From the NCBI GenBank assembly GCA_019449455.1, contig JAGRPO010000141.1, positions 1 to 64,000 on the forward strand: 64,000 nucleotides of DNA. Direction: 5' to 3'. Below the pieces are notes generated by a model that was given only the letters and a program-made list of their open reading frames with translations, was not told the origin of the DNA and did no database searches. This document shows, one piece after another, positions 1 through 64,000 of the stretch (its first letter is position 1; each line of letters opens with the position of its first letter). The DNA is from Betaproteobacteria bacterium. GTDB lineage: Bacteria; Pseudomonadota; Gammaproteobacteria; Burkholderiales; Usitatibacteraceae. The position numbers were made by a program, and so were the translations under genes.

Positions 1-1371
1 CGCCATTCGTCGCCGTCGCGGGTGTTCGCCGCGGCCGTCCTCGCCGTCCTCGTCGTCGATCCGTGGGCCGTGCTCTCGCCGGGGTTCTGGCTTTCCTTCG
101 GCGCCGTGGGCGCCATCTTCCTCGCCTTCGCGCTGCGTCCCCGGCCGCCCGGCGCGCTGCGCGTCGCGGCGAGGACGCAGGCGGCAGTCACGCTCGCGTT
201 GTGGCCTCTCCTCGCCTCGCTTTTCGGCGAGGTCTCGGCGGTCTCGCCCGTGGCCAACGCGTTCGCGATTCCGCTGGTGAGCCTCGTGGTCGTGCCGCTC
301 ACGCTGGCCGGATCGCTCCTGCCGCTGCCGTGGCTCCTCGTGCCGGCGCACGCGATCCTGGAGGCGGCGATGGTGCCGCTGGAGTGGCTCGCGGCGTTTC
401 CGTTCGCGGTCGCCGAGTGCGCGGCCGCGCCGGTGGCCGCGGTGGCGTGCGCCGTGGCGGGGGCCTGCCTGCTCCTCGCGCCGCGCGGCCTGCCGATGCG
501 CTGGGCGGGCGCGGCGCTCGTCCTTCCGCTCGCGTTCTTCCGCGCGCCCTCGCCGGCGGCGGGCGAGGCCTGGATCGACGTCCTCGACGTGGGGCAGGGG
601 CTCGCCGTCGTGGTGCGCACCGCCGCGCATTCGTTCGCCTACGACGCGGGGCCCTCGTGGAACGCGGAGTCGGACAGCGGCAACCGCGTCGTCGTGCCGT
701 TCCTGCGGGGCGAGGGCGTGCGCCGGCTCGACGGGCTCGTGATCACGCACGCCGACGACGACCACGCGGGCGGCGCGGCCTCGGTCGCGAAGGCCCGCGA
801 GCCGAAATGGCTGCTCTCGTCCCTGCCGGAGGGCGACGGGCGTCTCGATCTCGCGCCCCGGGCGGTCGCGTGCGTGGCGGGCACGCAGTGGGAGTGGGAC
901 GGCGTCGCATTCGAGGTGCTGCATCCGGCGGCCGCGGCGCTGCGCGACCGGCGGCGCGAGAACGACCGCTCGTGCGTCATCCGCGTCGCCGCGGGCTCGG
1001 GGTCGGCGCTCCTCGCCGCGGACATCGAGCGCCAGGCCGAGGGCGAGCTTGTCGCGCGATCGCGCCATCGCCTGCGCTCGGACGTGCTCGTCGTTCCGCA
1101 CCACGGCTCGCGCAGCTCTTCCACCCCGGCGTTCGTGGACGCGGTATCGCCCTCGGTCGCGCTCGTGTCCGTCGGCTGGCGCAACCGCTTCCGGCAACCT
1201 TCGCCCCTGGTCGAGGCGCGCTACCGCGAATCGGGGGCGTCGTTGTTGCGCACGGACGTGGACGGCGCGATTCGCGTCGAGCTCCCGGCCCGCGCCGGCG
1301 GCATGGTCGCCGTGCGCAGCCACGCCGAGCGCCGACGCTACTGGTCCGACCGGTCGCCGGGCCCGCCGTGA
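1..1371 (+). CDS. comEC: DNA internalization competence protein ComEC/Rec2 (C-terminal part, 5' end outside window)
   Basis: The reading frame is already open at base 1, so the gene starts upstream of the window; a GTG at 22 is only an internal codon. The first ~180 residues are hydrophobic membrane helices of the competence domain. From about residue 187 a metallo-beta-lactamase domain follows: DVLDVGQG, then HADDDHAGG near residue 249, then VPHHGSRSS. ComEC forms the inner-membrane channel for single-stranded DNA uptake, and the MBL domain is thought to degrade the non-transforming strand. It converges on the HD-GYP gene with only 9 bases between stops. Family assignment is secure. Confidence 0.93.
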   Translation, partial: RHSSPSRVFAAAVLAVLVVDPWAVLSPGFWLSFGAVGAIFLAFALRPRPPGALRVAARTQAAVTLALWPLLASLFGEVSAVSPVANAFAIPLVSLVVVPLTLAGSLLPLPWLLVPAHAILEAAMVPLEWLAAFPFAVAECAAAPVAAVACAVAGACLLLAPRGLPMRWAGAALVLPLAFFRAPSPAAGEAWIDVLDVGQGLAVVVRTAAHSFAYDAGPSWNAESDSGNRVVVPFLRGEGVRRLDGLVITHADDDHAGGAASVAKAREPKWLLSSLPEGDGRLDLAPRAVACVAGTQWEWDGVAFEVLHPAAAALRDRRRENDRSCVIRVAAGSGSALLAADIERQAEGELVARSRHRLRSDVLVVPHHGSRSSSTPAFVDAVSPSVALVSVGWRNRFRQPSPLVEARYRESGASLLRTDVDGAIRVELPARAGGMVAVRSHAERRRYWSDRSPGPP

Positions 1372-1380
1372 ACGCGAGGC

Positions 1381-2622
1381 TCAGTACTGGCAGAGCTGGG
1401 CGAGGCCCGGGGAAAGCCCGGGCAGGCCGAGCGGGCCGCGCGAGAGGTGCCAGAACTCGTCGAAACGGCGCTTGAGCGCGTCGAGCACGCCGGCGTCCAG
1501 CCGTCCCGTGCGCCCGGCGGCCGCAAGGGCCTCGCGGACCTGCAGGGCGTCCATGCCGGCACGATAGGAGCGCGTCTGCGTCAGGGCCTGGAAGACGTCG
1601 GCCACGCCGAGGATCCTCGCGGCGAGCGGGAGCGCGCCGTCGCCGATGCCGTCCGGATAGCCGAGGCCGTCTTCCCGCTCGTGGTGCTGGCGCGCCAGCT
1701 CGGCGATGCGCTCCATGGACGGCAGGCGCAGGATCACGTCGTAGGAATGCGCGGCGTGCGTTTCCATCACGCGCCGCTCCTCCGCCGTGAGCGGCCCCGG
1801 CTTGTTGATGATCTGGTCGGGGATGGCGAGCTTGCCGATGTCGTGCAGCAGGCCCGCCGTTTCCAGGTCGTCGCAGTCGCCTTCGGGGAGATCGAAGTGC
1901 TCGCCGAGCCGGCGCGCGATCGCCGCCACGCGGAAGGAGTGCTCGGCCGTGTAGGGGCACTTGGCATCGACGATGGCCGCCATCAGGAAGGGGACGGTTC
2001 GCCGGTCCTTCTCCGTCATCGGGGCGAACTCGATGCCGGCGAGGATCTCGTCGACCTTCTGGCCGACGCGCGCCTGGGCGATGTCGGCCCAGAAGACGGG
2101 GTCGCGGGCCACGGACGCGACGGCGGGCGCGAACTGCTCCGAGAACAGCGTTCCCATCGACGCCATCGCCTTCGCCAGCGCGTGCTCGCGCGAGCGAACG
2201 CCCGGCGCGAGCCAGGCGTCGAGGCGGTCGGCGAGGAAGACGAGATTCGCGGCGAGGCGCGTCGGCTGCGGCATCGCCTCCGACTCCTCCGTGTGCCACT
2301 GCATGTGGTGATTGCGCACGACCGGCTCCAGGTAGGCGAGGCAGTCGAGCGACTCGACCAGGCGGGCGCCGCGCTCGCAGTGCTGGTCCACCTCGCCCCA
2401 CTGGTCCTCGGCCACGAGATGGTCGTGCGTGTCCGTGGACGACACGCCGCAGTCGTGCAGCAGCCCGGCGACGAAGATGCGCTCGGCCTGCTCCCGGGAA
2501 GCGCCGAGCCGCAGGCCCAGCGCGTGCGCGATGAGCCCCACGCGCTTGTCGTGGCCGTGATCGGTGACGCCCACCAGGTCGATGGCGTCGGCGAGGAAGC
2601 GGATGACGTGGTGCGTCTTCAT
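1381..2622 (-). CDS. HD-GYP domain cyclic-di-GMP phosphodiesterase (last gene of the GTPase signalling operon)
   Basis: 413 aa from an ATG at 2622 that follows an AAGGAA ribosome-binding site. It has two HD-type halves. The N-terminal half carries LLHDCG and may be degenerate or regulatory. The C-terminal half is a canonical HD-GYP domain with AEHS, LLHDIGK near residue 258, HHERED and GLGYPDG, so the metal ligands and the GYP signature are intact. Active HD-GYP enzymes hydrolyse cyclic-di-GMP. It is 25 bases downstream of a roadblock-like gene and probably the output of the operon, but that is inference. No membrane segment or receiver domain is visible, so its input probably comes from a partner protein. 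Confidence 0.88.
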   Translation of the reverse strand: MKTHHVIRFLADAIDLVGVTDHGHDKRVGLIAHALGLRLGASREQAERIFVAGLLHDCGVSSTDTHDHLVAEDQWGEVDQHCERGARLVESLDCLAYLEPVVRNHHMQWHTEESEAMPQPTRLAANLVFLADRLDAWLAPGVRSREHALAKAMASMGTLFSEQFAPAVASVARDPVFWADIAQARVGQKVDEILAGIEFAPMTEKDRRTVPFLMAAIVDAKCPYTAEHSFRVAAIARRLGEHFDLPEGDCDDLETAGLLHDIGKLAIPDQIINKPGPLTAEERRVMETHAAHSYDVILRLPSMERIAELARQHHEREDGLGYPDGIGDGALPLAARILGVADVFQALTQTRSYRAGMDALQVREALAAAGRTGRLDAGVLDALKRRFDEFWHLSRGPLGLPGLSPGLAQLCQY

Positions 2623-2647
2623 CGGTTCCTTGCCCCGGCCGGCGGGC

Positions 2648-3289
2648 TCAGGCGTCCTCGGGCGCGTACCGTCGCGTGAGCGCCCAGGCGAGGGAAACGA
2701 ACTCGGGCGTGTTGAACCTGGGCACGCCGCCGATCGCGAGGACGAAGGTGTTCGCGCCCAGGTGCAGCGGCCAGAAGCCCAGCTGGCTGTTGCCCGAGGC
2801 GTCCAGCAGCCCCCAGCCGCCCGATTGCATCGAGAGGTTGGCCCCCAGGAGCTGCGCGTGGCGGTCGTGCACGCCGGCGAGGTCCGCGGCCAGGGCGGAG
2901 AGCCCTTCCGCGGTCTCGTGCGCGAATCCGGCCGCCGCGAGGTAGAAGCCCTGCGAGTCGGCCAGCACGCACCGCCCGGAGCCGGAAAGCCGGGCGAGCA
3001 GCGGCGGCAGCAGGTTCTCGAAGGCGCCTTCCGGCGCCGCGCGCGGCTCGGCCAGCCCCTGCACGAGGGCGAGGGACTGGAGCCGGTGCAGGAGCTCGCC
3101 CGCGTCGCCGGATGCCTCGCCGGCAAGGCGGGCGACGGTGGCGGCGCCGGAGTCGGGGCTGCGCGCGAGCCCCAGCAGCCGCAGGATGAAGCGCCGCGCG
3201 GCGTCGTTGCCCGGGTGGGAGGCGGCCAGGTAGGCGCCGGCCGGCGTAGGCGCGAGGAACCGGCCCTCGAGTATCCGGTAGGCGGTCAC
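2648..3289 (-). CDS. Roadblock/LC7-like protein with N-terminal helical domain
   Basis: 213 aa from a GTG at 3289 that overlaps the stop of the upstream GTPase gene (GTGA). Residues 1-95 are mostly helical (LLHRLQSLALVQGL), resembling a small winged-helix or helical module. The C-terminal ~110 residues have the alternating pattern of a roadblock/LC7 fold: VLADSQGFYLAAAG, an alanine-rich helix ALAADLAGVHDRHAQLL, then FWPLHLGANTFVLAIGG. Roadblock proteins bind or activate Mgl/Cvn-type small GTPases, and this gene sits directly behind one. The fold call comes from pattern only and is moderately sure; no catalytic function is implied. Confidence 0.55.
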   Translation of the reverse strand: MTAYRILEGRFLAPTPAGAYLAASHPGNDAARRFILRLLGLARSPDSGAATVARLAGEASGDAGELLHRLQSLALVQGLAEPRAAPEGAFENLLPPLLARLSGSGRCVLADSQGFYLAAAGFAHETAEGLSALAADLAGVHDRHAQLLGANLSMQSGGWGLLDASGNSQLGFWPLHLGANTFVLAIGGVPRFNTPEFVSLAWALTRRYAPEDA

Positions 3290-3822
3290 GGGCGAAGCCC
3301 CGGGTCCAGGGAGTGCAGCAGCGCCTTCACGAGCGTGCCCACGTCCTCGCGGCGGCGCGCGTCGACCTCGAAGACCGCCGGGTTCAGGCCATGGGCGGCA
3401 AGGCAGCGGTGGTAGAACGAGACGCCGGGCGCGGGATGCGTGTCCATGCGCGTGACGCCGACCACCATCTGCGTCTTGGCGATGTAGTCGCGGAAGGCGG
3501 TCACGAAGAAATCGACGTCCTGCTGCGGGTGCTTGCGCGAATTGTCGAGCATCAGGACGAGGCCGATGCCGCCCTCGGTGAGGATGTCCCACATGAAGTC
3601 GAACCGCTCCTGCCCCGGCGTCCCGTACAGGTGCAGCCGCTCGTGGTCGGCGATCTTCATGAGCCCGTAGTCCATGGCGACGGTGGTCCGGGGCTTCCTC
3701 TCCCGGGTCATGTCCGTGGCCGCCTCGTCGGTCCCGATCGGCGGGATGTCGCTCAACGAGGCGATGGCCGTGGTCTTCCCGGCGCCGACGGGGCCGGTGA
3801 ACACGATCTTGTAGTCGGCCAT
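3286..3822 (-). CDS. Small Ras-like GTPase of the conservon (CvnD)/MglA type
   Basis: 178 aa. G1/P-loop GPVGAGKT at residues 10-17, a threonine-rich switch I around 46-47, LYGTPGQERFDFMWD at 65-79 (G3 with the bacterial TPGQ form), TRMD at 124-127 as G4, and EVDARRRED as G5. The LYGTPGQ-RF-FMW signature is typical of the GTPases of actinobacterial conservons (CvnD) and of related proteobacterial proteins, which work with a roadblock partner. No lipidation or membrane segment is seen, so it should be cytoplasmic. It lies between the REC-like gene (3 bases upstream) and a roadblock-like gene (4-base overlap). It is likely the molecular switch of this operon. Confidence 0.85.
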   Translation of the reverse strand: MADYKIVFTGPVGAGKTTAIASLSDIPPIGTDEAATDMTRERKPRTTVAMDYGLMKIADHERLHLYGTPGQERFDFMWDILTEGGIGLVLMLDNSRKHPQQDVDFFVTAFRDYIAKTQMVVGVTRMDTHPAPGVSFYHRCLAAHGLNPAVFEVDARRREDVGTLVKALLHSLDPGLRP

Positions 3823-3825
3823 GGC

Positions 3826-4956
3826 CTAGCGCCCCGCGAGCCGGCCGAGAATCCGGCGCAGGATGCCGCGGCGGTCGGTCGATTCGCGCCGCTCGCCTTC
3901 GCGGGCCCCGGTCTCGCCGCGCCGGTCCCCGCCGCTTCGCCGCTCTTCCCGGATGCGCGGCGTGCTCGCATGCCCGGGGAGCGATTCCAGCAACCCCACG
4001 GCCTGCGCGGCCGACAGCAGCGGAAAGAGGTGCCGGTGCGGCACCCCCAGCGCGAGGGCCGCGTCGAGCGGCGTGTGCGGGGCCCCGACCAGGAGCGCGG
4101 TGATCCGCATCGCGTTGGGTGTCTCCGTCCAGCGCGTGAACACGGGCCAGTGGCGAATCCGGACCGGCACGTCGAGCGCGATGTCGCGCGACAGCCGCCC
4201 GCGCGCCGACCACAGCGCCACCTGCCAGAGCACGGGCGCGAGCGGCTGCAGGGGCGTCGCGGGCGCCGGGGCGGTTCCGACCAGCTCCCGGAGGTGCACG
4301 ATGTCCTCGCGCAGCGCGATGAGGCACACCGAGCGAAGGACGTTCGGGCGGATCGTCGTCTCGATGCCGTTGCGGTGCACGACGAACGGCCCGGGAAGCC
4401 CTTCGATGGCGCGCGACTTCCCGTCCCTGATCACGAGCGCGCAGCAATGCGACAGCAGCGCCTGGAAGTGGCCCTGGATGCAGTAGGTGGCGCGGGCGAC
4501 GTCGTCGGCGTTCCGGGGATCGATGTCGGGAGCGTCGCCGCAGCAGCGGTCCTCGATTTCCGCGTCGAGGGCGGTCGTGGCGGCGCGCGTCGCGACATCC
4601 TCCCTGGGCCGCGACACCACCGTGTGAGCGGGCTGCGGCGCCGGGGCGAATCCCTTGCGCGCCCGCGCGATGGCGGACTTGAGGGCCGCCGGGCTCACCG
4701 GCTTCGTCAGCCAGAGCGCTCCCTCGCGTTCCTGCGGCCGCGTGGACAGGATCACGCTCGGGACCTCCGGGTAGCGCTTGCGGTACTCCTTCCACACGCG
4801 GTCTGGGTCCGACGAGTCGAGGTCCACGACGCCGACCTGCGGCTTGCCCATCGTGAGCAGGCGGACCTTCTCCCATCCCGGGGACTCGAACAGGATGGCG
4901 AACTGGGCGCTGGTCCGTTCGGGGACGTTGAAGATCGAGACGGTCGTGACGGGCAC
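3826..4956 (-). CDS. Response-regulator-like (degenerate REC) protein with uncharacterised C-terminal region
   Basis: 376 aa from a GTG at 4956 preceded by GGGAGG at good spacing; the frame stays open farther upstream but that would overlap the previous gene. Residues 1-105 look like a shortened receiver domain: VVDLDSSD near residue 47 gives a possible phospho-acceptor, LTKPVSP near 84 the conserved lysine. Spacing is shorter than in standard REC domains, so phosphorylation is uncertain. The middle region (about 140-330) is rich in Cys/His early on (RCCGD, CIQGHFQ, SHCCALV) and matches nothing I can name. The tail is very basic (RRGILRRILGRLAGR). It ends 3 bases before the GTPase start, so a role in that switch is likely. 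Confidence 0.6.
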   Translation of the reverse strand: MPVTTVSIFNVPERTSAQFAILFESPGWEKVRLLTMGKPQVGVVDLDSSDPDRVWKEYRKRYPEVPSVILSTRPQEREGALWLTKPVSPAALKSAIARARKGFAPAPQPAHTVVSRPREDVATRAATTALDAEIEDRCCGDAPDIDPRNADDVARATYCIQGHFQALLSHCCALVIRDGKSRAIEGLPGPFVVHRNGIETTIRPNVLRSVCLIALREDIVHLRELVGTAPAPATPLQPLAPVLWQVALWSARGRLSRDIALDVPVRIRHWPVFTRWTETPNAMRITALLVGAPHTPLDAALALGVPHRHLFPLLSAAQAVGLLESLPGHASTPRIREERRSGGDRRGETGAREGERRESTDRRGILRRILGRLAGR

Positions 4957-4969
4957 CGCGCGCCTCCCT

Positions 4970-5638
4970 TCAGGCGACGCCGAGGCGCGAGCGCGCCTCG
5001 GACCATGACGGGACGCGCGCGCAGGCCTCGGGGAAACGGGCGCCGACGGCGCGCAGCCGGCCGGCGTCGGCCGTCGTGGCATAGATCGTCGCGAGGTGCT
5101 CCAGCGCGCGCTCGCGCGTCTGCGCGTCGTCCAGCGCCTCCTCGAGGAGTTCCCGGGCGCCGGCGAGGTTGCCCAGGGTGAGCTCCGCCTCCGCGATCGC
5201 GAGCCGGTCGTACGGGCGGGGCCCCTCGGCTTCGACCGACACGAGGTCGAGCCGCCCTTCCACCGCGTGGTCGAGGACCGCGGTGCCGTGGCGGTGCCCG
5301 GCGCGGCCGCCCGTGAACGACTCGCGGCAGGCGGAGCCGAGCAGGCCCCCGCACTGGCCGAGCAGGCGATCGCGCAGGCCGCGCCCGGCCGGGCCGAGCG
5401 CGATGTGCAGGTCGCGAAGCGCGCCGCAGGCGCCGGCCTCGTCCCGCAGCTCGGCCAGCAGCCCGATGCGCTGCGTGTGCGCGAGCAGGTCGCGCGGGGA
5501 GCGCGACACGCGATGGGCGAGATAGTCGGCCGCCGTCGCGTTGCGCCATTCCGGCGGCATGCGCAGCTCGCGCGACGTTCCCAGGGCGAACTCGGGGTCC
5601 GGGATCATCGTGGAGGCGGTCGTGTCCTGCGGGATCAT
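4970..5638 (-). CDS. Uncharacterised helical (TPR-like) protein of the signalling operon
   Basis: 222 aa, no signal peptide and no membrane helix. It is alanine/leucine-rich and probably all-helical. The C-terminal stretch LAIAEAELTLGNLAGARELL resembles a tetratricopeptide unit, followed by a second weaker one. The N-terminal part has several Cys (ACGAL, GQCGGLLGSACR) that do not form a recognisable metal site. It is 13 bases upstream of the REC-like gene. I see no good ribosome-binding site for the first ATG; a second methionine ten codons in is an alternative start. It may act as a scaffold, but no function can be claimed. Confidence 0.55.
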   Translation of the reverse strand: MIPQDTTASTMIPDPEFALGTSRELRMPPEWRNATAADYLAHRVSRSPRDLLAHTQRIGLLAELRDEAGACGALRDLHIALGPAGRGLRDRLLGQCGGLLGSACRESFTGGRAGHRHGTAVLDHAVEGRLDLVSVEAEGPRPYDRLAIAEAELTLGNLAGARELLEEALDDAQTRERALEHLATIYATTADAGRLRAVGARFPEACARVPSWSEARSRLGVA

Positions 5639-5663
5639 GGACTGTCGTCCGGGCGGCCTTGCG

Positions 5664-6407
5664 CTAGGTGAGCGTGTCCATGAGGTCGATCATGAACTCG
5701 GTGGCTTCCTCGTCGAGCTCGTCCCACCCGGCGAGGCCGAGGTTCGCGAGGATGTCGCGGCCCTTCGCGTCCTGGTCCATGCCGAGGAGCGCGTCGCGGA
5801 TCTCGTCGCGGCGAGGCGCGAGCCGGGGACCGGCCATCAGCGCGTGGTGCACGACGTAGATGTGGCTCTCGACGATCTGGCGAAGCTGGCGCCGCGTGAC
5901 CTCGGAGAGCTCCTCGAAGGACTGCTTCAGGAAGAATCCCGCGTCCGCCGTTCCCGAAAGAAGCGCCTTGGCGACCAGGACGTAGTTGCCGCAGGCGACG
6001 GCGGCCGTGTTGGCCGCCGAGAGGTCCGCGGGCTCGATCATGATCATGCCCATGGTGCGCACGTCGGGGTCGTCGGTGGAGGCGATGCGCGCGCCGGGCC
6101 GCAGGTCCTCGACGTGCTGCACCGCGCTCGCCGCGGGCACCGCGATGATCGCCTCGTCGGCCTTGTCCCGGGGCCTGGCGACGGGAACGAAGCCCTTCTC
6201 GCGCACCAGGAGCGCGGCGTCGTAGGGGTTGGCGTAGATGAGGTCGATCTTGCCGGCGGCGATGTCGGCGCGCTGGCGGACGAAGTCGTCGTAGAGCTCG
6301 AGGTGGATCGCCGCCTCCAGCCTGCGCTGCAGCCAGGTGTTGAAGATGAACCAGCCCGAGATGCGGGCGGGCGGGAAGTCGGGGCTCACGGTGAAGGTGT
6401 GGGTCAT
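5664..6407 (-). CDS. PhnD-like (phosphate/phosphonate) periplasmic-type binding protein without signal peptide
   Basis: 247 aa. The pattern is of a type 2 periplasmic binding fold of the PhnD group: IYANPYDAALLVREKGFVPV, then ARPRDKADEAIIAV, then a second lobe with ALLSGTADAGFF. The start at 6407 overlaps the stop of the PAS gene (ATGA). The N-terminus MTHTFTVSPDFPPARIS is not a signal peptide or lipobox, so the protein should stay in the cytoplasm. No ABC permease or ATPase is nearby. It probably serves as a ligand-sensing input of the GTPase operon rather than as a transporter part; this is inference. Confidence 0.72.
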   Translation of the reverse strand: MTHTFTVSPDFPPARISGWFIFNTWLQRRLEAAIHLELYDDFVRQRADIAAGKIDLIYANPYDAALLVREKGFVPVARPRDKADEAIIAVPAASAVQHVEDLRPGARIASTDDPDVRTMGMIMIEPADLSAANTAAVACGNYVLVAKALLSGTADAGFFLKQSFEELSEVTRRQLRQIVESHIYVVHHALMAGPRLAPRRDEIRDALLGMDQDAKGRDILANLGLAGWDELDEEATEFMIDLMDTLT

Positions 6408-6913
6408 GGCGAATAGGCCTCCCGCTCGCCGGGCGCGAAGAGCGTCGGGTAGAGCTTCGCGCACTCGTCGATCTTCGTGCGCGAGGGCTTGCGCCGCACG
6501 GAGGTGTAGCCCACGAGGTTGCCCTTGCGCACGTTGCCGATGACCGTGGCGAACACCCAGTAGTAGGCGCCGTCCTTGCGCAGGTTCTTCACGTAGCCCG
6601 TCCACTTCTCGCCGCGGGCGAGCGTGTCCCACAGGCCCTTGAACGCGGCGCGCGGCATGTCCGGGTGGCGCAGGATGTAGTGCGGGGCGCCGATGAGCTC
6701 CTCCTTCGAGTAGCCCGACATGTCCACGAAGGCCTTGTTCGCCTGCGTGATCATGCCCGGCACGTCGGTGCAGGAGACGATGAGCCGCCCCTCGGGGAAC
6801 GGCACCTCGACGTCGGTGTAGCGCACGATCCGGCTCGCCCCGTCGAAGTAGGTGAGCCTGGCTTCCTTGAACGCCCCGCCGGCGATGTCGGCGGGTTCCA
6901 TGTCCCTGAGCAT
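6404..6913 (-). CDS. PAS domain protein (Aer-like PAS sensor)
   Basis: 169 aa from an ATG at 6913 behind GGAGGG. Residues ~30-150 form one PAS domain of the aerotaxis-receptor type: ITQANKAFVDMSGYSKEELI, then APHYILRHPDMPRAAFKGLW, then GYVKNLRKDGAYYWVFATV. This subgroup commonly binds FAD and senses redox or oxygen, but whether flavin is bound cannot be read here. There is no methyl-accepting, kinase or GGDEF domain, so it must signal by protein contact. Second gene of the signalling operon, 26 bases behind the roadblock gene. Confidence 0.87.
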   Translation of the reverse strand: MLRDMEPADIAGGAFKEARLTYFDGASRIVRYTDVEVPFPEGRLIVSCTDVPGMITQANKAFVDMSGYSKEELIGAPHYILRHPDMPRAAFKGLWDTLARGEKWTGYVKNLRKDGAYYWVFATVIGNVRKGNLVGYTSVRRKPSRTKIDECAKLYPTLFAPGEREAYSP

Positions 6914-6939
6914 TCGACCCTCCGTGTCGCGGCCCGAGC

Positions 6940-7302
6940 CTAGATGACCTTGGTGATCGCCGCGGCCGCGCGCTTCACGTCCAGGAAGATGAGGCCGAGC
7001 TTGGCGTTCGCCTTGGCGAGCGTCGTGAGGACGGCCTCGTTTCCCGCGTGCGTCATGATCACGTAGCCTCGGTCGCCCTTGACCAGCACCTGCTCGAGCT
7101 CGCCGCGCGCGAGCTCCTTGGCCGTGCGGTCGCCCAGGGAAAGCAGGGCCGCGCTCATCGCCCCGACTCGGTCCTCGTCCATGCCCTGCGGCAGGAGCGC
7201 GGCCATCATCAGGCCGTCCAGCGAAATGACCGCCGAGGCTTCGATGTCTGCCGAAGTCCCGTTCAGGTCGCCCAGGATCGTCGTGAGAACTTCTGCGCGC
7301 AT
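6940..7302 (-). CDS. Roadblock/LC7 domain protein (MglB/CvnB-like), first gene of the signalling operon
   Basis: 120 aa, a complete single roadblock domain: GTSADIEASAVISLDGLMMA, MSAALLSLGDRTAKELA, QVLVKGDRGYVIM and a C-terminal helix ending AAAITKVI. Proteins of this size and type partner small GTPases as GAPs or scaffolds (MglB, CvnB). The start is supported by GGGAG seven bases upstream. The gene opens a run of eight minus-strand genes down to 1381, with all gaps under 30 bases, so its promoter must lie in the 297-base gap before relA. Confidence 0.88.
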   Translation of the reverse strand: MRAEVLTTILGDLNGTSADIEASAVISLDGLMMAALLPQGMDEDRVGAMSAALLSLGDRTAKELARGELEQVLVKGDRGYVIMTHAGNEAVLTTLAKANAKLGLIFLDVKRAAAAITKVI

Positions 7303-7599
7303 GCTCCGTCTCCCGATGAAGGGGGGAACGCGATGGGACTCGCGATTCCCCCGTCGCCGGCCGCCGGGCCGGCAAATCGTCTTCCGGGCGCCGCGCGGCC
7401 GATGGACCAGCCTCGCAGACGGCCCATGTCTTTCCAGATCATGTTGCACCCGGCGCGCGCGACGCAGTTGACGTGGCTCAACGGAAAATGAACTCGCGAC
7501 TCGCGCGCGAAACCTTTCGCGCGGGATCGTGGCGCCCCGGCCGGCGCCCGAAGGCACCGGGGTAGAATCGCGGCTGGAACCAATCCCCGAAGCACCGAC
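7303..7599. promoter_or_regulatory. Divergent intergenic region between the signalling operon and relA
   Basis: 297 bases without a convincing gene. On the plus strand TAGAAT at 7563-7568 is a plausible -10 box for relA, 32 bases before its GTG. No clear -35 could be picked out. The minus-strand promoter of the roadblock operon must also be here, but I see no distinctive box. No inverted repeat stands out. Confidence 0.35.
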
Positions 7600-9729
7600 G
7601 TGTTCACCGAAAAGCCAGGCACCGACCTCGCGCAGCTGGAAGCCGCCCTCGCCGGGACCTTCGGCGCGGCGCTGGCCGACGCCCCGTTGCGGGCGCTGCA
7701 ACTCGCGCGGGGGGCGTGCCAGGCCGCGGGGCGGGAAGAGGCGTTCGAGCGCACGGTCTCGGTGGCGAGACTGCTCCTCCTGCAGGGCGCCGACCCCGAC
7801 ACGGTGGCCGCGGCTCTCGTCAACGGCGCGATCCCCGAGGCCGAGCTCGACCTGGACGGCATCCAGGCCGCCTTCGGGCCCGATCTCGCCGGGCTCCTGA
7901 GGGGCCTGGGCCGAGCCGGGCGCATCGAGGCGCTGGCCTCCGCGCGCTCCGACCCGGAGCAGCTGCGCAAGATGCTCCTCGCGATCGCCGAGGACGTGCG
8001 CGTGGTGCTCATCAAGCTCGCCGAGCGCGTGGTCCACCTGCGCTCGCTCACGAAGGCCGAGGAGGCCGTGCGCCGCGCCGCCGGGGCGGAGACGCTCTCG
8101 CTCTTCGCGCCGCTCGCCAATCGCCTCGGCGTCGCCGAGCTCAAGTGGGAGCTGGAGGACTTCGCCTTCCGCTACACCGAGCCGGAGCTCTACCGGAAGG
8201 TGGCGGGCCTGCTCGACGAGAAGCGCAACGATCGCGAGGCCTACATCGCGCGCGTCGTGGCGACGCTCTCGGCGGAGCTCGCGGCGATGGGCATCGAAGG
8301 CGTGATCCACGGCCGCCCGAAGCACCTCTATTCCATCTTCCGCAAGATGCGCGGCAAGAACCTCGCCTTCGAGCAGCTCTACGACATCCGCGCCGTGCGG
8401 GTGATCGTGAAGAACGTGCGCGAGTGCTACGCGGTCCTCGGCGTCGTGCACGACCTGTGGACACCCATCGAGGGCGAGTTCGACGACTACATCGCGAGCC
8501 CGAAGGCGAACGACTACAAGTCGCTGCACACGGCCGTCGTCGGCCCCGAGGGAAGGACCCTGGAGGTGCAGATCCGCACCGAGGAGATGCACCGGCACTC
8601 CGAGCACGGCGTGGCCGCGCACTGGCGGTACAAGGAAGGGCGGCGCGCCGACCAGAAGTTCGACGCGAAGATCGCGTGGTTGCGGCAGGTGCTCGCGTGG
8701 AAGGCCGACGTCCTGGCCGGGGACGGCGCGGCCGGCCGCGCGACCCGCGGCGCCTTCGAGGAGACGATCTACGTACTCACGCCGCAGGGCACGGTCGTGG
8801 ACCTGCCGGCGGGCGCGACCCCGATCGACTTCGCCTACCACGTGCACACGGACCTCGGGCACCGCTGCCGGGGCGCCAGGGTGGACGGGCAGATGGTCCC
8901 GCTCACGACGAAGCTCGCCAACGCGCAGCGCGTCGAGATCGTCGCGGCCAAGCAGGGCGGCCCGTCGCGCGACTGGCTCGCCGGCGGCTACCTGGCGAGC
9001 CCCCGGGCGCTGGCGAAGGTGAGGCAGTGGTTCCGCCACGAGGAATTCGAGGTCGACGTCGCGAGCGGGCGCTCGGCGCTGGAAAAGGAGCTCACGCGCC
9101 TGGGGGCCACGAGCTTCGCGCACGAGAAGGTCGCGGTCGCCTGCGGTTTCGCGCGCACCGACGAGTTCCTCGCCGCCCTCGGGCGGGGCGAGGTCACGGC
9201 GCGCCAGATCGAGATCGCGGTGCGGGGCGAGGCACCGGTGCCGCCGCCGCCCGCCGTCACGGTGGTCCCGGAGCCGGAATCGCGCGCCTCCTCCGGCGTG
9301 CTGGTGCTGGGGGTGAACAACATCGCCACCCTCGTCGCCAAGTGCTGCAAGCCCGTGCCGCCCGATCCCATCATCGGCTTCATCACCCGCACGAGGGGCG
9401 TGATGGTGCACCGCGCCGACTGCCGCAACGTCACGGGGCTCGGGCCGGAGCAGCGCGAGCGCCTGCTCCCCGCGGAGTGGGGCAAGACCGGAGGCGCACC
9501 GTTCGCGGCGGACGTCGAGGTGGTGGCGCTGGATCGCCAGGGGCTGCTGCGCGACATCTCGGAGGCCATCTCGCGCGAGCGCATCAACGTGACGGCGGTG
9601 AACACCCTCTCGCGCGGCGCGCATGCCTACATGCGCTTCACGCTGCAGGTGGACTCCGGCGATGCCATCCATCGCGTGCTGCGGCAGGTGCGCGACGTGC
9701 CGGGGGTGGACCAGGCGAGGCGGATCTAG
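7600..9729 (+). CDS. relA: GTP pyrophosphokinase RelA ((p)ppGpp synthetase I)
   Basis: 709 aa from a GTG at 7600. Domains in order: degenerate HD hydrolase domain (~1-190, the HD metal pair is not present), synthetase domain (~215-340), TGS (~388-450), helical region, zinc-finger/CC region with CCKP near 581, and a C-terminal ACT domain. The synthetase motif is EFDD at 293-296, the form of monofunctional RelA; bifunctional SpoT/Rel enzymes have RxKD. It makes (p)ppGpp on amino-acid-starved ribosomes. Length and architecture match other betaproteobacterial RelA proteins. It is transcribed away from the GTPase signalling operon. Confidence 0.95.
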   Translation: MFTEKPGTDLAQLEAALAGTFGAALADAPLRALQLARGACQAAGREEAFERTVSVARLLLLQGADPDTVAAALVNGAIPEAELDLDGIQAAFGPDLAGLLRGLGRAGRIEALASARSDPEQLRKMLLAIAEDVRVVLIKLAERVVHLRSLTKAEEAVRRAAGAETLSLFAPLANRLGVAELKWELEDFAFRYTEPELYRKVAGLLDEKRNDREAYIARVVATLSAELAAMGIEGVIHGRPKHLYSIFRKMRGKNLAFEQLYDIRAVRVIVKNVRECYAVLGVVHDLWTPIEGEFDDYIASPKANDYKSLHTAVVGPEGRTLEVQIRTEEMHRHSEHGVAAHWRYKEGRRADQKFDAKIAWLRQVLAWKADVLAGDGAAGRATRGAFEETIYVLTPQGTVVDLPAGATPIDFAYHVHTDLGHRCRGARVDGQMVPLTTKLANAQRVEIVAAKQGGPSRDWLAGGYLASPRALAKVRQWFRHEEFEVDVASGRSALEKELTRLGATSFAHEKVAVACGFARTDEFLAALGRGEVTARQIEIAVRGEAPVPPPPAVTVVPEPESRASSGVLVLGVNNIATLVAKCCKPVPPDPIIGFITRTRGVMVHRADCRNVTGLGPEQRERLLPAEWGKTGGAPFAADVEVVALDRQGLLRDISEAISRERINVTAVNTLSRGAHAYMRFTLQVDSGDAIHRVLRQVRDVPGVDQARRI

Positions 9730-9775
9730 CGCGCCCCCGCTTGCCTGACCGCGGGGCCGCGCCTAGCATGGAACC

Positions 9776-11122
9776 ATGCTTCGCCGCCTATCCGATCTCC
9801 TGAGCGAAGCCTTGATGGGCTTCCTGGCGCTCGCCGCGCTGGGGACTGGATTGGCGCCGTTCCTCTTCACGCTGACGCCCGGCGCGGCATCCGTGATCGA
9901 TGCGCTGGAATGGGTCATCGTCGGGGTCTTCGCCCTCGAGTACCTGGTCCAGCTGGCGGTCGCGCCGGACCGCGGCGCGTACCTGCGCGATCCGTGGCGC
10001 ATCCTGGATGCCGCGATCGTGGCCGGCTCGGTCGCCTCGCTGCTGCCTTCCGTCAGCGACGCCGCGCGCACCATGCCGGCCTTGCGCATCCTCAGGCTCT
10101 TTCGCGTCCTGCTGTTCGGCGTGCGCGCCGGCCACGGCATGGCCGCGCCCGCGGTTCCGCTCGCGCGCGGGCTGCCCGAGGGACCTCCCCGCGTGCGGCG
10201 GCTGCCCCGTGGGGGCGGGCGCATCGCCGAAGGCGAGTGGGGGGATCTCCTGCGCTGGGCCGCCTCGCCCACGAGCGAATGGATCCACGCCTCCAACCTC
10301 CCGCCGCAACGCCTTCGCGAAGCCGCCGAGGCTGCCGGGGTGCCGCACGTGATGGTGGAGGCCGCCCTCAACGAGTCCAGCTACCCGCGCCTCGAGGCGG
10401 GGCCGCGGTGGTCGGCGCTGACGCTTTCGGTGCCGTCGAAGTCGGACATCCTGCGCCGCGACCCGGTGCTGATGCTCGTGTCGGAGGACGACGTCCTGTC
10501 CCTCGCGCTCTATCCGCTGGAGCTCGAGAAGCCGCCCGAGCAGTTCGGCGCCCTGCCGTGGGGCCCGCGCTGCGCGCTCGACGTCATGAGGCGGGTGCTC
10601 GACCGCAACGAGGAACTCGCCGGGCGCCTCGAGCGCGAGGTGCGGGACCTGGAAGGATTGCCGGCCGACCAGAGTCCAGAGCACTTCTTCGAGGCGACCT
10701 TCCGGCTGAAGCGCTCCCTGTCGGTGGCGAAAGGCGACCTGTGGAGGCTGCGCGGGCTCCTGGAGATGCTGGCCGAAGGTCGCAGGACGCTGCCCGGCCT
10801 GGGCCAGCCGGGCCGCGAGGCCGCCGCGCGCCTGGCCGAGGAGGCGGACTACCTCTACGAGACCGTGGACAACACGCGCGAGTCGGTGCTCTCGCTCATC
10901 GACCTGCACATCAACGTCGCGGCCCACGACACCAACCGCTTCATGCGGCTGGTCGCGATCGTGAGCACGCTGGGGCTCATCCCGGCGATCACGGGCGGGC
11001 TCATGGGGATGAACCTCGTCGACTCGCCCTGGCCCGTCACGCTGGGCCAGGTGGCCTTCGCCACCCTCATCCTGATCCTCGGCATCCTCTACGCGTTCCT
11101 CGCCAAGGGCTGGCTGCGGTAG
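9776..11122 (+). CDS. Fusion of a voltage-sensor-like (ion channel) domain and a CorA-type Mg2+ transporter
   Basis: 448 aa. Residues ~10-117 hold hydrophobic helices ending in PALRILRLFRVLLFG (101-115), with arginines every third residue as in the S4 helix of voltage-gated channels; the stretch ALEYLVQLAVAP with RDPWRILDAAIV resembles S2-S3. There is no pore loop with a selectivity filter. Residues ~150-400 form the CorA cytoplasmic domain, and the C-terminal two helices contain the CorA signature GMN at 411-413 (GLMGMNLVDSPWP) plus a final helix and basic tail. CorA alone is about 315-370 aa. Both halves share one frame without stop. Function is probably divalent-cation transport; coupling to voltage is inference. 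Confidence 0.8.
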   Translation: MLRRLSDLLSEALMGFLALAALGTGLAPFLFTLTPGAASVIDALEWVIVGVFALEYLVQLAVAPDRGAYLRDPWRILDAAIVAGSVASLLPSVSDAARTMPALRILRLFRVLLFGVRAGHGMAAPAVPLARGLPEGPPRVRRLPRGGGRIAEGEWGDLLRWAASPTSEWIHASNLPPQRLREAAEAAGVPHVMVEAALNESSYPRLEAGPRWSALTLSVPSKSDILRRDPVLMLVSEDDVLSLALYPLELEKPPEQFGALPWGPRCALDVMRRVLDRNEELAGRLEREVRDLEGLPADQSPEHFFEATFRLKRSLSVAKGDLWRLRGLLEMLAEGRRTLPGLGQPGREAAARLAEEADYLYETVDNTRESVLSLIDLHINVAAHDTNRFMRLVAIVSTLGLIPAITGGLMGMNLVDSPWPVTLGQVAFATLILILGILYAFLAKGWLR

Positions 11123-11135
11123 CCGCCGGCGCGGG

Positions 11136-11723
11136 TCAGCGCGCGGGACGGGGCCGGATCGCGACGAGGGCGTCGAGCACCGCCCTGGTGCCGCGGCGCA
11201 CGTCGTGGGCGAACCTGGCGTTCTGGTCCCACACCCATTCGCTGAGGACCGAACCGGGCGTGGCGCGCGGCAGCTCGAGATACGCGTCGGCTTCGGATCC
11301 CTCGCGCACGACCCGCATGCCGTTCTTGTGCGCGAGGTGCATCATCGCGCCGTTCTCGTTCAGGCAGTGCACGAAGACCTCGCGCACGCCGCGGTTGGTC
11401 AGGTGCATGACGGCGCGCGAGAAGAGGGCGTTGCCGAATCCGCGGCCGCGCGCCTCGGGCAGCACCGACAGGCCGAGTTCCGCCTTCGTCGGATAGAAGG
11501 CGACGTGCACCACGGCGAGCAGGCGAAGGTCGTCGCCGGCAATGCCGAAGATCTCGTCGCGCTCGAAATCGATGCGCTCGTCGAGGGCGCGTATCCCGTC
11601 GTCGGCGATCGACGCGCCGAATCGCAGGCGCCGGTCGTCGGCGTCGAGGGCGAGGAAGTGCTGCGTGAGGGCGTGGCGATCGGTGTCGCGCAACCGAATC
11701 GGCAGGTGCGTGGTGCCGGTCAT
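11136..11723 (-). CDS. GNAT family N-acetyltransferase
   Basis: 195 aa. The ATG at 11723 has AAGGAG six bases upstream, which decides the start over a longer frame. The acetyl-CoA site is visible as LSVLPEARGRGFGNALF (motif A, Q/RxxGxG/A type), followed by VFVHCLNENGAMMHLAHKNG (motif B). The substrate is unknown; similar proteins are annotated only as GNAT. It converges on the CorA fusion gene 13 bases away. Confidence 0.85.
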   Translation of the reverse strand: MTGTTHLPIRLRDTDRHALTQHFLALDADDRRLRFGASIADDGIRALDERIDFERDEIFGIAGDDLRLLAVVHVAFYPTKAELGLSVLPEARGRGFGNALFSRAVMHLTNRGVREVFVHCLNENGAMMHLAHKNGMRVVREGSEADAYLELPRATPGSVLSEWVWDQNARFAHDVRRGTRAVLDALVAIRPRPAR

Positions 11724-11815
11724 GAGGTCTCCTTGTGGGTGACGACGAGCAGGTTGGGGCGCATACTCGACAAAGCAAGTACGGTGCCACCGTTTCTCGG
11801 ACCGCAAAGTTCGGC

Positions 11816-11821
11816 TATAAT
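11816..11821 (+). promoter_or_regulatory. -10 box of the tRNA-Val promoter
   Basis: A perfect TATAAT lies 18 bases before the mature tRNA 5' end. The -35 region at 16-18 bases spacing (around 11793-11798) is weak (TTTCTC). The box is in the intergenic gap between the divergent GNAT gene and the tRNA. Confidence 0.6.
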
Positions 11822-11838
11822 TCCCGCTTGCATTCCGC

Positions 11839-11915
11839 AGGCGCGTAGCTCAGTTGGTTAGAGCACCACCTTGACATGGTGGGGGTCGTTGGTTCGAGTC
11901 CAATCGCGCCTACCA
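11839..11915 (+). tRNA. tRNA-Val (anticodon GAC)
   Basis: 77 bases that fold into a full cloverleaf. The acceptor stem pairs AGGCGCG (11839-11845) with CGCGCCT, followed by A and an encoded CCA at 11913-11915. D arm GCTC...GAGC, anticodon stem CCACC/GGTGG with loop TTGACAT (anticodon GAC), T loop TTCGAGT. The next coding region begins only 9 bases after the CCA, so the tRNA is either co-transcribed with it or sits at a junction. Confidence 0.95.
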
Positions 11916-11923
11916 ATTTCTCC

Positions 11924-14900
11924 ATGCCGGTTCCCGCCCCCATCGTCGGGCTCATCGCCGTCGAGGACGATGACCTCGGGGCCATCGAGCCACTCTGGCA
12001 CCGCCTCGGCGCAAACGCCGCGCTCGCGGGCGTGCGCCTTTGTTTCGTCGCCTCCAAGCGTGCTTGCCCCGCGGTTCGCGGCGAGCTCGAGCGCCTCGCG
12101 GCCGCCGGGCCGCAGGGCTGGTCGCTGCACGAGGCCGAAGCGCGCGAGGATCCCGCCGGCGCCCTGGCCGCGGTCGCGGCGATCCATCCCGGAGCCGACG
12201 TGGCCTGGATCGACGCGCGCGCCCTCCTGCCGCCGGCCTGGGATGCCCGCCTGCGCAAGGCCGCGTATGCCGCGGAGGGCATCGGCGTGGCGGTGCCGCT
12301 ATGCGACGCGAGCCCGCTGCACGCGCTGCTCGACCCGCCCGCGCAAGGCGCCGACTCACCCGATGGCGGGCTCGTGGACCGCGCCGCCTACTGCCTTGGC
12401 GACCGGACGTACTACGAGGTGCCCGTTCCGCACGCGGTCTGCGCGTACTTCCGCCGCGACGCGCTCGACGCGGCGCAGCCGGTGCCGGGGGAGGGCCTCG
12501 CGTCGCTCGCGCGGCGCATGCGCCTGCTGGGCTTCGTCTGCGTGGTCTGCGATTTCCTCTACGTGGGCTGCGCGGGCGCCGCGCCCGAGCCGCTGGCCGT
12601 CGATGCCGTCGAGCGCGCCGCCTTCCTGCGCAACAATCCCCTGCGCGGCCTGCGCCGGGCGGCCGGGGACGCCGTTCGACGCGGGCTGCCCGCGGTGTCG
12701 GTGCCCGGCCTCGACTCGCGTCCCGTGCAACTGCACGTCATGCATTACTGGGGCGGCGGGCTCGACAAGTGGGTGCGCGACTTCGGCCGTGCCGATGCCT
12801 CGCGCACGAACCTGATCCTCGCCTCCTACCGGATCGGCGAGGACGGCGGCCAGCGCATCGTCCTCTACGGCGACCCCGACTCCCTCGTCCCCATCCGCAC
12901 CTGGGACATCGCGCGGCCGATCCGCTCCACCGCCACGGCGAGCGTGGAGTACCGCCGCATCCTCGAGCAGGTCGTCGCGGAGTTCGAGGTCGAGACGGTC
13001 ATCGTGTCGTCCCTCATCTGGCAGTCGCTGGACGCCCTCGCGCTCGACGTGCCGACCTTCCTGGTGTGCCACGACTTCTACCCGATCTGCCAGGCGATCA
13101 ATCCGCATTTCGGCAAGCCGTGCGAGCGCTGCACGAGCGAGGACCTGCGGCGCTGCTCGGCCGCCAACCCGCTCAACGCGACCTTCAAGGACCTGTCGAG
13201 CGCGGAGTGGGACACGCTGCGCCGCCGCTTCGTCGACCTCCTGCTGGAGCGCCGGATCGAGGTGGTCGTGCCGTCGCCCTCGGTGGCGCAAACCTTCCGG
13301 CGCCTCGAGCCGCGGCTGCGCGAGGTGCCCATGCGCGTCATCGCCCACGGCATCGACCTCCAGGCGGCGCGGCTTCCGGCGCCGCCGCGAGCGGCCTCCG
13401 AGCCGATCCGGCTCGTGGTGCTCGGGCGCTACACGGAACTCAAGGGCGCGAAGCTCATGAGCGAGGCGGCCGAGGCATTGCGCCCGTTCGCGCAGGTCAC
13501 GCTGCTGGGCTGCGGGAAGGCCGGGATGGAGGCCGCCCAGGCGCACGGGTGGAACGCCGTCGAGCACTACGAGCCCGCAGAGCTGCCGGAGCTGCTGCGC
13601 GGGATCGCGCCGCACGCGGGCCTGCTCGCCTCGATCGTTCCCGAGACCTTCAGCTACACGCTGAGCGAGCTCTTCGCCCTCGGCATCCCGCCGGTGGCCA
13701 CCGCGCTCGGGAGCTTCTGCGACCGCATCGAGGAGGGGGAAAACGGCTTCCTCTTCGCGCCCGACGCAGGCGCGCTCGTGAAGGCCGTGCGGCGGCTCCA
13801 CAGGGAACCCGGGCTCCTCGAATCGGTCGCAGGGAGGCTCGCGGCCGCGCCGCCGCACCGCACGACCGCGCAGATGGTGCGCGACTACGAGCCGCTGCTT
13901 CCCCAGGGCGAGCGGGCGGTGGCGCGCTTCAAGGTGGGCGCGAGCTGGCAAAGCGGCCTCACCGAGCCCTACCGCCAGCTGGACGAGGCCTACGCGGAGC
14001 TCACGGGGGCGTATTCGCACCTCACGAAGGCGTACGCGGAGCTCACCGATGCGTACGCGCAGAAGCGCGCGGCATACGATCAAGTCCGGGCCGAACTGGA
14101 TGGGGAACCGGCGCAGGCCGGCTCCTCCCGGGTGGCCGGCGAACAATCCGAAGGAAACGCAAGAATGAACGACATTTCGCAGGCATTCGCCTGGGCCGAG
14201 AAGCTCTCGCCGAAGCTCCTCAAGTCGCCCTGGTGGATCGGACACATCCCCTTCGCCTTCGAGCTCATCGGTCGCCAGAGGCCGCGCATCCTCGTCGAGC
14301 TCGGAACCTACAGCGGGTCGTCCTTCGCGGCGTTCTGCCAGGCCGCCGAGGCCTGCGGCGCCGGCACGAAATGCTACGGCATCGACCTGTGGGAAGGCGA
14401 CATCCACATGGGAAGCTTCGACGAGGAGCTCTTCCGCGAGATCTCGGGCTACATGGCCGCCAACCACCCGGGCACGGCCGTCCTCGTGCGCAAGGACTTC
14501 AACGCCGCCGTCGCCGACTTCGCGGACGGGTCCATCGACTTCCTGCACATCGACGGCACGCACACCTACGAGGCCGTGGCCAACGATTTCCGCACGTGGC
14601 TGCCGAAGATGTCGGAGCGCGGCGTCGTGCTCTTCCACGACATCAACGTGACGGTGGACAACGTGGGCGAGCCGGCAAGGCACTTCGGCGTGCGCCGCTT
14701 CTTCGACGAGACGAAGGGATCCTATCCGCACTTCGAGTTCGACCACTGCTACGGGCTCGGGGTGATGGTCGTGGGCGCCAACGCCGCGCCCGAGGTGCTG
14801 GAACTCGTGGAGCTCTCGAAGTCGCCGGGGTTCAGGGACTACTTCGCCGCGAAGGGCGGCGAGGTCTCCAAGCGCTTCGCGGACATGGGCGTGAAGCTCC

Positions 14901-15004
14901 CCGTGCACGCCGCGTACGGCGCGGCCGTGCCGCTGTGGCGGCGCGCCGCCAACAAGGCCCGCCGCATCCTGCGGCGGGCGCTGGGCGCCGCGAGGGCCGC
15001 GTGA
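11924..15004 (+). CDS. Large fusion: GT4-type glycosyltransferase, coiled coil, class I SAM methyltransferase
   Basis: 1026 aa from the first ATG after tRNA-Val; no ribosome-binding site is visible before it. Residues ~1-250 are of unknown type. About 260-680 is a GT-B glycosyltransferase: HVMHYWGGGLDKWV, VVLGRYTELKGAKLM, then PETFSYTLSELFALG (the ExxxxxxxE motif of GT4). About 680-725 is a short heptad repeat (DEAYAEL, KAYAELTDAY). From ~748 a methyltransferase follows: VELGTYSGSSFAAFC, DFLHIDGTHTYEAV, VVLFHDINV (Methyltransf_24 type). A methionine at 14165 with an AAGGAA-like site could be a separate internal start. Likely role: surface polysaccharide assembly and capping. Confidence 0.82.
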   Translation: MPVPAPIVGLIAVEDDDLGAIEPLWHRLGANAALAGVRLCFVASKRACPAVRGELERLAAAGPQGWSLHEAEAREDPAGALAAVAAIHPGADVAWIDARALLPPAWDARLRKAAYAAEGIGVAVPLCDASPLHALLDPPAQGADSPDGGLVDRAAYCLGDRTYYEVPVPHAVCAYFRRDALDAAQPVPGEGLASLARRMRLLGFVCVVCDFLYVGCAGAAPEPLAVDAVERAAFLRNNPLRGLRRAAGDAVRRGLPAVSVPGLDSRPVQLHVMHYWGGGLDKWVRDFGRADASRTNLILASYRIGEDGGQRIVLYGDPDSLVPIRTWDIARPIRSTATASVEYRRILEQVVAEFEVETVIVSSLIWQSLDALALDVPTFLVCHDFYPICQAINPHFGKPCERCTSEDLRRCSAANPLNATFKDLSSAEWDTLRRRFVDLLLERRIEVVVPSPSVAQTFRRLEPRLREVPMRVIAHGIDLQAARLPAPPRAASEPIRLVVLGRYTELKGAKLMSEAAEALRPFAQVTLLGCGKAGMEAAQAHGWNAVEHYEPAELPELLRGIAPHAGLLASIVPETFSYTLSELFALGIPPVATALGSFCDRIEEGENGFLFAPDAGALVKAVRRLHREPGLLESVAGRLAAAPPHRTTAQMVRDYEPLLPQGERAVARFKVGASWQSGLTEPYRQLDEAYAELTGAYSHLTKAYAELTDAYAQKRAAYDQVRAELDGEPAQAGSSRVAGEQSEGNARMNDISQAFAWAEKLSPKLLKSPWWIGHIPFAFELIGRQRPRILVELGTYSGSSFAAFCQAAEACGAGTKCYGIDLWEGDIHMGSFDEELFREISGYMAANHPGTAVLVRKDFNAAVADFADGSIDFLHIDGTHTYEAVANDFRTWLPKMSERGVVLFHDINVTVDNVGEPARHFGVRRFFDETKGSYPHFEFDHCYGLGVMVVGANAAPEVLELVELSKSPGFRDYFAAKGGEVSKRFADMGVKLPVHAAYGAAVPLWRRAANKARRILRRALGAARAA

Positions 15005-16179
15005 CCGAAGCCGTCAAGCTCCTCGCGATGTACTTCCCGCAGTTCCACGCGATTCCCGAGAACGACGCGTGGTGGGGGAAGGGCTTCACCGACTGGGTCA
15101 ACGTGAGGAAGGCCCAGCCGCAGTTCCGCGGCCACTACCAGCCGCGCGTCCCGCTGGGCGGGCGCTATTACGACCAGTCGCACAAGGAGACGCTCGCGTG
15201 GCAGATCGACCTGGCCCGGCGCCACGGCGTGCACGGCTTCTGCCACTACCACTACTGGTTCGACGGCAAGCAGCTCCTCGAGACGCCCACGAACCTGGTG
15301 ATGCAGCACCGCGACCTCGACTTTCCGTTCTGCCTCGCCTGGGCCAACGAGACGTGGTCGCGGCGCTGGGACGGGCGCGACCACCACATCCTCCAGGAGC
15401 AGACGCACCGCCCGGAGCCGGCGCAGTGGAAGGCCCACTTCGAGTACCTTTTCAGGTCCTGGAGCGACGACCGTTCCATCCGGGTAGGCGGCAAGCCCGT
15501 GTTCCTCGTCTACCGGGCGCACCGCATCCTGCAGATCGAGCAGATGTTCGACCTGTGGCGCGAGGAGGCGCATCGCCGGGGGCTCCCGGGCCTCTACCTC
15601 GTCGCGATGAAGCAGTACGAGTTTCCCGTCCCGGAGGTGCTCAGGCACTTCGACGCGACGATGCAGTTCCAGCCCTTCGAGGCGATCTATTCGCCCGACT
15701 TCGAGGTTCCGGCCCTGGAGACGAGCCGCGCCCTCGCTCCGGTGCGCATGCTGCCCGAGAAGCTGCAGGACGTCCTGCGCGCCGTCCGCTACAGGTTCTT
15801 CTCGGGCCTCACGTTCTACGACTACGACATGGTGTGGAAGCACATCCTCAAGGTCGAGCGCGAAGGCGGGATCCCGGCGTTCCCGGGCGCGTTCGTCGAC
15901 TGGGACAACACGGCCCGCTACGTGAAGCGGGCGCGCATCTTCAAGGGCGCCTCGCCCGAGCGCTTCGCCTACTGGTTCCGCCAGCTGGTCGAGGTCACCT
16001 CGCGCAGGCCCGATCCCGAGCGGATGATCTTCCTGAACGCGTGGAACGAATGGGCGGAGAGCACCTATCTCGAGCCCGACGAGCGCTACGGATCGGCCTA
16101 CCTGGAAGCGGTGCGCGACGCGCTCGCGGCGGTCAACGGGTCGCCCGAGGCCCTCGCCGCGGGACTGGCCGCGGACTGA
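15001..16179 (+). CDS. Glycoside hydrolase family 99-like (WbsX) protein
   Basis: 392 aa from a GTG at 15001 overlapping the previous stop (GTGA), so it is translationally coupled. Family features: MYFPQFHAIPENDAWWGKGF at the N-terminus, GFCHYHYWFDGKQLL, FCLAWANETWSRRWDG and NAWNEWAESTYLEPD near the C-terminus. WbsX-type proteins occur in O-antigen and capsule clusters and as parts of rhamnan-processing machineries; the exact reaction is not established for this one. Pairing with the glycosyltransferase-methyltransferase supports a role in cell-surface glycan synthesis. Confidence 0.9.
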   Translation: MTEAVKLLAMYFPQFHAIPENDAWWGKGFTDWVNVRKAQPQFRGHYQPRVPLGGRYYDQSHKETLAWQIDLARRHGVHGFCHYHYWFDGKQLLETPTNLVMQHRDLDFPFCLAWANETWSRRWDGRDHHILQEQTHRPEPAQWKAHFEYLFRSWSDDRSIRVGGKPVFLVYRAHRILQIEQMFDLWREEAHRRGLPGLYLVAMKQYEFPVPEVLRHFDATMQFQPFEAIYSPDFEVPALETSRALAPVRMLPEKLQDVLRAVRYRFFSGLTFYDYDMVWKHILKVEREGGIPAFPGAFVDWDNTARYVKRARIFKGASPERFAYWFRQLVEVTSRRPDPERMIFLNAWNEWAESTYLEPDERYGSAYLEAVRDALAAVNGSPEALAAGLAAD

Positions 16180-16210
16180 CGGTCGATCGCGGCGGGCACA
16201 CGGGCCTGAC

Positions 16211-16594
16211 ATGGCGGCAATGCGGATCATCCTTCCCGGCAATCGCGTCCTGGACGTCCTGCTGAACGACGGCGCCGCGGCGGCGCAGCTGGCTGCCGCC
16301 CTGCCGCTCGATGTCTCCATGAGCCGGTGGGGCGACGGCGAGTACTACGGAACCCTTCCCGTTCCCATCGCTTCGGGCGAGAGGAGGCGCGAGGTCTTCG
16401 AGGCGGGAGAAGCCGCCCTGTGGCCCGACGGCAACGCCTTCTGCCTCTTCTTCGGGCCCACTCCCGCCAGCCACGGCAGCGAGCCGAGGATGGCGTCGCC
16501 GGGCATTCCCCTCGGGCGGGTGGTCTCCGGAGTCGCCGCCCTCCAGGGCCTGGGCGCGAGCATCCGCGTGACGTTGCGGGCGGCGCCGGCCTGA
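16211..16594 (+). CDS. Cyclophilin-like fold protein (TM1367/DUF369 type)
   Basis: 127 aa. The pattern SRWGDGEYYGTLPV, followed by FEAGEAALWPDGNAFCLFFG and a GRVVSGVAAL turn, fits the small cyclophilin-like family known from archaea and bacteria. Catalytic residues of true prolyl isomerases are not recognisable. A second methionine three codons in is an alternative start. It lies between the glycan genes and the thrS leader, with its own gap on both sides, so functional links are unclear. Confidence 0.72.
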   Translation: MAAMRIILPGNRVLDVLLNDGAAAAQLAAALPLDVSMSRWGDGEYYGTLPVPIASGERRREVFEAGEAALWPDGNAFCLFFGPTPASHGSEPRMASPGIPLGRVVSGVAALQGLGASIRVTLRAAPA

Positions 16595-16612
16595 ATGGCG
16601 AGGGAGATGGGG

Positions 16613-16618
16613 TAGAAT
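16613..16618 (+). promoter_or_regulatory. Probable -10 box of the thrS operon leader
   Basis: TAGAAT, 58 bases before the leader ORF and 182 bases before thrS. A similar TAGAAT precedes relA. No clear -35 element is seen at standard spacing. Confidence 0.4.
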
Positions 16619-16675
16619 GTTTTCGTGCCGCCCGGTCGTCCGGGCGGGCAGTCAAAGGCGAGAGAAAGGGCCGTG

Positions 16676-16723
16676 ATGGTTATGAGACCGCCGACTACGC
16701 GGTTCGCGAGAATGTCCCGGTAG
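16676..16723 (+). CDS. Possible 15-aa leader peptide of thrS
   Basis: A short frame ([15 protein letters not shown]) with AAAGGG five bases before its ATG and a TAG stop. It has adjacent threonine codons ACT ACG. It lies 28 bases before a strong intrinsic terminator and 77 bases before thrS. Two threonine codons in a leader in front of the threonyl-tRNA synthetase gene suggest ribosome-mediated attenuation by charged tRNA-Thr. Two codons are few for that mechanism, so the peptide could also be accidental. Confidence 0.38.
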
Positions 16724-16750
16724 GGCGGGCGCGTACCTTTTCGTCTCGAG

Positions 16751-16776
16751 AAAGCGCGGCTCACCCGCGCTTTTTT
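16751..16776 (+). terminator. Intrinsic terminator/attenuator upstream of thrS
   Basis: Stem AAGCGCGG / CCGCGCTT around a short loop, directly followed by six T. Because it stands between the leader promoter and thrS it would act as an attenuator. The upstream segment around 16727-16735 (GGGCGCG) can pair with the 3' arm CGCGC and could be the antiterminator. Confidence 0.65.
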
Positions 16777-16799
16777 CATTGCAGGATCTGGAGAAACCC

Positions 16800-18707
16800 A
16801 TGGTTGCCATCACGCTTCCGGACAAGTCGGTCCGGCAATTCGACGGTCCCGTCTCCGTGGCGCAGGTCGCCGCGTCCATCGGCCCGGGCCTCGCCAAGGC
16901 CGCGCTCGGGGGCAAGGTCGACGGCAGGCTCGTCGACACGTCCTTCGTCGTCGACAAGGATGCCGCGCTCGCCATCGTCACCGACAAGGACGCCGAAGGG
17001 CTGGAGCTGATCCGCCACTCGACGGCGCACCTCCTCGCCTTCGCCGTGAAGGAGCTCTTCCCCGACGCGCAGGTGACGATCGGCCCGGTGATCGAGAACG
17101 GCTTCTACTACGACTTCGCCTACAAGCGCCCCTTCACGCCCGAGGATCTCGCGGCGATCGAGAAGCGCATGGCCGAGCTCGCCAAGGCGGACATCCCCGT
17201 CGCCCGCGAGGTGTGGAAGCGCGACGACGCGGTGGAGTTCTTCCGGTCCGCCGGCGAGAAGTACAAGGCCGAGATCATCGCGGCCATCCCGGCGAACGAG
17301 GACATCTCGCTCTACCGCGAGGGAGGCTTCATCGACCTTTGCCGCGGCCCCCACGTGCCATCCACGGGCAAGCTCAAGGTCTTCAAGCTGATGAAGGTCG
17401 CGGGCGCGTACTGGCGGGGCGACTCGAAGAACGAGATGCTCCAGCGCATCTACGGCACGGCGTGGGCGAGGAAGGAGGACCAGGACGCGTACCTGCACAT
17501 GCTCGAGGAGGCCGAGAAGCGCGACCACCGGCGCCTGGGCGCGCAGCTCGACCTCTTCCACCTGCAGGACGAGGCCCCGGGGATGATCTTCTGGCACCCG
17601 AAGGGCTGGGTCATCTGGCAGCAGGTGGAGCAGTACATGCGCCGCGTGTACCGGGACAACGGCTACCAGGAGGTGCGCTGCCCGCAGATCCTCGACAGGA
17701 GCCTGTGGGAGAAGAGCGGCCACTGGGAGAACTACAAGGACAACATGTTCACGACGGAGTCGGAGAAGCGCGACTTCGCCATCAAGCCGATGAACTGCCC
17801 GGGGCACGTGCAGATCTTCAACAAGGGGATCCGCAGCTACCGCGACCTGCCGCTTCGCTACGGCGAGTTCGGCGCCTGCCACAGGAACGAGCCCTCGGGC
17901 GCGCTTCACGGCCTCATGCGCGTGCGCGGGTTCACGCAGGACGACGGCCACATCTTCTGCGCCGAGGAGCAGGTCGCGCCCGAATGCGTGGCGTTCCACA
18001 AGCTCGCCTTCGACGTGTACCGCGTCTTCGGGTTCCACGACGTCACGGTGAAGCTGGCGCTGCGCCCCGAGCCGCGCATCGGCAGCGACGAGCAGTGGAC
18101 GAAGGCCGAGGAGGCGCTGCGGGCCGCCCTTCGGGAATGCGGCGCGCAATGGACCGAGTTGCCGGGCGAGGGCGCCTTCTACGGCCCGAAGATCGAGTAC
18201 CACCTCAAGGATTCCCTGGGCCGCTCCTGGCAGGTGGGCACCATGCAGGTGGACTTCTTCATGCCCGGCCGGCTGGGCTCGGAGTACGTGGCCGAGGACA
18301 ACTCGCGCCGCGTGCCGGTGATGCTGCACCGCGCCATCGTGGGCTCGATGGAGCGCTTCATCGGCATCCTCGTCGAGAACCACGCCGGGGCGATGCCCCT
18401 GTGGCTGGCCCCCGTCCAGGTGGTGGTCATGAACGTCACCGACCGCCAGGAGGGCTATGTCCGCGAGGTGGTGGACGGCCTGCGCTCGGCCGGAATCCGG
18501 GCCGAGGCGGATTTGCGGAACGAGAAAATAACGTATAAAATTCGCGAACATAGCATTCAAAAGCTTCCTTACCAGCTGGTTTTGGGCGACAAGGAAGTGG
18601 CAGCTCGGACGGTCTCGGCAAGGACGCGGGCGGGTGAGAACCTGGCGCCGGTCCCGCTCGAGGCCTTCGTTTCGCTCCTGGAGGGCGAGATTTCCGGGCG
18701 AAAGTGA
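16800..18707 (+). CDS. thrS: Threonyl-tRNA synthetase
   Basis: 635 aa. The start MVAITLPD at 16800 has GGAG at good spacing and begins the N-terminal TGS domain. The second additional domain with editing function shows [19 protein letters not shown] and [13 protein letters not shown]. The class II catalytic core shows [10 protein letters not shown] with a zinc-ligand Cys, [17 protein letters not shown] (motif 2) and a C-terminal anticodon-binding domain. Full length. It is the first gene of the translation operon thrS-infC-rpmI-rplT-pheST-ihfA. Confidence 0.97.
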
Positions 18708-18790
18708 ACGCGAAAAGGGGGGCGAGGACTGGTACCGGACATCACTAGGGAATCCTCGCCATGTGTTTGACTTGAAAGAGGATTCTTCGC

Positions 18791-19315
18791 ATCGCTCACG
18801 ATAACAAGTCGGTTCGCATCAACGGGGAGATCAACGCCCCGGAGATTCGCCTGGTCGGCATCGAAGGTGACCAGCTCGGCATCGTTTCCATCACGGAGGC
18901 GATGCGCCTGGCGGAAGAGGCTGAGGTCGATCTCGTGGAGATCGCGCCGACCGCTGTTCCCCCGGTTTGCCGCATCATGGACTACGGCAAATTCAAGTAC
19001 CAGGAACAGAAGCGGGCGCACGAGGCGAAGCTCAAGCAGAAGCAGATCCAGGTGAAGGAGGTCAAGTTCCGCCCGGGAACGGACGAGGGGGACTACCAGA
19101 TCAAGCTGCGCAACCTCACCCGCTTCCTGACCGACGGCGACAAGACGAAGATCACGCTGCGCTTCCGCGGCCGGGAGATGGCGCACCAGGACCTGGGCGT
19201 GGCGCTCCTCAAGCGGGTCGAGGCGGACCTCGCCGCGCTCGGAGTGGTCGAGCAGTGGCCCAGGCTCGAAGGGCGCCAGATGGTGATGGTTCTGGCGCCG
19301 AAGAAGAAGCACTAG
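18791..19315 (+). CDS. infC: Translation initiation factor IF-3 (rare ATC start)
   Basis: 174 aa. IF-3 similarity ([17 protein letters not shown], then [41 protein letters not shown]) extends well upstream of the first in-frame ATG, so a non-standard start is needed. ATC at 18791 lies nine bases after AAAGAGG; ATT at 18782 would abut that site and is less likely. Non-AUG starts on infC are known to allow IF-3 to repress its own translation. N domain ~1-75, basic linker, C domain ~85-174. It binds the 30S subunit and checks the initiator codon. Confidence 0.93.
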
Positions 19316-19330
19316 AAGCACCCGTGGCAA

Positions 19331-19348
19331 CGCCCCTCGCGAGGGGCG
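19331..19348 (+). repeat. Perfect palindrome in the infC-rpmI gap
   Basis: An uninterrupted 18-base palindrome of nine-base arms (CGCCCCTCG and its complement) in the 109-base leader of rpmI. There is no T run after it, so it is not an intrinsic terminator. It may be part of the structured leader through which L20 controls rpmI-rplT in other bacteria; that role is unproven here. Confidence 0.4.
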
Positions 19349-19424
19349 AACAAGGCGACTTCAGGTAACAAGCGCGGAAACCGCTTCCGCCACCTGCTGC
19401 GCCAACGTGAAGAAGGAGGGCACC

Positions 19425-19622
19425 ATGCCCAAGATGAAGACCAAGAGTGGCGCCGCCAAGCGCTTCAAGGTCCGCGCGAGCGGGTCCGTGAAACGCGGCC
19501 AGGCGGGCAAGCGCCACATCCTCACCAAGAAGACCACGAAATCGAAGCGCCAGCTCCGCGGCTCGGCAGGGGTCCACAAGACCAATGTCGAATCCGTCAA
19601 GGCGATGCTTCCCTACGCCTGA
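19425..19622 (+). CDS. rpmI: 50S ribosomal protein L35
   Basis: 65 aa, very basic, beginning [16 protein letters not shown], the standard L35 N-terminus, with AGGAGGG seven bases before the ATG. Length is exactly as expected. An upstream in-frame ATG six codons earlier is less likely because it lies before the ribosome-binding site. Confidence 0.97.
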
Positions 19623-19634
19623 AGGAGATAGACG

Positions 19635-19994
19635 ATGCCTCGCGTAAAACGTGGAGTGACGGCGCGCGCGCGCCACAAGAAGGTTCTCGAGCAGGCCAAG
19701 GGCTTCCGCGGCCGCCGCAAGAACGTCTACCGGATCGCCAAGGAAGCGGTGATGAAGGCGGGCCAGTACGCCTACCGCGACCGGCGCAACAAGAAGCGCG
19801 AATTCCGCGGCCTGTGGATCGCCCGCATCAACGCGGCCGTCCGCGAAGCCGGGATGACCTACAGCAAGTTCATGGCGGGCCTGAAGAAGGCCGCGATCGA
19901 GATCGACCGCAAGGTGCTCGCCGACCTCGCCGTGCAGGACAAGCCGGCCTTCAGCCGGATCGTCGAGCAGGCGAAGTCGAGCCTCGGCGCCTGA
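19635..19994 (+). CDS. rplT: 50S ribosomal protein L20
   Basis: 119 aa, starting [20 protein letters not shown] with AAGGAG before the ATG. The sequence [20 protein letters not shown] is typical of L20, a 23S rRNA-binding assembly protein. It starts 12 bases after rpmI and is followed by a terminator/attenuator hairpin. Confidence 0.97.
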
Positions 19995-20012
19995 CACGAC
20001 GCTAAACAAGGG

Positions 20013-20044
20013 AAGGGGCTCTCGCGGGAGCCCCTTTTGCTTTT
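20013..20044 (+). terminator. Intrinsic terminator (possible pheST attenuator) after rplT
   Basis: Stem AAGGGGCTC / GAGCCCCTT with loop TCGCGG, followed by TTTT, GC and TTTT. It ends 14 bases before the pheS start. In enterobacteria a pheM leader peptide rich in Phe controls this junction; no such peptide fits into the 63-base gap here. Partial read-through into pheS is therefore the simplest reading. Confidence 0.8.
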
Positions 20045-20057
20045 CGGAACGCCCATC

Positions 20058-21059
20058 ATGCAACCCATCGACAAGATCGTCGCCGACGCGCGGGCCGCGT
20101 TCGATTCGGCCGCCAGCGTGGCCGACCTCGAGCAGGCGAAATCGCGCTTCCTCGGCAAGTCCGGCGCGCTCACCGAGCTCCTGAAGGGCCTGGGCAAGCT
20201 CTCGGCCGAAGAACGCCCGAAGGCGGGAGCGGCCATCAACGAGGCGAAGGTGCGCGTGGAGGCGCTGCTCGCGTCGCGCCGCGACGCCATCCTCGCCGCC
20301 GAGCTCGACTTGCGCCTTGCCGCCGAGTCGATCGACGTGACGCTTCCGGGGCGCCGCCAGTCCCCCGGCGGGCTGCACCCGATCTCGCGGGCGCAGGAGC
20401 ACATCGAGCGGCTCTTCGCCTCGATGGGGTTCTCGGTGGCAGACGGCCCGGAGATCGAGAACGATTTCTACAACTTCACCGCGCTGCGCATGTTCCCGGA
20501 CCACCCGTCGCGCAGCATGCAGGACACGTTCTACGTCGCGGATTCCGACAAGGTGCTGCGCACGCACACCTCGCCCGTGCAGATCCGCCACATGCAGACG
20601 CACGAGCCTCCCATCCGCATCATCTGCCCGGGGCGCGTCTACCGCGTCGACCACGACGCCACGCATTCGCCGATGTTCCACCAGATCGAGGGGCTGTGGG
20701 TGGACGAGGGGATCAGCCTCGCGGACCTGAAGGGCACCGTGGCGCAGTTCTGCCGCGCCTTCTTCGAGCGCGACGACATCGGGATCCGGTTCCGGCCCTC
20801 CTACTTCCCGTTCGTCGAGCCCGGGGTGGAGATCGACATGGAGTGGGAGAGGAAGGACGGCGAGGTGAAGTACCTCGAGATCGGCGGCGCGGGGGTGGTC
20901 CACCCCGACGTGCTGAGGAACGGCAACATCGACCCCGAGCGGTACTCGGGCTTCGCCTTCGGCATGGGCCTGGACCGGCTGGCCATGCTCAAGTACGGCG
21001 TGAACGACCTGCGCCTGTTCTTCGACAACGACCTGAAGTTCCTGAGGCAGTTCCGATGA
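20058..21059 (+). CDS. pheS: Phenylalanyl-tRNA synthetase alpha subunit
   Basis: 333 aa starting [16 protein letters not shown]-terminal coiled coil (~1-90) that contacts tRNA, then the class II catalytic domain: [52 protein letters not shown] and [17 protein letters not shown] (motif 3). It pairs with PheT to form the alpha2beta2 enzyme. Its stop overlaps the pheT start (ATGA). Confidence 0.97.
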
Positions 21060-23419
21060 AAGTATCCGTCAAGTGGCTGCGCGAGCTCGCGGGCGTCGAC
21101 CTGCCCGTCGACAGGCTGGCGCACGTCCTCACCATGGGCGGGCTCGAGGTGGAGGAGGTGACGCCGGCCGCGGGCGCGTTCGAGGGGATCGTCGTCGCGC
21201 ACGTGCTCACCGTGGCCCCGCATCCCAACGCGGACAAGCTTCGCGTGGCCGAGGTCGAAGCCGGCAAGGGCACGACCCTCACCATCGTCTGCGGCGCGCC
21301 AAACGTCGCCGCGGGGCAGAAGGTGCCCTGCGCGCTCGTCGGGGCGAAGCTGCCCGGGATGGAGATCAAGCGGGCGAAGCTGCGCGGCGTGGAGTCGAGC
21401 GGCATGCTCTGCTCGGCGCGCGAGCTGGGGATGTCCGACGACCACTCGGGGCTCCTCGTGCTGCCGGAGGATGCCCCGGTCGGAATGGACATCCGCGAGT
21501 ACCTGGACCTCGACGACACCGTCCTCACGCTCAAGCTCACGCCCAACCGCGGCGATTGCCTCTCGATGTTCGGCATCGCGCGCGACATCGCGGCGCTGAC
21601 CGGGAAGGCCTGCTCGCTGCCCGAGGCATCGCCGGTGTCCGCGACGATCGCGGACTCGCGCGAGGTCCGCATCTCCGACCCGGCCGCCTGCGGGCACTAC
21701 TTCGGGCGCGTGATCCGCGGCATCGACCCGTCGGCGCGGACACCGGCGTGGATGGCGAGGCGCCTGGAGCGCGCGGGGCTCCGGCCCCGCAGCCCGCTCG
21801 TCGACATCACCAACTTCGTGATGCTCGAGCGCGGCCAGCCCATGCACGCCTTCGACCACGCGAAGCTGGAAGGCGCCATCGACGTGCGCATGGCGAAGCC
21901 CGGCGAGGAGCTGAAGCTCCTGACGGAGCAATGGGCCGAGTACCTGCCGAACCTCCTGCTCATCACCGATGCGTCGGGCCCGGTCGCGCTCGGCGGCGTG
22001 ATGGGCGGATTCGATTCGATGGTGACGGACGCGACGACCAACGTGTTCTTCGAGGCGGCCTACTTCGCCCCGGAGGCCGTCCAGGGCCGCGCGAAGGCGC
22101 TGCAGCTCACGAGCGATGCGGCCTACCGCTTCGAGCGCGGCGTCGACTTCGCGGGCACGCGCGCCGCGCTCGAGCGCGCCACCGAGCTCACGCTCGCCAT
22201 CTGCGGCGGGGAGGCGGGCCCGGTCACGCAGGCCCGCGGCACGCTCCCGGCGCGCAGGCCCCAGCGGGTGCGGCCCGCGCGCGTGCGCGCGCTGCTGGGC
22301 TACGAGGTGGCCGACGACGACATGGCGGGCGCGTTGCGGCGCCTGCATTGCACGGTGGCGCGCGACGGCGGCGACCTCGTGGCCACGCCCCCGACCTGGC
22401 GCTTCGATCTCGCGATCGAGGAGGATTACGTCGAGGAGGTCGCGCGCGTGCACGGCTACGAGCACGTGCCGGCCGCCGCGCCGCGTTCGAGCGTGCCGAT
22501 GCTCGACGTCCCGGAAGGCGCGCGCACGCGCTTCGACCTCAAGCGCGCGGTCGCGTCGCTGGGCTACCAGGAAGTGATCAACTACAGCTTCGTGTCCTCG
22601 CAGTGGGAGGCCGATTTCGCGGACAACGCCACCGCGGTGCGGTTGGCCAATCCCATCGCGAGCAACATGGACGTGATGCGCTCGACCCTCGTCGGCGGGC
22701 TTGTCGCGGCGGTGAAATCGAACCTGAACCGCGACGAGGAGCGCGTGCGGCTCTTCGAGGTCGGGCGCTGCTTCCTGGGAGCGGGTCCCGAGCCGCAGGA
22801 GCAGCCCGAGCGCCTCGGGTGCATCACGTACGGCCCGAGGATGCCCGAGCAGTGGGCGGAAAAGGCGCAGGCCGCCGATTTCTACGACGCCAAGGGCGAC
22901 CTCGAGGCGATCGCGGGCGCCGGGCTTCTCGAATTCCGCCCCGGCGGCAGGCACCCGTCCTGCCATCCCGGCCGGTGCGCCAGCGTCTGGGCGGGAGACC
23001 GGCAAGTGGGCGTGGTGGGCGAACTGCACCCGAAATTACAGTTGAAATACGAGCTCGCCGCGGCACCGGTGCTCTTCGAGATCGATTGCGACGTGCTCCT
23101 CGCGGGCCGCGCGCCCCGTTATTCGGGGGTCTCGCGCATGCCGACGGTGCGCCGCGACCTCGCGGTCGTCGTAGCCGAAAGCCTGTCGGCGGGAGCGATC
23201 CTGGCGGCCGTGCGGGCCGCGGTTCCGGCCTGCGTGCGGGAGGTGGAAGTGTTCGACCAGTACCGCGGAAAAGGGGTCGAGAGTGGGAGAAAAAGCCTTG
23301 CGTTTCGTATAGTTATACAGGATACTGCCAGAACTTTGACAGATGCCGAGGTGGAGGAAATCGTGGGTTCCATCCGCCAGCTTCTCATACAAAAATTCCA
23401 GGCTTCACCGCGCACGTGA
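21056..23419 (+). CDS. pheT: Phenylalanyl-tRNA synthetase beta subunit
   Basis: 787 aa starting [17 protein letters not shown]. Domains in order: N-terminal tRNA-binding EMAP-like domain (~40-150), B3/B4 editing domain, B5 domain, catalytic-like core, and the C-terminal anticodon-binding FDX-ACB domain ([14 protein letters not shown] near the end). Translationally coupled to pheS and, by GTGA, to ihfA. Full length. Confidence 0.97.
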
Positions 23420-23742
23420 AAGACAAGGTCACTCTCACCAAGGCCGAATTGGCCGACCTCATGTTCGAAAAGGTCGGGCTGAACAAGCGCGAGGCCAAGG
23501 ACATGGTCGAGTCCTTCTTCGAGGAGATCCGCATCGCCCTCGAAAGGGGCGAAATGGTGAAGCTCTCCGGCTTCGGCAACTTCCAGCTTCGCAAGAAACC
23601 GCAGAGACCCGGCCGCAACCCGAAGACCGGGGAGGAAATTCCCATTACTGCCCGGCGCGTGGTCACTTTCCACGCGAGCCAGAAACTGAAGACCCTGGTG
23701 GAGAAGTCGTTCAATGGCCACGGAGACCCGGGCAACGAATGA
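23416..23742 (+). CDS. ihfA: Integration host factor alpha subunit
   Basis: 108 aa from a GTG at 23416 that overlaps the pheT stop. Shows the HU/IHF fold: [37 protein letters not shown], then the DNA-wrapping arm [20 protein letters not shown] with the intercalating proline. The family signature places it with IhfA. It bends DNA together with IhfB. The pheT-ihfA order is conserved across proteobacteria. Confidence 0.96.
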
Positions 23743-24103
23743 CCTGCCGGCGATCCCCGCCAAGCGCTATTTCACGATAGGCGAAGTTAGCGAACTGTGC
23801 GGGGTGAAGCCCCACGTACTCCGGTACTGGGAGCAGGAATTCACGCAGCTCAAGCCCCTCAAGCGCAGGGGCAACCGGCGCTATTACCAGCACCACGAGG
23901 TGCTGCTCATCCGGCGCATCCGCGAACTCCTCTACGAGCACGGCTTCACCATCAACGGCGCCCGCAACCGCCTCGAGGACACCGTTCCGTCCCGCACGGG
24001 GGCGCACGCGCCGCTCGGCACGATGACCGTTCCGCAGCCCATCTCGCCGGCCAGCATCCGCAAGGAATTGAAGAGCATCCTGAAGATGCTCGACAACGAG
24101 TAG
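23714..24103 (+). CDS. MerR family transcriptional regulator
   Basis: 129 aa. An N-terminal MerR helix-turn-helix ([40 protein letters not shown]) is followed by a short helical C-terminus without metal-binding cysteines. A MerR-type gene directly behind ihfA is a regular feature of beta- and gammaproteobacteria; its ligand is not known to me. It overlaps the end of ihfA by 29 bases, so it is part of the same transcript. Confidence 0.92.
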
Positions 24104-24151
24104 GCGCAGCGTCGCCGCCCGGCGACATCGGGACCGCCGCTTTTCCTCTGC

Positions 24152-24157
24152 TATAAT
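24152..24157 (+). promoter_or_regulatory. -10 box of the tRNA-Pro promoter
   Basis: Perfect TATAAT ending 12 bases before the mature tRNA. No convincing -35 hexamer at 16-18 bases upstream. Confidence 0.55.
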
Positions 24158-24169
24158 TTCACTCTCGGT

Positions 24170-24246
24170 CGGGGCGTAGCGCAGCCTGGTAGCGCACCTG
24201 CATGGGGTGCAGGGGGTCGAAGGTTCGAATCCTTTCGCCCCGACCA
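24170..24246 (+). tRNA. tRNA-Pro (anticodon GGG)
   Basis: 77 bases. Acceptor stem CGGGGCG/CGCCCCG, discriminator A and encoded CCA at 24244-24246. Anticodon stem CCTGC/GCAGG with loop ATGGGGT, giving GGG. T loop TTCGAAT. C at position 1 and the GGG anticodon are typical of bacterial tRNA-Pro. Confidence 0.95.
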
Positions 24247-24255
24247 ATTCATTCG

Positions 24256-24290
24256 AGGGGCTGCACGCTGCGTGCAGCCCCTTTGCCTTT
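24256..24290 (+). terminator. Intrinsic terminator after tRNA-Pro
   Basis: Stem AGGGGCTGCACGC / GCGTGCAGCCCCT with a minimal loop, followed by TTTGCCTTT. It ends 20 bases before the stop of the convergent oxidase operon, so it may serve both directions. Confidence 0.85.
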
Positions 24291-24310
24291 GGTGCCGCCG
24301 GGACCGCGCC

Positions 24311-24907
24311 CTAATCCGCGTATCGGCGGCGGGGCGAATCGGCGAGCCCCACGCGCCGGCGGCGGGCGACGAGCCACGCCACCCCTGCACAGATCGCCGC
24401 GGCGACCAGCCCGCGTCCCGCGCGCTGCTGGCCGTCGGCAAGATAGTTGAGGCAGAGCTGCGCCTGCGCGTCCTGGTAGAGGAGGCCCACGGTCGCGGCC
24501 ATCCAGGCGAAGTTCCCCACGAAGAAGGCTTCCACCGCCGTCGGCGATCGCTGCCACGCTGCGCGCAGCGCGAATCCGGCCACTCCGAGGCTGATGAACT
24601 TCGCCGCGTTGACCACGGGGCTCGCGAGCGCCGCATCGAGCGTCGACGGAATCATCCAGTAGCCCAGCACGAGGCTCGCGAGGAGCCATCCGGTGAGGCC
24701 CAGGCGGTCGTATCGCCCGAAGGCCGCCCCGATCCGCGGCGCGGCCCCGCCCGCGACGGCGCCGATGGCGACCACGGCCGGAAACTCGAGGAGCATGTGC
24801 CGCGCCATGTCGATCTCGAGGCCATGGCGCACGGCGGGCAGGGCGAGCGCGATCGCCGCGGCCAGCGCGATTGCCTTCGCCGCGCCATCGCGGGACGGGA
24901 GATCCAT
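24311..24907 (-). CDS. Uncharacterised membrane protein, last gene of the cbb3-like oxidase operon
   Basis: 198 aa with five or six predicted membrane helices (AIALAAAIALALPAV, MLLEFPAVVAIGAVAGG, GWLLASLVLGYWMI, VNAAKFISLGVAGFAL, FFVGNFAWMAATVGLLY). His28 and other polar residues lie inside the helices. No named family is recognised. It overlaps the SCO gene by one base (TGATG). Placement after a SCO protein, as orf1 after senC in some nitrosomonad operons, suggests a role in oxidase maturation or copper handling; this is inference. Confidence 0.6.
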   Translation of the reverse strand: MDLPSRDGAAKAIALAAAIALALPAVRHGLEIDMARHMLLEFPAVVAIGAVAGGAAPRIGAAFGRYDRLGLTGWLLASLVLGYWMIPSTLDAALASPVVNAAKFISLGVAGFALRAAWQRSPTAVEAFFVGNFAWMAATVGLLYQDAQAQLCLNYLADGQQRAGRGLVAAAICAGVAWLVARRRRVGLADSPRRRYAD

Positions 24908-25542
24908 CACCGAATCCCGGACGCGAACTCGAGCGCCTCGCGGTGCCGGTCCATCGCGAAGATGCGCACCAGGCGGCCGGGCGGCACGACGACGTGGATC
25001 GCGGCGTTGTGGGCGTATCCTCCCTGCCCGTCGTCGATCACGACCACGCCTGCCTCGGAAAGCAGCCGCTCGAGCGCCATGGCGCTCGACGGCGTGGCGA
25101 CGAGCCACGAGTCGGGATCGGCGCCGAATCGCCGCGAGTACCCGGCCAGGGCGGCGGGCGTGTCGTGCGCGGGGTCGAAGCTGATGCTCGCGAGGCGCAC
25201 GCCGGCTGCCGAGGGCGAGGAGCGCAGCGAAGCCTGCAGCTGCTGGAACTCGCTGCCCAGCGACAGGCACACCGAGGCGCAGCGCGTGTACATGAACGTC
25301 ACCAGCCAGGCACGGGTCCCGGGTTGCGCGCTCCACAACGCTCGCTCGCTCCCGTCGGCCATCGTGACCCGCAGTTCGGACAGCGGAGCGGGGCGCTCGG
25401 CCACTCGAATTCTCCGGGCCTCCTCCGTCGTCCATGCACGGAATTCCCGCGTCGCCTGCGAGGCCGCGGCCATCGCCGCGACGAGGCAGAGCGTGACGGC
25501 GGCGAGCGTCGGCAGGAGCGGGCCGGCGTGGGGCGTGCTCAC
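24907..25542 (-). CDS. SCO1/SenC family copper chaperone
   Basis: 211 aa from a GTG at 25542 that overlaps the cytochrome c stop. An N-terminal hydrophobic segment (~9-28) anchors or exports it. The thioredoxin-like domain shows WLVTFMYTRCASVC with the CxxxC copper site (C88, C92), SISFDPAHDT and a conserved His in YAHNAAIHVVVPPGRL. SCO proteins deliver copper to or reduce the CuA/CuB sites of haem-copper oxidases. Here the operon encodes a CuB-containing enzyme, so maturation of it is the likely role. Confidence 0.88.
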   Translation of the reverse strand: MSTPHAGPLLPTLAAVTLCLVAAMAAASQATREFRAWTTEEARRIRVAERPAPLSELRVTMADGSERALWSAQPGTRAWLVTFMYTRCASVCLSLGSEFQQLQASLRSSPSAAGVRLASISFDPAHDTPAALAGYSRRFGADPDSWLVATPSSAMALERLLSEAGVVVIDDGQGGYAHNAAIHVVVPPGRLVRIFAMDRHREALEFASGIR

Positions 25543-26138
25543 CGCAGGGCCGCGAGTTCGGCATCGCCCTTCCACGGCGCGCTCCGCGAGGCGCTTTGCG
25601 CCCGCGCCGAACCCACCGTCCCCGCCGCGATGACAGGCGCCGTGTTGCCCCATTGCGAGCGCGCGTACGAGGCGACGGCGGCGATGGCGTCGTCGTCGAG
25701 CTGGTCCCTGAACGCCGGCATGACGCCGTCGTAGGCCGTGCCCTTCACCGTGATGCGGCCCTGCACGCCGTGCAGGAGGATGCTGGCGAGCAATTCGGGC
25801 TTGCCGTTCACCCACTCCGAGCCGGCGAGCGGGGGAAAGACCCCCGGGAGGCCCTGGCCGTTCGCCTGGTGGCAGGCCGCGCATCGCGCCGCGAAGATCG
25901 CCGCGCCGTCGGCCTTGGCGGCGCCCTGCTTGCCTCCGGGAGCGCCCGCCAGGTCCGCGAGCGTGCGTTGGTCGCCCAGTTCCGCGCGCTGGTCCGGCGA
26001 GGACACGAGGATGTACGACATGCCGAACGCCACCATCGCCGCGGCGACGACCAGCACCGGCACCGGGATCGGCGTGTCGAGCTCGTAGGGATCGTCCTTC
26101 TCGCGGCCTTCCTGCCGCGTAACCGGCGTCTGGCTCAT
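25539..26138 (-). CDS. Membrane-anchored monohaem cytochrome c of the oxidase operon
   Basis: 199 aa. One membrane helix near residues 25-47 (PIPVPVLVVAAAMVAFGMSY) precedes a class I cytochrome c domain with CAACH at 86-90 and MPAF as the distal Met region (YDGVMPAFRDQLDDDAIAAV). It overlaps the upstream FixO-like gene by four bases. It may take the place of CcoP, which normally carries two haems; with only one haem and this layout it is not a standard CcoP. Confidence 0.87.
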   Translation of the reverse strand: MSQTPVTRQEGREKDDPYELDTPIPVPVLVVAAAMVAFGMSYILVSSPDQRAELGDQRTLADLAGAPGGKQGAAKADGAAIFAARCAACHQANGQGLPGVFPPLAGSEWVNGKPELLASILLHGVQGRITVKGTAYDGVMPAFRDQLDDDAIAAVASYARSQWGNTAPVIAAGTVGSARAQSASRSAPWKGDAELAALR

Positions 26139-26722
26139 GGACGCGCCGTCTCGATGACGGGGTAGGTGCGGTCGAGCGAAACCAGGTAGGCGGCGAGGTC
26201 GAGCGCGCGCGGTTGCGCGACGACCACCTTTCCGGCGGGCACCGCTCCCGGCGGCAGCGACACCGCGCGCTCGCCCGGCTCGGCGCTGTCCTTCACGTCG
26301 AACAGGAACGGATAGCCCGGCATGATGCTCCCCGGCACGTAGGCGCGCGGCTGGTACAGGTGGCCGAGGTGCCAGTCGAGGCTGGGCTGGCGCGCGCCGA
26401 TGTTGAGCAGGTCGGGACCCGTGCGCATGGTGCCCAGCAGGTGCGGCCGGTCGTAGTAGTAGTCGCCGGCCACCGACGGGCGGCCCCAGCCGCGCGCGCC
26501 GTCGGGGGCCTGGCTGCGGTCGCGCGGCTGCTGCGAGTGGCAGTAGAGGCAGCCCTGGCGGATGTACTCGTCGCGCCCGCGCTGCTGGGCCGTCGTGTAC
26601 GGATGCAGGCCCTTGGGCGGCCCGACGTCCTTCAGCTGGATGAAGGGGACCACGACGAGCAGGAATCCCGCGACCGCCACCATCGAGATCGCGCCGGCGA
26701 TCAGCGGTTTCTCGCTTCTCAT
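26135..26722 (-). CDS. cbb3-type cytochrome c oxidase subunit II (FixO/CcoO-like)
   Basis: 195 aa. N-terminal membrane anchor (~7-28, AGAISMVAVAGFLLVVVPF), then the FixO pattern RGRDEYIRQGCLYCHSQQ with haem c motif CLYCH at 58-62, DRPHLLGTMRTGPDLLNIG and HLYQPRAYVPGSIMPGYPF with the Met ligand region. Canonical CcoO is about 200-240 aa. Electron transfer from the soluble cytochromes to the catalytic subunit is expected. Coupled by ATGA to the catalytic subunit gene upstream. Confidence 0.9.
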   Translation of the reverse strand: MRSEKPLIAGAISMVAVAGFLLVVVPFIQLKDVGPPKGLHPYTTAQQRGRDEYIRQGCLYCHSQQPRDRSQAPDGARGWGRPSVAGDYYYDRPHLLGTMRTGPDLLNIGARQPSLDWHLGHLYQPRAYVPGSIMPGYPFLFDVKDSAEPGERAVSLPPGAVPAGKVVVAQPRALDLAAYLVSLDRTYPVIETARP

Positions 26723-28344
26723 GCGTTGCGCGCCTCCAGGTGGCCGAACGCGGGCGCGGCGTCGCGGGCCGGGCCCAGCCTGAGCACCATCGCGGCGAAG
26801 TGCGCGGCGAAGGCGAGGTGGCCCAGCGTCATGAGGATCCCGCCCACGCTGCGCGCCTTGAGGTAGGGAAGGGTCAGCGCGACGGACTCCATGAACGGCC
26901 GCGCGGCGTCGAGCATCGCCTCGCCCTGCAGCCAGCCGCCCACGGTGAGGGAGACGAAGTAGATCGCGATCCCGGCCGCCGACAGCCAGAAGTGCGCGAG
27001 GATGAGCCGCGGATACGGCCATTCGCGTTCCATGACGCGCGGCATGATGAAGTAGATGCCGCCGAAGAGCGCCATCGCGATGAAGGCGTACATCCCGAGG
27101 TGCGCGTGGCCGACGGTGTAGTGCGTGAAGTGCGTGACGGTGTTCACGCCTCGCAACGCCTCGAACGAGCCCTGCATCGAGCTCGCGAGGTAGGCGAGCC
27201 CCGCGAAGGCGACGAAGCGCAGCGTCGGGGAGTGCAGGAGGGCGCCCATCCGGCCCTTCATCGTGAGGTACATGTTCACCGAGAAGGCGAGCACCGGGAT
27301 GACCATCATCATGCTCTGGACGATCGACAGCGTGACGAGCCAGCCCGGAATCGGGCCGCCGATGAGGTGGTGCGCCCCCACCTGCCCGTAGAAGAACGCG
27401 AGCGTCCAGAAGCCGAGCATGGAAAGGGCGTAGGAGCGCACCGGCGCGCCCAGCACCTTCGGCAGGAAGTAGTAGATCGTCCCCAGCGCGATCGGCGTGT
27501 AGAAGAGGCCGAGCACGTTGTGCCCGTACCACCAGTTGGCCGCCGCCTGCTGCACCCCGAAGTGCACGCCCGGGACGTTGCCCACCAGGAACAGCACGGG
27601 GAACCAGAAGAGCGCCGCACCCATGTACCAGACGGAGACGTAGATGTGATCGACGCGGCGCGCGCGTATTGTCAGCACGAGGGGGATGGCGATGAGCGCG
27701 CCGCCCGCCACCAGCAGGAGGTCCACCTGCCACGGCATCTCCAGCCACTCCATGCCGTCGCTGAATCCCACGGCGATCGCGCCGAGCCCCGCGATGAGGC
27801 CGGCATTCCAGGCGATGGCGCCGATGATCGCGAAGTTCGCTCCCACCAGCGGCGTCTTCAGCAGCCGCGGCAGCAGCCACAGGGCCACGCCCAGCCCGGC
27901 CATCGGCGTCCAGCCGTAGGCCACGCCGTTCAGGTGCAGCGTGCGGATGCGGCCGAAGCTCAGCCACTCGTACGCGCCGAGCCAGTCGGGCGCGTGCAGC
28001 TTGACGGAGGCCGTGACTCCCGCGAGGGAGGCGGCGACGAGCCATGCCACCGCGCAGCTGAGGAAGATGAAAGTCACGGTGCCGGTCGAGCGGTCGGCGG
28101 CCGCGCGGCTTTCGAGCTCCGAGGCGTCGGGCGGGCCGTCCCGGGCGCCGGCGCCGGCCTGCAGCGCGTGGCGCGAGGCCGCGCTGGCCGCGGGATCCTC
28201 CGTGTGCCCGATCTCGTCGCGGGCGAAGATCACCTCGGCGCCGCGCGCGTCCGGGTCGAACCAGCCCTTGATCATCGCGACGATGAAGAACGCGAGCGCC
28301 ACGATGGAAATCATGAACGCGGACAGCAGCAGTGTGGTCGCCAT
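26719..28344 (-). CDS. cbb3-type haem-copper oxidase catalytic subunit (CcoN/FixN-like)
   Basis: 541 aa, about 13-14 membrane helices. Candidate ligands: H137 (RTLHLNGVAYGW, low-spin haem), H275 in WWYGHN and H325/H326 in GAHHL (CuB), H413 and H415 in GHAHLGM. Y319 lies 44 residues after H275, the spacing of the His-Tyr cross-link in cbb3 oxidases, which argues for oxygen rather than NO reduction. A ~90-residue N-terminal extension with one extra helix and a charged linker is unusual for CcoN. First gene of the operon, 59 bases from an NsrR-like palindrome. Confidence 0.88.
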   Translation of the reverse strand: MATTLLLSAFMISIVALAFFIVAMIKGWFDPDARGAEVIFARDEIGHTEDPAASAASRHALQAGAGARDGPPDASELESRAAADRSTGTVTFIFLSCAVAWLVAASLAGVTASVKLHAPDWLGAYEWLSFGRIRTLHLNGVAYGWTPMAGLGVALWLLPRLLKTPLVGANFAIIGAIAWNAGLIAGLGAIAVGFSDGMEWLEMPWQVDLLLVAGGALIAIPLVLTIRARRVDHIYVSVWYMGAALFWFPVLFLVGNVPGVHFGVQQAAANWWYGHNVLGLFYTPIALGTIYYFLPKVLGAPVRSYALSMLGFWTLAFFYGQVGAHHLIGGPIPGWLVTLSIVQSMMMVIPVLAFSVNMYLTMKGRMGALLHSPTLRFVAFAGLAYLASSMQGSFEALRGVNTVTHFTHYTVGHAHLGMYAFIAMALFGGIYFIMPRVMEREWPYPRLILAHFWLSAAGIAIYFVSLTVGGWLQGEAMLDAARPFMESVALTLPYLKARSVGGILMTLGHLAFAAHFAAMVLRLGPARDAAPAFGHLEARNA

Positions 28345-28402
28345 GTCGTGGAAGGCCCCGGTTCGCGCGTTGGCGCTTGCCCGGATGCGGCGCTATCGTA
28401 AC

Positions 28403-28419
28403 ATGCATATATAATACAT
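28403..28419. promoter_or_regulatory. NsrR-type palindromic operator between the oxidase operon and the AhpD-like gene
   Basis: ATGCATAT-A-TAATACAT, a 17-base imperfect palindrome followed by CTT, closely matching the known NsrR consensus of two ATGYATTT half-sites 1 base apart. On the plus strand it overlaps a TATAAT at 28410-28415, so binding should block the promoter of the AhpD-like gene; it lies 59 bases upstream of the oxidase start. The surrounding AT-rich stretch stands out in this GC-rich sequence. No NsrR gene is in the window; the only Rrf2 protein here is the SUF regulator. Confidence 0.6.
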
Positions 28420-28499
28420 CTTTATAGCGGCCCGTGCGGACGAGGCCCGCCTCATGCGGGCCCGGGCAGCCGGAACGCAACCACCCTGGAGGCAATCGA

Positions 28500-28847
28500 A
28501 TGGAACACGCCATGTATCCCGAGTCGAATCGCGACCTGCACCGGCAGCGCCAGGAACTCGCCCCCGAGATCCTGGCCGCTTTCCGGGAGTTCGGCGCCAA
28601 GGTGTTCGCCGATGGGGCGCTGCCGGGCAAGACCAAGGAGCTGATCGCCGTGGCGGTGGCCCACGTGACGCAGTGCCCCTACTGCATCCGCGGCCACACC
28701 GAGCTCGCGCTGCGCAAGGGGGCGACGCCGCAGGAAGTCATGGAAGCCATCTGGGTGGCCTCCGAGATGCGCGCCGGCGCCGCGTACGCCCACTCGAACC
28801 TCGCGCTCGACGCCATGAATCGCGTGGCGGCCAAGCAGGGCGGATAG
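28500..28847 (+). CDS. AhpD-like carboxymuconolactone decarboxylase family protein
   Basis: 115 aa from an ATG with GGAGG nearby. The AhpD-type redox motif is CPYC at 59-62 with His66 (QCPYCIRGHTELALRKG). AhpD proteins are disulfide reductants in peroxide or nitrosative defence. It is transcribed divergently from the oxidase operon, and the shared palindrome suggests joint control. Confidence 0.87.
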   Translation: MEHAMYPESNRDLHRQRQELAPEILAAFREFGAKVFADGALPGKTKELIAVAVAHVTQCPYCIRGHTELALRKGATPQEVMEAIWVASEMRAGAAYAHSNLALDAMNRVAAKQGG

Positions 28848-28859
28848 CGCGGGGCCGGC

Positions 28860-29567
28860 CTAGCCTGCGTCCGCCGCGCGGCGTCGCCTCGCCGCAGCCT
28901 CGAGCCGTGGCAAGCTCGGCACGCCGATCCGCCGGCCCTCGACGCTCAGCAGCCCCGCCTCCCCCAGGTCGCGCAGGATGCGGGAGAAGTGCTCCGGCGT
29001 GAGCGCGAGCTGGGAGGCGATGGCCGCCTTGGTCGCCCCGAGCGTGACGACGACCGGGCCGGAGCTCTTCGGGCAGTGATGCAGCAGGTAGTCGATGACG
29101 CGCTGCGTGCCGCTGCCGATCGCCTGCCGGTCGAGCTCGCGCACCAGGCTCTCGATGCGCCTGCTCAGGCCCGCGATCATGCGGCGGGCGAACTTCGGGC
29201 TGCGCTCGATCTCGTCGAAGAGCGCCTGCTTCGGCACGTGGAGCACGAGCGTGTCGACGGACGCCTGCGCGTCCACGAGCGCGGGCCGCTCGAGGAACAT
29301 CACCGGCTCGCCGAAGCTCGCTCCCGGTCCCACGAGGCCGCTCAGGCGCCGCCCGCGCGCCGGGGAACTCGCGACGAGCCGGATCCCGCCGTACACGACG
29401 ACGAACATGCCGGTCGCGGCATCGCCCTTGCGAAACAGGGTCTCGCCGCGCTTGAGCGGCCGCCTCGTGGTGTCTGCCGCAAGCCGGGCCAGCGTGGCGG
29501 CGTCGAGCTCCCTGAAGAGAGGCAGGCCCGAGAGGAACGCCACCGGGTCGATCGGCTTGCGCGCCAT
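28860..29567 (-). CDS. Crp/Fnr family transcriptional regulator (Dnr-like)
   Basis: 235 aa. An N-terminal cyclic-nucleotide-binding-type domain (~10-125) is followed by a C-terminal winged helix whose recognition helix reads LTPEHFSRILRDL. The ExxSR arrangement is that of FNR, which reads TTGAT half-sites. The N-terminal cysteines that hold the FNR iron-sulfur cluster are absent, so it is more like Dnr/Nnr regulators, which sense NO through haem. It follows the FmdE-like gene without a gap, and an FNR-type box lies upstream of that operon, suggesting autoregulation. Confidence 0.88.
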   Translation of the reverse strand: MARKPIDPVAFLSGLPLFRELDAATLARLAADTTRRPLKRGETLFRKGDAATGMFVVVYGGIRLVASSPARGRRLSGLVGPGASFGEPVMFLERPALVDAQASVDTLVLHVPKQALFDEIERSPKFARRMIAGLSRRIESLVRELDRQAIGSGTQRVIDYLLHHCPKSSGPVVVTLGATKAAIASQLALTPEHFSRILRDLGEAGLLSVEGRRIGVPSLPRLEAAARRRRAADAG

Positions 29568-30224
29568 TCAGCTCTCGTCCGACACCGTGACCAGGGCAGG
29601 GTCCTCGCGGCGATCCACCAGGATGGCGCGCACCCAGTCCTGCCAGGCGGTGGCGAAGGACTTGCGCGTGACGGCGTCCGCGTCCGGGGCCGAGGCCGCC
29701 TGCATCAGGCTCTTCAGATCCGGCGGCCTGGGCACGATTTCCGGATGGTAGGCCGTCTCCGCCGACCGGCCCGTATCCAGCCGCGTGAAGCGGATCTCGC
29801 CCTGCATCGGCACGCCGAAGCGGAGCAGGTCGCAGCGGCCGAAGCGGCCTCCGAGCCCCTTGAATCCGCCCTCGTTGGCGGCGCCGGTGACCAGGGTGGC
29901 CACGCTCGCGATCACGCCGGCCACGCCCTCGTCGAGCCTCTGGCGCAGCTCCACCCGCAATTCGCCGCGCACGGGAAGCTCGCCCGGATACAGGCGGGCG
30001 AGCGCGGCCCGGGTCATGAGCCACGCGCCCGCCACCGTGGGGCAGGAGTGCCCCGCGAGCTTTACCGCATCGGTGTAGCGGTACTCGATCAGGCCGTCTT
30101 CGCAGGCCCCGAGGGTCTGCGCAAGCGGATCGCGCATCAGGATGGGCGGCACGTCCTCGAAGAAGGCGGGCGCGCGAAGGCCGCAATGCGCTTGTTCGAG
30201 GGGCGGTGCGATGTCGGGTGCCAT
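29568..30224 (-). CDS. FmdE-like protein
   Basis: 218 aa. The GHSCPTVAGAWLMTRAAL region with His and Cys, followed by LPVRGELRVELRQRL and GGRFGRCDLLRFG, fits the FmdE family named from formylmethanofuran dehydrogenase subunit E. Outside methanogens these proteins have no settled function but may bind metal. It lacks a zinc ribbon at the C-terminus. First gene of a two-gene operon with the Crp/Fnr regulator, behind an FNR-type box. Family call is moderate. Confidence 0.62.
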   Translation of the reverse strand: MAPDIAPPLEQAHCGLRAPAFFEDVPPILMRDPLAQTLGACEDGLIEYRYTDAVKLAGHSCPTVAGAWLMTRAALARLYPGELPVRGELRVELRQRLDEGVAGVIASVATLVTGAANEGGFKGLGGRFGRCDLLRFGVPMQGEIRFTRLDTGRSAETAYHPEIVPRPPDLKSLMQAASAPDADAVTRKSFATAWQDWVRAILVDRREDPALVTVSDES

Positions 30225-30303
30225 GGTCGTGGTTCCTCGCGTCAGGGAATGTTGCCTATCGGAGCGCACACTGCGGCACTGGTTCGGCCATCATTGTCCA
30301 TCC

Positions 30304-30317
30304 TTGAGTTTCATCAA
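30304..30317. promoter_or_regulatory. FNR/Dnr-type operator upstream of the FmdE-crp operon
   Basis: TTGAG-TTTC-ATCAA, one mismatch from the TTGAT-N4-ATCAA consensus. Its centre is 86 bases before the FmdE-like start. A possible minus-strand -10 (GATAGG, 30255-30260) would place it near -62, a usual activation position. The regulator in this operon has the matching ExxSR recognition helix. The box touches the stop end of the mini EF-G gene. Confidence 0.55.
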
Positions 30318-30844
30318 GAAAGCCGGGCTCGCGCTGCGTCGGGCGGGGCGGACTCGACGGGCAGGTAGCGGCTCAGGCGGATGGAATGCGCAGCCGTGCC
30401 ATCCGTCAACCGCGCCATGCGCTTGCCGATTCCCAGCAACTCGCGAAGCGGAGCCTCGGCCCGGACGATGAAGATGCGCCCGCGCCGGCATTCCTCGAGG
30501 ATTCGCGCGCCGCGGTCGCGCAATTCCCGGAGGGCTGCCGGGGCGTGCTCGCGCGGCACCGTCACGCGGACCGCCATCACGGGTTCCTGGAGGGGGTGGC
30601 CGGGCAGCAGGCGGACCCGCGGCGGGCGCGCCTCGACCGCTTCGCCGTAGCGGTCGCGGATCACCGCCAGGGGCGGCCGGAGCGCCTCCTCGTGGGCGGC
30701 GAACAGGGCGAGTCCACGCTCCGTGGGCTCGAAGCGGACCTCGTCCGTTTCGTCGAGGACTTCTGCGGCCTGCCGGGCGAATTCGATCTGCGAGGGGCGT
30801 TCGCGGTGGCGAACGAGCTGCTCGAGCGGAAGCTGGAAGTACAT
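30314..30844 (-). CDS. EF-G-like protein made of domain III and V remnants (no GTPase domain)
   Basis: 176 aa with AGGAGGG seven bases before the ATG. The C-terminal ~85 residues follow EF-G domain V closely: HPLQEPVMAVRVTVP, ALRELRDRGARILEE, FIVRAEAPLRELLGIGKRM, LTDGTAAHSIRLSRYLPVE. The preceding stretch ALRPPLAVIRDRYGEAVEA resembles the end of domain III. The G domain, domain II and domain IV are all missing, so it cannot be a translocase. The N-terminal ~45 residues are not recognised. It may bind the ribosome as a modulator; this is inference. Second gene after rnk, 21 bases apart. Confidence 0.7.
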   Translation of the reverse strand: MYFQLPLEQLVRHRERPSQIEFARQAAEVLDETDEVRFEPTERGLALFAAHEEALRPPLAVIRDRYGEAVEARPPRVRLLPGHPLQEPVMAVRVTVPREHAPAALRELRDRGARILEECRRGRIFIVRAEAPLRELLGIGKRMARLTDGTAAHSIRLSRYLPVESAPPDAARARLS

Positions 30845-30865
30845 GGGAATACCCTCCTGCCTGCG

Positions 30866-31288
30866 TCAGCGGGTGAAGTCGCCCTCTGCTTCGGGCTGGT
30901 AGTGGATCGCGATGACGCGAATGGCGCGCGCGACGCCGTCCGGCGTCCCGACTTCGGCCGTCGCGCCCACGCTTCGCCCCAGGAGCGCCCGGCCGACCGG
31001 CGAGAGCACGGAGATGCGCCGATCGGGAATCGACGCTTCCAGGGGATAGGAGAGCGTCACGCGATGCACCAGGCCGGTCTGTTCGTCGCGGAACGAAACC
31101 GTCGAGTTCATCGTGACGACATCGGGAGCGACCTGGCGGCCGGGCACGATTTCGGCCATCGCGGTGACCTCGTCCACGAGGTCGCGAAGGCCGGACAAGC
31201 CGCGGCCGCCTTCGGGCAGGCGCGCGCCGAGCTCGCGGATGCGGGCCGCATCCAGTTCGGTGACGACGACAGGGCTATCGGTGATCAT
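30866..31288 (-). CDS. rnk: Rnk-like nucleoside diphosphate kinase regulator (GreA/GreB C-terminal fold)
   Basis: 140 aa; ATG at 31288 behind AGGAG. The C-terminal half has the FKBP-like GreA/B fold: VTMNSTVSFRDEQTGLVHRV, LSYPLEASIPDRRISVLSPV, GRALLGRSVG. The N-terminal ~45 residues are a short helical piece rather than the long GreA coiled coil, which is the Rnk form. Rnk binds RNA polymerase without cleavage activity. Followed by the mini EF-G gene, so both may act on gene-expression machinery. Confidence 0.87.
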   Translation of the reverse strand: MITDSPVVVTELDAARIRELGARLPEGGRGLSGLRDLVDEVTAMAEIVPGRQVAPDVVTMNSTVSFRDEQTGLVHRVTLSYPLEASIPDRRISVLSPVGRALLGRSVGATAEVGTPDGVARAIRVIAIHYQPEAEGDFTR

Positions 31289-31665
31289 GTTCGTTCTCCT
31301 GGGCGGCACCCGCGGCTCGCGCGGATGCGGCGCACTGCAATGCAATGGACGGGCTGCCCGGCGCGTCGCGCGGGCAAGGGGAACCGATGCGGGGAGAAGG
31401 CCCGGAAGCCGCCTGAAGGGGAACCCGCGGGGAGCGGGGCCTTCGGGCGCGGCTACCGGGCCGCGGTGACGAAGGCCCGAACGGGCCCCGGGCTGGTGCG
31501 GCGTTGCAGTGCGGACGCGAGGAACATGACGCCACGCGCGTTCGCGCCGAAGGGGCAAACGGCCATGGTCGTCCTGTCGGCGCATCGCGTGGTCATGAAT
31601 GAAATTGTACCGGAATCGACGCGCGGGCGCGACCAGGCGAACCTCGCGCCGCGCACGCGACGACG
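31289..31665. other. Intergenic region between rnk and the phosphoesterase gene
   Basis: 377 bases without a recognisable gene. A minus-strand TACAAT at 31604-31609 is a plausible -10 for the rnk operon with a long leader. A 47-codon minus-strand frame (31453-31596) beginning at an ATG just after it has no good ribosome-binding site and no known relatives, so I do not call it. Confidence 0.35.
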
Positions 31666-32430
31666 CTAGCCGATCTCGACCTGGAAGTTCGCGTCGAACC
31701 GGGGGTTTTCGTTGACGCCGTCCTTCGAGTAGCCGCGCGGGTTGCAGACGACCCGCGTGCCCTTCTCGACGTAGTCGAAGCTGTCGTGCGTGTGTCCGTG
31801 CACCCACAGCGGCGCCCGGTCCCCGTCGAGCAGGTGCGTCGCGTCGGAGACGAAGCAGGCGTTCAGGGGCGAGCCCGCGAAGCGCGCGTGGATGCTCGAC
31901 GGCGAGGGCGCATGGTGCGTGACGACCACGGTCGGCCCGGCGTGCGGCTCGGCCAGCTTTCGCGCGAGCCACGCGGCGTGGGCGCGAAACAGCGCTGCCG
32001 AGTCGTCCGGCATGAATGGCGCCTGCCCGGCCTCGCGCGCGCGAATGCGGCTGAAGTCGCGAATGTGCAGGAGCGCTTCCCGGATCGCGGCTTCGCGCGC
32101 CTCGCCTTCGCCAAGGAGCAGGAAATCGCTCCAGAGGGTGGCCCCCAGGAAGCGGACTCCGCCGATCACCGCCTCGCCGGCGTCGAGCACGCGTACCTGC
32201 GTCGCTTCGCTGGCGCGCCGCAGCTCGGCGAGCGTGCCGTCGATGCTGCCTCCGTAGTACTCGTGATTTCCCGCCACGAAGACGACCGGCTTGCCCAGGC
32301 GCGAAGCCCAGGCGATCGCGTCGCGGGGCCGGGCGACGTCTCCCGCGAGGACCACGACGTCGGCGTCGTTGCGCGCGAGCTCCAGCGCGCCGCAGCTCAA
32401 GTGCAGGTCGGACAGGATGTGCAGTCTCAT
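31666..32430 (-). CDS. Calcineurin-like metallophosphoesterase
   Basis: 254 aa starting MRLHILSDLHLSCG. All metal motifs are there: SDLHL, VLAGDVARP, VAGNHEYYG, THHAPSP and WVHGHTHDSFDY. The group is close to UDP-2,3-diacylglucosamine hydrolase-like and general phosphodiesterases but the substrate cannot be told. Cytoplasmic, with no signal peptide. Divergent from the SUF operon, 121 bases apart. Confidence 0.9.
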   Translation of the reverse strand: MRLHILSDLHLSCGALELARNDADVVVLAGDVARPRDAIAWASRLGKPVVFVAGNHEYYGGSIDGTLAELRRASEATQVRVLDAGEAVIGGVRFLGATLWSDFLLLGEGEAREAAIREALLHIRDFSRIRAREAGQAPFMPDDSAALFRAHAAWLARKLAEPHAGPTVVVTHHAPSPSSIHARFAGSPLNACFVSDATHLLDGDRAPLWVHGHTHDSFDYVEKGTRVVCNPRGYSKDGVNENPRFDANFQVEIG

Positions 32431-32503
32431 GGCCGGGAGGGGACGGGGGCGCTGGGCGGGAAGGCGGCCGACGGAAAGTAGCACAACCGGCTTGCGTCGC
32501 GGA

Positions 32504-32530
32504 ACTAAAGAGGACTAAACTGGTACTAAA
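32504..32530. promoter_or_regulatory. SUF operon promoter region with three ACTAAA repeats
   Basis: ACTAAA occurs at 32504, 32514 and 32525, that is at 10-11 base intervals, one helical turn, ending 21 bases before the Rrf2 regulator gene. A possible promoter is TTGCGT (32492-32497) with TAAACT around 32516. An array of this kind in front of an Rrf2 gene is a good candidate for its autoregulatory binding site. Confidence 0.5.
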
Positions 32531-32551
32531 TAAGGGAACGGAGAGCCGACG

Positions 32552-33006
32552 ATGATCCGGATGAGCAAGATGGCCGATTACGGGACGGTGGTCATGACGT
32601 CCCTCGCCCGGGAGCCCGACCGCTTCCAGAGCGCGGCCGAGGTGGCGGCGCGCATCGGGCTCTCCGCGGCCACGGTGAGCAAGATCCTCAAGACGCTGGC
32701 CGGCAGGGACCTCGTCGAGTCCCTGCGCGGGGCGAGGGGCGGGTTCCGCCTGCGGCGCTCGCCGTCGCGGATCTCGGTGGCGCAGGTCATCGTCGCGATC
32801 GACGGCCCCATCGGCATGACCGAGTGCAGCACCACTCCCGGCCTGTGCTCCCAGGAAGGCGATTGCACGATCCGCGCCAACTGGCAGCGCATCAACCGGG
32901 TGATCCGGCAGGCGCTGGAGGAGGTGACGCTCGAGCAGATGACGCAGCCCATCGCGCAAGCGGTCGTCTTCCGGTCGATGAACCGGGCCCGGCCGGGAGC
33001 GCCCGC

Positions 33007-33010
<4 letters not shown>
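32552..33010 (+). CDS. Rrf2 family regulator of the SUF operon
   Basis: 152 aa. N-terminal winged helix ([17 protein letters not shown], then [31 protein letters not shown]). The Fe-S ligand loop [14 protein letters not shown] holds three cysteines as in IscR-type proteins. This is the form found at the head of SUF operons in Xanthomonas and many betaproteobacteria. It is expected to repress the operon when holding a cluster. It overlaps sufB by ATGA if the long sufB start is used. Confidence 0.92.
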
Positions 33011-34506
<1,496 letters not shown>

Positions 34507-34535
34507 GCGCGCGGCCAGACGAAAGGACGACGGAC

Positions 34536-35318
34536 ATGCTGGAGATCAGGAACCTGCAGGCAAGCGTCGAGGGCAAGCCGATCCTGCGCGGCATCGACCT
34601 CGAGGTGAAGGCGGGCGAGGTGCACGCGATCATGGGCCCGAACGGGTCGGGCAAGAGCACGCTCGCCCAGGTGCTCGCCGGCCGCGAAGGCTACGAGGTG
34701 ACCGGCGGCGAGGTCCGCTACCTGGGGCACGACCTGCTCGCGATGGCTCCCGAGGTGCGCGCGCGCGAAGGCGTGTTTCTCGCCTTCCAGTACCCGGTCG
34801 AGATTCCCGGCGTGAGCAACGCGTACCTGCTCAAGGCCGCCCTCAACGGCGTGCGCAGGCACCGCGGCCTGCCGGAGCTCGACGCCATGGATTTCCTCGC
34901 CCTCGTGCGGCAGAACATGAAGCGCATGGGCATGGCCGACGACATGCTCTACCGGTCGGTGAACGAGGGCTTCTCGGGCGGGGAGAAGAAGCGCAACGAG
35001 ATCCTGCAGATGTCGGTCCTGGAACCCCGGCTCGCCCTCCTCGACGAGACCGACTCCGGCCTGGACATCGACGCGCTGCAGGTCGTCGCCGACGGCATCA
35101 ACGCCATGCGCGGCCCCGAGAGGGCAGTGGTCATGGTGACCCACTACCAGCGGCTCCTCGGCCATGTCGTGCCGGACTTCGTGCACGTGCTGTCCCAGGG
35201 GCGCATCGTGAGGTCGGGCGGGCGCGACCTCGCCCTCGAGCTCGAGGAGCGCGGCTACGGATGGCTCGACGGCGCGGCCGCGCCGCAGGCCGGCCCGCCG
35301 GAAAGGGCCGCGCCATGA
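34536..35318 (+). CDS. sufC: Fe-S cluster assembly ATPase SufC
   Basis: 260 aa, an ABC-type ATPase: Walker A GPNGSGKST, SVNEGFSGGEKKRNEI as signature, Walker B LALLDETDSGLD, switch His in VTHYQRL. These are the standard SufC variants. It drives conformational change in SufB-SufD. AAAGGA lies before the ATG. Overlaps sufD by ATGA. Confidence 0.97.
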   Translation: MLEIRNLQASVEGKPILRGIDLEVKAGEVHAIMGPNGSGKSTLAQVLAGREGYEVTGGEVRYLGHDLLAMAPEVRAREGVFLAFQYPVEIPGVSNAYLLKAALNGVRRHRGLPELDAMDFLALVRQNMKRMGMADDMLYRSVNEGFSGGEKKRNEILQMSVLEPRLALLDETDSGLDIDALQVVADGINAMRGPERAVVMVTHYQRLLGHVVPDFVHVLSQGRIVRSGGRDLALELEERGYGWLDGAAAPQAGPPERAAP

Positions 35319-36642
35319 ACGCCGAGAGCCGCGATCGCTTCGTCGCGGAATTCCGGCGCGTCGAGGCGGCGCTGCCGGGAGCGAAGGTACCGTGGGTCGT
35401 GCGCGCGCGAAGCCTGGCGCTCGCCCGGTTCGCCGACAGCGGGCTTCCCACCCTGCGCGACGAGGACTGGAAGTACACGAGCCTCGCCCGGATCGAGAAG
35501 CGGGCGTTCCGCGCGCTGCCGTCTGGGGCGCCGGGGAGCGCCGCGCCCCCTGGGCTCGCCGCCGGCCTCGCGTTCGACGGGCTGCCGGGGCACGTGATCG
35601 TCTTCGTCGACGGCCGCCACGTCCCCGCGCTGTCCCACATCGGCGGGCTCCCCGCCGGGGTGATCGTGGGAAGCCTGGCCGATGCGCTGGAGCGCATGCC
35701 GGAGAGGCTCGAGGCGTTCCTCCCGGACGACACTCGTCACACCGTGCTCGGGGCGCTCAATACGGCCTTCATGTCCGACGGCGCTTTCGTGTACGTGCCG
35801 CGCGGCGTGGCGGTGGCCGAGCCCATCCACTGGCTCTTCATCGCGACGAGGCAGGACGCGGCGCTGCACCCGCGCAACCTCCTCGTGGCGGAGGAGGGCG
35901 CGCAGGCGACGGTGATCGAGCAGCATGCGGACCTCGGCAGCGTCGCCTGCCTCACCAACGCCGTGACGCAGATCTTCGCGTCCCGCGGCTCCGTGGTCGA
36001 GCATTGCAAGCTCCAGCGGCAGTCGCCGGAGGCCATTCACCTGGCGGGCATCCACGCCCTTCAGGGGCAGGGCAGCCGCTTCACGTCGCATTCGATCGCC
36101 GTCGGGGCGGCGCTCGCCCGCCACGACATCACGGCGACGCTCGATGCCGAGGGGTGCGAGGCGGAACTGAACGGGCTGTACCTGGCGGAGGGCCGGCAGC
36201 ACGTGGACCACCACACGCGGATCGACCACGCCCGGGCCGGCGGCACGAGCCGCGAGCATTACCGGGGCGTCCTCGACGGCGCCTCGCGCGGCGTGTTCAA
36301 CGGCCGGGTGATCGTGCACCCGGGGGCCCAGCGCACCGACGCGCACCAGGCGAACCACAACCTGCTGCTCTCGCGGGACGCGGAGGTGGACACCAAGCCG
36401 CAGCTCGAGATCTACGCCGACGACGTGAAATGCACGCACGGCGCCACCGTCGGGCAGCTGGACGAGGCGCAGCTGTTCTACCTGCGCTCGCGCGGCCTCG
36501 AGGAAGCCGCCGCGAGGAGCCTGCTCACCCACGCCTTCGCCCGCGACGTGATCGAGCGGATCCGCGCCTCCTCCCTGCGCGCGCACGTGGAGCGGCTGCT
36601 GCTCGCCCGCCTGCCCGGCGGCGCGCAAGTGCGGGAGCCCGC

Positions 36643-36646
<4 letters not shown>
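35315..36646 (+). CDS. sufD: Fe-S cluster assembly protein SufD
   Basis: 443 aa. The family core is seen as YVPRGVAVAEPIHWLF, VVEHCKLQRQSPEAIHL, the right-handed beta-helix repeat region, and QTKPQLEIYADDVKC-like text (DTKPQLEIYADDVKCTHG) followed by GQLDEAQLFYLRSRGL. Partners SufB; the conserved His in KCTHGATVG is present. Overlaps sufS by ATGA. Confidence 0.96.
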
Positions 36647-37892
<1,246 letters not shown>

Positions 37893-37896
<4 letters not shown>

Positions 37897-38351
37897 CCGC
37901 GGCGCTTCGCGAGCTCTACCAGGACGTCGTGTTCGACCACGCCAGGACGCCGCGCAACCGCCGCCGGCCGGCCCGCTCGAGCCACCAGGCGCAGGGGCAC
38001 AACCCCCTGTGCGGCGACAAGGTGACCGTCCACCTCGACGTGGCCGACGGCGTCATCCGCGATGCCGCCTTCGAGGGCGAAGGGTGCGCGATCGCGACGG
38101 CGTCCGCTTCCCTGATGACGGAGGCCCTGAAGGGCAAGCCGGTCGAGGAAGCCGAACGTCTCCTCGAGGGATTCCACCACATGGTGACCGACCCGCAGGC
38201 GGCTGCGCATCCGGAACTGGGCAAGCTGGAGGTGCTCGCGGGCGTGCGCGAGTTCCCCGTCCGGGTCAAGTGCGCGACCCTCGCATGGCACACGTTCCAT
38301 GCCGCGTTGCACGGCGGCCACGCACCGGTGTCGACGGAGGATGGACAATGA
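37893..38351 (+). CDS. sufU: SufU-type sulfur acceptor/scaffold protein
   Basis: 152 aa from a GTG that overlaps the sufS stop. The three conserved Cys are in HNPLCGDKVTV, EGEGCAIATASAS and RVKCATLAWHT. The insertion between the second and third Cys marks it as SufU, not IscU; SufU proteins bind zinc and pass persulfide from SufS. No SufE is present in the operon, in agreement. Confidence 0.94.
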
Positions 38352-38689
38352 CGGATCAGGCAACGACGCCGGCGGCCGCGCCCGCCGCGGACCTGCGGGA
38401 AGGCATCGTCGCGGCGCTTCGCACGGTCTACGACCCCGAGATCCCGGTCAACATCTACGATCTCGGCCTGGTCTACGGCATCGACGTCCGCGACGACGGC
38501 CGGGTCGACGTGCGGATGACGCTCACGGCGCCGGGCTGTCCCGTCGCCGGGTCGCTGCCGGGCGAAGTCGAGGAGCGGCTGGAGGAGGTTGCGGGAGTCC
38601 GCGAAGCCAACGTCGAGCTTGTCTGGGAGCCGACCTGGAGCCCCGAGGTGCTCTCCGAGGACGTGAAGCTGCAGCTGGGGCTGATCTAG
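38348..38689 (+). CDS. sufT: SufT/MIP18-like (DUF59) Fe-S maturation protein
   Basis: 113 aa. DUF59 core: VYDPEIPVNIYDLGLVYGID, LTAPGCPVAGSLPGEVEERL, and a C-terminal VELVWEPTWSPEVLSEDVK. The invariant Cys in APGCP is present. Proteins of this family help load Fe-S clusters. Last gene of the SUF operon, overlapping sufU by ATGA. Confidence 0.92.
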   Translation: MTDQATTPAAAPAADLREGIVAALRTVYDPEIPVNIYDLGLVYGIDVRDDGRVDVRMTLTAPGCPVAGSLPGEVEERLEEVAGVREANVELVWEPTWSPEVLSEDVKLQLGLI

Positions 38690-38719
38690 CCGGGCGCTCG
38701 CGTAAAGCTCCGCCTCGCC

Positions 38720-39319
38720 ATGGCCGCAACCGCCTACCGAAGCCTCGAGAGCCTGCTGGCCGCGGTTCGCGCCTGCCGCGCCTGCGAGGCGCAACTTCCG
38801 CTCGGGCCGCGCCCGGTGCTGCGGGCCGCGCAGACGGCGCGGATCCTCATCGTCGGGCAGGCTCCCGGCGCGCGCGTGCACGCCTCGGGCATCCCCTGGG
38901 ACGACGCGAGCGGAGCGCGCCTGCGCGACTGGCTGGGGATGGACGAGGAGGCGTTTCGCGACGAGTCGCGGGTCGCGATCATCCCGACGGGATTCTGCTA
39001 TCCGGGGCGGGGGAAGAGCGGCGACCTGCCGCCGCGTCCCGAGTGCGCGCGCCTGTGGATGGGGGAGCTCCTCGCATGGCTCCCCCACATCGAGCTGACC
39101 CTGCTCGTCGGGCAGCACGCCCAGCGCCGCTTCCTCGGCGACCGCCGCAAGGCGACGCTTTCGCATACCGTCCGCGCGTGGCGGGACTACGCCCCGGCGC
39201 ACTTTCCGTTGCCCCATCCCTCGCCGCGCAACAATCCGTGGCTCGCGGCCAATCCCTGGTTCCGGCAGCGGCTCCTGCCGGCCCTGCAGACGCGGGTCCG
39301 GGAAATCGTGGCGCCCTGA
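38720..39319 (+). CDS. Uracil-DNA glycosylase superfamily protein
   Basis: 199 aa. CRACEAQLP near the N-terminus with two Cys, then GQAPGARVHASGIPWDDASG (motif 1 region), PTGFCYPGRGKSGD and a C-terminal LPHPSPRNNPW (motif 2 with catalytic-loop His). This is the family often annotated as uracil-DNA glycosylase-like; whether it removes uracil is not certain because the catalytic Asp of classical UDG cannot be placed. It starts 30 bases after sufT. Confidence 0.8.
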   Translation: MAATAYRSLESLLAAVRACRACEAQLPLGPRPVLRAAQTARILIVGQAPGARVHASGIPWDDASGARLRDWLGMDEEAFRDESRVAIIPTGFCYPGRGKSGDLPPRPECARLWMGELLAWLPHIELTLLVGQHAQRRFLGDRRKATLSHTVRAWRDYAPAHFPLPHPSPRNNPWLAANPWFRQRLLPALQTRVREIVAP

Positions 39320-39332
39320 GGGGAGCGAGCCC

Positions 39333-39890
39333 ATGACAGATGCGGCTTCGGCGATCTCGGTGCTGACCGTCGGCCATTCGACACGGCCGCTGAACGAATT
39401 CATCGGACTCCTGCGGGCGCACTCGGTCGCCCGTGTCGCGGACGTGCGCACCATCGCGCGCTCGCGCCACAATCCGCAGTTCAACGGCGACACGCTTCCG
39501 CTGGCGCTCGAGCAGGCGGGAATTGGCTATACCCACCTCGCGCGCCTGGGCGGCTTTCGCCGCCCAGGCGCGCAATCACGCAACCAGGGCTGGCGCAACG
39601 CTTCGTTTCGCGGTTACGCTGACTACATGCAAACTGCCGCCTTCGTCCAGGGCCTCGCGGAGCTCGTCGAGCTGGCGCGCCGCGACCGGGTGGCCGTGAT
39701 GTGCGCGGAAGCCGTGCCATGGCGCTGCCACCGCTCGCTCATCGCCGATGCCCTCGTGGTGCGGGGCATCGCGGTCGACGAGATCGTGTCCGCCGCGCGC
39801 CTCGACCGCCTCACGCTGACGCCGTTCGCGCGCGTGGAGGGAACGATGGTCACCTACCCGGCGACCGCGAAATCCGGCGAGCGATCATGA
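39333..39890 (+). CDS. DUF488 family protein
   Basis: 185 aa. SVLTVGHSTRPLNEFIGLL, ADVRTIARSRHNPQFNGD, YTHLARLGGFRRP and MCAEAVPWRCHRSLIAD are the family marks, including a Cys-Arg-Cys-His group that suggests a metal or redox site. Function of DUF488 is not established. 13 bases after the UDG-like gene and overlapping the next gene by ATGA. Confidence 0.88.
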   Translation: MTDAASAISVLTVGHSTRPLNEFIGLLRAHSVARVADVRTIARSRHNPQFNGDTLPLALEQAGIGYTHLARLGGFRRPGAQSRNQGWRNASFRGYADYMQTAAFVQGLAELVELARRDRVAVMCAEAVPWRCHRSLIADALVVRGIAVDEIVSAARLDRLTLTPFARVEGTMVTYPATAKSGERS

Positions 39891-40084
39891 CCGAGGACAC
39901 GGGCGCGTCCGCGGAAGCGACGGTGTCGTGCGCGATGTGCCGGGCCGAGGTTCCGCTCTCCGTGGCGGTGGCCGGCGAGGCGGGCGACTACGTGCGCTAC
40001 TTCTGCGGCCTGGACTGCTTCGCGGCATGGAGAAAGCAGGGCGTGGCGCAGGGCAGCGCGGATGCCGGGAAACACCGTGAGTAG
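39887..40084 (+). CDS. Small DUF3330-like zinc-ribbon protein
   Basis: 65 aa. CAMCRAEVPLSVAV and YFCGLDCFAAW give two CxxC/CxxxC pairs as in treble-clef zinc ribbons. Similar short proteins are annotated DUF3330. Role unknown. It overlaps the DUF488 gene at its start and sdhC at its end. Confidence 0.75.
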   Translation: MTEDTGASAEATVSCAMCRAEVPLSVAVAGEAGDYVRYFCGLDCFAAWRKQGVAQGSADAGKHRE

Positions 40085-40460
40085 CTCGCGCGACCGCCGG
40101 CCGGTGTTTCTCAACCTTGCGCAGATCGCACTGCCCGTGGGTGCGCTGGCCTCCATCGCCCACCGGGTGGCGGGGGTGTTGCTGGCGATCGGCATTCCAC
40201 TCGGCGTGTACGCGCTCGACCTGTCCTTGCAGGGCCCGCAGGGATTCGCCAGGATGGCCGCGGCGCTGGAAGGCCTGCCGTCGCGAGCGGCCGTGGTCGT
40301 GATGGCCTGGGCGCTGGCGCATCACCTCCTCGCCGGGGTGCGCCACCTGCTGATGGACATCGACGTCGGCTCGCGCCTGCCCGAGGCGCGCCGAAGCGCC
40401 TGGATGGTGAACGCCGCCGGCCTCGCCGTGGCACTGCTGGCGGCGGTGACGGCATGGTGA
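40062..40460 (+). CDS. sdhC: Succinate dehydrogenase cytochrome b556 subunit SdhC
   Basis: 132 aa with three membrane helices. RPVFLNLAQIALPVGALASI-type N-terminus, SIAHRVAGVLLAIGIPLG (Ser/Arg quinone-site residues) and ALAHHLLAGVRHLLMDI with the haem-b His. A GTG at 40077 is an alternative start. The ATG chosen overlaps the previous gene by 23 bases. It anchors complex II in the membrane. Confidence 0.92.
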   Translation: MPGNTVSSSRDRRPVFLNLAQIALPVGALASIAHRVAGVLLAIGIPLGVYALDLSLQGPQGFARMAAALEGLPSRAAVVVMAWALAHHLLAGVRHLLMDIDVGSRLPEARRSAWMVNAAGLAVALLAAVTAW

Positions 40461-40795
40461 AGCGTGGCCCGTCGGGATGGCTCGCGTGGATCGTCCAGCG
40501 TGCGAGCGCCCTGTACATGCTCGCCTTCCTCGTCGCGGGGCTGCTCTGGTTCCTGGTGGATCCGCCCGGCTCCCACCCGGCCTGGCGCGCCCGGATGGCG
40601 GGCGCCGGCACGGGCATCGCCACGGCCGCGTTCTTCGCCGCCTTGCTCGCGCACGCCTGGGTGGGCCTGCGCGACGTCGTCCTGGACTACGTGCGGCCGC
40701 GCAGCCTGTGCGGCCCGGTGCTCGCCGGGCTCGGACTGGGCCTCGTGGCCGTCGCGGCGTGGGTCCTGCGCATCCTCGTCACGGTTCGTACGTGA
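40454..40795 (+). CDS. sdhD: Succinate dehydrogenase membrane anchor SdhD
   Basis: 113 aa with three helices: WIVQRASALYMLAFLVAGLL, AAFFAALLAHAWVGLRDVVL with haem-ligand His and the conserved DY (LDYV), and VLAGLGLGLVAVAAWVL. Overlaps sdhC by seven bases. Only 25 bases separate it from sdhB, where sdhA should be. Confidence 0.92.
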   Translation: MVKRGPSGWLAWIVQRASALYMLAFLVAGLLWFLVDPPGSHPAWRARMAGAGTGIATAAFFAALLAHAWVGLRDVVLDYVRPRSLCGPVLAGLGLGLVAVAAWVLRILVTVRT

Positions 40796-40820
40796 CGCAC
40801 GGGAAAGACGGGAGCCCCGA

Positions 40821-41516
40821 TTGAGACTGTCCATCTTCCGCTTCGATCCCGATCGCGACGAGCGTCCGTACATGCAGGACTTCGAGATCGAGCTCGCGCC
40901 GACCGACCGGATGCTGCTCGACGTGATCCTGCGCATCAGGACCCTCGACGATTCGCTCGCGGTGCGCAAGTCCTGCCGGGAGGGCGTGTGCGGTTCCGAC
41001 GCAATGAACATCAACGGGCGAAACGGGCTGGCGTGCGTGACTCCCGTCGCGGGCCTGGCGGAGCCGGTCGTCCTGCGCCCGCTGCCGGGCTTTCCGGTCA
41101 TCCGCGACCTCGTGGTCGACATGACGCGCTTCTTCGCGCAATACGACTCCATCAAGCCCTACCTGCAGAACGACGAGCCGCCGACCGGGAAGGAGCGCCT
41201 GCAGTCGCCGCGGGATCGCGCGCGGCTCGACGGCCTCTACGAGTGCATCCTGTGCGCCTGCTGCACCAGCCAGTGCCCGTCCTACTGGTGGAATCCGGAG
41301 AAGTTCGTCGGACCCGCGGGCCTCCTGCAGGCCTGCCGGTTCATCGTCGACAGCCGCGACCGGGCCACCGCGCAGCGCCTGGACGACCTGGACGACGCCT
41401 ATCGGCTGTTCCGCTGCCGGACGATCATGAATTGCACCGAGGTATGCCCGAAGGGGCTCGCTCCGTCCCGGGCCATCGAGGCGATCCGGTCGGCGATGAC
41501 CCGCCGGCCGCGGTGA
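40821..41516 (+). CDS. sdhB: Succinate dehydrogenase iron-sulfur subunit SdhB (TTG start)
   Basis: 231 aa from a TTG at 40821 with GGGAG six bases before it. All three cluster motifs are complete: CREGVCGSDAMNINGRNGLAC for [2Fe-2S], CILCACCTSQCPSYW for [4Fe-4S], and CRTIMNCTEVCPKGL. Normally it follows sdhA; here it follows sdhD directly, so the flavoprotein must be encoded elsewhere. Confidence 0.95.
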   Translation: MRLSIFRFDPDRDERPYMQDFEIELAPTDRMLLDVILRIRTLDDSLAVRKSCREGVCGSDAMNINGRNGLACVTPVAGLAEPVVLRPLPGFPVIRDLVVDMTRFFAQYDSIKPYLQNDEPPTGKERLQSPRDRARLDGLYECILCACCTSQCPSYWWNPEKFVGPAGLLQACRFIVDSRDRATAQRLDDLDDAYRLFRCRTIMNCTEVCPKGLAPSRAIEAIRSAMTRRPR

Positions 41517-41535
41517 TCGGCTGTTTCCTCCCGCG

Positions 41536-43182
41536 CTAGGCGTAAGTCGGGTACGACGGGTCGTACATGTTCTTGCGGATGAAATCGGCCGTATCGGCCG
41601 GCTTCGCCACGCCCGCGAGCCCGCGCTGGAACACCACGTCGGCCACGCTGGTCGCGATCGCGGCGGAGACGTCTCGCATGTTCGCGAGCGGCGGGAAGAT
41701 GCTGCCCTGCGCCAGGTCCGCCTGCGACACCATGCCGGCGAGCGTGTCGGCGGCGGCGAGGAACATGTCGTCCGTCACGCGTCGCGTCTTCGTGGCGACG
41801 ATGCCCAGGCCCACGCCCGGGAAGATGTAGGAGTTGTTGCACTGCCGCGGCACGTGCGTCCTGCCTTCGATGTTGACCGGGGCGAAGGGGCTGCCGCACG
41901 CGAACACCGCGCGCCCCTTGCTCCACGCGTAGGCCTCCTCCGCCGTGCATTCCGATTTCGAGGTCGGGTTGGAGAGCGCGAAGACGATCGGGCGCTCGTT
42001 GAACGAGCTCATGGCCTGGATGATCGGCTGCGTGAAGCTGCGGCCCACGGCCGCCACCCCGACGATCGCCTGGGGCTTCAGCTCGTTCACGGCCGAGGCG
42101 AAGTCGGCGAGGGGCGCGTTCGCATGGGCGTACTTGCGCTTGTGGTCGGTGAGATCGGTCCGCGAGGCGACGACGAGCCCCTTGGAGTCCACCAGCCAGC
42201 AGCGCTTGCGCGCCTCGGCTTCCGGAAGGCCCCCGGCCACGAGGGAGGCGGTGACGAGGTCCGCGATGCCGACCGCGGCCTCGCCCGCGCCCAGGAACAG
42301 CACGCGCGTATCGGCCATGGCCCTGCCGGTGATGCGCACGGCCGACTTCAGGCCGGCGAGCGCGACGGATGCGGTGCCCTGGATGTCGTCGTTGAAGGTG
42401 CAGACGCGATCCCGGTACTTGTGCAGCAGGCGGAAGGCGTTGGCGTTGGCGAAGTCCTCGAACTGGATGAGCACGCCGGGGAACACCTCGTTCGCGGCGG
42501 TGACGAATTCCTCGACGAGCGCGTCGTATTCCGCCCCGCGCAGGCGCCTGCGCACGAGGCCGATGTAGAGGGGATCCTTCAGCAGCTCCTCGTTCTCCGT
42601 GCCGACGTCGAGCGTGACCGGAAGGCACAGGCTCGGGTGCATCCCGGCGCACGCGGTGTAGAGCGAGAGCTTGCCGACGGGGATGCCCATGCCCTGCGCG
42701 CCCAGGTCGCCGAGGCCGAGGATGCGCTCGCCGTCGGTCACCACGATGATGCCCGCCTTCTGCGGCCAGTTCTGCAGCACCTGCTTCACGCGGCCCGCGT
42801 CGGCTGCCGTGACGAAGAGCCCGCGCGGCTGGCGGTAGTTGCGCCCGTAGAGCTGGCAGCCCAGCCCGACCGTGGGCGTGTAGATGAGGGGCATGATCTC
42901 CTCCGCGTTCTCCATCACGACGCGGAAGAAGAGCGTTTCGTTGCGGTCGTGCAGCGCGGTGAGGAAGATGTACTTGTCGAGATCGGTGGGCAGCCGCCGC
43001 ATGTTGTTCAGCACGCGCCCGACCTGCTCGGCCTGGGTGTGCACGCGCGCTGGCAGGAGGCCGCGCAGCCCGAGGGCGTCGCGTTCGCGGTCGGTGAAGG
43101 CGGTGCCCTTGTTGTAGACGGGATCCTGGAGGAGGGCGTGGCCCCTGAGCGTGACCGGGGGCGTCGAGCCTGAGTCTGGCAT
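41536..43182 (-). CDS. maeA: NAD-dependent malic enzyme
   Basis: 548 aa from an ATG with GGAG nine bases upstream. The large-subunit malic enzyme form: PLIYTPTVGLGCQLYG with the catalytic Tyr, VVTDGERILGLGDLGAQGMG, FEDFANANAFRLL and FNDDIQGTASVALAG (metal-binding Asp), LFLGAGEAAVGIADL (dinucleotide site), VFALSNPTSKSECT. Converts malate to pyruvate with CO2. The fused phosphotransacetylase domain of MaeB is absent. Converges on sdhB. Confidence 0.93.
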   Translation of the reverse strand: MPDSGSTPPVTLRGHALLQDPVYNKGTAFTDRERDALGLRGLLPARVHTQAEQVGRVLNNMRRLPTDLDKYIFLTALHDRNETLFFRVVMENAEEIMPLIYTPTVGLGCQLYGRNYRQPRGLFVTAADAGRVKQVLQNWPQKAGIIVVTDGERILGLGDLGAQGMGIPVGKLSLYTACAGMHPSLCLPVTLDVGTENEELLKDPLYIGLVRRRLRGAEYDALVEEFVTAANEVFPGVLIQFEDFANANAFRLLHKYRDRVCTFNDDIQGTASVALAGLKSAVRITGRAMADTRVLFLGAGEAAVGIADLVTASLVAGGLPEAEARKRCWLVDSKGLVVASRTDLTDHKRKYAHANAPLADFASAVNELKPQAIVGVAAVGRSFTQPIIQAMSSFNERPIVFALSNPTSKSECTAEEAYAWSKGRAVFACGSPFAPVNIEGRTHVPRQCNNSYIFPGVGLGIVATKTRRVTDDMFLAAADTLAGMVSQADLAQGSIFPPLANMRDVSAAIATSVADVVFQRGLAGVAKPADTADFIRKNMYDPSYPTYA

Positions 43183-43401
43183 GTCTGGTTTCTCCGAGCG
43201 GCCGCCGGGTCGCCGGGTCGCGTTCCGCACGCGTCCCTCGAGCGCCAATTTCTTGTCCGGCCGATGCCGGGGGCGGGCCAGGAGCCATGCTAGGCCGAGG
43301 GCCGCGCCGAGGTTTGCGCTCGATCAAGGCGCGGGTTTGCGCGCGATCAAGCGGTCGCGGGTTTGACAGGCGGCGGGTGCCCGCGTAGCCTCACGCCGCA
43401 T

Positions 43402-43631
43402 CCGGTCGGGAGAGCGTCGCCGCGATCATCGCGGGGCCGCCGAAGGGGTAGCGCCCGCAAACTCTCAGGCACAAAGGACCGACCGGAACCGGGTTCGCGG
43501 CAGCGTTGCAGGGGCTGCGAGGAAGCACCGGACTCTGGAGAGCGACGGCGCCACGAGACCGTCCACCGAAGGGGCTAACGGCCCGGGAAACCGGCGCCGT
43601 AATCTCTCAGGTACAAGGGACAGAGGGGCCA
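43402..43631 (+). promoter_or_regulatory. Tandem glycine riboswitch
   Basis: Two aptamers in a row. Aptamer 1 (43402-43486) is closed by CCGGTCGG/CCGACCGG and has GGAGAGC, GCCGAAGGGG, and AACTCTCAGGCACAAAGGACC. Aptamer 2 (about 43531-43626) is closed by CTCTG/CAGAG and repeats GGAGAGC, ACCGAAGGGG and ATCTCTCAGGTACAAGGGAC. These are the conserved glycine-aptamer sequences. Its last P1 base is shared with a terminator stem, so glycine binding should free read-through into gcvT (ON switch). Confidence 0.95.
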
Positions 43632-43670
43632 GGCAAGCGACGCGGGCTTGCCTGGCCCCTTTTCTTTTTT
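43625..43670 (+). terminator. Terminator of the glycine riboswitch expression platform
   Basis: Stem GGGGCCAGGCAAGC / GCTTGCCTGGCCCC, loop GACGCGG, followed by TTTTCTTTTTT. It begins at the last base of the second aptamer P1 (43625) and ends 15 bases before the gcvT start. Confidence 0.92.
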
Positions 43671-43685
43671 CGGGAGCCGATCGCC

Positions 43686-44771
43686 ATGCTGAAGACCACG
43701 CCGCTCAACGCCGTCCATCGCGAGGCAGGCGCCCGCATGGTGGATTTCGGCGGATGGGACATGCCCGTCCACTACGGCTCGCAGGTCGAGGAGCACCATG
43801 CGGTGCGGCGCGACGCCGGGCTCTTCGACGTCTCGCACATGCGCGTGGTCGATATCGAGGGGGCGGGTGCGCGCGAGTTCCTGCGCTTCGCGCTCGCCAA
43901 CGACGTCGCGAGGCTCGCCACGCCCGGCAAGGCGCTGTACTCCTGCCTGCTCAACGACTCCGCCGGGGTCATCGACGATCTCATCGCCTATTTCTTCCGC
44001 GACGATTTCTTCCGGCTCGTCGTGAACGCGGGCACCGCGGATGGCGACATCCAGTGGCTGTACTCGCTCAACGCGCTCGCGGGGCATGGCGTAGCCGTGA
44101 CGCCGCGCGAGGATCTCGCGATGGTCGCTGTGCAGGGCCCGAACGCGCGCGAGAAGTTCTGGCTCGCCTTCGACGAGACGAAGCCCTCGACGCAGGCCCT
44201 TGCGCCGTTCCAGGCCGCGCGGATGGGCGACGACATCATGGTGGCGCGCACCGGCTACACGGGCGAGGACGGCTTCGAGGTGGTCTTCCCGGCGGGCGAG
44301 GCCGACTCCATCTGGCGGCGCGTCGTGGCGCAGGGCGTGCGGCCCTGCGGGCTGGGCGCGCGCGACACGCTGCGGCTGGAGGCCGGGATGAACCTCTACG
44401 GGCAGGACATGGACGCGGCGACCTCGCCGCTGGATGCCGGTCTCGCGTGGACCGTGGACCTCAAGTCGCCGCGAGTGTTCTTCGGCCGCAAGGCGCTCGA
44501 GGCGCGCGGCCAGAGCCACGAGTTCCTGGGCCTCGTCCTCCTCGACAAGGGGGGCGTGATGCGCGCGCACCAGAAGGTGCTGGCCGATTCCGGCGAGGGC
44601 GAGATCACGAGCGGCACGTTCTCGCCCACCCTGGGCGTGTCCATCGCGCTCGCGCGCCTGCCGAAGGGCACGGCCCCCGGCGCCACGGTCCGCGTGCAGG
44701 TGCGCGACAAGGAGCTCGCCGCGAGGGTCGTGAAGCCCCCCTTCGTGCGCAACGGCAAGTCCCTCGTCTGA
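43686..44771 (+). CDS. gcvT: Glycine cleavage system T protein (aminomethyltransferase)
   Basis: 361 aa. [32 protein letters not shown], the folate-binding [14 protein letters not shown] region with Asp, [11 protein letters not shown] and [16 protein letters not shown]. It transfers the methylene group from the H protein to tetrahydrofolate, releasing ammonia. First gene of gcvTHP under the glycine riboswitch. Confidence 0.96.
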
Positions 44772-44775
44772 AAAC

Positions 44776-44799
44776 GTGCCCGGTTCGTGAACCGGGCAC
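44776..44799 (+). repeat. Perfect inverted repeat between gcvT and gcvH
   Basis: Eleven-base arms GTGCCCGGTTC / GAACCGGGCAC around GT, in the 56-base gap. No T run follows, so it is probably an mRNA stability or processing hairpin, not a terminator. Confidence 0.5.
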
Positions 44800-44827
44800 A
44801 TGAACTGGAAACCATGGAGAGATCGTC

Positions 44828-45208
44828 ATGAACGTTCCGAAGGACCTGAAGTACACCGAGTCGCACGAGTGGGCCCGCCGCGAGGCCGATGGCACGGTCT
44901 CGATCGGGATCACCGACCACGCGCAGGAGCAGCTGGGCGACATCGTGTTCGTCGAGGCGCCGAAGGCCGGGCGCAAGGTGGCCGCGGGCGAGGCCGTGGG
45001 TGTGGTGGAGTCGGTGAAGGCAGCCTCCGACATCTACGCGCCCGTGGCCGGAGAGATCGTCGCCGGCAACGACCAGCTCGCCGACGCGCCGGAGAAGGTG
45101 AACGCGGACGCCTACGGCAGCTGGATGTTCCGCATCAAGCCCGACAGCGCCGCCGACTTCGACAAGCTTCTCGATGCCGCCGCCTACGAGAAAGTCGCCG
45201 CCGAGTAA
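44828..45208 (+). CDS. gcvH: Glycine cleavage system H protein
   Basis: 126 aa. [35 protein letters not shown] and the lipoyl lysine in [15 protein letters not shown]. The lipoylated carrier of the system. AGAGA-type site before the ATG. Ten bases before gcvP. Confidence 0.97.
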
Positions 45209-45217
45209 GGATTCGCC

Positions 45218-48093
<2,876 letters not shown>

Positions 48094-48097
<4 letters not shown>

Positions 48098-48780
48098 CGG
48101 TCCGGGCGGGAGCCGGCGTACTCGGCCGTCAGGCGCATGGCCGCGGGCGAGAGGCTCGCGAAGCGGCAGCCCACGCGCAGGACGAGCCGCCCGTCCTCGA
48201 GCTTGACCCGGGACGTGTGGCGGACTTCGAGATCCACCACCTCGGGCTCTCGGCCGGGGCGCTCGAGGCGGCACGCGGCGAGAAGGACGCCGGGCTCCAG
48301 GCCGGCGGCCCTCGGGTCGGCCTGCATGCCGATTCCGCCCGCGCTTATGTCGGTGACCTCCGCCTCGAAGGCCGGCGAGTCGCCCGGACGGGCCACGCAG
48401 CGGATCGGCGCCTCGCGTGGCACGTCCGTGCGCGGCAGCATCCGGCGTCTCGAGATGGAAACGGAAGCCGGGAATTCGGTGCGCAGGAGACTCGCTCCCT
48501 CGTGCACGACCGCCTCCGGCCGGCCGGCGGAAAAGCCGATCCGCCACTCGCCCCATTCCACGAGGAGCTCGACCCGCGGCCGCCCGAGGAGGACCGCGTC
48601 CGCCGCCTCGTCGCCGCTGCGCTCGAGCAGGAGAAAGCGCCGGCCGGGATCCACGAGCCGAAGGCGCGTCCGGAACGGGGCGGCGCCCGCCTCCGCCTTG
48701 GCCGTGAGCGTCTCGCCCTCGGCCGCCAGGGCCTCGAGCACGCCGATCTCGGCCGCGGTCGGAAGGGGTGTCACGCCCAT
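48094..48780 (-). CDS. PilZ domain protein (YcgR-like)
   Basis: 228 aa. The N-terminal ~105 residues look like a YcgR-N/PilZN flagellar-brake-type domain. The PilZ domain follows: arginine-rich [17 protein letters not shown] and [17 protein letters not shown], giving the RxxxR and D/NxSxxG features for cyclic-di-GMP. It overlaps the acyl-CoA dehydrogenase gene by 10 bases, so it is placed in that operon without an obvious functional link. Confidence 0.83.
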
Positions 48781-49967
48781 CGCCAGAAGTCCCCGCGCTC
48801 CTCGAGGAAGAGGCGCGCGAGCACCTGCTGGTGGACTTCCGTCGCGCCGTCCACGAGCCGGGCCTGCCGCGCGTAGCGGTAGATCCACTCGAGCGGCGTG
48901 TCGGTGGAATAGCCGCGCGCGCCGCAAAGCTGGATGGCGGTGTCGGCGCACAGGTGCAGGGTGTCGGCCACCTGCACCTTGGCCATGGAGATCTCCTTCC
49001 TCGCGAAGTCGCCCTTGTCGATGAGCGTGGCGGCCTTCATGACGAGGAGCCGCCCGATCTCCACCTGCATGGCGCAGTGGCCCAGCTTCATCTGCACGCT
49101 CTCGCGCTCGGCGAGCCGCCGGCCGCCGCTCATGCGCTCGCCGGTATAGTCGGCGGCGATGTCGAGGCAGCGCTTCGAAAGCCCGAGCCAGCGCATGCAG
49201 TGGGTCAGGCGCGCCGTGCCCAGGCGGATCTGCGTGACCTTGAGGCCGTCGCCCACGTTCATGAGCCGGTTGCCGTCGGGGATCTCGAGGCCGTCGAACT
49301 CCAGCTCGCAATGCCCGCCGTGCTCCTCGGGGCCGAGGATGGGGATGCGCCGGGCGACGCGCCAGCCCGGATCGTCGCGATCGAAGAGGAAGGCGGTGAG
49401 CCCCTTGCGCGCGTCGTCGGAGGTCTTCGCCACCAGGATGAAGTGCTTGGCCTCGCCGGCGCCGGTGATGAACCACTTTCGCCCGTGCACGACCCAGGTA
49501 TCGCCCCGGCGCCTGGCGGTGGTGAGCATCATCGAGGGGTCGGAGCCGCCGCCGGGATGCGGCTCGGTCATCGCGAAGGACGATCGCACGGCGCCGTCCA
49601 CGATGGGCTGCAGCCAGCGTTCCTTCTGCTCCGCGGTGCCCACCTTGTTCAGCAGGATCATGTTGCCGTCGTCGGGCGCGGCGCAGTTCACCGCCACCGG
49701 CCCGAAGAGCGAGTAGTTGAGCTCCTCGTAGCAGGCCGCCATGCCGGCGACGCCGAGCCCCTGGCCGCCGCGCTCCTTCGGCATCTGCGGAGCCCAGAGG
49801 CCCTCGTCCTTCGCCGTGGCGCGCAGCACCGCGAGGAGCTCCGGCCGGATGTTCTCGTGCTCGTCGAAGGATTCCGGCGTCGTGTCGTAGGCGAGGACGT
49901 GGCGGCGCACGAAATCGCGGTAGCGGCGCCGGTAGTCCTCGACGGCCGCGGGCAGCGTGAGGTCCAT
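48771..49967 (-). CDS. Acyl-CoA dehydrogenase family protein
   Basis: 398 aa flavoprotein. WAPQMPKERGGQGLGVAGM, SSFAMTEPHPGGGSDPSMM (first signature), WFITGAGEAKHFILVAKTS, and C-terminal QLCGARGYSTDTPLEWIYRY. A Glu at the classical catalytic place cannot be confirmed. It belongs to the ACAD10/11-like group that occurs beside phosphotransferases, as it does here. Probably oxidises a branched, aryl or hydroxy acyl-CoA. Confidence 0.92.
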   Translation of the reverse strand: MDLTLPAAVEDYRRRYRDFVRRHVLAYDTTPESFDEHENIRPELLAVLRATAKDEGLWAPQMPKERGGQGLGVAGMAACYEELNYSLFGPVAVNCAAPDDGNMILLNKVGTAEQKERWLQPIVDGAVRSSFAMTEPHPGGGSDPSMMLTTARRRGDTWVVHGRKWFITGAGEAKHFILVAKTSDDARKGLTAFLFDRDDPGWRVARRIPILGPEEHGGHCELEFDGLEIPDGNRLMNVGDGLKVTQIRLGTARLTHCMRWLGLSKRCLDIAADYTGERMSGGRRLAERESVQMKLGHCAMQVEIGRLLVMKAATLIDKGDFARKEISMAKVQVADTLHLCADTAIQLCGARGYSTDTPLEWIYRYARQARLVDGATEVHQQVLARLFLEERGDFWRWA

Positions 49968-49976
49968 GGCGATGTC

Positions 49977-50750
49977 CTATAGGGAATTCACGAGATGGCC
50001 GCCGTCCACGACGACGACGGAGCCGGTCATGTAGGAGCCCGCGTCCGAGGCGAGGAGCAGGAGGGCGCCGTCGAGGTCGCGCGGCGAGCCGATGCGGCGC
50101 TGCGGCACGCGCTTGGTCATCGCCTGGCCGGGCTCCGACTGGAAGAAGTCGCGGTTCATCTCGGTGATCACGTAGCCGGGAGCGATCGCGTTCACGCGGA
50201 TCCCGTGGCGCGCCCACTCGAGCGCGAGCGCCTTGGTCACCTGGACCAGCGCGGCCTTCGCGGCGGCGTAGGCGAGCAGGTGCGTGGCCTGGCGCAAGCC
50301 GAGGATGGAGGCGATGTTCACGAGGCTGCCCGGGCGCTTCGCGGCGATCATCGACTTCGCCACCGCCTGCGCCACGCGCCAGGCGCCGTCGAGGTTGGTG
50401 TCGAGCACGCGGCGCCAGTCGGCGTCCGTGAGGTCCAGCGAGGCCTTCGTGTCGGCGACGCCTGCGTTGTTCACGAGGATGTCGATGCCGCCGGCGAGCT
50501 CCACGGCTTTCCTCACCGCGGAGCCGACGCTTGCGGGGTCCGTGACGTCGAGCGCCACGGCGTGCGCCGTTCCGCCTTCTGCGCGAATTGCCGACACGAG
50601 GGATTCCAGCCGGTCGGCGCGGCGGGCGGCGGCGATGACGACGGCGCCGCGCGCGGCGAGGGCCTTCGCGAAATTCTCGCCCAGGCCGCTGGAGGCGCCG
50701 GTGACGAGCGCCACCTTGCCGCGGATGTCGAAGAGGGGATCGGTGATCAT
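49977..50750 (-). CDS. SDR family oxidoreductase
   Basis: 257 aa. Classical short-chain dehydrogenase: cofactor loop VTGASSGLGENFAKALAARG, LDVTDPAS, LVNNAGVADT, catalytic Ser in NIASILGL, YAAAK, and the C-terminal VVDGGHL. Acts on hydroxyacyl or oxoacyl substrates probably together with the neighbouring dehydrogenase. Overlaps the DUF6285 gene by four bases. Confidence 0.93.
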   Translation of the reverse strand: MITDPLFDIRGKVALVTGASSGLGENFAKALAARGAVVIAAARRADRLESLVSAIRAEGGTAHAVALDVTDPASVGSAVRKAVELAGGIDILVNNAGVADTKASLDLTDADWRRVLDTNLDGAWRVAQAVAKSMIAAKRPGSLVNIASILGLRQATHLLAYAAAKAALVQVTKALALEWARHGIRVNAIAPGYVITEMNRDFFQSEPGQAMTKRVPQRRIGSPRDLDGALLLLASDAGSYMTGSVVVVDGGHLVNSL

Positions 50751-51142
50751 GGGGTTTTCCTGGGTTCGCGGGTAAGTGCCTTGGGATTGCTCACGGCGAG
50801 TCGCTCGCGCGTGGTCTCGCGCAGATGTTCGAGCAGGCGCTCGCGCGAGGCGCCCTCGTCGAAGCGGCCTTCCCGGATGCGGGCGGCCAGCCGCGCCGTG
50901 CCTTGGCGAAGCGCTGCCGTGTCGTCTCCCGCCGGCGCCCCGTCGCCCAGCAAGGCGGCGATGCGCGCGATCTCCATCCGGGCCGTGTCCGGCGCGGCGA
51001 GCTCGCGCCCGGCGATGGCGAGCGCGTTGGCTGCCATGAGCGCCGCATAGCGCTGCGCCTCGGGAAGCGCAGGCGCGACATCCGCGAGGATCGCCGTGCG
51101 CGCGATGTCGAGGAGGTCCGCGGCCGAGGGCTCGATCTTCAT
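50747..51142 (-). CDS. DUF6285 family protein
   Basis: 131 aa, all helical: LLDIARTAILADVAPALP, YAALMAANALAIAGRELA and a C-terminal charged region. Short proteins like this sit between phosphotransferase and acyl-CoA dehydrogenase genes in many genomes. Function unknown. Overlaps both neighbours by four bases. Confidence 0.75.
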   Translation of the reverse strand: MKIEPSAADLLDIARTAILADVAPALPEAQRYAALMAANALAIAGRELAAPDTARMEIARIAALLGDGAPAGDDTAALRQGTARLAARIREGRFDEGASRERLLEHLRETTRERLAVSNPKALTREPRKTP

Positions 51143-52182
51143 GCCGCGCCTCCGGTGAGCGCGAGGATCTCCAGCTCCAGTTCCGGCACGATGTGCGCGG
51201 TGAGTGCCAGCTCGAGCGAGCGTTGCGAGCCGGAGCGGTGGCGCTCGGCCTGCTGCAGCGCGATGACCGCCCAGCGCAGGTGCGCCATCACCTGCCAGTA
51301 GAGCGTCTCCTCCCGCTCCGTCGCGCGCCCGCCCGCCGCCGCGTAGCCCGCGAGGAAGTCGGCGGCCGATCCGATCCCGCCGGCCTCGCGGTCGGGACGG
51401 GCGAAGCGCCAGCAGCGCGCGAGCATCCAGCCCAGGTCCTCGCGCGCGTCCCCCCACCCGGCGAACTCCCAGTCGAGCACCGCGGCGAGCCCGCCCTCGT
51501 GCACGAGATAGTTGCCGGTGCGGTAGTCGCGATGCAGGAGGCAGGCGGGAAGAGGCGCCGGGGCGAAGCGCCGGCACCACGCGAGGCCCCACTCGAGCAC
51601 GGGCCAGGCCTCGCCGCGGACGGCGCCGAGCGCGTCGAGATCGCGCCGGTAGCCCTCGATCGTGGCGCGCGCGTGATCGGCGGGCGCCTCGCCGAGGAAG
51701 GCGAGGGACGCGACCGGCGGCTTTACGCGGTGCAGCCGCGCGAGGTTCGCTCCCAGCTCGCGGGCGAGCGCCGCGCGGTCGGGCACCAGCGTGTCGTCCT
51801 TCGAGAGCCGATGGCCGGCGGCCACGCCCGGCACGCGCCGCATCACGAAGAAATCGGGACCGGCGCCGTCGGCACAGGCGAAGAGCGGCTCGGGAACGCG
51901 CACGCCCGCGCCGTGGGCCGCGCGCAGGATCTCGAATTCCTCGCGCCGCGAATGGCTCACCGCCACGGCGGACGGGGAGTCGGTCCGCAGGACCCACGCG
52001 TGCCGGCCGGCGTCGGGGCCGCCCTCGACGAGGGCGTCGATTGCCACGTTTTCCTGGATGGCGCCGCCGGACAGCCGCTCCCAGCGCTCGACCGTCACGC
52101 GCGAGGCGCGGCATGCTGCCGCGAGGAACGCCTCGGCCCGCGAGCGGGGGTCGGGGGCGGCCGCGGTGGCGAGCGCGCTCAT
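51139..52182 (-). CDS. Phosphotransferase (APH family, ACAD10-like kinase)
   Basis: 347 aa, protein-kinase-like fold of aminoglycoside phosphotransferases. AWVLRTDSPSAVAVS, the brace LLHRDYRTGNYLVHEGGL with catalytic HRD, and AVLDWEFAGWGDAREDLGWM with metal-binding Asp. In this context it probably phosphorylates hydroxyacyl-CoA substrates for the following dehydrogenase, as known for human ACAD10/11. Antibiotic resistance is unlikely. Confidence 0.88.
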   Translation of the reverse strand: MSALATAAAPDPRSRAEAFLAAACRASRVTVERWERLSGGAIQENVAIDALVEGGPDAGRHAWVLRTDSPSAVAVSHSRREEFEILRAAHGAGVRVPEPLFACADGAGPDFFVMRRVPGVAAGHRLSKDDTLVPDRAALARELGANLARLHRVKPPVASLAFLGEAPADHARATIEGYRRDLDALGAVRGEAWPVLEWGLAWCRRFAPAPLPACLLHRDYRTGNYLVHEGGLAAVLDWEFAGWGDAREDLGWMLARCWRFARPDREAGGIGSAADFLAGYAAAGGRATEREETLYWQVMAHLRWAVIALQQAERHRSGSQRSLELALTAHIVPELELEILALTGGAA

Positions 52183-52195
52183 CGCACGCGCGGTC

Positions 52196-54241
52196 TCACC
52201 AGAGGTGCACCCGCTCGCGCTCCGCTCGCAGCGCCCGGGAGTCCGCGGGGCACGAGAAAGCCCGCGAGAATTCCGGCAGGTTCGCGAGCGGGCCCCGCAC
52301 GCGGTATCGCGGTGGCGAGTGGCTGTCCGTGAGCAGGCGCAAGCGCTCCTGCTCGGGACGCAGGCGCGAGCGCCACGCCTGCGCGAACGACAGGAAGTAG
52401 CGCTGCTCGGGCGTGAAGCCCTCGATCGCCTCGCGCGGCCCGCCCTCCAGCGCGCGCTGCAGGCCGAGGTAGGCGATGCGGATGCCGCCGAGGTCGGCGA
52501 TGTTCTCGCCGAGCGTGAGCTTGCCGTTCACCTTGAGGCCGTCCACGCCCGCGTAGGCGTCGTACTGGGCGACGATCGCCTGCGAGCGCTCCCGGTAGCG
52601 AGCCTGGTCCGCGGCGGTCCACCATTCGCGCAGGTTGCCCTCGGCGTCGTAGCGGCGGCCGCGGTCGTCGAATCCGTGCGTGATCTCGTGGCCGATCACC
52701 ATGCCGATGCCGCCGAAGTTCACGGCGTCGTCGGCCTTCGGGTCGAAGTAGGGCGGCTGCAGGATGCCCGCGGGGAACACGATCTCGTTGAGCGACGAGC
52801 CGTAGTACGCATTCACGACGTGCGGCGACATCCACCATTCGCCGCGGTCCACGGGCTTGCCGAGGCGCGCGGCCATGCGGCGGAACTCGAAGGCGTTGGC
52901 GGCGAGCCAGTTCTCGACGAACGGCCGGGCGCCGACCTCCGCCGCCGAGAAATCTCGCCAGCGGTCGGGATAGCCGATCTTCACCGCCATGCGGTCGAGC
53001 TTGTCGAGCGCGGCCTTGCGCGTGGCTTCCTCCATCCAGTCGAGGGCGACGAGGCGGTCGCGAAGCGCCGCCTTCACGTGGCCCACCAGCTCGAGGGCGC
53101 GGCGCTTGGCCTGCGGCGGGAACGCCTCGCCGACGAAGAGCTCCCCCAGCGCGTGCGCGAGCGGCTCGCCGCCGTAGCGCCCGCTGATCGTCTCGATGAC
53201 GCGCTCGGCGCGCGGCGCGGGCCGGGCGACGCCCGTGAGGGTCCGGTCGAAGAAGGCGAAGTGCGCCTCCTCGAACGGCGGGGGAAGCTTCGTCGCGGCC
53301 GCACGCAGCACGTGCCAGCGCAGGTACGCGCGCCAGTCGGCGGCGGGGCGCGTGGCGGCGAGTCGCGCGAAGGCCGCGGCGGCGCCGGGCTGCGCGACGT
53401 TGAGCTCGGCGAGGCCGGGGACGCCGACGGCGGCGAAGTAGTCCTGCCAGTCGAACCCGGGCGCCTCCTTCGCGAGGGCCTCGGCGGTGCGCAGGTTGTA
53501 GGTTTTCTCCGGGTCGCGGCGTTCGACGAGCGTCAGGTGCGCGCGGGCGATGGCGCTCTCGGTCTCGAGCACGCTTTCGGCGACGCGGCCGGCCTCGGCG
53601 GCCGACGCGCCGGCCAGGCGCGACATCGCCCGCACGTGGTCGCGGTAGGCCGCGCGCAGCGCCTTCGAGCGCTCGTCGTCGCGGAAGTAGTAGTCGCGTT
53701 CGGGCAGCCCCAGGCCCGACTGCTGGATCTCGGCGAGGTAACGGCGCGAGTCCTTCGCGTCCTGGCGCACGGCGAAGGCGAATCCGGCGCGGATGCCGGC
53801 GCGGTGCAGCGTGGCGAGCGCCTTCGGCAGGTCGGCGGGCGCGGCAACGGCGTCGATCGCGGCGAAGAGCGGCGCGAGGGGCGCGAGCCCCGCCCCGGCG
53901 ATTCCGGCCTCGTCCATGCCGCTCGCGTAATAGGCGACGACCTTGTGGCGGTTGCTGCCGGCGGGAAACGGGTTCGCCGCGGCCGCCCTGGTGAGGACGC
54001 CCTGCAGGAGGACCTTGTTGCGCTGGCCGATGATCGCGAACGTGCCCCAGTCGGGCTTGTCGTCCGGGATCGACGTCGCCTCGAGCCAGTGGCGGTTGGC
54101 GTAGGCGTAGAAGTCGTCGCAGGGCGCGTCGTCCCCGGACAGTCCGCCGACGTCGAGCGCGGAGGCGGCGCAAAGCGCCGGAAGCGCGGCGGCGATGGCG
54201 AGGGCGAAGCGCGAGGCGAGGTTGGCCATGGCGGAAGTCAT
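52196..54241 (-). CDS. M13 family zinc metallopeptidase (PepO/neprilysin-like), secreted
   Basis: 681 aa (677 aa if started at the ATG at 54229, after which a signal peptide ALAIAAALPALCAASA is seen). Zinc site VIGHEITHGFDDRG near 517 with the third ligand in LTLGENIADLGG, plus the VNAYYGSSLNEIVFPAGILQ substrate-binding motif, and a C-terminal tryptophan region CPADSRALRAERERVHLW. Probably a periplasmic oligopeptidase. Stops 13 bases before the phosphotransferase start but divergent from surE. Confidence 0.93.
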   Translation of the reverse strand: MTSAMANLASRFALAIAAALPALCAASALDVGGLSGDDAPCDDFYAYANRHWLEATSIPDDKPDWGTFAIIGQRNKVLLQGVLTRAAAANPFPAGSNRHKVVAYYASGMDEAGIAGAGLAPLAPLFAAIDAVAAPADLPKALATLHRAGIRAGFAFAVRQDAKDSRRYLAEIQQSGLGLPERDYYFRDDERSKALRAAYRDHVRAMSRLAGASAAEAGRVAESVLETESAIARAHLTLVERRDPEKTYNLRTAEALAKEAPGFDWQDYFAAVGVPGLAELNVAQPGAAAAFARLAATRPAADWRAYLRWHVLRAAATKLPPPFEEAHFAFFDRTLTGVARPAPRAERVIETISGRYGGEPLAHALGELFVGEAFPPQAKRRALELVGHVKAALRDRLVALDWMEEATRKAALDKLDRMAVKIGYPDRWRDFSAAEVGARPFVENWLAANAFEFRRMAARLGKPVDRGEWWMSPHVVNAYYGSSLNEIVFPAGILQPPYFDPKADDAVNFGGIGMVIGHEITHGFDDRGRRYDAEGNLREWWTAADQARYRERSQAIVAQYDAYAGVDGLKVNGKLTLGENIADLGGIRIAYLGLQRALEGGPREAIEGFTPEQRYFLSFAQAWRSRLRPEQERLRLLTDSHSPPRYRVRGPLANLPEFSRAFSCPADSRALRAERERVHLW

Positions 54242-54297
54242 CGGAATGAAGGCGCCATTCTAGCCCACGCGCGCGCGGTTCCCGGGGGGCGTTCGGG

Positions 54298-54303
54298 TAT
54301 AAT
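54298..54303 (+). promoter_or_regulatory. -10 box of the surE-pcm-nlpD promoter
   Basis: TATAAT, 35 bases before the surE start. No matching -35 is clear. Confidence 0.5.
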
Positions 54304-54338
54304 CGCGCAGCAGAATTCCCCGGGCGAAAGCCCCCGCA

Positions 54339-55082
54339 ATGCGCATCCTCCTCTCGAACGACGACGGTTATTTCGCCCCCGGTCTCGCGGCGCTCGCCGA
54401 GGCGCTCGCGCCCCTCGGCAGCCTCACGGTCGTCGCGCCCGAGCGCGATCGCAGCGGCGCCTCCAACTCGCTCACGCTCGACCGTCCGCTGTCCCTGCAC
54501 CGCGCGGGCAACGGCTTCTACTACGTGAACGGGACGCCGACCGACTGCGTTCACATGGCCGTCACGGGGCTGCTCGACATCGAGCCCGACATCGTGGTCT
54601 CGGGCGTCAACGCCGGCTCGAACATGGGCGACGACACGCTCTACTCCGGCACCGTCGCCGCGGCGACGGAAGGCTACCTGCTCGGCGTGCCCGCGATCGC
54701 GGTTTCGCTCGTCGGCAAGGAATACGCGAACTACGCGACGGCCGCCCGCGTCGCGCGCGAGCTCGTCGAGCGCATCCGCCGCGAGCCGCCGTCCGAGCCG
54801 GTGCTCCTCAACGTGAACGTGCCCGACCTTCCCTACGACCAGCTCGCCGGCATGGAAGTCACCCGTCTCGGGCGGCGCCACAAGGCGCAACCCGTCGTGA
54901 AGAGCGTGAACCCGCGCGGCGACACGGTGTACTGGGTGGGCCCGGCCGGCGCCGCGCGCGAGGCGGGCCCGGGCACGGATTTCCACGCGCTCGAGCGGGG
55001 CGCGGTCTCCGTCACGCCGCTGCAGGTCGACCTCACGCATGCGGGCCAGATGGATGCCATCGGCCGCTGGCTCGGCGAATGA
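54339..55082 (+). CDS. surE: 5'/3'-nucleotidase SurE
   Basis: 247 aa. Starts [15 protein letters not shown] with the metal site ND near 7-9, [47 protein letters not shown]. Cytoplasmic survival phosphatase acting on nucleoside monophosphates. First gene of surE-pcm-nlpD. Confidence 0.96.
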
Positions 55083-55113
55083 GGGCTGCGCGTTCCCGCG
55101 CGGGGAAGCGCCC

Positions 55114-55767
55114 GTGAGCTTGCCGACCGGAATCGGAATGACCTCCGACCGCACGCGCGGCCGGATGGTGGAGGCGCTCCGCAAGTCCGGCATCGGGGAC
55201 GAGCGGGTGCTGGCCGCGATGCTCGAGATCCCCCGCCACCTCTTCGTGGAGGAGGGCATCGCCTCGCGCGCCTACGAGGACACGCCGCTGCCCATCGGCC
55301 ACGGGCAGACGATCTCGAGCCCGACGATCGTGGCGCTCATGACGCAGCTCCTGCTCGAGAAGGGGCCGGTCGCGAAGGTCCTAGAGATCGGGACCGGCTG
55401 CGGATACCAGACGGCGATTCTCGCGAAGCTCGTGAAGGAGGTCTACACGCTCGAGCGCATCGCGGCGCTGATGGACAAGGCGCGCAGGAACCTGCGCGAC
55501 CTGCGTTTCTACAACGTGCGCTTCAAGCACGCCGACGGGCACAAGGGCTACGCGGACGCGGGCCCCTTCGACGGCATCCTCTGCGCGGCCACGGCGAGCC
55601 ACGTCCCGGCGGCGCTCAAGGAGCAGCTCGCCGTCGGCGGCCGCCTGGTGATCCCCGTGGGCACCGGCGAGCAGTGGCTGCACGTGATCGAGCGCACGCC
55701 CGCGGGCTACACCGACGAGAAGCGCGAGGCGGTGCGGTTCGTGCCCCTGTTGCCGGGAATCGCCTGA
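55114..55767 (+). CDS. pcm: Protein-L-isoaspartate O-methyltransferase
   Basis: 217 aa from a GTG at 55114 behind GGGGAAG; an ATG at 55138 (MTSDRTRGRMVEALR) is the alternative. SAM methyltransferase core VLEIGTGCGYQTAILAKL, GHGQTISSPTIVALM and FDGILCAATASHVP. Repairs isoaspartyl residues. 31 bases after surE. Confidence 0.94.
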   Translation: MSLPTGIGMTSDRTRGRMVEALRKSGIGDERVLAAMLEIPRHLFVEEGIASRAYEDTPLPIGHGQTISSPTIVALMTQLLLEKGPVAKVLEIGTGCGYQTAILAKLVKEVYTLERIAALMDKARRNLRDLRFYNVRFKHADGHKGYADAGPFDGILCAATASHVPAALKEQLAVGGRLVIPVGTGEQWLHVIERTPAGYTDEKREAVRFVPLLPGIA

Positions 55768-55774
55768 GGAACCC

Positions 55775-56722
55775 ATGACCAACCACCCATCGATGCCTCG
55801 CGCCGCCGCGCTTCTCGCGGCCCTCGTGCTCGCGGCCGGCTGCGCCACCCGGCAGCCCGCCCCCGTCATCGAGCGCGCGCCACCGCCGCCGGCAGCGGAG
55901 ACTCCGGCGCCCGTCCAGGCCAGTCCCGTCGCGAAGCCGGTGCCGACGCACACCGTCAAGCGCGGCGAGACCCTTGTCGGCATCGCGCTGCAGTACGGCC
56001 TCGACTATCGCGAGCTCGCCGCGTGGAACGGCATCGCCAACGCGAACGTCGTGAGCGTCGGCCACGTCCTGGTGCTCGCGGCGCCCGCGGGTGCGCCGGC
56101 CGCTGCGCCCGCCACGGTGGCCACGCCGCTTGCCGGCCCCGGGCCGATCATCGAGGCGCGCCCGCTCGCCAATACCGAGAAGGTGAAGGTCGAGCCGCGC
56201 GGCCAGCGCGTTCCCTATTCCGAGAAGGCACTGGCGGAGCTCTCCGCGGGCGACACCGCGGCCGAGCCAGCGGCTCCCGCCATTCCCGCTCCCGCTCCGG
56301 CGCCCGCTCCGGCGCCCGCGCCCGCGCCGGAACCCGGGAAGCCCGCTGCCGGCACCCAGGCGGAGGCGGTCGACTGGATCTGGCCCGTCAAGGGAAAGGT
56401 CATCGCGGCCTTCACCGAGGCGACCAAGGGCATCGACATCGCCGGCAAGAAGGGCACGCCCGTCGTCGCGGCCGCCTCGGGCCGCGTGGTGTACGCCGGG
56501 CAGGGCCTGCGCGGCTACGGCAAGCTCGTGATCATCAAGCACAACGCGACCTGGCTCTCGGCCTATGCCCACAACGACAACGTCGTCGTGAAGGAGCAGC
56601 AGGAAGTCAGGCGCGGCCAGAAGATCGCGGAGATGGGCGCGACCGACGCCGACCAGGTGAAGCTGCACTTCGAGGTTCGCCGCCAGGGCAAGCCCGTCGA
56701 TCCGGCGCGCGTGCTGCCCTAA
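55775..56722 (+). CDS. nlpD: NlpD-like lipoprotein with LysM and LytM (M23) domains
   Basis: 315 aa. Lipobox LAAGC near residue 23, LysM domain HTVKRGETLVGIALQYGLDY (~59-105), an Ala-Pro repeat linker, and a C-terminal M23 domain WPVKGKVIAAFTEATKGIDI. The metal-binding His and Asp of active M23 enzymes are replaced (KGIDIAG), as in NlpD/EnvC, which activate amidases. Usually followed by rpoS; here the next gene is on the other strand. Confidence 0.92.
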   Translation: MTNHPSMPRAAALLAALVLAAGCATRQPAPVIERAPPPPAAETPAPVQASPVAKPVPTHTVKRGETLVGIALQYGLDYRELAAWNGIANANVVSVGHVLVLAAPAGAPAAAPATVATPLAGPGPIIEARPLANTEKVKVEPRGQRVPYSEKALAELSAGDTAAEPAAPAIPAPAPAPAPAPAPAPEPGKPAAGTQAEAVDWIWPVKGKVIAAFTEATKGIDIAGKKGTPVVAAASGRVVYAGQGLRGYGKLVIIKHNATWLSAYAHNDNVVVKEQQEVRRGQKIAEMGATDADQVKLHFEVRRQGKPVDPARVLP

Positions 56723-56743
56723 AGGGGACGCAACCCTGCCTCG

Positions 56744-58729
56744 CTATCGAAAAGGTCCGCGTCCCCTGAAGCGGCGCACGCGCGCGAGCAGGTCGCGGCC
56801 TTCGCGCTTGCTGATGCCGGCGCCGTAGCGCGCCTCGACGTATAGGCCGGTGATCTCGCGCGCTTCCCCGGCGACGGCGGGGCGCACGGCCTCCACGCGC
56901 GCGAGAAAGTCGAGCGGTCCCTCGTGGGGCGCCCGGACGATTCCCGTGCCGGCGAGCTTGGCGCAGAAGCGGTCCCAGGCGACGACGGCGGGATCGCGGC
57001 GCGAGGGCAGGTCGCGCAGGACGAGGGCCAGCCCGACCAGGCCGCCCACGGCGAGGACGGCCCCCGTGAGCCACAGCGCGAGCTTCTTCCAGTCGGAGAT
57101 CTCGAGCCCCAGGTTCGCCAGGAACTGGCGCTGGCGATCGACGTTGTAGCCCAGCACCCACTGGTTGTACTGGCTGTTGAGCGCATCCCACGCGAAGCGA
57201 AGGTTGGCCAGCACGCGCAGGCGATCGGCCGCGATCAGCGACGGTATCACTCCGATGGGCCCCAGGGCCGAGTTGATGCCGCTGTCGATGCGGTCCGGCG
57301 AGACGACGGAGGTGGGATCGACGCGAATCCACCCGCGCTCCTCCAGCCACACCTCGACCCAGGCGTGGGCGTCGGCCTGCCGCACCAGGAGCTCCCGGTT
57401 GAGGGGGTTCAATTCCCCGCCCTGGTAGCCGGTGACGACGCGGGCGGGGATGCCGGCGGCGCGCATGAGGAGCGCGAAGCTTCCCGCGTAGTGCTCGCAG
57501 AAGCCGCGCTTCACCTCGAACAGGAACTCGTCGTACGGGTCGTCCGACGTGAGCAGCGGCGGCTCGAGCGTGTAGGTGAACTGCGCGTTGAAGAGCTGCA
57601 GGGCGCGGTTCAGGATCTGCGCCGGGCCGGCCGACTCGCGCGCCCACTGGCGGCCCAGCGCGACGGTGCGGGGATTGCGGCGCTCGTCGAAGGAGAGGCC
57701 GAGCGCCCGGAAGGTCGAGGGCAGCTTCTCGCCGTAGCGGTAGTCGAGGTAGGACGTCATCTCGTAGCGGATGCGCGTGTCCACGGGCCGGATGGAGCGC
57801 ATCTGCAGGTCGTGGCGGATGCCGGCGCCGCGCGGCAGGGTGCCCGGGACGTCCAGCGAGAAGAGCCAGTGCTTGCCGTGCGGCTCCACCGACACGGTGT
57901 AGCGGACCGGGCGCTCGGCGCGCGAGTATTCCATGCTGCCCGCGGCACTGAGTTCCGGCACCTTCCAGGTCCGGCCGTCGAAAGCCCACAGCACGGGGCC
58001 CCGCCAGTAGAGCCTGCTGAAGGGCGGGATGTCGCCGTCGAACTGGACGCGGAACGCCGTCGCCTCCGACTGGATCAGCTGCGAGACGCTGCCCGGCGTC
58101 ATCGTGTCCGACAGGCCCGTGAGCCCGGCGCGGGCGTCCTGGGGCAGCGCCCAGAGCGGCCCCTGCACGCGCGGGAAGAGGATGAAGAAGACGAGCATGA
58201 GGGGCACGGCGTGCAGGAGGAGCATCCCGGCGGGCATGAGGCGCTCGCGAATCGTGGGGCTGCGCCCCACGCCCCGGTGGTACCCGACGAGCGTGGCCAC
58301 GAAGAGCCATACGCAGACGAACATGTAGATCGCGATCGGGATGCTCTGCGAAAAGAGGAAGTTCGTCATCACGAGGACGAACCCGAGGTGGATGGCGAGC
58401 ACGACCTCGCGCGAGGTCTTCATCTCGAGGAGCTTCATCGCGGCCATCAGGACGAGGAGCGTGGTCCCGGCGTCGCGGCCCGTGACGCGGCGATAGGCGA
58501 AGAGCGTGGCGGCGACGGCCGCGACGGTGAGGGCCACGACGAGCCAGCGCGGGGGATTGCGCGAGGCGCTCCACGCGATCCACCCCCGCCAGGCGACCAC
58601 CAGCGCGAAGAACACCCCCACCCACTCCGGAAGCCGCGTCGCGTGCGGCGCGGCGACGAAGACCATCGCCGCGAGGAGCCACATCACGTTCCTCACGTCG
58701 AGCGCGGCGTTGGGCAGCGTGCCGCTCAC
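56744..58729 (-). CDS. TgpA-like transglutaminase with membrane N-terminus (DUF3488)
   Basis: 661 aa from a GTG overlapping the DUF58 stop. N-terminal half: about seven membrane helices. Transglutaminase-like triad: Cys in KRGFCEHYAGSFALLMRAAG, His in QADAHAWVEVW and Asp in IRVDPTSVV. A C-terminal membrane helix and DUF4129-like tail follow. Together with the MoxR and DUF58 genes it forms a common three-gene unit thought to act in envelope protein handling. Confidence 0.92.
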   Translation of the reverse strand: MSGTLPNAALDVRNVMWLLAAMVFVAAPHATRLPEWVGVFFALVVAWRGWIAWSASRNPPRWLVVALTVAAVAATLFAYRRVTGRDAGTTLLVLMAAMKLLEMKTSREVVLAIHLGFVLVMTNFLFSQSIPIAIYMFVCVWLFVATLVGYHRGVGRSPTIRERLMPAGMLLLHAVPLMLVFFILFPRVQGPLWALPQDARAGLTGLSDTMTPGSVSQLIQSEATAFRVQFDGDIPPFSRLYWRGPVLWAFDGRTWKVPELSAAGSMEYSRAERPVRYTVSVEPHGKHWLFSLDVPGTLPRGAGIRHDLQMRSIRPVDTRIRYEMTSYLDYRYGEKLPSTFRALGLSFDERRNPRTVALGRQWARESAGPAQILNRALQLFNAQFTYTLEPPLLTSDDPYDEFLFEVKRGFCEHYAGSFALLMRAAGIPARVVTGYQGGELNPLNRELLVRQADAHAWVEVWLEERGWIRVDPTSVVSPDRIDSGINSALGPIGVIPSLIAADRLRVLANLRFAWDALNSQYNQWVLGYNVDRQRQFLANLGLEISDWKKLALWLTGAVLAVGGLVGLALVLRDLPSRRDPAVVAWDRFCAKLAGTGIVRAPHEGPLDFLARVEAVRPAVAGEAREITGLYVEARYGAGISKREGRDLLARVRRFRGRGPFR

Positions 58730-59685
58730 GGCGCGGTCCCTTCGCCGTGCAGCGCCAGCGCCTCCAGGCAGCGGTTGCGGTGGGGCTCGCCCCGTCCCGG
58801 CGCAATGGACACCCCGGGCAGGCGCAGGCCGTAGCTCTGCCCCAGCCGCTCGGTCTCGATCACCCAGTGCGCGAGGATCGCGAGGCGCCCCTCGGGATCC
58901 GGGGCGCGTGCGTCGATCCAGTCGAGCCACAATTCCGCCGAGGCCGTGGACTGGAACTCCTTCGTGAGCAGATCGTCGCCGCGCGCGAGCGCCTTCCACG
59001 CGATCTGCCTCGGGGGATCCCCGGGACGGTAGCCGCGCAGGAGCGCGAAGTCCTCGTCGCCGGGCACGGGAATGCCCTCATCGCCGCCCGACGTCGATTG
59101 CTGCGGCGGCAGCCCCGCCGTGGGGTCCGGCCGCGGATACACGATGACGGAGAGGCCGAAGTCGAAGTACGACCACGCGTGGAAGAAGCCGACGGGATAG
59201 CGGGTGAAGACCTCCAGGCGCCCGCAGCGCAGGCGCCCGCGCCGCTGCGTGGGCACCGCGAGGCTCGCGACCGTGGGCTCCGTCGCATGCACGTCGACGA
59301 AAGCCGGGATCTCGCCCCGGCGCCGGATCCCGACGGCGTAGCGCTCGCGCGAAGGCGATTCGAGCACGACCCGGAAGCTCGCCGTGTCCCCCGCGAAGAC
59401 CGGGTCGCAACGCCCGGGGCGAAGCTTCAGGTGGGCGAGGTTGCGCCACGTGTGCAGCAACGCCACCGCCCCCATCGAGGCGAGGAGGAAGGTGAGCACG
59501 AAGCCGATCGAGAGCGCGTAGTTGACGGAAGCCAGCAGCAGCACGAGCACGACGAGGGCGAAGAAGTAGCCCTGCTTGGTGGGCAGCACGAAGATGCGGC
59601 GCTGCGCCAGCGTGACCGGCGGCGTCTCGGGGACCTTCGCCCGGAAGATCCAGTCGGCAATGGACTGCCTGAGATTGGCGAACAT
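58726..59685 (-). CDS. DUF58 domain protein
   Basis: 319 aa. Two N-terminal helices (FFALVVLVLLLASVNYALSI, FVLTFLLASMGAVALL), a beta-rich region and the DUF58 core YRPGDPPRQIAWKALARGDD. von Willebrand A-like fold is likely. It is expected to work with the MoxR ATPase encoded upstream. Confidence 0.93.
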   Translation of the reverse strand: MFANLRQSIADWIFRAKVPETPPVTLAQRRIFVLPTKQGYFFALVVLVLLLASVNYALSIGFVLTFLLASMGAVALLHTWRNLAHLKLRPGRCDPVFAGDTASFRVVLESPSRERYAVGIRRRGEIPAFVDVHATEPTVASLAVPTQRRGRLRCGRLEVFTRYPVGFFHAWSYFDFGLSVIVYPRPDPTAGLPPQQSTSGGDEGIPVPGDEDFALLRGYRPGDPPRQIAWKALARGDDLLTKEFQSTASAELWLDWIDARAPDPEGRLAILAHWVIETERLGQSYGLRLPGVSIAPGRGEPHRNRCLEALALHGEGTAP

Positions 59686-59703
59686 CGCCCCCGGGCCGGG
59701 CGG

Positions 59704-60645
59704 TCAGGGAATGGCGACGGAGGTGAGCAGGTCCGCCGACGCGTCGAACCCGCCCTTCTGCGACTCGCCGGTGCCGTGCAGGCGATGGCCGACCACCACG
59801 GGCAGGACCGCCTGGACGTCCTCGGGAAGGACCTGCCGGCGCCCCTGCATCATCGCCCAGGCCTGCGCGGCGCGCAGCAGCGCCAGGCCGGCGCGCGGGG
59901 AGAGTCCTTGCGCGTACTTGGGCGACACGCGCGTGTGCGCCACCAGCGCCTGGACATAGTCGAGGAGGGCATCGGAGACCTGCGTCGCCGTCGCGGCGCG
60001 CTGCGCCTCGATCAGCTGCGCGGAGTTCATCGCCGGCTCCAGGTGCGAGATGAGGTCCCGGCGATCCTCGCCCTTCAGGAGCTCGCGCTCGGCCTTCGCG
60101 TCGGGGTAGCCGAGGCGCAGGCGCATGAGGAAGCGGTCGAGCTGCGACTCGGGCAGCGGGAACGTGCCCACCTGGTGGAGCGGGTTCTGGGTCGCGATGA
60201 CGAAGAAGGGCTCCGGCAGCGGCCGCGTCTGGCCGTCGGCGGTGACCTGGTGCTCCTCCATCGCTTCGAGCAGCGCGCTCTGGGCCTTCGGGCTGGCGCG
60301 GTTGATCTCGTCGGCGAGGACGATCTGGGAGAAGATCGGCCCGGGATGGAAGCGGAAGGTGGAGCTCTCGCGATCGAAGATCGACACGCCGATCACGTCG
60401 GCCGGCAGCAGGTCGGAAGTGAACTGGATGCGCTGGTAGTCGAGGCCCAGGAGGCGGGCCAGGGCCTGCGAGAGCGTCGTCTTGCCGACCCCGGGCACGT
60501 CTTCGATGAGGAGGTGCCCGCGGGCCAGGATGCAGGCCATCGCGAGGCGGATCTGGCGCTCCTTGCCCAGGATCACGCGCGAGGCGCGGGAGACCACGTC
60601 CTCGACGGGATTGGGGGCCAGGCGGGCGCGGGCATCGATAAGCAT
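59704..60645 (-). CDS. MoxR family AAA+ ATPase
   Basis: 313 aa. Walker A EDVPGVGKTTL, Walker B ILADEINRASPKAQSALLEA, ATQNPLHQVGTFPLPESQLD (sensor 1 and family motif). MoxR ATPases act as chaperones for complex assembly with VWA/DUF58 partners. First gene of this operon. Confidence 0.95.
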   Translation of the reverse strand: MLIDARARLAPNPVEDVVSRASRVILGKERQIRLAMACILARGHLLIEDVPGVGKTTLSQALARLLGLDYQRIQFTSDLLPADVIGVSIFDRESSTFRFHPGPIFSQIVLADEINRASPKAQSALLEAMEEHQVTADGQTRPLPEPFFVIATQNPLHQVGTFPLPESQLDRFLMRLRLGYPDAKAERELLKGEDRRDLISHLEPAMNSAQLIEAQRAATATQVSDALLDYVQALVAHTRVSPKYAQGLSPRAGLALLRAAQAWAMMQGRRQVLPEDVQAVLPVVVGHRLHGTGESQKGGFDASADLLTSVAIP

Positions 60646-60753
60646 GGGATCGGGGCTCGTTCCGGGAACCGGGTCGGTGGAATACGGGTCGGACCGGTAT
60701 CCGGTTTCAGGATAGCATGGGCCGCGGCGCGCTCCTGCGACCCCGGTCCGGTG

Positions 60754-60759
60754 GATAAT
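60754..60759 (+). promoter_or_regulatory. Possible -10 box for the secreted WNPNESGWG protein gene
   Basis: GATAAT in the 202-base gap between the divergent moxR operon and the gene at 60848, 89 bases before it. No clear -35. Apart from this I see no feature in the gap. Confidence 0.3.
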
Positions 60760-60847
60760 GGGAAAGCTCGAGCACGCAGATCCCGCAACTGTTGCGTTTG
60801 CGCGCGGCCCGCCGTGAACGGGCCGGCGACGGACGCCGGAGAATCGA

Positions 60848-61366
60848 ATGAAGAGGCTGCAATCCATGCTGTGCACGCTCGCCGCGTCGGCCGCCCTCCA
60901 GGCCGCGGCGCAGGCGGCTCCGAATCTCGACTACACCGACATGTGGTGGAATCCCAACGAGAGCGGTTGGGGACTCAGCATCCGGCAGAAACTGGGCCCC
61001 AACAACCCCGTGGATAGGCTTGTCGCGATCTGGTACACCTACGACCCGCGGGCGACCGACCCCGCCTCCCCGGGAGGGACCGGCTCGGTACCGCTCTGGC
61101 TGTACATGACGGGCGAGTGGTCCACGCCCACCTCGTACGCGGGCACGATCAGCGCGACGACAGGCACGCATTTCACCCAGCCATGGATCCCCTTCGATCC
61201 TTATCCCATCGCGGAGGTGGGCTCCTTCCGGCTGCGGTTCACGGATGCGGGGCACGGCATCTTCGACTACACGATCGCGCCTCCCGCGGGCATTCCGACG
61301 ACGCACCCCGGCTACGGGCTGCCGACGATGTCGGGCACGAAGACGATCGAGCGGCAGGTCTTCTAG
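60848..61366 (+). CDS. Secreted protein with WWNPNESGWGLS motif, unknown function
   Basis: 172 aa. Signal peptide ~1-23 (LCTLAASAALQAAAQAAP) followed by DYTDMWWNPNESGWGLSIRQ and IWYTYDPRATDP. The NPNESGWG box is a recurring element in exported proteins of several beta- and gammaproteobacteria, often repeated; here it is found once. Aromatic-rich, probably beta-sandwich. No catalytic residues can be named. Confidence 0.75.
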   Translation: MKRLQSMLCTLAASAALQAAAQAAPNLDYTDMWWNPNESGWGLSIRQKLGPNNPVDRLVAIWYTYDPRATDPASPGGTGSVPLWLYMTGEWSTPTSYAGTISATTGTHFTQPWIPFDPYPIAEVGSFRLRFTDAGHGIFDYTIAPPAGIPTTHPGYGLPTMSGTKTIERQVF

Positions 61367-61380
61367 CGGGGGAGCTCGCG

Positions 61381-62301
61381 GTGTCCGTCGCGCTCGTCAC
61401 GCATCCGGACTGCATCCTGCACGAGATGGGGGCGCATCACCCGGAATCGCCCGAGAGGCTCAAGGCGGTGCTCGACGCCCTCGATTCGTCGGGGTTCGGC
61501 GGGCAGCTCGACGTTCACGAGGCGCCCGAGGCGAGCCTCGAGGAGCTCGCGCGCGTCCATGGCGAATCGCACATCGACGCCGTCCACGGCAAGGCGCCGG
61601 AGGAGGACTACGCGTTCCTCGATCCCGACACCTCGATGAACCCGAAGTCGCTCTCCGCCTCGCTGCGGGCCGCCGGCGCGGTCGTTCGCGCAGTCGACCT
61701 CGTGGTCGGCGGCTCCGCCACGCGCGCGTTCTGCGCCGTGCGCCCCCCGGGCCACCACGCGACACCCGACCGGGCGATGGGATTCTGCATCTTCAACAAC
61801 GTGGCGGTGGGCGCGGCGCACGCGCTCGAGCGCCACGGAGTCGAGCGCGTGGCGATCCTCGACTTCGACGTCCATCACGGCAACGGCACCGAGGACATGA
61901 TCAGCGGCGACCCGCGGGCGATGCTGTGCTCGACGTTCCAGCACCCGTACTACCCGTACTGCGGGGCGGATTCGCGCGCCGAGAACCTGGTGAACGTGCC
62001 CCTGCCGGCCATGACCGGCAGCGCCGGATTCCGGGCGGCGGTGGAGCGTTTCTGGAAGCCCGCGCTCGAGCGGTTCGAGCCGCAGCTGGTGATGGTCTCG
62101 GCCGGCTTCGACGCCCATCGCGAGGACCCGCTGGCCCACATCCAGCTCGGCGACGACGACTACGAATGGATCACGGACTTCATCGCGGAGGTGGCGGACC
62201 GCTTCGCGCAGGGGCGGATCGTCTCCACGCTCGAGGGCGGCTACAACACCCGGGCGCTCGCCCGCAGCGTCGTGCGGCACGTGCGCGTGCTCGCCGGGTG
62301 A
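61381..62301 (+). CDS. Histone deacetylase-family amidohydrolase
   Basis: 306 aa from a GTG with GGGGGAG seven bases before it. HDAC/acetylpolyamine amidohydrolase motifs: GAHHPESPERLKAVL, RPPGHHATPDRAMGFC, LDFDVHHGNGTED (metal ligands Asp and His), VSAGFDAHREDPL with a further ligand, and STLEGGYNTRALARSV. Substrate in bacteria may be acetylpolyamines, acetoin-related compounds or proteins. Confidence 0.93.
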   Translation: MSVALVTHPDCILHEMGAHHPESPERLKAVLDALDSSGFGGQLDVHEAPEASLEELARVHGESHIDAVHGKAPEEDYAFLDPDTSMNPKSLSASLRAAGAVVRAVDLVVGGSATRAFCAVRPPGHHATPDRAMGFCIFNNVAVGAAHALERHGVERVAILDFDVHHGNGTEDMISGDPRAMLCSTFQHPYYPYCGADSRAENLVNVPLPAMTGSAGFRAAVERFWKPALERFEPQLVMVSAGFDAHREDPLAHIQLGDDDYEWITDFIAEVADRFAQGRIVSTLEGGYNTRALARSVVRHVRVLAG

Positions 62302-62305
62302 CGGG

Positions 62306-62611
62306 CTAGCCGGCGTCGGCCGGGGCGAGCACGGTCTCCGGGTCGGCCGTCGTCGAGCGGACCTGCAACACCTTCTCCCGCGATTTTTCCCCGGACAGCA
62401 GCGTCACGTCCCGGCGGGCGACGCCGAAGCGCTTCGCCACGAAGGCGATGAGCGCCTCGTTGGCACGGTTCTCGAGCGCGGGTGCCGCGACGCGCACCTT
62501 CAGCGAATCGCCGTGCAGGCCGACCACCTCGGTGCGGCGGGCCTGCGGCTGGGCGTGGATGCTGAGAGTGACGACGCCCTGGGCGGGGTCGCGGCGAAAC
62601 CAGCCTGCCAC
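62306..62611 (-). CDS. DUF167 (YggU-like) family protein
   Basis: 101 aa. HAQPQARRTEVVGLHGDSLK, VRVAAPALENRANEALIAF and DVTLLSGEKSREKVLQV cover the family core. Function unknown. Lies four bases after the stop of the HDAC gene, convergent with it. Confidence 0.88.
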   Translation of the reverse strand: MAGWFRRDPAQGVVTLSIHAQPQARRTEVVGLHGDSLKVRVAAPALENRANEALIAFVAKRFGVARRDVTLLSGEKSREKVLQVRSTTADPETVLAPADAG

Positions 62612-62627
62612 GGGGAGTGGGGCGGGG

Positions 62628-63707
62628 TCAGGATTCCGCGTTGGAGCGGGCGCCGATCAGCTTCTGCAGGCCGAGCAGGCTCCAGTTGCGCGTTTCGATC
62701 GCGGAGTGGATCACGCCGCGGTAGCGCATGGCCTGGGAATACGACCAGGGCGAGGCGAGGAAGTTGGCGTACAGCTCCTCGTAGCTGCCGGCGCTGCAAT
62801 ACCCCGCATAGGCGCAGGCTTGCAGCGACTCGCGGTCGAAGGCGGGGCAGGTGGGCTGGAAGTCGCAGGCCACGAGAGAGAACGCGCCGACGAGGGAGGC
62901 GGGCTCGGGAATCTCGCCGGTGGCCCCGATGCGCAGCTCGCCGATCAGGCGGTGCTGCGCGAGGAACTGCGCCACCATCACCATCGCCTCCGCGTCACGC
63001 GTCTCGAGGAGGTCGATGATGCGCCGGAAGTCCTCGTTGTCGACCGCCTTGCCGGATTCGCCCGAGATCTTCGGCGCGCTCAGGTTGCGGTTGAGCTCGG
63101 CGACCAGCATGCGGGCCTGCGCGCGCGTGTCGCCGCCCTCGCTCGCCTGGCGGTACAGGTCGTCGACCTGCTTCTGGGTGATGCGCGCCCCCTGGAAGCC
63201 CAGGCAACGCTGGGTGTCGTCGGAGGCATCGTAGGCCGCGATGCGCCTGGCGGCCTCGGGATCGGAGGCGGGAATGCCCGCGATGAACTGGCGCCGGCGC
63301 TTTTCGCTCGTCGCCGCCAGGTCGTCGTTGATCGAGGTGGCGAAACCGCAGGCCTCGAGGGCCCGCGCGAGGTAGTAGCGCTCCTCGCGGTCGAGGCTGT
63401 CCTTGCGCGCGAGCAGCGCGTCGGCGAACGCCTTCAGGTCGCGAGTCGACCGGAACTGCGATTCGACCGCGGAGGGGCGATGGACGGCATGCGACGCGAC
63501 AGGCGACTGGAACGCTGTCGCCGCGGAACGACGCGCATCGCCGGCCTGGACCAGGGCGATGCCGCCGTCGGGCCCGCCGGAGGCGGTGGTTGAAACGACG
63601 GCGCCGGAACCCGAGGACGCGGCAGCCGGGGCGCCGTCCCACTTGGCGGCGAGGAGGATTCCGTAGGCGACGAGAGAGGCGAAGCCGATGGCGGTGAGGC
63701 GATTCAT
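62628..63707 (-). CDS. Uncharacterised membrane-anchored protein
   Basis: 359 aa. A hydrophobic N-terminus (AIGFASLVAYGILLAAKW) acts as anchor or signal, then a Ser/Ala/Gly linker to residue ~75 and a helical domain with several Cys (EACGF, QRCLGF, ACDFQPTC, CAYAGYC). The domain's SYEELYANFLASPWSYSQAM end is not known to me. The ATG at 63707 is preferred over a TTG three codons upstream. Probably periplasmic. Confidence 0.65.
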   Translation of the reverse strand: MNRLTAIGFASLVAYGILLAAKWDGAPAAASSGSGAVVSTTASGGPDGGIALVQAGDARRSAATAFQSPVASHAVHRPSAVESQFRSTRDLKAFADALLARKDSLDREERYYLARALEACGFATSINDDLAATSEKRRRQFIAGIPASDPEAARRIAAYDASDDTQRCLGFQGARITQKQVDDLYRQASEGGDTRAQARMLVAELNRNLSAPKISGESGKAVDNEDFRRIIDLLETRDAEAMVMVAQFLAQHRLIGELRIGATGEIPEPASLVGAFSLVACDFQPTCPAFDRESLQACAYAGYCSAGSYEELYANFLASPWSYSQAMRYRGVIHSAIETRNWSLLGLQKLIGARSNAES

Positions 63708-63819
63708 GGAGGGCAAGTTTCGTCCGAATGTGGCTTTTCGTCAATGATTTCCAAGGGAAACTTCATCCTCGGCAGAGGCAAGATCCGGGCCCGTTCCCGG
63801 CCAATGCCTCCGTAAAACT

Positions 63820-64000
63820 CAGTGATGCAGAATTTTCGACAAAAAGGCCTGCGCCCGCTCGGACCGGGCGGTGCCGAAAAACTCGTCCTTCGTGCAGTCC
63901 TCGACGATCTGGCCGTGATCCATGAACACCACCCGGTGCGCGACCTTCCTCGCGAAGCCCATTTCGTGGGTGACGACCATCATGGTCATCCCCTCGCGGG
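63820..64000 (-). CDS. Polar amino-acid ABC transporter ATP-binding protein (C-terminal fragment, cut by window edge)
   Basis: Only the last ~60 codons are inside the window. VVTHEMGFARKVAHRVVFMD followed by HGQIVEDC is the H-loop and C-terminal region of GlnQ/HisP/ArtP-like ATPases, ending with FLSKILHH. Partner genes would lie to the right of the window. Confidence 0.9.

Follow-up and report, generated by a model that had tools for sequence, protein, structure and literature searches.

An MglA group 3 operon with attached putative sensor genes in a betaproteobacterium and its possible role in setting polarity for type IV pili

MglA-type GTPases of group 3 occur in many beta- and gammaproteobacteria, including methanotrophs, filamentous sulfur oxidisers and Neisseriaceae, and their mechanism is nearly unstudied. 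The published group 3 neighbourhood consists of a receiver-like protein, MglA and one or two MglB proteins, the receiver-like protein being given as a protein of unknown function (PMC4316618). The MglA of Snodgrassella has been assigned to group 3 in print and its mgl operon has been studied (PMC11112851). The polarity module of Myxococcus xanthus (MglA, MglB, RomR/RomX, RomY, SgmX) is built from a Ras-like GTPase, a roadblock GAP, a receiver-domain protein and a TPR effector, and actinobacterial conservons (CvnA-D, with an MglA of group 2) place a GTPase and a roadblock protein in a sensory operon together with the histidine kinase CvnA and with CvnC.

Here we describe an operon of eight intact open reading frames on the minus strand (1381-7302) of the 64,000-nucleotide stretch of betaproteobacterial DNA that was analysed (the window). 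The genes, A to H in order of transcription, are separated by gaps of 26, −4, 25, 13, 3, −4 and 25 bases, which bears out the eight minus-strand genes with short gaps or overlaps reported in an earlier note on this DNA. That note also held that no system of such composition has been described, a statement that stands in part: the group 3 core is already published (receiver-like protein, MglA and one or two MglB proteins, PMC4316618; the Snodgrassella homologue, PMC11112851), whereas no description of a TPR protein or of a PAS/PhnD-like pair as parts of a group 3 system was found in the literature, and the published text of these two papers that we consulted, figure and supplement aside, names none of the TPR, PAS and PhnD-like parts. 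Our preferred reading, to which we give slightly better than even credence, is that the operon encodes a compact MglA group 3 switch, which would govern front-rear cell polarity for type IV pili on instruction from internal redox and ligand sensors.

The assignment of the GTPase F (3286..3822, minus strand; 178 aa; Pfam small GTPase) draws on its motifs and on a tree. The G2 motif reads K-P-R-T-T-V, with an invariant Thr-Thr in which Thr replaces the arginine finger of group 1; G3 is YGTPGQERF, with GTPGQ invariant; G4 is VTRMD, without the usual lysine; and G5 is VDARRR, with DAR, all as in group 3. In a tree with five other GTPases as outsiders, which contained no references of groups 1, 2 or 5, F and the Snodgrassella MglA fall in one clade of 95 rows (100/100), apart from those outsiders. 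The gene neighbourhood agrees, with E, G and A adjacent in 66/66 loci, the winged helix of E being judged from the secondary structure of its model and from the published description. By motifs and tree, F thus fits MglA group 3, and the operon resembles the systems of PMC4316618 and PMC11112851 in its GTPase motifs, its receiver-like protein, its MglA with two MglB-type roadblocks and its place in the tree group of the Snodgrassella MglA; it differs from them in its permuted gene order and its added HD-GYP gene. The earlier description of the operon as conservon-like, with a CvnD-type GTPase, has to be given up. Conservons share the G4 without lysine and the G5 with DAR, but Pfam detected no CvnA sensor histidine kinase among the eight proteins, and no match to CvnC was found among them in Pfam or NCBIfam. 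Because kinase and CvnC are both absent and the GTPase motifs speak against it, we rejected conservon membership; tree and neighbourhood are those of group 3.

Membership of the system can be read from relatives. We counted 66 usable loci (those with enough flank) in beta- and gammaproteobacteria, and because the same genes, the HD-GYP gene excepted, recur together in all 66, their association is not chance. The core D-E-F-G-A (TPR protein, receiver-like protein, MglA, divergent roadblock and MglB-type roadblock) is kept in 66/66, while the genes around the conserved set differ between relatives; the PAS and PhnD-like genes B and C adjoin the core in 56/66, and in all of 7 independent contrasts the two genes change as a pair (sign test, p 0.016). 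Scattering of the genes in relatives was looked for and not seen at these loci, so that the idea of one system has come through the check, as has that of a GTPase paired with roadblock proteins and probably fed by sensors. The five-gene core is well supported. The input pair is optional, since in 10/66 loci the core stands with neither B nor C beside it; Snodgrassella lacks both genes.

These same ten loci lend themselves to a rival reading, in which the GTPase module does without B-C, and these two genes form a sensory pair of their own that merely travels in the same operon. The core and A-B-C blocks are permutable, occurring in different arrangements among the loci (the order found here is itself permuted and is common only to L007), and L077 has a second B-C pair, both of which would suit mere neighbours. 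We nevertheless consider this reading quite unlikely: the 56 loci with B-C beside the core span several orders and two different permutations, with A, B and C together in both.

The two roadblock genes were recognised as such from the start, and Pfam agrees. A (6940..7302, minus strand; 120 aa) is an MglB-type roadblock/LC7 protein (Robl_LC7, 2.5e-16) with the Asp-Gly pair seen in MglB proteins whose partner GTPases belong to groups 2-5, and is predicted to be the GAP of F. G (2648..3289, minus strand; 213 aa), first called roadblock-like, is a divergent roadblock with an N-terminal extension, corresponding to the second MglB of 1:2 systems; its own Pfam match is weak (roadblock, 0.0026), and Robl_LC7 matches occur in 17/32 of its orthologues (best 7.9e-5). 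D (4970..5638, minus strand; 222 aa), formerly noted as a helical protein, can now be described as a TPR-type protein: its own Pfam TPR matches are weak, TPR hits occur in up to 18/37 orthologues, and its predicted model is helical, Foldseek returning weak TPR matches only, none below E 0.001. In Snodgrassella (L081) it carries an N-terminal hydrophobic segment. D is a candidate effector or scaffold.

Structure prediction covered two monomers. The AlphaFold2 model of E (3826..4956, minus strand; 376 aa; mean pLDDT 85) has an N-terminal domain that matches receiver and pseudo-receiver folds in Foldseek, upholding the initial label of REC-like, with D47 and K85-P86 invariant in the orthologue alignment; the C-terminal domain is winged-helix-like at its end, and the C-terminal tail is conserved. 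Such an end would fit a transcriptional output and is therefore a point against the pilus reading. The corresponding alternative is that the switch controls transcription, E being a response-regulator-like DNA-binding protein gated by the GTPase and roadblocks in response to B and C. A receiver fold followed by a helix-turn-helix-like end is also the architecture that led Wuichet and Sogaard-Andersen to propose a link to transcription (PMC4316618). However, E has no Pfam match in the window, and Pfam on 35 orthologues gave no shared domain and no consistent DNA-binding match; the neighbours in relatives are, moreover, polarity, scaffold and chemosensory genes. On these grounds we regard transcriptional control as unlikely.

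The identification of the putative inputs as a PAS protein and a PhnD-like binding protein is confirmed. B (6404..6913, minus strand; 169 aa; Pfam PAS_3, 7.8e-16) is a stand-alone PAS protein of the Aer type, with 54/109 residues identical to the PAS domain of E. coli Aer (8dik; phmmer, 8e-34). Aer contacts its FAD through H53, R57, M69, W70, N85 and R115 (PMC9668731); B keeps five of the six, and H53, R57, W70, N85 and R115 are found in 66/66 sequences; M69 is replaced, by Leu in most of them. Unlike Aer, B is soluble and lacks a HAMP or MCP signalling domain. B is thus predicted to bind FAD and to be the redox input of the system. A protoglobin gene lies within or beside the cluster in seven relatives. 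C (5664..6407, minus strand; 247 aa) matches the Phosphonate-bd family over its whole length (Pfam, 3.8e-42), as do the periplasmic binding proteins PtxB, ArrX, AioX and PhnD, and it matches the PDB profiles of the first three. It differs from these proteins in having no signal peptide, most orthologues likewise being without a leader, and no hydrophobic segment was seen; the operon has no ABC transporter genes; C is predicted to be cytoplasmic.

The last gene, H (1381..2622, minus strand), encodes two HD domains, of which the C-terminal one is HD-GYP. The presence of such a gene was correctly noted before (HD_5, 1.2e-45), and its translation shows intact motifs, HDIGK and HHEREDGLGYP, that fit HD...HDIGK...HHE-x-DGxGYP, so that H is predicted to be a c-di-GMP phosphodiesterase. 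The earlier note went further and proposed, as an inference, one conservon-like pathway in which PAS and binding protein signal via the GTPase to H, with c-di-GMP breakdown as output. H does begin 25 bases past G, and c-di-GMP is bound by regulators of type IV pili, FimX among them (PMC7519303). Yet H stands beside the core in 0/66 loci, and on that count we rejected HD-GYP as the core output; its homologues in other genera are 30-41% identical and sited elsewhere, unlinked to the core; F is not clearly over-represented among genomes that carry H (4/18 by hand count, this genome included); and the conservon kinase and CvnC are absent. This pathway is very improbable. Because an HD-GYP gene accompanies the core in none of these loci, H is a local and accessory addition to the operon.

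A function in polarity and pili is something we infer. A FimV/HubP-type gene directly follows the operon in Thiothrix-type loci and lies nearby on the opposite strand in L043/L085; a bactofilin gene is beside D or one gene away in the same two lineages; and in L007 response regulator, CheW, MCP and Hpt-protein genes (Pil-Chp-like) are divergent from the cluster. These links are confined to some lineages. The genome that carries the present operon also has genes for PilT-family ATPases and for a FimV-type protein. In Snodgrassella, mutation of an orphan mglB of this system, unlinked to the operon, altered spreading, a behaviour put down to type IV pili, and Tn-seq data that were examined again are reported to show a benefit of each of the three mglB genes (PMC11112851). 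The M. xanthus module matches in its kinds of parts, although D and SgmX, and E and RomR, correspond by domain type only; its MglA differs in being a group 1 protein whose arginine finger is intrinsic, and the literature portions consulted report for it neither a redox nor a PhnD-like input.

In the pilus polarity mechanism that we favour, F would cycle between GTP and GDP, with A, together with G, acting as its GAP. E would act like RomR, recruiting or activating F at the pole, and D like SgmX, as the effector through which the pilus machine is stimulated. B would read the respiratory redox state via FAD and C a small anion-like ligand, and the two together would bias the balance between activation and inactivation of the switch, so that pilus activity would follow energy state; H, as a local add-on, may bring c-di-GMP down as part of this response. 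The gene content suggests a switch that would tell crawling cells which end leads, according to their energy state. A stronger version, which we offer tentatively and think doubtful, is that one operon holds a complete polarity circuit, made up of GTPase, two roadblocks, receiver-like activator and TPR effector, whose GTPase cycle is under the direct control of a cytoplasmic FAD-PAS redox sensor and a leaderless PhnD-like ligand sensor. The outcome would be energy taxis on surfaces, driven by type IV pili and needing no methyl-accepting receptor. The five-gene core, of fixed order, and its attached redox/ligand sensor pair supply named, testable parts among which to look for the effector, the activator and the signal that the switch obeys. 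Were the GTPase to take its input from the PAS protein, respiration would reach pilus polarity by a route that bypasses chemoreceptors.

We think it probable that this species gained the operon in the comEC-relA gap. A gene for this GTPase was found in 0/27 genomes of the same genus and family; the comEC-relA site is empty in only two relatives, eight others that were fetched being truncated or carrying a different insert. Composition is uninformative as a mark of transfer, because the GC content of the cluster (0.717) falls within the range of its flanks (0.70-0.76). The intergenic region 7303..7599 (no strand), presumed to hold the promoter, gave no sigma-70-like match, and a promoter and terminator scan gave nothing above shuffled sequence. 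Across it lies a divergent relA/spoT-type gene (7600-9729, plus strand), whose counterparts elsewhere in the genus are 87-88% identical to it, and for this reason we rejected mis-binning of the contig.

The window carries eight intact, closely spaced minus-strand genes, denoted here A to H in order of transcription, flanked by a comEC-type gene (22-1371, plus strand) and a relA/spoT-type gene (7600-9729, plus strand). Pfam support is clear for A (roadblock, 6940-7302), B (PAS, 6404-6913), C (PhnD-like, 5664-6407), F (small GTPase, 3286-3822) and H (HD-GYP, 1381-2622) and weak for D (TPR-like, 4970-5638) and G (second roadblock, 2648-3289); E (3826-4956) is described as receiver-like from a predicted model. 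The intergenic spacing of -4 to 26 bases bears out the tight packing reported in the earlier note, and no strong hydrophobic segment was found in any of the eight proteins. Further along the window, a single 1042-residue open reading frame (11876-15004) appears, by eye from its translation, to join a glycosyltransferase and a methyltransferase.

The GTPase F has a Thr-Thr G2, GTPGQ G3, TRMD G4 (without lysine) and DAR G5, the features that Wuichet and Sogaard-Andersen assign to MglA groups 2 and 3 in the text of their 2014 survey (PMC4316618). In that text, the group 3 neighborhood consists of MglA, one or two MglB and a functionally uncharacterized protein with receiver and winged-helix parts (PMC4316618), to which E-F-G-A in the window corresponds. 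In a tree of 100 GTPases, F pairs with the protein of L007, a Methylophilaceae MAG locus (support 99/94), inside a 95-row clade that includes Snodgrassella MglA, itself placed in group 3 (PMC11112851). Because motifs, neighborhood and clade agree, we assign the operon, on sequence grounds, to the MglA group 3 systems, and we regard the identity of its core, D-E-F-G-A, as close to certain. The same three lines of evidence led us to reject a conservon identity, and the "conservon-like" label proposed previously does not hold.

We compared 80 loci fetched via the GTPase and 20 from genomes of the same order, 66 of which were usable, with at least 3.5 kb of flank on each side. Of the eight genes whose conservation the earlier note proposed to score, D, E, F, G and A lie on one strand in 66/66 usable loci, B and C are also present in 56/66, and H adjoins the core in 0/66. 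The exact order D-E-F-G-A-B-C occurs in 49 usable loci; only the window and L007 have the circularly permuted order A-B-C-D-E-F-G. B and C co-vary on the GTPase tree (7/7 independent contrasts, p 0.016, absence meaning none within 7 kb), genes outside the cluster vary by lineage, and most of the set is missing around GTPases of the order that are more distantly related (L168-L173). Given its presence in every usable locus, D is a constant member of the set; the survey's text, figure and tables aside, does not mention it (PMC4316618). Among 200 genomes searched, 17 others encode a full-length H homologue (30-41% identical), and where one shares a genome with the GTPase the two are on different contigs or in different places. 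L072 is a rare instance of HD-GYP genes near a group 3 cluster, with two such proteins, bearing receiver-like N-termini by eye, divergently upstream (2526-5703). At L077 (10851-14764) a second B-C pair follows the full cluster, accompanied by genes for an E-like protein and for a divergent GTPase that shares 38% identity with F, and Halothiobacillus-type clusters encode a 150-190-residue protein without Pfam match between G and A (L012:9177-9737; homologues in L009, L018 and L021).

In its predicted model (mean pLDDT 85), E begins with a receiver fold, whose matches include the CikA pseudo-receiver and CpaE, followed by a separate domain whose end, made of helices and a short strand, resembles a winged helix; E is invariant at Asp47 and Lys85-Pro86. 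D has a helical fold; many of its orthologues give TPR matches, and the one in Snodgrassella has an additional N-terminal hydrophobic segment. E and F share one open reading frame in L023 (6540-8528), a locus of a Thiothrix MAG recorded as complete; the cause may be a gene fusion or an error in the sequence.

B aligns to the PAS domain of E. coli Aer (structure 8dik, 8e-34), with 54/109 aligned residues identical. The FAD-contacting side chains of Aer are H53, R57, M69, W70, N85 and R115 (PMC9668731); all except M69, Leu in most aligned sequences, are present in the window protein and across 66/66 aligned sequences, and B is therefore predicted to bind FAD. Over its own length, C matches PtxB, ArrX/AioX and a phosphonate-binding protein; 41/59 matching open reading frames lack a leader and start straight at the first strand, the others having longer, unverified starts, and we infer that C is cytoplasmic. 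The variation among relatives fits a sensory slot: they carry a protoglobin gene inside or adjoining the cluster (7 loci), an extra PhnD-like gene between G and A (L010, L016, L018, L021, L026) or, also between G and A in L080 (9217-13061), genes for a STAS-PhnD fusion together with a PAS/SpoIIE-phosphatase/ATPase protein. That a redox input acts on the GTPase is a tentative proposal, somewhat short of an even chance. The L080 insert is itself a partner-switching set within a group 3 cluster.

A polarity or type IV pilus function is moderately favored. In Thiothrix-type loci a FimV/HubP-type gene, whose product passes the NCBIfam threshold for a FimV C-terminal domain in the members tested, lies directly 3' of the operon (2-3 bases past C in L008, L023 and others); in the separate lineage of L043 and L085 it is on the opposite strand. 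A bactofilin gene adjoins D or lies one gene off in both lineages, and the M. xanthus bactofilin BacP contributes to positioning SofG, the GTPase that sorts pilus ATPases (PMC5703909). In that species, MglA-GTP works on pili via the TPR protein SgmX (PMC7519303), RomR/RomX serving as its GEF and MglB as its GAP (PMC9481161); by domain type, D, E and A would parallel SgmX, RomR and MglB, respectively. The host genome encodes two adjacent PilT-family ATPases above cut-off and a FimV-type protein. A class I adenylate cyclase gene lies two genes downstream in Methylomonas loci. Divergent from A in L007 are genes for CheW, MCP and Hpt proteins and for a CheY-type regulator, which we take to resemble PilG.

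A search of 27 genomes from the same genus and family did not find the GTPase; in the closest of them the relA-type neighbor is 86-88% identical. The simplest reading is acquisition of the operon into the comEC-relA gap; the alternative is that the cluster was lost in those other genomes, not gained here. The cluster's GC does not stand out. comEC directly neighbors relA in one locus of the same genus (L152) and in one of the same family (L149), and in other relatives a transglutaminase/ATP-grasp/alpha-E/protease set (named by eye) precedes relA. The gap (window 1372-7599; L147-L149, L151-L153) is thus a variable slot, empty in L152 and L149, with the transglutaminase-type set near relA in other relatives and the mgl cluster in the window.
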